Source: a virus
Reading direction: 5' to 3' (one strand)
DNA: 31,430 bases
IMG/VR virus record: IMGVR_UViG_3300033148_004847
Location: 1 to 31,430 of that record
The translations under genes and the position numbers were made by a program. Under the pieces are notes generated by a model, which saw only the letters and a program-made list of their open reading frames with translations, searched no databases and was not told where the DNA came from. This document shows positions 1-31,430 of the stretch, in pieces; the stretch's first letter is position 1; each line of letters starts with the position of its first letter.

Positions 1-111
1 CAAACTACTCATAGCATGGTCGAAAACGACTCCCAGTCCGTGCCACGCAGGCTTCAAACTATAAGCTGCCTCGGCGAAACCATCTTCTCTGATAGTGATT
101 TCGTGACTCAT
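1..111 (-). CDS. DUF932-like phage/plasmid protein, N-terminal fragment
   Basis: The 37 visible residues begin MSHEITIREDGF and contain PAWHGLG. The AWHGLG motif near the N-terminus is typical of the DUF932 (phage/plasmid-related TIGR03299) family, whose biochemical role is not established. The ATG at 109-111 is preceded by AGGAG eight bases upstream, a good ribosome binding site. The gene runs off the left edge, so its length and C-terminus cannot be judged. It is the last gene seen in the leftward transcription direction and is separated from its upstream neighbour by about 180 bases of non-coding sequence. The family call rests on a short stretch only. Confidence 0.65.
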   Translation of the reverse strand, partial: MSHEITIREDGFAEAAYSLKPAWHGLGVVFDHAMSSL

Positions 112-181
112 TTCGATTCTCCTGATTAAAAAGTTTGAAAAACAAACGATTCTCTTTGAACGGTTACCTCACTTAGTCGGC

Positions 182-209
182 GAGTTGCTGCCGGCCGATC
201 AGCGAACTC
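182..209 (-). other. hairpin in the leader of the DUF932 gene
   Basis: In the 177-base gap between two genes the minus strand has GAGTT(C)GCTG, a nine-base loop, then CAGCAACTC: nine base pairs with one bulged C. Flanking GGC and GCC can extend it. No U-run follows directly, so it is not a clear terminator. A second weak hairpin (GTTTG/CAAAC followed by five T) lies about 40 bases nearer the gene. Whether either is functional is unknown. Confidence 0.3.
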
Positions 210-288
210 TTTCGCCTAGGCCGTGTATGATTCACGTTTCGATTTAGAGTAGTTGCTTATCGAACGATCCGTCTATTCGCCGGTCGAA

Positions 289-597
289 CTAGGGAATTTC
301 TACTACCCCCTCCTTTGCATACAACTCCTTCATCCTCGTTAGGTAGACCTTGTAAGATTCCTCCAGCTCCGTCCATTTTCTATCCACTTCCTCTACTACT
401 CCGGCCACCTCCATCCATTTTTTATCCACTTCCTCCACCACTCCGGCTGACACGATGTTCGTTATCTCCTTGTACACTCTTTTCAACTCCTTTGCCTTCT
501 TGTGTGCCGTTGCTACGGCCTTTACCACTCTCTTCAATCTCTCCAATGTTTGTTTATGGATTACTCTCTCCAATGTTTGTTTATGGATCTCCAACAT
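289..597 (-). CDS. small charged helical protein with two internal duplications
   Basis: I do not recognise this 102-residue protein. It is Lys/Glu-rich and predicted to be mostly helical or coiled coil. It contains two tandem duplications: IHKQTLER at residues 4-11 and again 13-20, and a 14-residue unit, AGVVEEVDKKWMEV then AGVVEEVDRKWTEL, at 51-78. The start at 597 has AAAGGAAA about ten bases upstream; an in-frame start further right lacks this. It overlaps the end of the preceding gene by 17 bases. The repeats suggest recent slippage or unequal recombination within a coiled-coil segment. Confidence 0.65.
   Translation of the reverse strand: MLEIHKQTLERVIHKQTLERLKRVVKAVATAHKKAKELKRVYKEITNIVSAGVVEEVDKKWMEVAGVVEEVDRKWTELEESYKVYLTRMKELYAKEGVVEIP
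364..447. repeat. tandem 42-bp imperfect duplication
   Basis: Two adjacent 42-bp units encode AGVVEEVDKKWMEV and AGVVEEVDRKWTEL. They differ by several substitutions, so this duplication looks older than the one at 538-588 in the same gene. Confidence 0.75.
538..588. repeat. tandem 24-bp duplication (27-bp period)
   Basis: Two perfect 24-bp copies at 538-561 and 565-588, separated by three bases. On the minus strand they encode IHKQTLER twice. The identity at nucleotide level implies a recent duplication. Confidence 0.85.
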
Positions 598-817
598 CGT
601 TCGGTTTCCTTTCGCATTGGTGGCCGCAGCATGGCGCAGCCTGAGGCTTGGTTTGGTACGCTTTCCATACATTGCGGTAATACTCAACCGCTGATGGATC
701 TCCTATCCTCATCTGTACTGATCCCGGTAGGCCAAGAATCCGCTCCAGGTATTCGCTTTCTCCTTCGCTAGGCCTTGGATCTGTAAACGGCGCTTCAATT
801 CGATAGGGTGGTTTCAT
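581..817 (-). CDS. hypothetical small phage protein
   Basis: This 78-residue protein is not recognised. The N-terminus MKPPYRIEAPFTDPRP is followed by a short Glu-rich helix and, near the end, PCCGHQCERK, with three Cys and one His that could bind a metal. The start at 817 has AAAGGAAG about nine bases upstream, the same type of ribosome binding site used by other small genes in this left arm. Its 3' end overlaps the next gene by 17 bases, which suggests translational coupling. Confidence is in the gene, not in a function. Confidence 0.65.
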   Translation of the reverse strand: MKPPYRIEAPFTDPRPSEGESEYLERILGLPGSVQMRIGDPSAVEYYRNVWKAYQTKPQAAPCCGHQCERKPNDVGDP

Positions 818-886
818 ATTGCTCTTCCTTTCTTCCGACTCATTCAGCTAGCGAATTGCAGCAACTTTGATAGCCCCTCATCGCGT

Positions 887-1141
887 TCATCGCCTTTGCT
901 CTCTGTACGGATTGTGCAGGACCTCGAAACCCTGATCTAATGGGTGGCGGGCAGGATGGACGGCTTCCCACTGAAGGCGAGCATCCAACTCGGCGTCCGA
1001 TTCTGGGCTGGTGTTATAGAAGACCTCACGGGAGAGGAAGGTCTTCTGTTGGTCGGTAGCTCGTTGCGTGGGCGTGAGCCACGGTTTGTCGGATCGACCT
1101 TTGCAGCCGATCAGCAACAGTAAGAGAAACAGGTAACGCAT
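887..1141 (-). CDS. predicted lipoprotein
   Basis: The 84-residue product begins MRYLFLLLLLIGCKG: one positive charge, a short Leu-rich hydrophobic segment, then LIGC, which fits a lipobox with Cys13 as the lipidated residue. The mature part is polar and shows no domain I recognise. AAAGGAA lies eight bases before the ATG. Small phage lipoproteins are often lysis spanins (Rz1-like) or superinfection-exclusion proteins. This one is not embedded in an Rz gene and is not strikingly proline-rich, so neither role is assigned. It is likely anchored in the host envelope. Confidence 0.7.
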   Translation of the reverse strand: MRYLFLLLLLIGCKGRSDKPWLTPTQRATDQQKTFLSREVFYNTSPESDAELDARLQWEAVHPARHPLDQGFEVLHNPYREQRR

Positions 1142-1182
1142 TTTGGGTTCCTTTGCTACTCCGGTTTGCAGAAGGATGGAGC

Positions 1183-1512
1183 TTACTCAGTTTCGACTGC
1201 GCCCACATCGTTCCCGTCGATATCGAAGATTCTCAAGGTAAAAGGGAAATCGTCCACGCCTCCTCCCACGCGCAGCGCCAGTCCGCGCAAGATTCGCCCG
1301 AGTTCCAGGCTAGGGTTCGCTGCGCCATCGTCATCATAGAACGCAGCGTTTTCGGTTCGGATTGTGATAGTGATTTTCTTCACGTTCTCACCTTTCTTTC
1401 TGAGGTTAGTGCAGTCCAACACATCAAAATGGCGCGGCCACTGCCAGTTGAATTCTCGGCTAGCCGCATACCAGTCACCCTTGTTCCACTGTGCTCTGCC
1501 AGCTTTTCGCAT
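1183..1512 (-). CDS. conserved phage protein, apparent fusion of two small families
   Basis: The 109 residues from the first ATG join two parts. Residues 1-30 (RKAGRAQWNKGDWYAA, then FNWQWP) resemble a small phage family with an R.AGR..WN..D...A...FN..WP pattern. Residues 44-109 resemble another with ITIRT..AAF, an ELGRILR segment and D.DGNDVG. Both likenesses are from memory. The same frame stays open upstream to about 1578 and reads KKQPLTRELALATAKDVGNE, which also looks like coding sequence, but the only start-like codon there is ATA. A GTG at 1383 has a strong AAAGGTGA site six bases upstream, so the second part may also be made separately. Function unknown. Confidence 0.6.
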   Translation of the reverse strand: MRKAGRAQWNKGDWYAASREFNWQWPRHFDVLDCTNLRKKGENVKKITITIRTENAAFYDDDGAANPSLELGRILRGLALRVGGGVDDFPFTLRIFDIDGNDVGAVETE

Positions 1513-1580
1513 AGATTCGTTGCCGACATCCTTAGCGGTGGCCAGTGCGAGTTCGCGGGTGAGTGGTTGTTTTTTTATTC

Positions 1581-1859
1581 TTACTCAGTCGGCGGGTGGT
1601 TTGTGACGGTTTTGGTAGCGTGATAATGCTCGCCCTGGAACGTGGCGTTAATTGCAGTCAGTACTTGCCCGGGTGGCAAGACAGGTTTTCTCAGGGTTAC
1701 CTGCATCCCAGCATAAGTGGCGTACACGTATACCGTCGCGTGGTGAAAAGCCGCACTGCGAACGGCGGCTGAGTAGGCGTCGGTTTCGCTGCCACGATGA
1801 TACCGTGGGGACTTCGCCGGTTTCATGCCGTTCGCCGGCACTAGCGTTGTTCGCATCAT
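1581..1859 (-). CDS. hypothetical small phage protein
   Basis: This 92-residue basic protein is not recognised. It starts MMRTTLVPANG and ends with a His/Thr-rich stretch. A central segment (ATVYVYATYAGMQVTL) is probably beta structure. GAAAGGAAA sits about seven bases before the first of two adjacent ATG codons; the in-frame start further right lacks such a site and was not used. It lies between two other small genes with the same orientation and the same style of ribosome binding site. Confidence 0.6.
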   Translation of the reverse strand: MMRTTLVPANGMKPAKSPRYHRGSETDAYSAAVRSAAFHHATVYVYATYAGMQVTLRKPVLPPGQVLTAINATFQGEHYHATKTVTNHPPTE

Positions 1860-1942
1860 CGGCTTTCCTTTCACCTCTTGCTTGGGGGTTTTCGTTAGGC
1901 GCAACCGATTACAACGAATTCCGCCACCGGGCAGCCGCTCCA

Positions 1943-2080
1943 TCAGGCGATCAATCGGAGCGCTTGATTCGGGGATTTAGAGCGCACGGTACAGCAGCTG
2001 CCGCACTTGCGGATGTAAGCCTTCGCCTTGAGGCTTGCGGTGTGTTTTGCCTCGATTCGCCAGTTAGTTACCTGTCGCAT
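1943..2080 (-). CDS. short basic protein of unknown function
   Basis: A 45-codon gene starting MRQVTNWRIEAKH and containing KCGSC, a CxxC-like pair. A strong GAGGTGA ribosome binding site lies seven bases before the ATG, the main reason for calling it. The frame remains open further right through the pentapeptide gene, but that extension is only the out-of-frame reading of the pentapeptide repeat and is rejected. No family is recognised. Confidence 0.5.
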   Translation of the reverse strand: MRQVTNWRIEAKHTASLKAKAYIRKCGSCCTVRSKSPNQALRLIA

Positions 2081-2126
2081 TGTCTCACCTCGTTCTAGAA
2101 AGCTGTGGCTTGTGGGGAATCGTCGT

Positions 2127-2558
2127 TTAGGCCGCGTCCTCAAACCGGATGACGACCACCTTGCCTCGAAACGTGATTCGTGCTCCCTCGAAATTCGCAT
2201 CCAACGACATTGCGCGGGAAAGGTCGGCTCCGGAAAGATCGGCGTCGCGAAAGTCGGCGCCCCGAAAGTCGGCGCCCCGAAAGTCGGCGTCGCGAAAGTC
2301 GGCGCCGCGAAAGTCGGCGTGTCGAAGGGCAGCGCCGCGAAAGTCGGCGCCGCGAAAGTCGGCGTATCGAAGATCGCCATTGGAAAGGTCGGCGCTGCGA
2401 AGATCGCCATTGGAAAGGTCGGCGTATCGAAGATCGGCACACCGAAAGTCGACGCTGCGGAGATTGGCACGGCGGAGATCGGCACACTTGCCGGCTCTGC
2501 GGTTTGCTAACCAGAGTTTGTGCTGTTCCAGAATTTGTGCTAACCGTGTTTCTTTCAT
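2127..2558 (-). CDS. pentapeptide repeat protein
   Basis: The 143-residue product has a short helical N-terminus (LAQILEQHKLWL) followed from about residue 25 by around 18 consecutive A(D/N)(L/F)xx repeats (ADLRR, ANLRS, ADFRG and similar). Such repeats fold into a right-handed square beta helix. Some family members mimic DNA and inhibit or protect gyrase (Qnr, MfpA), but most phage ones have no known role. The start at 2558 has GAAAGG nine bases upstream. A strong terminator-like hairpin lies just upstream, so it appears to be separately controlled. It is the only clear pentapeptide gene in the window. Confidence 0.9.
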   Translation of the reverse strand: MKETRLAQILEQHKLWLANRRAGKCADLRRANLRSVDFRCADLRYADLSNGDLRSADLSNGDLRYADFRGADFRGAALRHADFRGADFRDADFRGADFRGADFRDADLSGADLSRAMSLDANFEGARITFRGKVVVIRFEDAA

Positions 2559-2576
2559 CACTCTTTTCCTTTCGCC

Positions 2577-2634
2577 TCTAGAAAAGCCCCGCCCGATCCC
2601 CGGTGACAGCCTGAGAAACGGATCGGACGAGGCT
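2577..2634 (-). terminator. strong terminator hairpin in the pentapeptide gene leader
   Basis: On the minus strand AGCCTCGTCCGATCC (2620-2634) pairs with GGATCGGGCGGGGCT (2585-2599) along 15 base pairs including two G-U, with a loop of about 20 bases, followed at once by TTTTCT. It lies between a possible promoter at 2681 and the gene start at 2558. It can therefore act as the terminator of the RNase H gene, as an attenuator of the pentapeptide gene, or both. Confidence 0.75.
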
Positions 2635-2680
2635 GAATGTGTGTGTGTGAGCATGGCTGCCACCTTGCCGTGTTTCTGTG

Positions 2681-2686
2681 ATTATA
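2681..2686 (-). promoter_or_regulatory. possible -10 box (TATAAT)
   Basis: A perfect TATAAT on the minus strand lies in the gap between the RNase H and pentapeptide genes. I see no convincing -35 hexamer at 16-18 bases, so the call rests on the -10 box and its intergenic position. Confidence 0.35.
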
Positions 2687-2710
2687 CACCTATTCGACAA
2701 TTCGGGAGAA

Positions 2711-2747
2711 CCGCATCAGCTGTCATCCTTCAGTTCGGCTGATGCGG
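2711..2747 (-). terminator. hairpin at the end of the RNase H-like gene
   Basis: A perfect 10-bp inverted repeat, CCGCATCAGC and GCTGATGCGG, with a 17-base loop overlaps the TGA stop of the RNase H-like gene. Only TTCTCC follows, not a true U-run, so it may protect the 3' end rather than terminate on its own. Confidence 0.5.
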
Positions 2748-3454
2748 TCGGCGCGGTTTTCCTCGCTGGTGCAGCCATCGAAAGTCACGCTCAGGTCGTT
2801 GTCCTTCGCCAGCTTCGAGGCAATCCAGAGGTACTTCGCGCCGATGTAGCCGCGCTTCGTGCTAGCGTTAAAACCGTTGATCCGGTCGTTGCGAATCGTG
2901 ACGGCCGCCGCGCCGCACTCGGCCGCCAGCTCGACCGCCTTCAGCACCGCGTAGCACTCCGCGGCGAACTGATCCGGACATCGCGTGTTGTATTCGCGCG
3001 CCTCGTACTCGCCGGCGTCGGTCTCGGCCAGCAGACCGACGCGGTAGCCGCCGTTGTTGAATTTCGTCTTGCGGCCGCGTCCATTCACAACGCGAGTGAC
3101 CGTGTTCTCGGCCGCGTCGCACCAGATGACGGCGCCGCGGGCGATGGCCGCCTTCGCGGCGGCCCGCCGCGCCTCGCGATCCCGGCGGTCCTGGTCAGCA
3201 GCCTTGTCCGCAGCTGCGCGTCGCTGTTCCTCCTTTTGGTCACAAAGACTCGCCCGATCGTCGGTCTGGAGTTCTTTTGTCGGCATAGACGGCACAACTG
3301 CTTGTCGCCCGAGTGCCTCGCGAATCCGGGGAAACTCCGCCGCCTGGTTGTGCCCGTTGTGATACAGCAGGCTGCGGATCCGTTTACTCGTGAGATTGTC
3401 GCGGCGAGCGGCCTCGATGATCTCCTCGACGCTGAGCGTAGCAGTGTCCTTCAT
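2723..3454 (-). CDS. RNase HI-like protein with N-terminal extension
   Basis: The 243-residue protein has an RNase HI-like domain from about residue 107. The acidic residues fall in the family's order: D113 (IWCDA), E166 (AAECYAVLKAVELA), D190 (IRND) and D236 (ENRAD). RNase HI cuts the RNA strand of RNA-DNA hybrids; in phages this can remove primers. Residues 1-50 are helical (SVEEIIEAARRDNL) and 70-106 form a highly charged Arg/Ala/Glu helix. The extension is not a hybrid-binding domain I recognise. The start at 3454 has AAAGGAG seven bases upstream, which overlaps the stop of a 10-residue leader ORF. A promoter-like element lies about 70 bases upstream. Confidence 0.75.
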   Translation of the reverse strand: MKDTATLSVEEIIEAARRDNLTSKRIRSLLYHNGHNQAAEFPRIREALGRQAVVPSMPTKELQTDDRASLCDQKEEQRRAAADKAADQDRRDREARRAAAKAAIARGAVIWCDAAENTVTRVVNGRGRKTKFNNGGYRVGLLAETDAGEYEAREYNTRCPDQFAAECYAVLKAVELAAECGAAAVTIRNDRINGFNASTKRGYIGAKYLWIASKLAKDNDLSVTFDGCTSEENRADRISRTEG

Positions 3455-3465
3455 GCTCTTCTCCT

Positions 3466-3498
3466 TTAGCGTTGAATGGTTTTGTTGGTTTGGTTCAT
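3466..3498 (-). CDS. 10-residue leader peptide upstream of the RNase H-like gene
   Basis: A tiny ORF, MNQTNKTIQR, has its own strong AAAGGGAG site before the ATG. Its TAA stop overlaps the AAAGGAG ribosome binding site of the RNase H-like gene. Translation of the leader would place a terminating ribosome on the downstream site, as in coupled or attenuated leaders. No evidence beyond geometry. Confidence 0.4.
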   Translation of the reverse strand: MNQTNKTIQR

Positions 3499-3523
3499 TA
3501 CTTTTCTCCCTTTGTCTGCCCCT

Positions 3524-3532
3524 ATTATAACA
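3524..3532 (-). promoter_or_regulatory. extended -10 promoter for the RNase H-like gene
   Basis: The minus strand reads TGTTATAAT, a TGn extended -10 with a perfect TATAAT, about 26 bases before the leader peptide ATG and after an AT-rich stretch. The -35 is poor, which extended -10 promoters tolerate. Confidence 0.6.
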
Positions 3533-3617
3533 CATCAGGTTATAAAATCTATAAACTTAAACGAAAACATCCAGAGAAAACTATGTGAACCTTCCTAAAT
3601 CCTTGCGGGACAAAGAG

Positions 3618-3631
3618 TTAGAATCTTCTAA
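3618..3631. promoter_or_regulatory. possible operator, inverted repeat TTAGAA-TC-TTCTAA
   Basis: A 6-bp inverted repeat with a 2-bp centre lies in the non-coding gap between the XRE regulator gene and the RNase H promoter. Small XRE repressors often bind sites of this size. A related half-site-like sequence (GGATTTAGGAAGGTTC) lies about 33 bases nearer the promoter. The link to the regulator is inference. Confidence 0.3.
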
Positions 3632-3651
3632 ATCTTTCAGAATTCATTCAG

Positions 3652-3684
3652 AGGAAACAAAGAAACCCCCTTCCAACAGGGGGT
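3652..3684 (-). terminator. intrinsic terminator after the XRE gene
   Basis: The minus strand has ACCCCC, an 8-base loop, GGGGGT, then TTCTTTGTTT. It lies about 55 bases past the stop of the XRE gene and closes the long sugar-modification operon. The rest of the 3499-3737 gap holds only the promoter and operator candidates. Confidence 0.75.
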
Positions 3685-3737
3685 AGAACCTGAAAACCCA
3701 GAACGGCGTTAAACGTAAACCTTTACAAGACAAGAGT

Positions 3738-3986
3738 TTACGAAGAATCGGGGTTTCTTCGCTCAAGATCGTATCGAGAAATACCTAACGCCTCGCAGAT
3801 CTGATCGATCCTCTGACGGCTGGGAAGCAACCTACCCTGCTCTATTTTACAGATCGTAGGTTGGTGCAACCCGACTATTTTCCCCAGTTCCGCCTGAGTC
3901 ATACCCATCAACCTACGATGCTTCGCAATCCGAGATCCCAAGACCTTTCGCAACTCGACTTCGTTACACAACCGATCGTCTATCAT
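3738..3986 (-). CDS. XRE-family HTH transcriptional regulator
   Basis: The 82-residue protein is essentially one Cro/C1-type helix-turn-helix domain: residues 13-72 contain RIAKHRRLMGMTQAELGKIVG, then QPTICKIEQGRLLPS and a last helix IDQICEALGIS. It should bind DNA as a dimer; its target and effector are unknown. The ATG overlaps the TGA of the preceding glycosyltransferase gene (ATGA), so it is co-translated with the sugar-modification operon, and a terminator follows. An inverted repeat about 110 bases downstream of its stop is a possible operator. No C-terminal protease or dimerisation domain is present. Confidence 0.9.
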   Translation of the reverse strand: MIDDRLCNEVELRKVLGSRIAKHRRLMGMTQAELGKIVGLHQPTICKIEQGRLLPSRQRIDQICEALGISRYDLERRNPDSS

Positions 3987-4714
3987 ATCTTAGGCTCCTG
4001 ATAGCTTGTACGAGTGTGCCGCAGACGATACAAACCAGACAGATCCACGCCGACGATCCTTCCATGCCGAGCGACGAAACCTCGGTACTGACGATCGTCT
4101 ATGAAGTCTCCAAGCACCAACCCGTCTGCTCGCGGTTGCCCCCACTTCGGATGCCCGTCTAAATACCCATGCTCTCGAGCGAAGTCACCACGGACGATCT
4201 GTACACCTCCGATAGCTCTGTTGTAATGGTGAGGAACGAACTCGATCGGATCTATGTCGATCAAGTCAGTCGAAGTTGCAGCGGACAGCAGCCGAGAATC
4301 CCCCAATCGATGATCTCGGTGTATTTGAATCTCTCGTGGAAAGATCATCTGCCAATCATCGTCCCATGGCAAATCTGCCAACCGATCTAAAAGACCCTTA
4401 TAATACACCTGATCCACGTCCGAAAACCAGATCAGATCAGCCTTCGATTCCAAGGCTGCAATGTTCCGACCGATGCAGCGTCGCGTCATCATCGGTCTGC
4501 TTAGCATCAGTGGTCTGATATCAATACCTAAGTGGTAACGTCCCCAATTAGCTGCAACCAAAGCTTTCGTGTCGAAGGTGTCTAAACAGGCCGTCAACCG
4601 AACGTCGCAGGTTTTCGGCTTGTGCAACACCAAGCTGCTGATCTGGTAGCGAAGAGCCCCGGCGAAGTGCGGATTGCCCGCAGCCCAGCAGTGGCTTATA
4701 ATCTCAATCAGCAT
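3983..4714 (-). CDS. GT-A-like glycosyltransferase
   Basis: This 243-residue protein looks like a family 2-type (GT-A fold) glycosyltransferase. It starts MLIEIISHCW and has LIWFSDVDQVY with a DxD motif at residues 99-101, the usual metal and nucleotide-sugar site, preceded by an Arg-rich helix (TRRCIGRN). No membrane segment is evident, so it is probably cytoplasmic. The ATG at 4714 has GGAG seven bases upstream and overlaps the end of kdsB by 11 bases; the next gene overlaps its stop by ATGA. Donor and acceptor cannot be read from sequence. Confidence 0.75.
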   Translation of the reverse strand: MLIEIISHCWAAGNPHFAGALRYQISSLVLHKPKTCDVRLTACLDTFDTKALVAANWGRYHLGIDIRPLMLSRPMMTRRCIGRNIAALESKADLIWFSDVDQVYYKGLLDRLADLPWDDDWQMIFPREIQIHRDHRLGDSRLLSAATSTDLIDIDPIEFVPHHYNRAIGGVQIVRGDFAREHGYLDGHPKWGQPRADGLVLGDFIDDRQYRGFVARHGRIVGVDLSGLYRLRHTRTSYQEPKI

Positions 4715-5396
4715 CTCTCTTCTCCAATATCTTTGCAACTACCTCTACATCACTAAAAGTATTTACCGACGGCGGCAGCCTCCTTAGCTCGACAACTCTG
4801 ATCTCGAATCCATCTTGTATCCAAGCCAACTGCTCCAACGATTCTGCTCTGCTCAGTTCGGTCGTCGGAAGTTTTCCCAAGGTTTTGAGCACGCTGGGGA
4901 CAAAGATGTAGATTCCACAGTGACCTAAACTATCAACCATCCGAGCACGAGAGAACCAATAAGCTCTGTTATGTTCAACAGCCGCCCACACTACATCTCT
5001 TTTCCAAACGGAGGCTACCAACGTACAAACATCTCTCAACCTTGCGGATTCCATCAATTGATTGACTACCTTTGGATCGACGAGCGGCTCGTCTACCTGC
5101 CAGTTCACTACAACATCGATGTCAACATCCTGCTTGATCTGATCCAGAATCTCTGCACAACGGTGGGTGCCAGTCGGGTGATCTTTTCTGGTCGGCCGGC
5201 ACGGAATCTCTTTGCTCCGGCAGTATCGGACTATCTCCTGATCCGGCGTAGCTACGATCACCATACTGTCCGCCACCTGCTTCGCTGCTTCGTATGTCCA
5301 ATCGAGCAGACGCTTTCCCGCAATCTGGATCAACGGCTTGCCCGGCAGTCGGTTGCTTCCCATCCGAGCCGGTATTACAATGAGCTTCTTTCCCAT
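4704..5396 (-). CDS. kdsB: 3-deoxy-manno-octulosonate (Kdo) cytidylyltransferase
   Basis: The 230-residue product matches the CMP-Kdo synthetase family in length and motif order: IPARMGSNRLPGKPL (residues 8-22), HPTGTHRCAEI, NWQVDEPLVDP (QxDEP, with Val where Gly is usual), GIYIF, ESLEQLAW and NTFSDVE. The reaction is CTP plus Kdo to CMP-Kdo plus pyrophosphate, in the cytoplasm; related enzymes activate other ulosonic acids, so the exact sugar is uncertain. The start has GAGGA ten bases upstream. It overlaps the downstream glycosyltransferase by 11 bases. In a phage, CMP-Kdo could feed a phage transferase, and the GT42/DUF115-like gene at 14336-15235 is a candidate. Confidence 0.88.
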   Translation of the reverse strand: MGKKLIVIPARMGSNRLPGKPLIQIAGKRLLDWTYEAAKQVADSMVIVATPDQEIVRYCRSKEIPCRPTRKDHPTGTHRCAEILDQIKQDVDIDVVVNWQVDEPLVDPKVVNQLMESARLRDVCTLVASVWKRDVVWAAVEHNRAYWFSRARMVDSLGHCGIYIFVPSVLKTLGKLPTTELSRAESLEQLAWIQDGFEIRVVELRRLPPSVNTFSDVEVVAKILEKRDAD

Positions 5397-5409
5397 CTTC
5401 TGGTTTTCC

Positions 5410-5943
5410 TCAGCAGTAATCGTAACGCTCGAAAATCTCGTGCTCCGATCTTCTCAACCCGATGCGAAGATCGTCGTTGCAGATCAGCTTGACTTCCAGC
5501 ATAGGTTTCAGATACAAACAACCGCTCAGATCTCCGTCTACATTGAATTGCCCCATCAACTCCAGAAAGGCGTCGGGCTGGTCTTCGATCCTCTGAACTA
5601 TGTCAGCCTCGTAACTCGAAAACATCGACGTAATCCATCCCGATTGACCGTCTAAATAGCTTTCAACAAATTCCTCGAAGCTCTTACCGTTCACATTCAC
5701 ATGAAAACTTGATATTCGAGCACTGCCTTCATCCTTAACGGAATCATAGACTAGCCACAACCAGTTCAGCGGATGTCGCACTAAAGATACTCGAACAGTA
5801 TCGATTCTTCCGCCTTCCGAAAACGGCTCGTACGCTCGAGCAACGAAGCCCGGACCCAAGCCGGCCAGTTGCAACGCCCGAACAAACCAATCGGCCCCGA
5901 CGAACGGAGGGGCAGCAAATTGAAGCAGCTTGTAATCGATCAT
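5410..5943 (-). CDS. sulfotransferase-like P-loop protein
   Basis: The 177-residue protein begins MIDYKLLQFAAPPFVGADWF and later has RVSLVRHPLNWL. The spacing resembles a sulfotransferase: a 5'-phosphosulfate loop near the N-terminus (usually PxSGTTW, here degenerate) and an R.P motif for the 3'-phosphate of PAPS. If correct it would transfer sulfate, possibly to a sugar made by the neighbouring enzymes. It is shorter than typical sulfotransferases and the first loop is poor, so it may be inactive or have another role. It lies four bases downstream of the HNH gene. The start at 5943 was preferred because an upstream in-frame ATG would overlap the HNH gene by about 65 bases. Confidence 0.5.
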   Translation of the reverse strand: MIDYKLLQFAAPPFVGADWFVRALQLAGLGPGFVARAYEPFSEGGRIDTVRVSLVRHPLNWLWLVYDSVKDEGSARISSFHVNVNGKSFEEFVESYLDGQSGWITSMFSSYEADIVQRIEDQPDAFLELMGQFNVDGDLSGCLYLKPMLEVKLICNDDLRIGLRRSEHEIFERYDYC

Positions 5944-5947
5944 CTTC

Positions 5948-6391
5948 TCAGAACCCCGTTTCCACAAAGCCTTCTTCAGCAGGGCTGCTGGGCTCCCTAC
6001 CATGCCGCCCAACGAAATCGAACCATCGACAGAGCTTTCCCAACTTATTATCAGTTGTCACTTCACTTCCCTGCCTGTTGCTGTCTTCCGTGCTCATCAG
6101 TCTAAGGTTGTCCGGTGAGTCGTTCCGCCTATTGCCGTCGATATGATCCACCCTGCATTCGTCCGGTATCGCTCGCCTGTGAATCAGCATCCACACAAGT
6201 CGGTTAGCGTAGACTACCCCTACCCTGCCGTCGTACTTGAACTGATACCGTGTTCTGCCTTTGTATATGTTAGGCACCTTCTTCGACCACCTTCTTCTGC
6301 GGCAATGGTAATAATAAACAGACCTACCTTCCAGCCGCAGAAGAAACAGTTTGATCCTATTCAGACAATACTGCTCCACCTCCGAAGGCAT
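5948..6391 (-). CDS. HNH endonuclease (free-standing homing type)
   Basis: The 147-residue protein has an HNH_3-type core at about residues 80-115: YANRLVWMLIHRR, then VDHIDGNRRNDSPDNLRLMS, with the conserved H, N and N/H positions. Such proteins cut DNA and are often selfish elements inserted between phage genes. The N-terminus is basic and Tyr/Arg-rich, probably DNA-binding. GGAGG lies about 11 bases upstream and the ATG follows directly on the TAG of the radical SAM gene. Its place inside a sugar-modification operon fits a mobile intergenic insertion rather than a role in that pathway. Confidence 0.85.
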   Translation of the reverse strand: MPSEVEQYCLNRIKLFLLRLEGRSVYYYHCRRRRWSKKVPNIYKGRTRYQFKYDGRVGVVYANRLVWMLIHRRAIPDECRVDHIDGNRRNDSPDNLRLMSTEDSNRQGSEVTTDNKLGKLCRWFDFVGRHGREPSSPAEEGFVETGF

Positions 6392-7084
6392 CTAATTTCT
6401 ATCCTCCCATCTGGCAAACACAAGGGGTTCTTTCTCCAACTGCTTCAACCCTCTGGCCAGCGTAGGTGTCGGAAACTCGATCCGACCTTCCATCGCTTCC
6501 CGTTGAATCCGGAGTCTGTCCGAGGTACGAAGCGTATGGATACAATGCTGGCAGAAGTCCTCTCGCCCTTCTGATATCGGCTGCTTGCTGTAAGGATCGA
6601 CCCTCAACAGCCGTCCCAGAGCCGCAGCATGAACACAGAACGAGAAGCCGTAGCAGTCGAACAATTTGCCACAGGCTTTCGCTGTACATTCCCTGTCGTC
6701 GAACCCGAGCATGGCAGACATTCCCAGATCGGCGGGGCTGATAGCCCACGGCTTGTGATCTGAATGATCGCTGACTCGGAACCGAATCGGTATCCCGATC
6801 TGATTCATCGTTCCGTTAGTGAACGAATGCGTCAATAGCTTCGGCTCCGGCCAGGTCCGCTCTATAGCTTCTACAATTCCCGAAAGGTTCGGATGCATTG
6901 AAGGCTCACCACCGGTGAGGCGAATCCGGTCGGGTTGTATCTTGTGTTTGTGTAAAATAGCTCCAACTTCCTCGACAGCTCCGATCGACAAATCAGAGTC
7001 ATCCCACGGGATCACACCCTCGTAACGATTACACCACTTGCAGGTCATATTGCATCGATACGTAGGAACTACACCGAACTGCAT
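6392..7084 (-). CDS. radical SAM protein with Cys-rich C-terminal domain
   Basis: The 230-residue protein begins MQFGVVPTYRCNMTCKWC, giving the CX3CX2C iron-sulfur motif (C11, C15, C18), followed by LTGGEPSMHP, the SAM-binding GGE motif. The C-terminal half has Cys pairs (ECTAKACGK, FSFCVHA, DFCQHC) that could hold a second cluster in a SPASM-like way. SPASM-type enzymes act on peptides, proteins or sugars by radical chemistry. Substrate unknown. A tandem paralogue lies directly upstream at 7200-7907. An in-frame GTG at 7114 is an alternative start; the ATG at 7084 was chosen because GGAAG precedes it and it fits the paralogue's N-terminal length. Confidence 0.8.
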   Translation of the reverse strand: MQFGVVPTYRCNMTCKWCNRYEGVIPWDDSDLSIGAVEEVGAILHKHKIQPDRIRLTGGEPSMHPNLSGIVEAIERTWPEPKLLTHSFTNGTMNQIGIPIRFRVSDHSDHKPWAISPADLGMSAMLGFDDRECTAKACGKLFDCYGFSFCVHAAALGRLLRVDPYSKQPISEGREDFCQHCIHTLRTSDRLRIQREAMEGRIEFPTPTLARGLKQLEKEPLVFARWEDRN

Positions 7085-7199
7085 CAACTTCCAGCCTTCT
7101 CTCACTTCGTACACGCCTTTCTGTATGAAAATTGAGGCAGCGGACGCTCAAAAGTAACGCAACCTGTCACTCGAATTCAAAACTAATTCTTTGCAAAAA

Positions 7200-7907
7200 T
7201 CAATGCTTCAACTCCTGAAACCTAGGAAGCTTTCTAGGTACTTTCTTCAATGCCTCTGCAAACGTCGGCGTAGGAAACTTGATCCGACCTTCCATTGCGG
7301 CCTGCTGAATCTCGTTTTTCTTCTTCACACTCAGCGATAGTACGCAATGGCAACACAGATCCCTTCTGCCGCTCAATACGGGTCTACTACTGTGAATGCC
7401 TTCCAGACCGAGCAATCTGACCAGCGGCGATGCCTGAGCACAAGGAGAGAATCCAAAAGCATCAAAACCGAATCCACATCTTGACTGCAATGTACAACAG
7501 TTTCCCTTTTCAAATCCTCTCACTGGTTCCAAACCCAAATCGGCGGGGCTGAGCATGTAAGGCTGGTGGACTTTCTTTGCCAAAGGACTGCAATACAACC
7601 TGGCAGAAATCTCGGCGGGGATTCGATAGGTGCCATTGCCGAACACCATAATCCGCTAGGGTATCCATACATCCTTCAGAATTCCGTAGCATCGGAGGAA
7701 ATCTGGATGCATCAAGGGTTCACCACCGCTGATCTTGAGCTTACGTATGGCAATTCCTATATCCTTCACTCTCTCTCCGGCCAAAACAAGGTCGTCAGCT
7801 TTCAAGTAACTGTCCGGCCACGGTCGAAGATCGAAGAATCGCATGCACCACTTGCAACGGCTGTTGCAATCGTAAGTCAAGCAGACTTCGTAGCAAACAG
7901 TTTTCAA
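7200..7907 (-). pseudogene. radical SAM paralogue interrupted by an in-frame amber codon
   Basis: Residues 1-83 carry CNSRCKWC and ISGGEPLMHP; a TAG at 7656-7658 then ends the frame. The same frame continues as MVFGNGTYRIP to the Cys-rich C-terminal domain, ending EGRIKFPTPTFAEAL. Aligned with the tandem paralogue at 6392-7084 (shared AISPADLG/MLSPADLG and EGRI.FPTPT), the protein is collinear over its whole length of 235 codons, so only the one codon separates the halves. Translation starts at TTG 7907 with AAAGGA eight bases upstream, directly after the previous TAA. The restart ATG at 7649 has no good ribosome binding site. It may be a nonsense mutation, suppressed readthrough, or a two-piece protein. 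Confidence 0.75.
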
Positions 7908-8414
7908 TTATGCTTCCTTTCGGTTTCGTCGGCAGTCTTTATTGTTCTTTCCTACTCTAAACGCTTCGATCACCGTCCGGGCGATGGCGTCGGCTTTAGT
8001 CTCGCCATATCGCATCACATGCGCCAGATGGTCCCGCGGACGAATGCCACACTGATGCTTGCCTATTTGTTGGTCGAAAATCAGAATCGTGTCGGCCCCT
8101 TGTGCTTCAGCCCACGCGAGTACCGCGAACGCCGCAGCGGGACTGGTTGACCATCGCGGACCATGGTAAACAGCACGCAATGCGACCTGGCGAGGATCAG
8201 TCAAGTCGCACTTGACATAGTTGAAGAACTTCGGGCAGGCAGCGTCTGGAGTGACCAAAACTCGACACAGCGGTCCATTAGGTGGCTTGTAATCGAGATC
8301 ATGGTGACGAATCCATTGCCATCCCATGATCTCCGCGAGCACCACATCCATCTTGGGGTCGGGTTGCAGGTCATTCGGCATTGCGTGTTCCTTTCTCACG
8401 TCGGGCTTGCTCAT
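7908..8414 (-). CDS. phage ABA-sandwich domain-like protein
   Basis: The 168-residue protein has MDVVLAEIMGWQWI, then RWSTSPAAAFAVLAWA and a late ETKADAIARTVIEAFR. The order LVAE.MGW, then a W/Y-S-T-A-A pattern, then an A..A...A helix, resembles the small 'phage ABA sandwich' (BC1881-like) family common in phages, whose function is unknown. The ATG at 8414 overlaps the TGA of an 18-codon ORF (ATGA). A second ATG at 8381 has a better AAAGGA site and could be the real start. It separates the radical SAM pair from the small genes upstream. Confidence 0.65.
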   Translation of the reverse strand: MSKPDVRKEHAMPNDLQPDPKMDVVLAEIMGWQWIRHHDLDYKPPNGPLCRVLVTPDAACPKFFNYVKCDLTDPRQVALRAVYHGPRWSTSPAAAFAVLAWAEAQGADTILIFDQQIGKHQCGIRPRDHLAHVMRYGETKADAIARTVIEAFRVGKNNKDCRRNRKEA

Positions 8415-8467
8415 GGTTGATCCCCCGCTGGAAATGCCAGGCCGCCGTCGTCTTGATTCTTAGTCAT
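8411..8467 (-). CDS. 18-residue coupled ORF (DGGLAFP peptide)
   Basis: The ORF MTKNQDDGGLAFPAGDQP has GAAGGGAG before its ATG. It overlaps the upstream gene by ATGA at its start and the downstream gene by ATGA at its end. DGGxAFP is the N-terminal signature of a common small phage protein family, so this may be the truncated remnant of one, kept as a translational relay. Confidence 0.45.
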   Translation of the reverse strand: MTKNQDDGGLAFPAGDQP

Positions 8468-8697
8468 TGCTCGTCTCCCTTCGCTTTCTCCAAGTTATGG
8501 ATCGTGTCCATCACTTGTTGGTCGTTAACGAGATATTTGACGTGTGAGCCGATCCACACTGCGATGATAATGGCTGGACTGACCTCATAACCGCTGTCTT
8601 TGTCGATCAACCGTATGACCTCTTCGGCGTGTTCGGGTGTAATGCGAGGTATAGCCTCAATCGGGTAGAGCGCTCCGTGTGGGAATTCGGTCATCAT
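8464..8697 (-). CDS. hypothetical small phage protein
   Basis: This 77-residue protein (MMTEFPHGALYPIEAIPRITPEHAEEVIRL) is not recognised. It is mainly helical, with a hydrophobic middle segment (PAIIIAVWIGSHV) too short and interrupted to call as a membrane helix. AAAGGA lies five to seven bases before two adjacent ATG codons. Its TGA overlaps the ATG of the 18-codon ORF that follows, so the three genes from here leftwards are probably translated as one coupled set. Confidence 0.65.
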   Translation of the reverse strand: MMTEFPHGALYPIEAIPRITPEHAEEVIRLIDKDSGYEVSPAIIIAVWIGSHVKYLVNDQQVMDTIHNLEKAKGDEQ

Positions 8698-8790
8698 TCT
8701 TTCCTTTCATCTTCCTCGAACACTTCTAACTTCAATCACAACTAATTCTCAGTCAAACCGAACAGTCAACCAACTTGCTACCCTGAATAC

Positions 8791-8898
8791 TTATCTGGGA
8801 TTGTCTACCGCAGACAGAGCCAGTTCAGGAGTCGAGTACCACTCGCCACGGTTGTCGGGAAATACATCCTTGGCAAATTCCTTAGCCATCAGCAACAC
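8791..8898 (-). CDS. 35-residue ORF of unknown function
   Basis: In a 234-base gap, a GTG at 8898 preceded by AAGGAAGG opens a short frame, MLLMAKEFAKDVFPDNRGEWYSTPELA and onward, to a TAA at 8791. Composition and codon choice look like the neighbours, and the ribosome binding site is strong. The rest of the gap (8698-8790 and 8899-8931) shows nothing further. Confidence 0.4.
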   Translation of the reverse strand: MLLMAKEFAKDVFPDNRGEWYSTPELALSAVDNPR

Positions 8899-8931
8899 CG
8901 TTCACCTTCCTTTCTACACTCCTTTCTTCTA

Positions 8932-9553
8932 TTATCGAACCTTCTCGTAGCACTGCATAAACTTGTGCTCCCACAACAACTTTACATCGTCGCCTATGAT
9001 GTCCAGAAACATTTTGATTCCGTACTCTGCATGATCGATCCAGCCGCCGCAACGCTTCAGCCGACGCCATCGATTGGGTCTCTTTACATCGTCAAACAAT
9101 ATGCAACCACCGATCCTCAACAGTTCATAGACCAACAAGGCATCGTCTAAGACGGAGTAGGCGGAGTGCTCTCCATCCACCATGCAAAGGTCCAACTTGC
9201 TCCGAGCAATTCCGAAAAAACCATGACTAGTCTCCAGCATCTTCCTCAACGCAGTCGCCGAAGTGGATCGATGCAAGCTGCAACGCCGCAGCCACGGACT
9301 CAGATTCCAGACAGCACTCTGTCTCCAACGGAAGCCAGGGGTCGATACCAACGGCTCTGCTATCTGGATGGGTAAGCACGTTCTGCATCATCCAGGTCAA
9401 ACTCTGTCCCTCGTACACTCCAATCTCCAGATAGGTGATCGGCTTGCCAGCCCACATCGGGAGTACATATTCCTCAAATGTGGCTTGGTTCCTTCTCCTG
9501 AACCAGTTTCGAGTGAACCGAAAATCATGCTTAGTTTGCTCTGTATCTATCAT
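8932..9553 (-). pseudogene. class I SAM methyltransferase broken by a frameshift
   Basis: The first frame starts at 9553 (ATGA overlap with the glycosyltransferase gene) and encodes a SAM-binding motif (YLEIGVYEGQSL) and GIDPW; it then runs out of homology and stops at 9227. From about 9315 the +1 frame takes over with AVWNLSPWLRRCSLHRS, LDLCMVDGEHSAYSVLDD and LFDDVKR, ending at 8932. Together these form one recognisable methyltransferase of about 206 residues, related to small phage/glycan methyltransferases. From memory, relatives have roughly 15 residues between the DPW and NLSPW segments against about six here, so a small deletion causing the shift is likely. A sequencing error or programmed shift cannot be excluded. 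Confidence 0.65.
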
Positions 9554-10419
9554 ACTGACCTCACCTTGTCCAAGTGCTTGTTGCTCACCTTGCCCCTCCA
9601 CTCTGCCATACCTCCGACATTCTCCCGCAGGCACTCGTCATATATTGGCAGCCACAAATCGCATCCTCTCTTGCTCTTGTTAGGTCGGCAGCAAGATGAT
9701 CCATGGTAATGATATATCGAAACATCCTCGTGCTTGAGTTGTGCGGACTTCAAATGCGGCGACGAATTCCACTTCCCAAGATCAGTGGCTACAACGAACT
9801 CAGCCATGTTGAACTTCGGCATCGCCAAGTGCTGAGCTACCTCGTCGGGAATAAACATGCTGCTGGCAATCTCACTCCACATGAGCCACATCGAAAGCAC
9901 GGGGGAATCGGGACGGCAAGCCACTACTCCGCAATTCAACGCCGGGTACCGATTCTTCAACAATTCTTCCACTAAACGCTGGTCTATATCTCGAAACAGC
10001 CGCAACCGTGCCAACCGCTTAGAGACTCTGTTTCCCAATGTAGTCCAATCACACCATTGCGTTGCTGCATATCCGTGTTGAGAAGCCAGATCCATCAAAA
10101 CATGCAACGGACCGTGGATCGTCGTGTCGCAATCCAGATACAGAGTAACTTCCCTCTGCTCTTGCATGACCAAAATGCGGTCCAAAGCCTGTCGCTTCTT
10201 TCCGTTCAGCTTGGCAAACCTATTGCTTCCACCAGCTTCCGGTCGAAACTTCCAGTATGCCGACAATCTTGGATCTACTGCTATTCTGCTAACGATCTCC
10301 GCCGACTGGGGCCAAACGTAAATCAAAACCTTGCCATCCCAATGCTTCCTCAACGTATAGAGCGAACATACCAAATACGGGAGATGTGCCGGACCGCTCA
10401 CATAATAGATCACCTGCAT
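9550..10419 (-). CDS. GT8-like glycosyltransferase
   Basis: The 289-residue protein starts MQVIYYVSGPAHLPYLVCSL and has VTLYLDCDTTIHG with a DxD at residues 96-98, then PALNCGVVACRPDSP and HYHGSS. This order (N-terminal sheet, LDxD, NxGV, HxHG) resembles family 8-type GT-A glycosyltransferases, which use UDP-sugars and a divalent metal. The start at 10419 has a very strong AGGAGG eight bases upstream and overlaps the FkbM gene by ten bases; a longer in-frame extension to 10563 was rejected. No membrane helix is seen. Acceptor unknown. Confidence 0.78.
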   Translation of the reverse strand: MQVIYYVSGPAHLPYLVCSLYTLRKHWDGKVLIYVWPQSAEIVSRIAVDPRLSAYWKFRPEAGGSNRFAKLNGKKRQALDRILVMQEQREVTLYLDCDTTIHGPLHVLMDLASQHGYAATQWCDWTTLGNRVSKRLARLRLFRDIDQRLVEELLKNRYPALNCGVVACRPDSPVLSMWLMWSEIASSMFIPDEVAQHLAMPKFNMAEFVVATDLGKWNSSPHLKSAQLKHEDVSIYHYHGSSCCRPNKSKRGCDLWLPIYDECLRENVGGMAEWRGKVSNKHLDKVRSV

Positions 10420-11099
10420 CGCTGGAACCTCCTGATCTCGCTCGGAAAACAGCAGTAACGTGGATCGAACAGGCACGGTCTCACGTAAGCCACATCGTGC
10501 TGCCCCTGGTGCGGTCGCTTCGTATGACTCCATTGAGCGAAGAAACCGTTCGATATCATCCAATCGTCTATCTCAACCGTCGTAGGCCAGTCCTCCGGAC
10601 AGTTGGATGTCATCTCGATGTTGACCACATCTATCTCTTTTACAAACTCCCGTCCACCGCGAAGCACCTCCAATTCACTCCCTTCGCAATCCAACCACAG
10701 CAAGGATTTTTTCCCAGGCGGAGGCATGGGCCAAAAGTCGTCCATCTTTGCGACCTTCACTGGGAACGAAACAATGTGCTCATCTTCCTTCGCCATCACA
10801 CTCTTCAGTGTAGAGCCATCCCTGTGACGCCTCTTGCTGTGCAGAACACCTTCTCCACTAGACGATCCGAAGGCCACGTTGTTCAACATCCCTGGATATT
10901 TCTTCTCTATGTCTCGATATGTCTTGGGATGGGGCTCTACGCCCAGAATCTTCACAACTGGCCACTCCTCCACAAATACATCTATCTCTTCATAACGTCC
11001 ACCCACTCCAACCTGATATATGTAGTCCGGCCGCCAGCCCAAGTTGATCGATACACCTACAACAGCAATTCCCGACCGCCTGAACAATCTACCTGGCAT
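10410..11099 (-). CDS. FkbM-family methyltransferase
   Basis: The 229-residue protein has a Rossmann-type SAM motif (QVGVGG, 29-34), GVEPHP (53-58) and the FkbM signature LLWLDCEGSELEVLRGG (133-149), followed by VVNIEM. FkbM enzymes O-methylate sugars or polyketides and are common in glycan clusters. The ATG at 11099 has GGAG about ten bases upstream. That site lies inside a 33-bp sequence repeated at 11645-11677, so this gene's leader has been duplicated. The C-terminal about 20 residues are Arg/Cys-rich and do not look like the family core. Confidence 0.82.
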   Translation of the reverse strand: MPGRLFRRSGIAVVGVSINLGWRPDYIYQVGVGGRYEEIDVFVEEWPVVKILGVEPHPKTYRDIEKKYPGMLNNVAFGSSSGEGVLHSKRRHRDGSTLKSVMAKEDEHIVSFPVKVAKMDDFWPMPPPGKKSLLWLDCEGSELEVLRGGREFVKEIDVVNIEMTSNCPEDWPTTVEIDDWMISNGFFAQWSHTKRPHQGQHDVAYVRPCLFDPRYCCFPSEIRRFQRCR

Positions 11100-11130
11100 T
11101 GAATCAGTCTCCAAAATGTTTTATCGATGA
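11098..11130. repeat. 33-bp direct repeat, copy 1
   Basis: The 33 bases are identical to 11645-11677. This copy covers the 3' end of the 108-residue gene and the ribosome binding site plus AT of the start codon of the FkbM gene. Confidence 0.95.
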
Positions 11131-11430
11131 CGAATGCGTTTCGGGCCGAGAAACGGGTTCTGGAGCCACCGGAATCGCTTCCGGTGCAGAAACGGCCTTC
11201 CACTGTTTATCCCAGGCTTGCTGTACCTGTAGTTGTTCATCTTGCTTGATGGCAGTTGCTTTTGGATTCACCAATGGACGAGGACCAAGTTCGACCCATG
11301 ATTCACCTTCAAACTCCGTCAGTAGTTTTGCGGGGACCGTGTTGCCGCATTGAAGCCGGTTCTGTAAAACCTTGCGGCGTCGTGATTTAGCTCCTTCGGC
11401 TAATAGAGTCAGCTTGATTTCACTTGCCAT
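11104..11430 (-). CDS. unknown protein in an apparent insertion
   Basis: The 108-residue protein starts MASEIKLTLLAEGAKSRRRK. A basic N-terminal third is followed by a Glu/Gln-rich helix and a Pro/Ala/Glu-rich C-terminus (APEAIPVAPEPVSRPE). No family is recognised. AAGGA lies about eight bases before the ATG. The gene and the 237-base non-coding stretch upstream are bounded by a 33-bp direct repeat, so the segment looks like a later insertion between the glycosyltransferase and FkbM genes. Its last nine codons lie within one repeat copy, so the C-terminus may have been created by the insertion. Confidence 0.6.
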   Translation of the reverse strand: MASEIKLTLLAEGAKSRRRKVLQNRLQCGNTVPAKLLTEFEGESWVELGPRPLVNPKATAIKQDEQLQVQQAWDKQWKAVSAPEAIPVAPEPVSRPETHSSSIKHFGD

Positions 11431-11644
11431 GATACATTCCTTGTAAGCTAAGGGTTTTTCAATCAAGTTACTAGTTATACGGCGGCAGAAAGGTATTTTG
11501 TTAGGCCAATATAATCATCAATCAGACCGTGGAGACGGGTGGTACGTTTGGGAAGATCCTGGGTAGCGGTTTGCCGGAGAGTGCTGATAAAGCAATTGAA
11601 CAACGTCTAAGCTCGGCAATGTAATCGAGAGCTTCCTGCAAGAA
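11431..11644. other. non-coding stretch inside the inserted segment
   Basis: This gap holds no convincing gene. On the minus strand a 39-codon frame from a TTG at about 11635 (LQEALDYIAELRRCS and onward to a TGA) has some protein-like character but no proper ribosome binding site; it may be a gene remnant. No terminator or promoter is clear. Confidence 0.4.
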
Positions 11645-11677
11645 ATTGAATCAGTCTCCAAAATGTTTTATCGATGA
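11645..11677. repeat. 33-bp direct repeat, copy 2
   Basis: Identical to 11098-11130. This copy overlaps the TAA stop of the glycosyltransferase gene at 11668 and carries the same GGAG site, but the ATG that follows in copy 1 is ATT here, so no gene starts. Confidence 0.95.
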
Positions 11678-12450
11678 TGAAAGAGGGCGAACGGCTTCTC
11701 CACACTTAGGTCGGTCAACGGAGTCCGCTTCATCGAAACAACTACAGGTTCTATTCCGAAGAAAGCGTCTCCCACCGTCTTTATTCCATACCTCTTCTCC
11801 AAACTATAGGTAATAACCTGATCGCCACCGACATATTTGTTCGGATGCCTGCCATGAAGCTCGTCCCAATCCTCCAGCATATCGTCGAAGATGTCGGCAT
11901 CGGTAGCATAACAAAAACAATAATTCAAACCAACATGAGGGTCAACTCTATCCAATCCGCTCCCACTCGATTCCCGCCAAAAGAAAAATGGCCAAGGATA
12001 GATAGTCAACGGTATCTGCACACGACTCCCCAACCCATCCTTGTCATCCAACAGCTTCAAAGCAGTTTGAAACCGATCCGAGAATTCGGGGGTCGGCATA
12101 CAATCAAAATCAGTGTAGATAAATCTGTCGCAATAATCCAAGGCACGATACAATAGGAAAGCTTTATTCCAGAACGGATGATATCCAGTGGGATGACACT
12201 TCCCCCGATCGTCCACCTGAACGATTCTACGGACTCCCATCTTTTTCAATCTGTCGGTGGCCCACTCGCCAGCGGTAATATACAAAACGGAACCTAGCAT
12301 GAAGTCTCGGTAGGGATCCTTAAAGGAACGCTCTATATCCTCATCCAACAGTCTAGCATCCCGACGCTGCCTTCTATCTAGCAGACGACCAAATGCCCTG
12401 CGATTACCTTTGCCATCGCCATACAAAATCCGGATGAACGTCAAATCCAT
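11668..12450 (-). CDS. GT-A-like glycosyltransferase
   Basis: The 260-residue protein has FIYTDFDCMPTPEF with a DxD at residues 114-116 and an N-terminal nucleotide-binding-like strand (MDLTFIRILYGDGKG). YHPFWNKAFLLYRAL before the DxD and KYVGGDQVITYSL near the end fit a GT-A fold with a late catalytic or acceptor loop. The ATG at 12450 has a perfect GGAGG five bases upstream and overlaps the preceding methyltransferase by ten bases. The stop lies inside the 33-bp repeat. It is not closely similar to the other three glycosyltransferases, so distinct donors or acceptors are likely. Confidence 0.75.
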   Translation of the reverse strand: MDLTFIRILYGDGKGNRRAFGRLLDRRQRRDARLLDEDIERSFKDPYRDFMLGSVLYITAGEWATDRLKKMGVRRIVQVDDRGKCHPTGYHPFWNKAFLLYRALDYCDRFIYTDFDCMPTPEFSDRFQTALKLLDDKDGLGSRVQIPLTIYPWPFFFWRESSGSGLDRVDPHVGLNYCFCYATDADIFDDMLEDWDELHGRHPNKYVGGDQVITYSLEKRYGIKTVGDAFFGIEPVVVSMKRTPLTDLSVEKPFALFHHR

Positions 12451-13043
12451 TCCTTCCTCCACATCAATTCCGGTTGCCTGGGTTTCTCGACTACGCATAT
12501 TCTAGCTGCGAAGTGAAGCATCGGTCCGATTCCTTTTCGCACCTTTCCCAAATTCCTAGCGAGTTCGGTCAACCAATTCACAGTGGTAATTAACCCCATA
12601 GGATTATTAGTTCTAGGTCGAACGAAGGAAGATCGAAGATCTTCTATCGCATACAATCCACCCGGAGAAACGTAAGGCCAGAGCACCCGAAAGCTGGTCT
12701 GCTGCTCCTTCATCTTGTGGCCACCGTCATCGATCACTATGTCCATCGGTCCGATCTTCTCGGCTACTTCTTTTAGAAATACTTCATCCGCCTGGTCTCC
12801 AACGAACACTTCGAAACCCTCTGAGTCTTCCGGCATGACCAAATCAATTCCATATATCTTGCTATTCGGAAAGTAACACTTCCATGCTCGCAGTGAGTTA
12901 CCCTCTTTGACGCCGATCTCCAGCAATGTAGTCGGCTGCGAGCAACGCGACTCCATCAACTCCTCGTAAAGCAAAGCATACAAATGGTCTGCCTTGTCCG
13001 TTCCGTATTTCTTAAATAGTTCGTGAAGCCTGGAATTCTTCAT
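12441..13043 (-). CDS. class I SAM methyltransferase (sugar O-methyltransferase type)
   Basis: The 200-residue protein has KKYGTDKADHLYALLYEELM, then LLEIGVKEGNSLRAWKCYFP (SAM motif I), KIYGIDL, VGDQADEVFL, DIVIDDGGHKMKEQQTSF and PGGLYAIEDL. This matches the family of macrolide- and cephamycin-type methyltransferases (TylF/CmcI-like), where IDDGGH contributes metal and SAM binding. Many relatives in glycan clusters methylate sugar hydroxyls. The ATG overlaps the previous gene's TGA by ATGA. The C-terminal 30 residues are basic and less conserved in appearance. Confidence 0.82.
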   Translation of the reverse strand: MKNSRLHELFKKYGTDKADHLYALLYEELMESRCSQPTTLLEIGVKEGNSLRAWKCYFPNSKIYGIDLVMPEDSEGFEVFVGDQADEVFLKEVAEKIGPMDIVIDDGGHKMKEQQTSFRVLWPYVSPGGLYAIEDLRSSFVRPRTNNPMGLITTVNWLTELARNLGKVRKGIGPMLHFAARICVVEKPRQPELMWRKEWI

Positions 13044-13831
13044 TTCATAGCCTCCTCGGAATACTTCCTTACGTTTTCAAACGTACTCCATTGTTGCCAT
13101 CCAGTGTTCTTTTTCATATTCAAGTAAACTACCTTCAGTCCCAACCGCTCGGCTACATACCACAGATAACTGTCTTGACTAGCTACTGGAAGCTGATACT
13201 GTCCGCAGGTCAGGGTCGCCCACTCCGCCGCCCGGCAATTGAACCTAGTATCGAAAAATCCGCACCACGAATTGATCCGCTTGTGACAAACGCGATCCCA
13301 ACCTTCCAGCGGAACCAGATTCAAAGGTTTCTTGATGGCTAGTTCCGGCAGCTTGTTTTTATGCTGAGCCACCCAGTCGTCCAACCGAACCATAAGATCC
13401 GGCGGTCGGGAAAATCCCCACTTATGGGAAATGATAGTTGGTGAACCATCAAACCATTCCGATTTAATCCAATCGTCATTCCCAATAGCTACAACGTCCG
13501 TGTCCAACTTGAGAAAGTAGGGCGTCTCGACGAATCGAGCTGCGGCATAAACAAATCCGGTCAACATCTTGTGACGCTGCGGGTTGTTCCACTTGTCGCT
13601 ACCGTCTCCAGAAAAGACCACCCCGTCCGGAGGCCACGCCACTAAGTTGATCGAGGTGCCTAGAAGATCAATTATCTTCCTCTTCGTCACACTCGCTTTG
13701 TCATAGAACACTATCACCGGACGATCGAACGTCGATGGCTTGTATCGCCGCCAAGTAGGCCACACCCAAGCAAGCTGATCTAGATGCTTATCGTCGATTC
13801 CCAAAACTACGGTAAAATCAGGTATACTCAT
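13040..13831 (-). CDS. GT-A-like glycosyltransferase
   Basis: The 263-residue protein begins MSIPDFTVVLGIDDKHLDQL and has TPYFLKLDTDVVAIG with a DxD at residues 110-112, then conserved-looking WCGFFDTRFNC and QDSYLWYVAERLGL. This fits a cytoplasmic GT-A glycosyltransferase with unknown donor. The start at 13831 has AGGGGA about five bases upstream; the in-frame extension to 13957 was rejected because it would overlap the cupin gene and lacks such a site. It is followed by a coupled methyltransferase (ATGA), and such pairs often act on the same glycan. Confidence 0.75.
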   Translation of the reverse strand: MSIPDFTVVLGIDDKHLDQLAWVWPTWRRYKPSTFDRPVIVFYDKASVTKRKIIDLLGTSINLVAWPPDGVVFSGDGSDKWNNPQRHKMLTGFVYAAARFVETPYFLKLDTDVVAIGNDDWIKSEWFDGSPTIISHKWGFSRPPDLMVRLDDWVAQHKNKLPELAIKKPLNLVPLEGWDRVCHKRINSWCGFFDTRFNCRAAEWATLTCGQYQLPVASQDSYLWYVAERLGLKVVYLNMKKNTGWQQWSTFENVRKYSEEAMK

Positions 13832-13903
13832 GCTATCCCCTAAAACAATCCCGAGAAGGCCCCTAGCTTTGCATCTAAGGGACTTCCGACCCGAAGCAGT
13901 TGG

Positions 13904-13933
13904 ATTATCCTTGGAGGTCCGAACGTCCGTAAA
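13904..13933 (-). promoter_or_regulatory. possible promoter between the cupin and glycosyltransferase genes
   Basis: On the minus strand TTTACG, 18 bases, GATAAT lies in the 106-base gap before the glycosyltransferase gene. A 7-bp hairpin (CCCTTAG/CTAGGGG) follows. Both hexamers deviate from consensus. Confidence 0.3.
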
Positions 13934-13937
13934 CGTG

Positions 13938-14339
13938 CTAAGCAGGACCCCCCTCAATCAATCTTTCGATGTCGTTCCGTCGCACCTCTCCGTCCGGCCA
14001 GTAGACCTCTACCATACATCCAGATTCCTTAACTACGAATTGATGAACTACCAAACTGGGAATCAAACAAGAGTCGCCCGGACCCAACAAATGAACGGCA
14101 GGCGGATTCTCTCCCAACGGAAGGAATCCTGACGGCCACTCTTTCACTTCCACGCTGCCGCTCAACACGATAAACAAGTTTGCTCGATTCCGATGCCAAT
14201 GAGCCGAACACTGCCAACCTTCCATTACCTTGAGCAAACTGACGGCTGCGTGCGGATTGTTAAACAAATGCTTGACCCACCCCCAGCATTTTTTCTCCCA
14301 CGATTCATCCACCAGGCAATCAACCAACGACTCGTTCAT
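13938..14339 (-). CDS. cupin-fold protein, sugar-phosphate isomerase-like
   Basis: The 133-residue protein is a single cupin: motif 1 around residues 43-61 (GWQCSAHWHRNRANLFIVLSG, with H47 and H49; the usual Glu is replaced by Asn) and motif 2 around 86-100 (LGPGDSCLIPSLVVHQF, H99). This is close to the C-terminal cupin of type II mannose-6-phosphate isomerases and to small sugar-phosphate or WxcM-like cupins. A role in making or isomerising a sugar precursor fits the cluster, but the lost Glu leaves activity uncertain. The ATG overlaps the preceding transferase gene by ATGA. Confidence 0.8.
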   Translation of the reverse strand: MNESLVDCLVDESWEKKCWGWVKHLFNNPHAAVSLLKVMEGWQCSAHWHRNRANLFIVLSGSVEVKEWPSGFLPLGENPPAVHLLGPGDSCLIPSLVVHQFVVKESGCMVEVYWPDGEVRRNDIERLIEGGPA

Positions 14340-15235
14340 TTCTTCTCTCCCACCGGATTTTCATCGTACCAACCAGAAAGATTCGGACTGTCCGTAACTT
14401 CTCCCCTGCAATCTATTATCGCCTCGTCGAAAGGTACATAAGAAAAGGCTCTCAACCCGCTCCATTCGTTGCAGTTGAAGACCTCTAAGCCGAACCTGTC
14501 GAACGTCCCTCCCTGCTGCATCCGACAAAGCCAATCGTTCACCGTAATGAACTGAGCATTGTTCGATCGACAGGTTTTGTCATCCCTTACCTGCGGAAAG
14601 GAATATCCCCGGTCGGGACTCATATGAAAGTCCACTCCCACAAGGTATATTCTTCTGGCACCAAGGTAGTAGAGCATCCTCAAAGCCAGCAGCATCGTAC
14701 AAACCGTCTTCGACTCGCCAGTCCTCTTGGAACCGCTATCGTGGTTTCCCCAGCAAGCGGCTTCGGACAGAAAGAAAGAATCGTCCGGCTTCAATTCGCT
14801 ACTTCGTTGGTAGCCCCATACGTTAGGACACTCGAACACCCGCCTATAAAACTTCTCGAAAGATCCGTCCGGCAACCTTCGACGGAGCTTGGCTCTAGTC
14901 CCCCGCAACTTCACAATCGGAGCGAACTTCTTTATACCTGGATCCAACCAAATCTCGTGACTGAACTTTCCGACCGGATCGGAACAGAGCATAGCTTGGG
15001 GACGGAACTTAGAATGGCCCGCTGCGTTGTTCACAGCCAACGTCCAGATTCCACGGCCGTTCAAAAGTTCCAACGGAAGCTGGTTGCCAGACGGTCCACC
15101 ACAGAACAGAAAGGCCCGTCCTCCCGCTAGCAAGTTTCTCAAAGCGTGAGTCTGTATCAGATTATGACAATCCACTACCTTGAGCGGATCTTGCCACGTA
15201 GATAGAAAGTCTTGATTCCCCATATGCAACCCCAT
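14336..15235 (-). CDS. GT42/DUF115-like CMP-sugar glycosyltransferase
   Basis: The 299-residue protein has AFLFCGGPSGNQLPLELL (residues 41-58), WTLAVNNAAG, a cysteine and SDP (CSDPVG), and TMLLALRMLYYLGARRIYLVGVDFHMS (180-206) followed by YSF. A GxGPS loop and a late ALGxxxIYLxGxDFY block are the hallmarks of GT42 sialyltransferases (Cst-II type); Maf/DUF115 flagellin glycosyltransferases share a similar fold. Both use CMP-activated ulosonic sugars, and kdsB lies in the same operon. The gene begins three bases after a virion gene with a Ser/Thr tail. The ATG has no strong ribosome binding site, so coupling to the upstream stop is likely. Assignment from motif memory, not a search. Confidence 0.55.
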   Translation of the reverse strand: MGLHMGNQDFLSTWQDPLKVVDCHNLIQTHALRNLLAGGRAFLFCGGPSGNQLPLELLNGRGIWTLAVNNAAGHSKFRPQAMLCSDPVGKFSHEIWLDPGIKKFAPIVKLRGTRAKLRRRLPDGSFEKFYRRVFECPNVWGYQRSSELKPDDSFFLSEAACWGNHDSGSKRTGESKTVCTMLLALRMLYYLGARRIYLVGVDFHMSPDRGYSFPQVRDDKTCRSNNAQFITVNDWLCRMQQGGTFDRFGLEVFNCNEWSGLRAFSYVPFDEAIIDCRGEVTDSPNLSGWYDENPVGEKK

Positions 15236-15238
15236 TAC

Positions 15239-16540
15239 TTACGGCGGCTCGCCTTCGCTGCTCGCACTGCTACTGCTTGTACTGCTACTGCTTGTACTGC
15301 TACTGCTTGTACTGCTGCTCGAACTGCTCGTACTGCTGCTTGTACTGCTACTGCTTGTACTGCTACTGCTCGTACTGATCGAGCTACTGCTGGTACTGCT
15401 GCTCGTACTGCTACTTGTGCTGATCGAGCTAGTGCTAATCGAACTGCTGCTAGTGCTGATCGAACTGCTGCTGGTGCTACTGCTACTCGTACTGCTACTT
15501 GTACTGATCGAGCTCTCCTCCAACCCAATTCCGAACACTACGGAAAGCTCCGGGTCTATTGTCCAAGTTTCGTATGCACCATTCTTATCCTTGGGAGTAG
15601 TGATCTTGATCGTATCGTTAGACAACACCTCGAACACAGGAAACTTGTTAGCAAACTCCTCTCCATCCGAATCCGTTGTGTAGCTGTCGTTAACTTTTGC
15701 CTGCGTAGTCCAACCGCTGATCGTAGTCGCCGAGCTTCCAAGCTGGGCTCCCACCGTATAAGACACCCCTTGCTTGGCCTTGCTTTCGATCCGCAACGCA
15801 GCTCGTTCGATTTCTACATCGACCGACTCGCCGGAAAGCTCGTCCAGATCGGTATCCGCCCTCACTCGCAACCAAGCCTTCCCAGAAACTGTAAATGTGT
15901 AGTGCATGGAGCCGGAAGCGAACGCCTTGTCGCACGATGGACATAGAATCACGTTGCCATTGACGTAGCAGATTCTATCGTTGACTACGCCCCAGGAACC
16001 TCCGGAAGATGTTTTGATCTCCAGTGCAAAGCGAATGTCCGAACCGCCGGTCCTGGTAGAGTGAATAATTTCCGTCTTTCCGTCGTCGTTCACATCTAGC
16101 AAACTAGTAGGGTCCCACCTCCAAACCGGAACGAACATCGAACGCTGTGCATCCCAATAAGCAACCACCGAATCACCCACATCAAGCACCAGGTCCAGAT
16201 CGGTGCAATCCAGAAAGTACTCGTCCTCGTTGCTGTTCCAACCCCCAACGTTGATATCATCGTTATATCCATTGTCGAAGTATTTTACTTTGCACAAATA
16301 GTAGCGCGAGTATTCCCGATCGGTTAGCTTCGAGTCGATGTCGGATATGAGCTGGCTGGATACGATAACGATCCGCTGATACCACGGGGCGATAGTGGCT
16401 TCGGCCTGGAAATCTCCAGCGTTGATCGACACTTTGGAAGCCTTTCCGCCTTCCGTCTTCCTAGCGGCAGCGGACAGACGATTCACATGCTCCGCGGAGA
16501 GACGACCACCTCGTTTCTTCTTTGGAAAATGGTAAGGCAT
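15239..16540 (-). CDS. putative tail protein with Ser/Thr-rich C-terminal tail
   Basis: The 433-residue protein starts MPYHFPKKKRGGRLSAEHVNRL, a basic N-terminus, followed by about 320 residues of probable beta-rich structure with an Asp-rich DVNDDGKTE loop and a CPSCD pair. From about residue 343 it becomes a pure Ser/Thr/Ile tail (SSSTSSSSTSSSSIST and similar) of about 85 residues, ending EGEPP. The position after the tape measure and a minor tail protein suggests a tail or tail-tip component. The same kind of tail ends the proteins at 21588-22385 and 28582-29307. Such tails are flexible and could carry O-linked sugars. Confidence 0.65.
   Translation of the reverse strand: MPYHFPKKKRGGRLSAEHVNRLSAAARKTEGGKASKVSINAGDFQAEATIAPWYQRIVIVSSQLISDIDSKLTDREYSRYYLCKVKYFDNGYNDDINVGGWNSNEDEYFLDCTDLDLVLDVGDSVVAYWDAQRSMFVPVWRWDPTSLLDVNDDGKTEIIHSTRTGGSDIRFALEIKTSSGGSWGVVNDRICYVNGNVILCPSCDKAFASGSMHYTFTVSGKAWLRVRADTDLDELSGESVDVEIERAALRIESKAKQGVSYTVGAQLGSSATTISGWTTQAKVNDSYTTDSDGEEFANKFPVFEVLSNDTIKITTPKDKNGAYETWTIDPELSVVFGIGLEESSISTSSSTSSSSTSSSSISTSSSSISTSSISTSSSTSSSTSSSSISTSSSSTSSSSTSSSTSSSSSSTSSSSTSSSSTSSSSASSEGEPP
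15254..15513. repeat. Ser/Thr codon low-complexity repeat
   Basis: About 260 bp of degenerate 9- to 15-bp units built from AGC, AGT, TCG, ACG, ACA and ATC codons on the minus strand. Similar DNA occurs at 21591-21818 and 28585-28995. Confidence 0.9.
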
Positions 16541-16547
16541 ATCTCTT

Positions 16548-17465
16548 CTAGATCCACTGCCATAAAGTGTTCAAATCAGCTTGCTCGTACATCTTGTTTC
16601 CCCCTTTGTTCAACAGGATGTCCCACTTACCGGTTTCTTCGCGGTAGAAATGATTGTGTCCGATGGTCACTCCTCCTTCGCTGCCGATCTTCTGCAAAAA
16701 GTGCATAGTCACCTGGGCCGCAGGCTTAATTGTTTGATTATCCACCCGCTGATACTCTTCCTGGTGACTCATTCCCAAATACATGACGGTTTCCACTGGA
16801 GCTTTGTACAGCAACGGCATCACAGCAGAATTAATCTTGTTAGACAGCTTGTCGCTGCGATCTAGCAGAGCAGCCAGAAAGTTACTATCGACCAACGGCC
16901 ATCGAACATTCCACTGTCGCTCGGTCAGCAGTCTAGCCACCGGAATGTTGATATCTTTGCATGGTTCGTTGTCGCTCTCCCACCACCCCTTCCCCGGCAA
17001 CATCAACAATTCCTGGGAAGAATCCTCCGACACCTCCAGAAAAGAGAACGGATCGTTCGGATCTTCCGGCTCCTCCATCTGTCCCGGCTTGGTGTTCTGA
17101 TACTGAATCGTCACTTCGATGTAGTCACCATAGGTATCGGCATCTGCCGTCGGATCCGAGGAATATGGATCGACAGGAAGAGATTCTATGAACGGCTTCC
17201 ACGTCAAACTCTTCGCGGACAGAACATACGTTCCGGGCATCTTCCTCGGTCTGCGTATCCGAAACGTATTGCCTGTATATGTGATCGAAGGGAAACTATG
17301 GATTTCACTCCTGAAGGCCGCCAAGTCGCTGGCCCGTATTATGACGACCTCTTCGGCAGTGGAATTGTTGCCTTCCAGATCATCCGAACCGCGCGGATAT
17401 CCATTCTTCAGCTTGTATTTTATGCCACCAGCAGTCTTCAGCCGCCATGTAGATGGATCTTCCAT
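16548..17465 (-). CDS. putative minor tail protein
   Basis: The 305-residue protein lies directly after the tape measure gene, with only one base between stop and ATG, where siphoviruses usually encode distal tail or baseplate proteins. Sequence features are beta-rich (YVLSAKSLTWKPF, YIEVTIQYQ), a Pro/Glu/Asp-rich linker at about 130-145, then WNVRWPLVDSNF and SDKLSNKINSA. I recall similar phage proteins with the KINSA and PAAQVTMHFL-type segments but no assigned function. No Ser/Thr tail. The call is based on position and beta-rich composition. Confidence 0.55.
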   Translation of the reverse strand: MEDPSTWRLKTAGGIKYKLKNGYPRGSDDLEGNNSTAEEVVIIRASDLAAFRSEIHSFPSITYTGNTFRIRRPRKMPGTYVLSAKSLTWKPFIESLPVDPYSSDPTADADTYGDYIEVTIQYQNTKPGQMEEPEDPNDPFSFLEVSEDSSQELLMLPGKGWWESDNEPCKDINIPVARLLTERQWNVRWPLVDSNFLAALLDRSDKLSNKINSAVMPLLYKAPVETVMYLGMSHQEEYQRVDNQTIKPAAQVTMHFLQKIGSEGGVTIGHNHFYREETGKWDILLNKGGNKMYEQADLNTLWQWI

Positions 17466-17466
17466 T

Positions 17467-19668
17467 TCAAGTCAATCCCATATTGGCTTTGAGTTCCTGT
17501 AGATGCGTTTCAGACTTGTCCATCAATTCAAGCAGGGATTTCCGATCTTTGTTGCCCTCCTTGGTCAAATTAGGCATCTCATCCTTCCTCCCGATCAAAG
17601 CGTCCTGAATTGCGCGTCCTATCTCCGGTCCGGTCATCCGGCCCCATCTCTCCTGGCCCCGATCTTGACCCATCAACTCCTGTCGCATCTTGTCGATCAC
17701 CGCCAAACCCATCTCCGGGTCGAGGGCATCTGCTAACGCTAATTCATTCAGTTTTTTCAATCTATCTCGATACTCATCCAGCGGCCCTTGTATATAGCTT
17801 CGCAATTCGTCCGTCATTCCCTTGATTCTCTCCTGATCTTCCTTGGCAAACTTGGATTGCAACAACGATAGAGCCTTAAACCTCTGCACGTCCAACTCCG
17901 TCAACAACTTGTTACGCTCCTTCGCATTCCTCAACAGAACACTATCAAACATCAGTTGATTGTATCTACGTAGATAATCCAAGCGAAGAGCTTTATCCTG
18001 TCGCTTCCTTTCGTCTTCGATGGCCTCAACAGACATATCCGTCTTTTCCCTTGCCATCTCCAATCTCAATTTTCTGATATATTCCGCATCCTCTATCTCT
18101 TGCTTTACGGCTTTCTCACTCCTGGTAATCACATCTTCCTGAGTCTTAGCTTCTCCAGTCAAGGCAACAAAGGATTCTTCCGTTTTCAATCTACGTAACT
18201 CAGTCACCGCACTATAGTATTTCTTCCACGCAGCTTCTCTTTCAGCAGCCGCAGTTTCGTAATCACCAAAAATTCCACCCGTCCACATTGCAACCTTTTG
18301 TGACTTCTTCTCTAAGCGGAGTCTTTCTTCGTAAGCATGTTTCGTCGCATCTATCTCTTCTTCTAACCGTTCTTTTCTATGACGAAACATCATCTCGGTC
18401 GCCTTCTGAGTGGCTTCTACCACACCACTCAGCTTACCTGTTGCTTCATCCAAACTTATACCAAGATCGCCGTAAGCCCCCGTCAACGCGGCAATTATTT
18501 CCCGAGCCAACTTCATCTCAGAATTGTTTAATTTGTTCTTTTTTGACAATTCCCCCAAACGATCTAAATAACTTAAATGTTGCTTTCGCTGCTGATCCTC
18601 TTTTTGTCGCAACTCCGTTATTGCATCGGAAGTGTCATCTAGACCTTCCTTTACTCCCAAAAACACATCGATGAGTTTTTTGGCTGCCAAATACATAACA
18701 GTAAAAGCCGCAACTATCGGATGTGCTACTAACATCGTAAACGAAGCAGAAACCAACCAAACAACTGCCTTCAACGAAGCCATCGTAGCTATAAGAGGAA
18801 CCAAGCCCTTGATTAGGAATGAAACTGCTTCCCTGTTTTTTGACACAGCAGAAACTATATTAGTAAACGTACTCACAAGCGGTGACAAAGCTTCCGTCAA
18901 ATCCATTGTTAATTTGATCAATTGAATCTTCACTGGAACAAGCTTCATACCGATTACTTCCTGCAAGTCTCCCAATATGTTCTTTTGCTGTTGCATCCTC
19001 CCTATATCCGTCTCTGCTAACGCTCTAGCCACACCCTTGACTTGACCCTCCACACCCTTCAATATAACAACCTGAGCCTCCCGCAACCTCCCCGACTCTT
19101 GCAGAATCCGAATTTGCTCCTTCTCCGCTTCCGAGAACGAAACACCGGCCCTACGCAAGGCAGTGATTCCTCGGATCGGATCTTCCAAGGCCTTGCCCAA
19201 CTGCAGCGCACCCGACTTTGCGTCGGTACCAAGTACGGCAGCCAGATCCAAGGCAGATTCCGTGGCACGCCGAAAAGTATCTTTCGTGACAGCCTTGAAC
19301 GTCAATAATATAGCTTGCGTTTCGAGAATCGCCTCGTCACCCACTGTAGTGACTTTCTGCAACGCGGCTGCTTGCTTCTTCAACTCCTCGGCAGTGAAAC
19401 CGGCAGCACTGCCGGTGGCACGAACTACGGCGACTACTCTCTGCTCTGCCATGACCTGACGCTCCGCCAAGGCGATAAACTCCTCCATCTTGGACTTCAA
19501 TACAGACACACCCATCCCCACACCGATCGTAGCCAACACCTGATTCACCGAGGACGATAAGCTCTGGGCAGCACTGACTACAGGACCCCGCCCAGCCTTG
19601 ATATCCGGAGCAGCCTGCGACATATCGCTGCGGACCCGAAGGAATAGCCGTGCCAGTTCTATTCCCAT
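17467..19668 (-). CDS. tail tape measure protein
   Basis: This is a 733-residue, mostly helical protein. Residues about 110-230 match the tape measure domain of siphoviruses (LTFKAVTKDTFRRATESALDL, LGTDAKSGALQLGKALEDP, GITALRRAGVSF, then VEGQVKGVARALAET). A hydrophobic stretch at about 285-335 may enter the host membrane during DNA injection, and the C-terminal half is charged coiled coil. Tape measure length sets tail length: at about 0.15 nm per residue this implies a tail near 110 nm. The ATG overlaps the preceding TGA by one base. It follows the frameshifting chaperone genes, as in lambda-like tail modules. Confidence 0.92.
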   Translation of the reverse strand: MGIELARLFLRVRSDMSQAAPDIKAGRGPVVSAAQSLSSSVNQVLATIGVGMGVSVLKSKMEEFIALAERQVMAEQRVVAVVRATGSAAGFTAEELKKQAAALQKVTTVGDEAILETQAILLTFKAVTKDTFRRATESALDLAAVLGTDAKSGALQLGKALEDPIRGITALRRAGVSFSEAEKEQIRILQESGRLREAQVVILKGVEGQVKGVARALAETDIGRMQQQKNILGDLQEVIGMKLVPVKIQLIKLTMDLTEALSPLVSTFTNIVSAVSKNREAVSFLIKGLVPLIATMASLKAVVWLVSASFTMLVAHPIVAAFTVMYLAAKKLIDVFLGVKEGLDDTSDAITELRQKEDQQRKQHLSYLDRLGELSKKNKLNNSEMKLAREIIAALTGAYGDLGISLDEATGKLSGVVEATQKATEMMFRHRKERLEEEIDATKHAYEERLRLEKKSQKVAMWTGGIFGDYETAAAEREAAWKKYYSAVTELRRLKTEESFVALTGEAKTQEDVITRSEKAVKQEIEDAEYIRKLRLEMAREKTDMSVEAIEDERKRQDKALRLDYLRRYNQLMFDSVLLRNAKERNKLLTELDVQRFKALSLLQSKFAKEDQERIKGMTDELRSYIQGPLDEYRDRLKKLNELALADALDPEMGLAVIDKMRQELMGQDRGQERWGRMTGPEIGRAIQDALIGRKDEMPNLTKEGNKDRKSLLELMDKSETHLQELKANMGLT

Positions 19669-19859
19669 CAGCGAAGCTCCTCGTAGAATCTCTCCATGCG
19701 CCCCTTCGACTCCAGCTCCATCTTTTGCTCCATCGATTCCAATTCAAACCCCCAGAACCGCTTCTCCGTCTTGACGCCCAACATCGTCTGGATTAGCAGG
19801 CAACCAGTCACCACAATCAACAAGCAATACGATACGAACTGAGTCCATCTATCGTCCAC
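19668..19859 (-). CDS. small membrane protein between chaperone and tape measure
   Basis: The 63-residue protein has one probable transmembrane helix at residues about 8-28 (FVSYCLLIVVTGCLLIQTMLG) followed by a charged helix (ESMEQKMELESKGRMERFYEEL). It starts with GTG preceded by AAGGAG five bases upstream, and overlaps the chaperone ORF by 11 bases and the tape measure ATG by one base. A membrane protein in this position is unusual; no family is recognised. It could be a tail-tip or ejection accessory, or a lysis-related protein, but nothing in the sequence decides. Confidence 0.65.
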   Translation of the reverse strand: MDDRWTQFVSYCLLIVVTGCLLIQTMLGVKTEKRFWGFELESMEQKMELESKGRMERFYEELR

Positions 19860-20211
19860 GGCGTCTCCTTCGTCTGTTCTTACGGTCGTCTCTTTTAGCC
19901 TTTTCCTGCTCCATCAACTCCCTAGCTCGACTCTTTCCTCGGAACGGTCTGTAGATCACGTTGCCTTCCTTGTCCCTACCCTTGACCAACCCATCCTTCG
20001 TCGTTGAAAGCGACGTAACCTGGGAAGGTTCCATCGCAACCGTTCGACCGTCATGCTTTCTCAAATGCTTTCGATCGGCTAGGGCAAACATCACTTGGTC
20101 CACGGTCATCTCTCCGACCTCCTTCGGCGTGTACGACCTACCACCCAACCATTGATTCTCGCACAACCAACTGAGATGTACAGGCACCAAACCGCAGAAC
20201 AATCCCTCCAC
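19849..20211 (-). CDS. tail assembly chaperone extension (T-like, reached by -1 frameshift)
   Basis: This frame encodes a 120-residue basic product (from GTG 20211) ending in an Arg run (RRRRRRGR). It stays open upstream through the end of the preceding chaperone gene, past the heptamer GGGAAAT at 20256-20262, so a -1 frameshift yields a fusion of about 342 residues, as with lambda gpG-T. In lambda the T part binds the tape measure protein. A separate start at the GTG, with AGGA five bases upstream, is also possible. The next gene but one is the tape measure, as expected. Residues near 15-25 (CENQWLGG) link the two parts. Confidence 0.75.
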   Translation of the reverse strand: MEGLFCGLVPVHLSWLCENQWLGGRSYTPKEVGEMTVDQVMFALADRKHLRKHDGRTVAMEPSQVTSLSTTKDGLVKGRDKEGNVIYRPFRGKSRARELMEQEKAKRDDRKNRRRRRRGR

Positions 20212-20219
20212 TATTTCCT

Positions 20220-20262
20220 GCCCACCACTGGACTCTCCGGTGGCGGGCCCTAACCATTTCCC
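20220..20262 (-). promoter_or_regulatory. -1 programmed ribosomal frameshift signal
   Basis: The slippery heptamer G-GGA-AAT lies in the zero frame of the chaperone gene (GGA is codon 206), four codons including the stop before it ends. Seven bases later a hairpin pairs GCCCGCCAC with GTGGTGGGC over nine base pairs (one G-U) around an 11-base loop, and overlaps the region just past the TAG. Lambda uses GGGAAAG at the same place in its G gene. The -1 frame is open on both sides of the site. Confidence 0.85.
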
Positions 20263-20876
20263 ACCGAAGGTGCCGTCAGATGCTCGATCTCCCGAGCCAG
20301 TTCGGCGAGCAAAGACTGATTGCTCTGCATAGCCTCGACAACCTGCTCCTTGGTAACACCGTTATGCTTGAAACAAACCCAGACGAAGGTAACGATACCC
20401 TCGAAACATCCAGTGACCCACCACCAGGCATAAGGAATCTTCACGAACATAGGCATCGAGTTAGTCATCTCTCTGTACTGCTCCTTGGACAGCGATCCAT
20501 CGTCCAGAGAACTACTCGCCATGATCTGAACCCTCTTGTCGGTGGGCTCCTCTTCATTGCGAACTTTGTACCAATCTCGCAACAGATCGGTCACTTGTAT
20601 CGTTCCGTGGTCGCAGGATTGTTTGGGAGGTAAATCACCAATGTCCCATCGAGCAGCTCTTTCCAAAGCTTCCTCGACCTTTCTCTGCCCTTCCGGCAAC
20701 AGATCCATCGAATCGACGAAGGTCTTGATGTAAGACCGGCGATAGGATTCCAGGCAGATACGCTCTACCTCACCCAATTCCTTGATCGACAACGGCCTCG
20801 CCGTACATTGCTTGCCAGCGATCGTTACAGTAGTTGTTCCCTCGGAACCGACCGCTCTGGCCATATCCTCTGACAT
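20250..20876 (-). CDS. tail assembly chaperone (G-like)
   Basis: The 208-residue protein begins MSEDMARAVGSEGTTTVTIAGKQCTARPLSIKEL, a pattern usual for tail assembly chaperones, with helical segments and a hydrophobic WWWVTGCFEGIVTFVWVCF stretch at about 150-170 that is unusual for this role. It should act in the cytoplasm, coating the tape measure protein during tail assembly. The ATG at 20876 has AGGAG 11 bases upstream; the longer in-frame start at 21068 lacks one. Its last codons carry the frameshift heptamer, and the tape measure gene lies nearby downstream. The sequence identity of the family is from position and frameshift more than motifs. Confidence 0.75.
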   Translation of the reverse strand: MSEDMARAVGSEGTTTVTIAGKQCTARPLSIKELGEVERICLESYRRSYIKTFVDSMDLLPEGQRKVEEALERAARWDIGDLPPKQSCDHGTIQVTDLLRDWYKVRNEEEPTDKRVQIMASSSLDDGSLSKEQYREMTNSMPMFVKIPYAWWWVTGCFEGIVTFVWVCFKHNGVTKEQVVEAMQSNQSLLAELAREIEHLTAPSVGNG

Positions 20877-20911
20877 AATTGTGTATCTCCTAGCAAGATG
20901 TAATGAGCGAC

Positions 20912-21127
20912 TCAGTGGACGCTCGTTAGTTCTCTGGCAAGCGAACCGGAGTGACATCGACGGGGTATTAAGCCCAGGAGATAGGCCAATGCGGGTGGAA
21001 TCACCCTTACGGAAGGAATGTCGGTCTGAAAATGAAGTCGATGTCTCTCGGAAACGCAGTCGAGGCACGGACAGCTTGGCATCCAGTGATGCTCTCCGCT
21101 AGCAGTGACTCGTATGTTCTCGTTCAT
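20912..21127 (-). CDS. small protein with CxCxxC motif
   Basis: The 71-residue ORF, starting MNENIRVTASGEHHWMPSCPCLDC, fills the gap between the tail tube and chaperone genes. HH followed by CPCLDC could bind a metal. The remaining sequence is hydrophobic and basic. The ribosome binding site is weak (GATCGGG), so the gene is less certain than its neighbours. A longer start at 21202 would overlap the tail tube gene and was rejected. No family is assigned. Confidence 0.45.
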   Translation of the reverse strand: MNENIRVTASGEHHWMPSCPCLDCVSERHRLHFQTDIPSVRVIPPALAYLLGLIPRRCHSGSLARELTSVH

Positions 21128-21143
21128 CCCGATCTGCTTCAGG

Positions 21144-21575
21144 TTACGAGGGCAAGGTTCTAGATGTAGCTCCGGACTGTCCCGGAAAGTAGAATGGTCC
21201 ATCGGCTCCCCAAGAGCTGGTCCAACCGATGACCTCTTCCGTATCGATGTTCACCGCCAGACCGAAGTCAGTATTCATCGCCCTGGGAAAGTCCCAGTAC
21301 AGACTGGAGTTATCGAGCCACAACACCGCTATAGCGATATCCTCCGGTTGAAACAGATCCCAAACTTCATCAGACGAATCGTATTTCCCTTCAGCTGTAA
21401 AGGTCGCATCCCGTCTACCGGCCGCTCTGTTAGTATAGCCAGCCGAATCCGAATCGCCCCACGTAGATACGTTAGCTAGATTGCGAGTCACGGCCCAAGC
21501 CGTAGTCCTAGCCACTAAAACGGCTGCGACCTGAAACTTGGCGTTTCTGCCAGTCAAGGTGTTTGCACTACTCAT
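21144..21575 (-). CDS. major tail tube protein (probable)
   Basis: The 143-residue protein has MSSANTLTGRNAKFQVAAVLVARTTAWAV, then RRDATFTAEGKYDSSDEVWDLF and DIAIAVLWLD. The pattern (N-terminal tag of substrate-like residues, W-x-V-T near the start, D/T-TF.A.GK, then a long beta-hairpin) fits siphovirus major tail proteins of the small tail-tube fold, and the gene lies just before the chaperones and tape measure, which is the classical order. The ATG at 21575 has AGGAG nine bases upstream; a TTG two codons earlier is possible. It would form the stacked hexameric tail tube. Confidence 0.68.
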   Translation of the reverse strand: MSSANTLTGRNAKFQVAAVLVARTTAWAVTRNLANVSTWGDSDSAGYTNRAAGRRDATFTAEGKYDSSDEVWDLFQPEDIAIAVLWLDNSSLYWDFPRAMNTDFGLAVNIDTEEVIGWTSSWGADGPFYFPGQSGATSRTLPS

Positions 21576-21587
21576 ATTCAAATTCTC

Positions 21588-22385
21588 CTAACCAGAAGAC
21601 GAACTAGTGGATTGACTGCTGCTTGTGCTGATCGAACTCGTACTGATCGAACTGCTACTACTGCTACTACTGCTCGTACTAATCGAACTCGTACTGATCG
21701 AACTGCTACTCGTACTGCTGCTACTCGTGCTGATCGAACTCGTGCTGATCGAACTCGTGCTGATTGAGCTACTGCTACTCGTACTGGAACTGCTACTCGT
21801 ACTAGAACTGCTGCTGGACTCATCATCGTCGTGCCTAGCCAAAATATATACGCTGAACGCCACGTATCCGTGCGAAGCCGTGCATCTGATCCGGTGACTT
21901 ACACCATCCTCCACATCGAATCCAGCAGCAGCCGGATTACTGATCAGGAAAATCCCCTGCCCGTAAAGGCTTCCACCTCTACTCGATAGGAACCCCGTAC
22001 CGATCGGAGTCCATCCAGCAGTCGCATCAGGTTCGATCTCTAGCCGACCAGCAGCATCTATAGCATTGTCGTTTACGATCGCCAATGTCACAATTTCCTC
22101 ATTAGCCACCGCCTGTCCAATACCATCCAACCCCGCCCCAGCACCTACATCTATTCCAGCCATATCGTACAGGTCGATAACCTGACTAGAGCCACCGTCC
22201 AAACCGAAGCTTTTGCAATGCCATCCACGGTTTGCCTGATTCGCACCGATCCCGTTAGTGATGGTAACTTGATGATTCAAACTAGGCTGCGTAACATTGG
22301 CCGATTCCCCTCCAGCCAATTCGTTTGTGTTAACCGCCGACAACGTAACCTTGAATTGCACTCCACTAATCGATCGAGTACCCAT
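21588..22385 (-). CDS. putative virion protein with Ser/Thr-rich C-terminal tail
   Basis: The 265-residue protein has an N-terminal globular part of about 188 residues (FGLDGGSSQVIDLYD, AAGRLEIEPDATAGW, VEDGVSHRIRCTA, VAFSVYILA) that looks like a beta-sandwich structural domain, followed from residue 190 by a Ser/Thr/Ile tail of about 75 residues. GAGGG precedes the ATG. It sits between the tail-completion and tail tube genes, so it may be a tail tube or head-tail decoration. The tail is like those at 15239-16540 and 28582-29307. The N-terminal domains of the three tailed proteins show no obvious similarity. Confidence 0.65.
   Translation of the reverse strand: MGTRSISGVQFKVTLSAVNTNELAGGESANVTQPSLNHQVTITNGIGANQANRGWHCKSFGLDGGSSQVIDLYDMAGIDVGAGAGLDGIGQAVANEEIVTLAIVNDNAIDAAGRLEIEPDATAGWTPIGTGFLSSRGGSLYGQGIFLISNPAAAGFDVEDGVSHRIRCTASHGYVAFSVYILARHDDDESSSSSSTSSSSSTSSSSSISTSSISTSSISTSSSSTSSSSISTSSISTSSSSSSSSSISTSSISTSSSQSTSSSSG
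21591..21818. repeat. Ser/Thr codon low-complexity repeat
   Basis: About 228 bp of AGC/AGT/TCG/ACG/ATC codons on the minus strand, with recurring ATC-AGT-ACG-AGT-type units. Related to the repeats at 15254-15513 and 28585-28995. Confidence 0.9.
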
Positions 22386-22401
22386 CTATTCTATCCCTCT
22401 A

Positions 22402-22911
22402 TCAAGCTGAAACTGCGACTGGCACATCCAGCCTAAAATTATAGGTTAAAACCCATTCATACTCATCATCACCGTTCCGAATGCAGTAGTCGTTCAAATA
22501 TTGTGTTATCAGATGATTCCCGTTGTCCAACTCCAGCGATCCAGTAGGAGCCTCAGTTGGATGACCACCGAACACCTCCATAATAGCTTCGATCAGACCG
22601 CCGGCAAGTTCCTTCCCTGTATTGCTATTGCCAGACACCGACTTACAGTGAACGTGCAAAGTCACCTGCGTATCTCTGACCTCCCACTTATCCGAACCGC
22701 TCTTGCTCATTCTGGCAACCGTGGAGGTTCCTGTTTGATCTATAACACAATAAGGCCACGGTTGACCAGGCTGTGCTTCTCCATCTTGAAGCACTTCCCA
22801 ATCGGCTGACATAAAACCAGAATCCCACAGAGCCTTGAACGCAGCATTTAAGTTGCTAGCGTCCCACACCGTATTAACTGCTTTCAACAAATCAGCCGTT
22901 CCAACACTCAT
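22402..22911 (-). CDS. putative tail completion/terminator protein
   Basis: The 169-residue protein begins MSVGTADLLKAVNTVWDASNLNAAF and contains PYCVIDQTGTS, then VTLHVHCKS and GGLIEAIMEVFGG. A helix, a P-Y-x-V strand, a beta strand with H, and a final helix plus strands resembles tail terminator/minor tail completion proteins (gpU/DUF3168-like), which cap the tail tube at the head end. The ATG overlaps the previous gene by ATGA. Position between a gp10-like completion protein and the tail tube gene supports this. The identity is moderate: motif order, not a conserved signature. Confidence 0.6.
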   Translation of the reverse strand: MSVGTADLLKAVNTVWDASNLNAAFKALWDSGFMSADWEVLQDGEAQPGQPWPYCVIDQTGTSTVARMSKSGSDKWEVRDTQVTLHVHCKSVSGNSNTGKELAGGLIEAIMEVFGGHPTEAPTGSLELDNGNHLITQYLNDYCIRNGDDEYEWVLTYNFRLDVPVAVSA

Positions 22912-23381
22912 ACAACCGGCCCCGTAAGCATTCTTTTGAGCCTGTCCTGCTCCTCGTACATGGTTCGGGTCAGGAACTTTCGGTCGAGTCGTTTGTTGGT
23001 TTCCAGTACAACACCGTAACCCAACGGCAATCCAACGAACCCATCCACCATGTCACCAGATTCCTTAACGTCTCCGAATATCGAACGAAACAGAAGACCA
23101 AAATCTTTCTTCGGAAACTCCCCGGTCTTCGATCGATTGGTGACAACCCGGCCGCCTTTGGGTCCAGTCCCGACCGTGACAGGTCGGCTGATATTCTTCG
23201 TCACCTGGCTGCGAAGAAACTCTACCGCAACCAACATCCTCTTCCTCATCGACATCCGAACCTTGTTCATCACGTTCTCGATATACCAATCGATCCTCAC
23301 GTCCGATCTTCCCGCAACAGCTTCCCTGCGAGCCTTAGCAGCCGTGACGCTTGCACTTGGTTGTGGTGTTCTGACGGCCAC
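22908..23381 (-). CDS. HK97 gp10-like tail completion protein
   Basis: The 157-residue protein is basic at the N-terminus, has a helix rich in Arg and Lys (NKVRMSMRKRMLVAVEFLR), then VTNRSKTGEFPKKDFGLLFRSI and a C-terminal YGVVLETNKRLDRKFLTRTM. The S.PGE.P..dTG.L..SI pattern and the final R.FL....  element are characteristic of the HK97 gp10-like family of head-tail/tail completion proteins. The start is GTG at 23381, with GGGGTGA upstream and the previous TGA eight bases away. It is coupled by ATGA to the next gene. Confidence 0.72.
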   Translation of the reverse strand: MAVRTPQPSASVTAAKARREAVAGRSDVRIDWYIENVMNKVRMSMRKRMLVAVEFLRSQVTKNISRPVTVGTGPKGGRVVTNRSKTGEFPKKDFGLLFRSIFGDVKESGDMVDGFVGLPLGYGVVLETNKRLDRKFLTRTMYEEQDRLKRMLTGPVV

Positions 23382-23388
23382 TCGTACA

Positions 23389-23991
23389 TCACCCCAATCT
23401 GTTCAACTTGTCTCGCCAGCCCGGCAGGTCTTCCTCGAACTGCGGCTGATTCATAGTGTTGGGGTTGAACGGATTCAACAGATACTTCCCCGGCATCGCA
23501 TCCACATCCTCTCTGTCCGGCTCGATCCCTTTTACAATCCGAGCCTGCTCCGCATCCAACATAGAGCAGAGTTCTCGACAAAGGGTTTTCATCTGATGAA
23601 CGCTCAAGATACCGCTCTTGCTCGGAACACCCCGTATCCGAGCATTGGGATACACACTGCTCTCGCTTTCTTTCATCGCCCGCTCGATCTTCCGGCACAG
23701 GTCCGGATCGTCCTTCAGAGGATCGACGATCTTCCACGCAAGTTCGGCCGGATTGACCGTCAAGATCATTCCAGGAATCTCCGAAGGCAGTCCGTGGATC
23801 AACTTGGCAGGTACAGGCATATCCACAACGTCTCCAGTATCCCTGTCTCTCCTCTTAATCGTGTTGGTGTGTGTCGCCCTCCCACGAATCTTTTGCCCCA
23901 AGGTCTGCACAAAAACATCGCAATTCTTCGGATGGCAGACTTCGATGGAAAACGGCCGGACCAACATCTTTTTTTCTGTTGCTGTAGTCAT
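23389..23991 (-). CDS. unknown structural-module protein
   Basis: The 200-residue protein begins MTTATEKKMLVRPFSIEVC and includes GMILTVNPAELAWKIVDPL, two acidic helical stretches and a Pro/Asn-rich LLNPFNPNTMNQP near the end. I do not recognise a domain. AAGGA lies nine bases before the ATG. It follows the capsid gene and its hairpin, where head completion or connector proteins are common, but the role is not supported by sequence. The longer in-frame start at 24138 would run through the capsid hairpin and was rejected. Confidence 0.55.
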   Translation of the reverse strand: MTTATEKKMLVRPFSIEVCHPKNCDVFVQTLGQKIRGRATHTNTIKRRDRDTGDVVDMPVPAKLIHGLPSEIPGMILTVNPAELAWKIVDPLKDDPDLCRKIERAMKESESSVYPNARIRGVPSKSGILSVHQMKTLCRELCSMLDAEQARIVKGIEPDREDVDAMPGKYLLNPFNPNTMNQPQFEEDLPGWRDKLNRLG

Positions 23992-24017
23992 CTTTTCGAT
24001 TCCTTGGTTCTCTGGTG

Positions 24018-24096
24018 TAAAACGAACTAAAAGATCGGTTCCCTGGTGCCGTCCCGTCAGGAGCAGGACTCTCGACGGAACGGCTGCCAGGGAACC
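24018..24096 (-). terminator. long hairpin after the major capsid gene
   Basis: The minus strand has GGTTCCCTGG...CCAGGGAACC (10 perfect base pairs) enclosing CCGT/ACGG and CCGTC/GACGG inner stems, about 20 base pairs in all, with a 15-base loop, followed by GATCTTTTAGTTCGTTTTA. A partial terminator here would give more capsid than downstream mRNA, as is common after major capsid genes. Confidence 0.75.
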
Positions 24097-24104
24097 AACA
24101 CCAT

Positions 24105-25721
24105 TCAGGAAGGAGCGTCCGACGTAATTGCAACGCAAGCCGCTCGTTCCATCTGACCACCGTAACGGGCCTGAACGACGATCAGCATCTCGTTAGCACG
24201 AATCAACGTATCGCCCTCGGTGGAAGTTCTCACTGCCAAGCCCTTGCGGCGGTACATTCGGTAACGACCTAAGATGGCATAGAACAATTCCGTGTTTCCC
24301 AACGATTCGTTAATTGCGTACTTTCTATTCATAAACCGATACTCATCGTACCGGCCACTAGAGGTAGAACCCCCGGTATCGAACAACCGTCGAGCGTCCG
24401 ATGTACCGACCGGAATAGCCATTGCACGCTGGTACGAAGTTTCGTTACCGCAGAACACTGCGGTGGCACCCATCGCTCCGTTGTGCTCAGGCTTCGCAAC
24501 CGAGAACCTCAGCGATTCGTAGTTGCTGATGGACGTAGTGGAACTGAATGTTACCGAGGTAGCTCCAGACTTGTTCAGCACCCCCTCCGGCTGGGTCGTT
24601 CCGTTGCCATCGGCGATGGCATCATCCAGATCCTCCAACAACCTCTCACCGTACTGCTTAGTGATGGTAGTGCCGAAGTCGATCGGAGAGTCGGCAATGA
24701 AATCAAGTCCGATCTTGATCGACCCTTGCCACCGATAGATCGTAGTATCGAAAGCCGTAACGTAGGCGGTTGTAGTGAACAGCCCGATCGCCGTATCGTC
24801 CACACCCCCCCAGCTGCCCGTAACAGTTCCGATAGCCACTCCCTCGATCCGACGGCCCCGTTCCAGCGGAATCTGATTGACCAACGGAAACAATTCCCCA
24901 TAGAGCAGTGGAGCTTCGATCACCATATCATCGAATACGATCGGAGCTGCTTCCGTACCCCCACTGGTCGAATCGTCGATCAATGCCTTTATCCCTCCAG
25001 GGTAGCCCTTCCGCTGACGATCCTTACGATACTCACTGTCGTCCCACATACAGTCATCAGCCAATGTAGCAAGCAGGCTCTTCTCGTGCTCACTTAGCAC
25101 TTCCCATGCACGACGAGGACTTCCTGCAAACTTGGGGGTTACAGACAAAAGCTGAAACTTCGCAAACGTTCCAGCTAATGCCCTATCCCTATCGCTGGGA
25201 GTGTTCAACCCACGACCGTACAGATCCACCGGATTGCCAGCCAGCGAATGCCTTCCCTTCAAAGTCCTCGTAGGGTAGATCATAGCAGTCTTCGTATCGC
25301 TGTACTGCTCGACCGCTTCTTTAACTCTAACGTCGATACCCTTTCCGTCCGCTTCGGCCTCGACTCCACCCAGATCGGAGATCATCTTCGCCAGCTGGGA
25401 CATCGACGGAACCTTCTTTTTGGGTGCAGGGATCTTTTCCTCGAGGGTCTTTTCCCCGAGGGTCTTTTCCTTCTGCCCTCCGATCGTACCTACTGCTCTT
25501 GCCAAGGATTCGATCTGGGAAGCCATCGCATTAAACTTCTTCGTGAAGCCGTCGGCCTTGTCCTCCCCCTCTTCCTTAGTTAACTCCATGTACTTCTCCG
25601 CCGCCAGCTTTCCTTCGGCCATGGCCATGCCGGCAGCCTTCCTAAACTCGCCATCGTCGGCATCCTCCTTAACATCGCAGTTCTCGACGAGCCAGCTCTT
25701 CAATGCTTTCGTCAACTTCAT
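24105..25721 (-). CDS. HK97-fold major capsid protein
   Basis: The 538-residue protein has a charged helical N-terminal part (about 1-190, the scaffold or delta domain removed by the protease in HK97-type heads), with PKKKVPSMSQLAKMI, then a capsid-fold region: GGTEAAPIVFDDMVIEAPLLYGELFPLVNQIPL, GSIKIGLDFIADSP, LDDAIADGNGTTQPEGVL and a C-terminal YRRKGLAVRT and EGDTLIRANEMLIVVQ. These fit the HK97 major capsid family. The ATG at 25721 has AAAGG about nine bases upstream. Directly downstream of the protease gene, as usual. The exact cleavage site cannot be told. Confidence 0.9.
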   Translation of the reverse strand: MKLTKALKSWLVENCDVKEDADDGEFRKAAGMAMAEGKLAAEKYMELTKEEGEDKADGFTKKFNAMASQIESLARAVGTIGGQKEKTLGEKTLEEKIPAPKKKVPSMSQLAKMISDLGGVEAEADGKGIDVRVKEAVEQYSDTKTAMIYPTRTLKGRHSLAGNPVDLYGRGLNTPSDRDRALAGTFAKFQLLSVTPKFAGSPRRAWEVLSEHEKSLLATLADDCMWDDSEYRKDRQRKGYPGGIKALIDDSTSGGTEAAPIVFDDMVIEAPLLYGELFPLVNQIPLERGRRIEGVAIGTVTGSWGGVDDTAIGLFTTTAYVTAFDTTIYRWQGSIKIGLDFIADSPIDFGTTITKQYGERLLEDLDDAIADGNGTTQPEGVLNKSGATSVTFSSTTSISNYESLRFSVAKPEHNGAMGATAVFCGNETSYQRAMAIPVGTSDARRLFDTGGSTSSGRYDEYRFMNRKYAINESLGNTELFYAILGRYRMYRRKGLAVRTSTEGDTLIRANEMLIVVQARYGGQMERAACVAITSDAPS

Positions 25722-25762
25722 TGATATAACCTTTCGTTGTTGACGCAAGGATTGGTCGGCCA

Positions 25763-25779
25763 CCGGAGACCGCCTCCGG
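25763..25779 (-). other. hairpin in the capsid gene leader
   Basis: A perfect 6-bp stem CCGGAG/CTCCGG with a GCGGT loop lies between the protease stop and the capsid ribosome binding site. There is no U-run. It could protect or process the capsid mRNA. Confidence 0.45.
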
Positions 25780-25797
25780 CACGCCCATGTTGAAAAA

Positions 25798-27837
25798 TCA
25801 TCCACACATCAAGTGGCTGATTTCCATTGTTTCCTTATCCTTCTTTTCTCGGTCTTCCAATGCCCGAAGTTGCTTAATGATGTACCTTCTCTGCATCAAA
25901 TCAGTATCCACCAGAATCTTAGCAACACACTGCTTGACGGTCCATTGCTTGTCTTCCTCCGATTCTCCCGCTCCGGTAGACTTCATTACCTGTACCAAGG
26001 AGGCGGCTGCTGATTGCAGCAAACTCTTAACCACGCAACTGATCTCCATACCCAAAACTTCCTTGATGTATTCTATCGCTTCCTGTACCCCCTTTTCGTT
26101 CGACTTAGACAATACCCTGCTACGCTTCTCTGCAAGTTTCCATGTATCCTTTACAGCTACATTGATCTCCACCTTTTCGGGAGTTCCTTTGAACTGGGAT
26201 TTTCCATCAACCAAGTTCCACATTATCTTATAATACAAAGTACCCGACAACTTGCCACATTCCAAAATCACATAATCCAGAAAAGTAGCTACGATACCGA
26301 CATATTCATGCTCTCCCAGATCGATCCCGTTCGACATCAAAAATGCTCTGGCCTTGCTTCTCAGTTCGTTGGACACCCATTCGTATGATCCTGTCAAATC
26401 GCCGTAAAAACTCTTTTCTTCAGAAATCGAGGTTTTCCCTTCTTCCTCGTCTATCCTATCGATCAACTTACCAGCTGCATCGAACACATCCTGCTCTTTC
26501 TGCTGTCCAGCCCTCTGTCGGATCGCTGCCAAGCCGGTACGATCCACGTTCTTGAAGTCGCTAGTGTATGGATAAGCATACGCACCCTTGCTGTCCTCAT
26601 CCGCACCCTCCCTGATTCCCAAGAACCACTTACCGTAAGCAGCCATCCCGTTGTCTTCGATATACTTGTTCTGATCGTCCGCGGAAGGAGCCTCCCAACC
26701 GGATGGCTTCTTCACCTTTCCAGCCGCAATCAAGCTTTTGGCCTTGGACGAACCGGCGGCATTGAGCTTCACGTTGGAAGCTTTTTCGTTCCCGGCTCGC
26801 TTTTCTTCGTCACCAACCCCATCGGCTTCTTTTGATGGGCCGTTTCCTTTGGACACTCTTTCTTCAGCTTTGCTTCCTGGCTCGACACCTTTCACCTCCT
26901 GACCGTTAACGGTCATCTTAATGTTCAAGTTTACCGGCAGACTCAACTGCCGATGCTCACGTATCGACTCGCCCAATCGCTTCATCAACGGACTAGTCAT
27001 CTTACCCCCCTCGACGAGCGACAACAGAACCTCGCCGGCAACAGCATCCAAATTAGCCGGCACCGAGACTATGGATTCTTCCATAATCTCTGCCCTCGTT
27101 ATGTCGAACCCACCGGAGGAAGAATCCTTAGTTTCTCTCTCGGTAAAATCGATAGCCCTGAATCCATGAGAAAATCGGGCCATATCGTTATCTACCATCA
27201 CTGCCGCATCATGGCTCAATTCGTTCAAGTCAACGATCGCCGAAATCACCTCTAACTTTCTCGAATTCCTCTTAACCTCCTTGACCAACTTTCCGATAGG
27301 CATTGTATGTGCATGCTGCCACAGCAAAAGCATCTTAGGATCAACGTCCATCCCTTCCGGATGCATCACATCACCGTCTCGATCTTCGCGACTGGTAGAC
27401 AACGTATGATGGAATACCATCAAGGTGTTCTTTGGTAGATCCAACCCTTTCAAACTGACCCGCTTCTCTTCGACTTCCATGTCTGGGTTGGAATAAACCA
27501 GGGTACTGGCTGCCTTCTTCATTACATCGTCGAGGGAAGTTCGGCTTCGCCGATCGCTGAGCAGCAGATAGCAATCCTGAAGTCCGATAGCATCCAGCAC
27601 ATTCTGTACATGACGATCGGCCGTCATAATCCCATAACCAAACTCCGTAGTCTTCCTTCCACGAGCTTGAATCGCCGCTAGTAATCTATCGTTCACTGTC
27701 ATCTTACTACTCTCCCACATAGATTGACATACAGCCACTGCCTGATCGGCATCCTCGGCCGTACCATCTTGAATAACAATCGGAATGCACCTGCTGATAA
27801 AATGATCTCTCGACTCTCCTTCCGAAGGCTTTGGCAT
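25798..27837 (-). CDS. prohead protease with long C-terminal extension
   Basis: The 679-residue protein is a multi-part fusion. Residues 7-42 (GESRDHFISRCIP, ADQAVAVCQSMW) form a small motif frequent at the start of phage head proteins. Residues about 120-275 are the HK97-type serine protease: WQHAHTMPIG (H175/H177), FSHGF (S223) and MEESIVSVPAN. After a charged linker (300-350), residues 370-460 carry a second conserved block (AKSLIAAGKVKKPSGWEAP, KWFLGI, GLAAIRQRAGQQ), and a helical C-terminus (480-679) has SYEWVSNELR and YYKIMWNLVDGK. It should cleave the capsid scaffold; the extra domains may act as scaffold. No strong ribosome binding site, but the start lies just after the preceding stop. 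Confidence 0.85.
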   Translation of the reverse strand: MPKPSEGESRDHFISRCIPIVIQDGTAEDADQAVAVCQSMWESSKMTVNDRLLAAIQARGRKTTEFGYGIMTADRHVQNVLDAIGLQDCYLLLSDRRSRTSLDDVMKKAASTLVYSNPDMEVEEKRVSLKGLDLPKNTLMVFHHTLSTSREDRDGDVMHPEGMDVDPKMLLLWQHAHTMPIGKLVKEVKRNSRKLEVISAIVDLNELSHDAAVMVDNDMARFSHGFRAIDFTERETKDSSSGGFDITRAEIMEESIVSVPANLDAVAGEVLLSLVEGGKMTSPLMKRLGESIREHRQLSLPVNLNIKMTVNGQEVKGVEPGSKAEERVSKGNGPSKEADGVGDEEKRAGNEKASNVKLNAAGSSKAKSLIAAGKVKKPSGWEAPSADDQNKYIEDNGMAAYGKWFLGIREGADEDSKGAYAYPYTSDFKNVDRTGLAAIRQRAGQQKEQDVFDAAGKLIDRIDEEEGKTSISEEKSFYGDLTGSYEWVSNELRSKARAFLMSNGIDLGEHEYVGIVATFLDYVILECGKLSGTLYYKIMWNLVDGKSQFKGTPEKVEINVAVKDTWKLAEKRSRVLSKSNEKGVQEAIEYIKEVLGMEISCVVKSLLQSAAASLVQVMKSTGAGESEEDKQWTVKQCVAKILVDTDLMQRRYIIKQLRALEDREKKDKETMEISHLMCG

Positions 27838-27843
27838 GGGTCA

Positions 27844-28131
27844 TCACACATTCCGTCCGCCGACATAGTGGATGTTCAAGGCCCCATTAGCCGCGCCACC
27901 ACGAACGAACCTGATCCTCCTCACATCTTCGATCAAAAACAGCTTCGGCTCCTCGGTAGTCAGGAATATCATTCCACTGTCAGCCGACGGGTCTGTTGCA
28001 TCGTCCATCGTATAACGAACGTCATTTGTATCGACCTGTATTTCGGCATGGGTAGCTTCTGCCGGAATGGTCAGACTAGTCGCCAATCCGATCACATTCG
28101 TCACTGCTACTCGCTCGAATCCCAGATACAT
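27844..28131 (-). CDS. small conserved virion protein
   Basis: The 95-residue protein has TIPAEATHAEIQVDTNDVRYTMDD near residues 22-45, then GMIFLTTEEP and FLIEDVRRIRFVRGGANG-like strands. A T.P.GA..A.IQ.....VRYR.DG pattern is common in small beta-rich phage structural proteins of unknown location. AAGGA lies seven bases upstream of the ATG, within the end of the previous gene. It sits just upstream of the protease and capsid genes, so a head or head-decoration role is plausible but not shown. Confidence 0.65.
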   Translation of the reverse strand: MYLGFERVAVTNVIGLATSLTIPAEATHAEIQVDTNDVRYTMDDATDPSADSGMIFLTTEEPKLFLIEDVRRIRFVRGGAANGALNIHYVGGRNV

Positions 28132-28135
28132 CCGA

Positions 28136-28453
28136 TCATCCTTGAATTCTAGTCACCAAAGTCTTGTTCAGACTCAACAGAAGCTTGCGATCTTCAGCAT
28201 ACTTATCGCTTCCGTCCAAAGCCTCTAACCATCGCTTGATGTCTGCCAAGCCAGGTCGATCCGTTCCCTTGTTTCGCGGAATCTTTCGCAGGATTCTTCC
28301 CTTCGTCGAGTCCAATCCCAACCGAGCAATCGTCGCATCGAACAGAAGCCTCAGCGACTGCAAAGACCCCAATGATCCCTCTTTAACAAACACTACGATC
28401 GAATGGGGATTAACTACGACCTTTTGGTTATCGGCAAACTTTTGTGTTGCCAT
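28136..28453 (-). CDS. unknown protein of the head module
   Basis: The 105-residue protein begins MATQKFADNQKVVVNPHSIVVFVKEGSLGSL and continues with two helices (LRLLFDATIARLGL, IKRWLEALDGSDKYAEDRKLLLSL). No family recognised. The ATG at 28453 has a near-perfect GGGAGGG six bases upstream and a possible promoter just beyond, so it was preferred. The same frame continues to an ATG at 28573 with plausible codon use, making a 145-residue alternative. It ends four bases before the next gene's ATG. Confidence 0.6.
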   Translation of the reverse strand: MATQKFADNQKVVVNPHSIVVFVKEGSLGSLQSLRLLFDATIARLGLDSTKGRILRKIPRNKGTDRPGLADIKRWLEALDGSDKYAEDRKLLLSLNKTLVTRIQG

Positions 28454-28479
28454 TTTCGACCCTCCCGTTTCGGTTTTGA

Positions 28480-28507
28480 ATTTTATCGACTCTCCATTCA
28501 CCATCAA
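28480..28507 (-). promoter_or_regulatory. possible promoter for the head genes
   Basis: On the minus strand TTGATG, 16 bases, TAAAAT (four of six and five of six consensus positions) lies about 27 bases before the ATG at 28453. It would be inside the longer alternative reading frame. Confidence 0.3.
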
Positions 28508-28581
28508 TCCGTCCGGTCCATCATATCTACGCCGTTGCTGCGATCTATTCCACAACTGGACCAATCTGTTCATCGTTCAAT

Positions 28582-29307
28582 CTAAGATTGACTAGAACTG
28601 GAAATCGACGAAGCGGATGTACTGGACTCACTGCTGGAACTTCGACTGCTGCTACTCGTGCTGCTGCTACTCGTGCTGCTGCTACTCGTGCTGATCGAAC
28701 TGCTGCTGGTGCTGCTGCTGCTGGTGCTGCTGCTCGTACTGCTGCTGCTCGTACTGCTACTGCTCAAACTACTTGCACTGCTACTGCTTGTGCTGATCGA
28801 GCTACTGCTTGTGCTGATCGAGCTACTACTGCTACTGCTTGTGCTGATCGAGCTACTACTGCTACTGCTCGTACTGATCGAGCTACTACTGCTACTGCTC
28901 GAACTACTTGTACTGCTACTGCTCGTGCTGATCGAGCTACTACTGCTAGAACTAGAGCTACTGCTGGAACTACTCGTACTAGAACTGCTGCTAGACAGAT
29001 CCTCCATCGACAAGATGTTCAAACGGTCGGCACTCCTGGGCCCCGGAAACTGAGTGTCACCGGTCGAAAAGTTCAACACGTCAACAGTTGAATTCTCTCC
29101 GGACAACTTTGCATCCAACAGAGTAGCCTGCCAGATCTGAGCCCCTGGCAACGACACGGCTACAATTTCGTTGTGACCTCCATACTCAGCTGTTATTTGA
29201 GCCGTCGGAACCGAAGAATCACCGGCTCGCATCATTCTGGTGATCGTCAACCGACGCCAATCCAACAGGTGGGCGTGACCCAGAAAGAAAGTTACTCGCT
29301 TGCCCAT
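28582..29307 (-). CDS. putative virion protein with long Ser/Thr-rich tail
   Basis: The 241-residue protein has a globular N-terminal part of about 104 residues (MGKRVTFFLGHAHLLDWRRLTI, ITAEYGGHNEIVAVSLPGAQIWQATLL) that I do not recognise, then 137 residues made almost only of Ser, Thr and a few Ile/Ala, with SSSSTSSSSIST-type units and a short acid-containing end. GGGAG lies nine bases before the ATG; an alternative start 11 codons upstream would overlap the terminator hairpin. It is in the head module, next to protease and capsid genes. The tail is the longest of the three in the window. Confidence 0.65.
   Translation of the reverse strand: MGKRVTFFLGHAHLLDWRRLTITRMMRAGDSSVPTAQITAEYGGHNEIVAVSLPGAQIWQATLLDAKLSGENSTVDVLNFSTGDTQFPGPRSADRLNILSMEDLSSSSSSTSSSSSSSSSSSSSSISTSSSSTSSSSSSSSSSISTSSSSSSSISTSSSSSSSISTSSSSISTSSSSASSLSSSSTSSSSTSSSTSSSSTSSSSISTSSSSTSSSSTSSSSRSSSSESSTSASSISSSSQS
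28585..28995. repeat. Ser/Thr codon low-complexity repeat
   Basis: About 410 bp of AGC/AGT/TCG/ACG/ATC codons on the minus strand with many imperfect 9-, 15- and 24-bp units, including repeated ATC-AGT-ACG-AGC. Related to the repeats at 15254-15513 and 21591-21818. Confidence 0.9.
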
Positions 29308-29317
29308 GTCTATCTCC

Positions 29318-29382
29318 CAAAAGAAAAACCGCAGTGTCAATTATCGACCAGCCAACATAACTGATCGAAAGACACCGCGGTT
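29318..29382 (-). terminator. composite terminator/attenuator hairpin before the Ser/Thr-tailed gene
   Basis: On the minus strand AACCGCGGTGTC pairs with GACACTGCGGTT (12 base pairs, one G-U) around an inner stem TCGATCAG/CTGGTCGA (8 base pairs, one G-U) with a 9-base loop. TTTTCTTTT follows directly, then the GGGAG site of the next gene. A sigma70-like promoter lies about 45 bases upstream of the hairpin, so the hairpin sits in the leader between promoter and gene. Confidence 0.8.
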
Positions 29383-29425
29383 CGTCGCGACACCTAGGCG
29401 TCGATCTCTATTGGTTCCCGTTTTG

Positions 29426-29453
29426 ATTATAGCCTAAACCCAGGAAAAGTAAA
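29426..29453 (-). promoter_or_regulatory. sigma70-like promoter for the head module
   Basis: TTTACT, 16 bases, TATAAT on the minus strand (four of six and six of six consensus). It lies in the only sizeable non-coding gap of the head region, about 120 bases before the ATG at 29307. The leader also contains a small hairpin CGACGC/GTGTCG before the terminator. Confidence 0.6.
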
Positions 29454-29473
29454 ACACTAATCCATTGGTTTTT

Positions 29474-29725
29474 TCATTCCTTCGAGGAACTTCCCGCCGG
29501 TCGGCGAAAGGAATCTCTCAGGACTCGATAATGAACAGCCTTTCGCTTGCCTCCATGCACCTCTAACTTGATCGTAAAGTCCGAACCCCCGACCATCTCA
29601 TCGCAGAAAGCCGCTTGAAAATCACCCATGGCAACCTCAAACATCAACAGAGATTCGTCGGCTCCTTCTCCGATGGCCTTTCTGTAATCCCTGGTTTTAT
29701 CAACTAGCTTATTGTTTTGAGCCAT
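29474..29725 (-). CDS. hypothetical small phage protein
   Basis: The 83-residue protein (MAQNNKLVDKTRDYRKAIGEGADESLLMFEVAMGDFQ) is not recognised; the C-terminus is basic (GGKRKAVHYRVLRDSFRR) and ends Ser-rich. AGGAG lies six bases before the ATG at 29725. It overlaps the previous gene by 17 bases. It is the last gene of the right-hand small-gene block before the head-module promoter. Confidence 0.65.
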   Translation of the reverse strand: MAQNNKLVDKTRDYRKAIGEGADESLLMFEVAMGDFQAAFCDEMVGGSDFTIKLEVHGGKRKAVHYRVLRDSFRRPAGSSSKE

Positions 29726-29954
29726 CCAAATCTCCTGGCAACAGCAGCAAACTCTGTCCCTTATCAACTCTCACATCGAACAACGTACAGTCCACGACTA
29801 ACACCTCGGCCGGACTAGCCCACTTCTGGATCATGTTTTTCAACCTGTTGGATTCCTGTCTGCTCAATTTCTGATAAACACGAACCAACACCTTGTCCCC
29901 ATCCTCGAACCTCAGCCGTGAGCACTGCACATCAGCTATCCTAGGAGTAGTCAT
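29709..29954 (-). CDS. hypothetical small phage protein
   Basis: The 81-residue protein begins MTTPRIADVQCSRLRFEDGDKVLVRVYQKLS and continues with a helix (QESNRLKNMIQKWASPAEVLVVD). The ADV.C.RLRF..GD.VLVR.Y pattern recalls a small phage family I cannot name. The ATG overlaps the TGA of the preceding membrane protein by one base (TGATG), indicating coupling. A longer in-frame start at 30008 was rejected for that reason. Confidence 0.65.
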   Translation of the reverse strand: MTTPRIADVQCSRLRFEDGDKVLVRVYQKLSRQESNRLKNMIQKWASPAEVLVVDCTLFDVRVDKGQSLLLLPGDLDGSKQ

Positions 29955-30136
29955 CAGTTCAAACTCCTGCACATCCAATGTGATAGGTACTCTTCGTCTC
30001 CTCCACAATCATCATAATCGCCATCGTCTTCGATGCGGATCTCCTCCAATCTCCGAGAAAGCTCACCAACTTTTGCCGACAAAACCCCTATCACATAACC
30101 CAACACAAGTCCTACCGTCAACGATAACCAGTCCAT
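29954..30136 (-). CDS. small single-pass membrane protein
   Basis: The 60-residue protein has one transmembrane helix at residues about 4-22 (LSLTVGLVLGYVIGVLSAK) followed by a charged helix and an Asp/Glu-rich segment (IEDDGDYDDCGGDEEYL). GGAG lies seven bases before the ATG. Size and topology recall small phage holin-like or spanin-accessory proteins, but there is no lysis gene next to it, so no function is assigned. Confidence 0.65.
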   Translation of the reverse strand: MDWLSLTVGLVLGYVIGVLSAKVGELSRRLEEIRIEDDGDYDDCGGDEEYLSHWMCRSLN

Positions 30137-30139
30137 GTT

Positions 30140-30535
30140 TCATCTCCAATTCAGAGTAATCTTCGGTTGGTTCCGCAGCACGCAATTCATATCTACAGTC
30201 CACTCTGCAATCGTTCTCAAAGACTTCAACTCCGCCTCGGTGTGTCGATAGTCTCCGAACCCACCGCAGTACGAGCAACATATCGACTTCCCGGGAAGCA
30301 CTAACACCTCCTTGTTTCCGCACTTTTGACAACGATGCCTCATCCTCATCTGCCTCCATCGCAACATATCTTTATCCAACTCAGCGGGTATCGGAAGCGA
30401 TTCTCCCTTGATTCTTTGCCACGATCTGGTCAAGTCCAGAAACCTGTCCTCCACTGCCTGGCAGAGCGACACTTCATCGTAGCTGCTAGGCACCAGCCGG
30501 TTGGAATGAATCAGCTTGCCGTTGCGTCTATTCAT
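30140..30535 (-). CDS. zinc-ribbon protein
   Basis: The 131-residue protein has a CX2C-X13-CX3C-type zinc ribbon at residues 69-90 (RCQKCGNKEVLVLPGKSICCSYCGG), preceded by a helical part (SWQRIKGESLPIP, DMLRWRQMRMRHR) and followed by a helix and strands. Zinc ribbons occur in phage transcription and DNA-interaction proteins; no specific family is recognised. The ATG overlaps the preceding gene by ATGA. It sits between two other small Cys-containing or membrane genes. Confidence 0.75.
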   Translation of the reverse strand: MNRRNGKLIHSNRLVPSSYDEVSLCQAVEDRFLDLTRSWQRIKGESLPIPAELDKDMLRWRQMRMRHRCQKCGNKEVLVLPGKSICCSYCGGFGDYRHTEAELKSLRTIAEWTVDMNCVLRNQPKITLNWR

Positions 30536-30747
30536 ATCACATACTCCGACTCTTGCCCGTCTGGTCGATTGATACTGTTGAACAACAAACCCCCATCACC
30601 CTCTACCGACGAACCGTGGTGATTGCTTCCATTCCAAATCACATCTGGAATACGTTCTGGAAAGGCATCGCATGTATGCTTCTCCAACGATCTCAATCTG
30701 GAACAAAATGAGCAGACCACACTAGCGAAATTGGTGTCATCAATCAT
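30532..30747 (-). CDS. small Cys-rich phage protein
   Basis: The 71-residue protein has CSFC near residues 12-15, then CDAFPERIPDVIWNG and HHG with EGDGGLLF. C..C....C.AFP..IP..I..G...H....GD.G..F recurs in small phage proteins of unknown function, often near portal and minor head genes. The ATG at 30747 overlaps the preceding gene by ATGA; a longer start at 30810 would overlap by 67 bases and was rejected. Confidence 0.7.
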   Translation of the reverse strand: MIDDTNFASVVCSFCSRLRSLEKHTCDAFPERIPDVIWNGSNHHGSSVEGDGGLLFNSINRPDGQESEYVI

Positions 30748-31430
30748 AACAACACAACCCCCGTATTTCCTGTATAACCTACTCCGATCTTCTCTGCTAT
30801 ACTCATCCAAGTATTATGATAAGTCAACGCCACAGAATCCCTACTGAATCTCTTAATCTTTCCAGCCTCTCCCAATAAGTCCACTTTCATCGCCTCTTTA
30901 CGATACATCTTAGGCCACATACGCTTGACCTTGTTTGCCAATTTGGTTCTTTCTTCAGTTGTCTTTCCTACCAACGAACGTAAATCCATTTTGTAACGTA
31001 CTCCGCCGATTCCACACACATTCGATTCAAGCTCTCCATGAATAATAGCTTGAGAGACATCCACAGTAGAAAAGGGGTACGCTTGATCTGGGTGATTATG
31101 CAATGTAATCCTTCCGGACAATCTGGACTCCTGCTCGGCGGTTAGATAGATAAAGTCACGCGACCCATCCGTTTGAAAATCCACAGAACCATTCTCGTTG
31201 AACACAACCAATCTCTCGTTCTCGAGTTCCTGAATCTCCGTAGCTGATCTTTCGACACTTTCGTCCAAAACCTCTCTCGGTTTAGGCTTCGGCTCTGGTT
31301 TAGGCTTCGGCTCTGGTTTAGGCTTCGGCTCTGGTTTAGGCTTCGGCTCTGGTTTAGGCTTCGGCTCTGGTTTAGGCTTCGGCTCTGGTTTAGGCTTCGG
31401 TTCTGGTTTAGGCTTCGGTTCTGGTTTAGG
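30744..31430 (-). CDS. minor head protein fragment with JAMM-like domain
   Basis: The 228 visible residues are the C-terminal part of a gene running off the right edge. The first 50 are PKPEPK repeats, a stiff Pro/Lys/Glu linker. The domain that follows has RITLHNHPDQAYPFSTVD, matching the JAMM metal motif HxHx10D (as in RadC and JAB peptidases), with upstream acidic residues that could complete the site. JAMM-like domains occur at the C-terminus of some phage minor head proteins; a role in peptide or isopeptide cleavage is family knowledge and not shown here. The stop overlaps the next ATG (ATGA). The in-frame TTG at 31268 is not needed as a start. Confidence 0.65.
   Translation of the reverse strand, partial: PKPEPKPKPEPKPKPEPKPKPEPKPKPEPKPKPEPKPKPEPKPKPEPKPKPREVLDESVERSATEIQELENERLVVFNENGSVDFQTDGSRDFIYLTAEQESRLSGRITLHNHPDQAYPFSTVDVSQAIIHGELESNVCGIGGVRYKMDLRSLVGKTTEERTKLANKVKRMWPKMYRKEAMKVDLLGEAGKIKRFSRDSVALTYHNTWMSIAEKIGVGYTGNTGVVLL
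31281..31430. repeat. 18-bp tandem repeat encoding PKPEPK
   Basis: Eight full units of 18 bp plus a partial one, TTTAGGCTTCGGCTCTGG on the plus strand, reach the window edge. The last two units share one T for C difference; the rest are identical. The array continues beyond the window. Confidence 0.95.

Follow-up and report, generated by a model that had tools for sequence, protein, structure and literature searches.

The window analyzed here, a whole IMG/VR virus record of 31430 bases, is linear by its end class and thus probably a fragment. Its minus strand carries radSAM1 (7200..7907), a radical SAM gene recognized by its translation, by a match to PF04055 over residues 10-71 and by a family alignment (A4) with 14 other sequences. 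Read from 7907 to 7200, the gene runs TTG ... CCC TAG CGG ... TGA and comprises 235 codons with exactly one internal stop, the amber codon TAG at 7656..7658 (residue position 84), ahead of its natural stop TGA at 7200-7202. A sequence-only reading of this DNA had described the frame with its single TAG, which stands, but the start had to be corrected to TTG 7905-7907, immediately past the upstream stop. Composition-matched shuffles of radSAM1 contained a mean of 12.3 stops, and one stop or fewer was seen in none of 2000 trials. The gene is followed by radSAM2 (6392..7114, minus strand), an intact tandem paralogue of 240 aa that ends at TAG 6392-6394. As that reading had proposed, radSAM1 is collinear with radSAM2 before and after the TAG, with 36% identity along the full length, and it is likewise collinear on both sides with independent phage homologues (32-42% identity). 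The motifs common to the two window copies are TYxCNxxCKWC, GGEP, and MHP before the stop and SPADLG, CG, FD, GF, C, HC, and AMEGRI after it.

The cluster motif CxxxCxxC is present in both window copies (CNSRCKWC and CNMTCKWC), with cysteines invariant in 15 of 15 alignment rows, and both also have GGEP, a SAM-binding-type motif after strand 2, the GGE of which is invariant in all rows. Pfam matches the N-terminal half of the radical SAM core only; here radSAM2 scores 36.7 bits against the PF04055 cut-off of 29.5, and radSAM1, at 27.0-27.2 bits, falls just below it. Membership of both genes among the radical SAM proteins is supported by the family alignment together with the structure. PHROGs returned weak matches to generic or QueE-like radical SAM families, and matches in NCBIfam were far below every cut-off. 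We conclude that the two genes belong to a short radical SAM family of ~235 aa, without a specific Pfam, PHROG, or NCBIfam model, that occurs in uncultured phages (L054, L055, L053, and others). The family motifs are SPADLG, CG+xFDxFGF, and CxHC; cysteines C144, C156, C185, and C188 are invariant and C138 is present in 14 of 15 rows, and among these may be the four auxiliary-cluster ligands of a SpeY/BtrN-like enzyme, the last two of which form a CxxC. The model of the read-through protein aligned with SpeY (PDB 7wzv) at Z 13.6 and rmsd 3.6 over 197 of 235 residues, with 17-19% identity, and with BtrN (PDB 4m7s) at Z 11.3, the next rows being at Z 9.6. Foldseek alone covered approximately the N-terminal 95 residues, and a second aligner extended this coverage. 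SpeY and BtrN are twitch radical SAM dehydrogenases in aminocyclitol antibiotic pathways. The likeness to them lies in the predicted fold alignment and in C-terminal cysteines that end in CxxC; unlike SpeY, however, to which the sequence match covers the N-terminal core only, radSAM1 is phage-encoded beside transferase and cytidylyltransferase genes. The predicted fold of the family is thus SpeY/BtrN-like and, with the sugar-type genes of the surrounding island, makes sugar oxidation a plausible candidate activity, although a shared fold does not show function.

Phage kin of the window were traced via the capsid gene, and among them the 92-kb genome G004 has an intact radSAM1 homologue. A profile of the two window paralogues alone was too narrow in its patterns to find homologues; once the G004 homologue was included, a three-row and then a nine-row profile brought further members of the family. 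Searches of whole records yielded 14 intact full-length homologues on 12 IMG/VR phage contigs, two further homologues cut by contig ends, and one that is broken. None of the 14 has an internal stop, at the amber site or elsewhere. This is the pattern that the sequence-only reading had set against any special decoding, namely a sense codon in the relatives and a stop here alone, and its suggestion of a recent loss gains support from the same 14 sequences. The homologue at L111:8001-8670 is frameshifted at ~8425, where the sequence is rich in T, and an ambiguous base follows downstream; this may be a sequencing error. Two intact radical SAM copies lie side by side in L054 (L054:3448-4907), as they do here; the two copies of G009 lie far apart. 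Few branches of the family tree are well supported, but the two window copies were joined in 0% of bootstrap trees, so that the pair appears to be old and not recently duplicated. No relative above ~45% identity was found. Neither 8-mer peptide patterns nor a pattern built on the residues that follow the stop found a close isolate with the same codon, in searches that may pass over the records closest to the window; the latter pattern gave two matches, both unrelated. Further, INPHARED and PLSDB held no close DNA relatives, and a scan of bacterial genomes returned only distant radical SAM cores.

Structure prediction for the read-through protein (mean pLDDT 86.8) locates the amber position in the loop between helix 70-81 (helix 2) and strand 85-90 (strand 3). 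The 15-row alignment places an invariant tryptophan three residues upstream of it and an NG motif downstream, and in the amber column itself the other rows show seven different residues or one gap. By this alignment, the loop holding the amber codon is hypervariable, which indicates that the stop is private and the site unconstrained. The expected truncated product of 83 aa (7659..7907, minus strand) retains only the CxxxCxxC cluster motif and the GGEP motif and is without the rest of the core (strand 3 onward) and the five C-terminal cysteines. All five of these conserved cysteines lie in the downstream remainder of 149 aa (7200..7649, minus strand), which is opened by an ATG at 7647-7649. 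The two halves might accordingly be made as separate chains, the second restarting at this ATG two codons past the stop, to yield a split enzyme; the ATG is in frame, 6 nt past the stop and at the start of strand 3, and its position would suit termination-reinitiation coupling. However, no relative is split, no aligned relative has a methionine at this position, and no clear ribosome-binding site is seen before the ATG. We regard a split enzyme as the least probable of the alternatives considered here and the ATG as a chance one, not a designed restart.

With respect to REASSIGNMENT, suppression, and readthrough, TAG terminates 5 of the 25 window genes, radSAM2 among them. The earlier view that general reassignment is unlikely is thus borne out, and we reject genome-wide reassignment, as reading through TAG gives no plausible gain elsewhere and only radSAM1 acquires a supported gene-length frame. 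In TAG-recoded phages (code 15, crAss-like), genes read under code 11 are fragmented and coding density is low, and these phages have suppressor tRNAs (PMC9523058). The window resembles them in having an in-frame TAG in a phage gene but differs in that there is one such codon, in the genes that end at TAG, and in the lack of a tRNA in the contig. Neither ARAGORN nor Rfam detected a tRNA in this 31-kb fragment, and no CUA anticodon was seen in a covariance search of 18 related phage records, which gave only a tRNA-Ile (GAT), found in G009, a CAU element, and a degenerate element. Suppression by a phage tRNA, as suggested earlier, therefore found no support in this fragment or in these records. 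The degenerate element, a tRNA-like element of G004 with a long variable arm (58310-58410, L133:1501-1601; Rfam 35.2 bits, not called by ARAGORN), has an anticodon loop that looks degenerate, without CUA, and the CAU tRNA-like element of that genome lies ~1.1 kb downstream of it.

The other signals proposed for readthrough fared no better. The C that follows the TAG, which had been put forward as a leaky context, is not distinctive, as the natural stop of the gene at 13938-14339 is also TAG-C, and no stimulatory RNA structure beyond chance was found in a 161-nt fold round the stop (z = +0.65; 152 of 200 shuffles fold as well). As the stop is also unconserved, deliberate low-level readthrough is left without support. 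Alternatively, a host suppressor tRNA or natural leakiness might allow passage through the stop, at a low or regulated level, and so yield some full-length enzyme. The loop is tolerant, so that almost any residue would fit, the part downstream of the stop is conserved, the read-through protein models confidently, and stops of this kind may act as short-term down-regulation (PMC7918605). Conversely, the stop occurs in no relative, and efficient suppression would extend the five TAG-terminated genes as well, radSAM2 by 147 codons and into the HNH frame. We give such readthrough a slim chance, which we retain because the same survey also allows some readthrough. We consider it very unlikely that the amber codon has been retained as a valve for low-level expression, with suppression by a host tRNA, or by a phage tRNA encoded beyond this fragment, supplying a small dose of full-length enzyme beside the unregulated paralogue. 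We also note that radSAM2 and the HNH endonuclease ORF that abuts it (5948..6391, minus strand) share one frame (5948-7147(-)) with only TAG 6392-6394 and then an ATG between them, and amber suppression would fuse the two.

The two radical SAM genes lie in an accessory island that probably modifies sugars, judging by its gene content. One part of it (3983..6012), all on the minus strand, comprises an ORF at 5410-6012, a CMP-sugar-type cytidylyltransferase (4704-5396), and an ORF at 3983-4738 whose family recurs within the G004 and L055 islands. There are three to four repeats of this family in the kin islands (L048:5766-10742 and L055:10578-12687), suggesting a fast-evolving transferase array. 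The upstream part (9550..15235, minus strand) includes an ORF at 9550-10563, an FkbM methyltransferase (10410-11114), a Methyltransf_24 gene (12441-13043), and a sialyltransferase-like gene (14336-15235). Directly upstream of radSAM1 is an ORF of 168 aa (7908..8414, minus strand) for which no relatives were found; in L055 and G004 a methyltransferase takes this place, directly preceding the radical SAM gene and overlapping its start, and the G004 copy is N-terminally short. In the window, the corresponding methyltransferase (8932..9553, minus strand; type assigned from the Pfam match of the intact L055 homologue) is broken by a frameshift at ~9307-9331, ~1.4 kb upstream of radSAM1. Comparison with kin identifies frame 9227-9637(-) as the N part and frame 8932-9387(-) as the C part of a Methyltransf_24-type methyltransferase that is a single frame in L055 (211 aa) and L105 (218 aa). 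The distance from the GIDPWL motif to NLSPW is 25 nt in the window, as against 60 nt in L055 and 57 nt in L105; by this comparison, the frame is broken by a net loss of 32-35 nt and not by a single-base error. Because this neighbor is frameshifted, the sequence-only claim that no other damage is visible fails. Thus, the methyltransferase and radSAM1 are both broken, and radSAM2 and the Methyltransf_24 gene at 12441-13043 are open; that both members of a neighboring pair are broken favors a decaying part of the accessory island.

Two other apparent breaks in the window, at 29474-30595 and 19849-21098, were rejected as damage, as kin have the same separate or overlapping frames. The latter (19849-21098(-)) consists of two overlapping frames upstream of the tape-measure gene, with the overlap kept in L044, L039, and L041, as expected for tail-assembly chaperones made via programmed frameshifting. 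Further, a stretch of low-complexity repeats at 1943-2742 is open on both strands, and its ORF on the plus strand (2149-2742) gives a weak, below-cut-off match to histone H1-like HC2. In the kin phage L049 (G003 40000-55805), a QueD, QueE, and FolE-like gene run was assigned by eye from translations, which suggests that phages of this group modify DNA by a 7-deazaguanine pathway.

The damage to the methyltransferase also bears on whether the TAG arose from an error of base calling, consensus, or assembly, or is a minor population variant, with the gene intact in most virions. One base change would suffice, all else in radSAM1 is intact, and the error-like frameshift in L111 indicates that such contigs do carry errors. 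The second lesion of the window, however, is not a single-base change, and the structural genes agree with those of kin and show no further breaks. We consider an error or minor variant unlikely, although less so than readthrough. The conservation of the gene itself was compared at columns invariant in the eight other rows of alignment A3. Upstream of the stop, each of the two window copies departs at 0 of 13 such columns; downstream of it, radSAM1 departs at 4 of 26 and radSAM2 at 3 of 25. Conserved positions are thus kept on both sides of the stop, which indicates that the lesion is either young or a base error. We note that 5.0% of radSAM1 point changes would give stops and that, as radSAM1 has no second lesion, neutral divergence since inactivation would be at most ~1.7-4.3%, assuming an indel:substitution ratio of 0.05-0.2. 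Against a loss, the part after the stop is conserved like the intact paralogue with no decay visible, there being one lesion in 708 nt, and a radSAM1 still used through readthrough would show identical conservation; with one contig, a young stop, selection via readthrough, or an unreal stop all fit. In favor of a loss, the independent tandem pair in L054 is intact in both copies, and a second island gene is broken by a multi-base deletion.

Overall, we think it likely that the TAG in radSAM1 is a recent, ordinary nonsense loss in an accessory, probably sugar-modifying island. A nonsense mutation would have hit one of the two radical SAM genes of the island, and translation would stop after residue 83; the resulting fragment would have the SAM-cluster motif but neither the C-terminal cysteine domain nor anything from strand 3 onward, and would presumably be no working enzyme. 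We infer that the amber base is real in the virus and that no useful amount of full-length radSAM1 protein is made. The accessory nature of the island, the full paralogue next to radSAM1, and the breakage of the neighboring methyltransferase would explain why the loss is tolerated. In a large survey of bacterial genes, in-frame stops were common, short-lived, and over-represented in mobilome genes (PMC7918605). Like the genes of that survey, radSAM1 has one in-frame stop, private to one lineage, and a frame that is otherwise open and conserved, and by analogy it best fits this class of nonsense-interrupted accessory or mobilome genes, although unlike them it is known from one contig only. In the Campylobacter phages CP220 and CPt10, clusters of radical SAM genes were termed a probably non-essential interchangeable module (PMC2853527). 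Here too, several radical SAM genes lie close together in a phage, and the precedent suits the dispensability of radSAM1. The relationship between the proteins is distant, however, with an identity of ~26-31% that is confined to the N-terminal core. Moreover, the radical SAM genes of a related Campylobacter phage have amidinotransferase and aminotransferase genes as neighbors, unlike those in the window.

As a private stop in an accessory phage gene, the TAG is of small interest for decoding. It does argue that, before invoking suppression for a lone in-frame TAG in a phage contig, one should look at the homologues and at the neighboring genes. Of more use is a by-product, the short SpeY/BtrN-like radical SAM family in uncultured phages. 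In several of these phages, the family belongs to islands that also encode methyltransferases, a cytidylyltransferase, and repeated transferase-like proteins, and it is a candidate for phage-encoded sugar oxidation.
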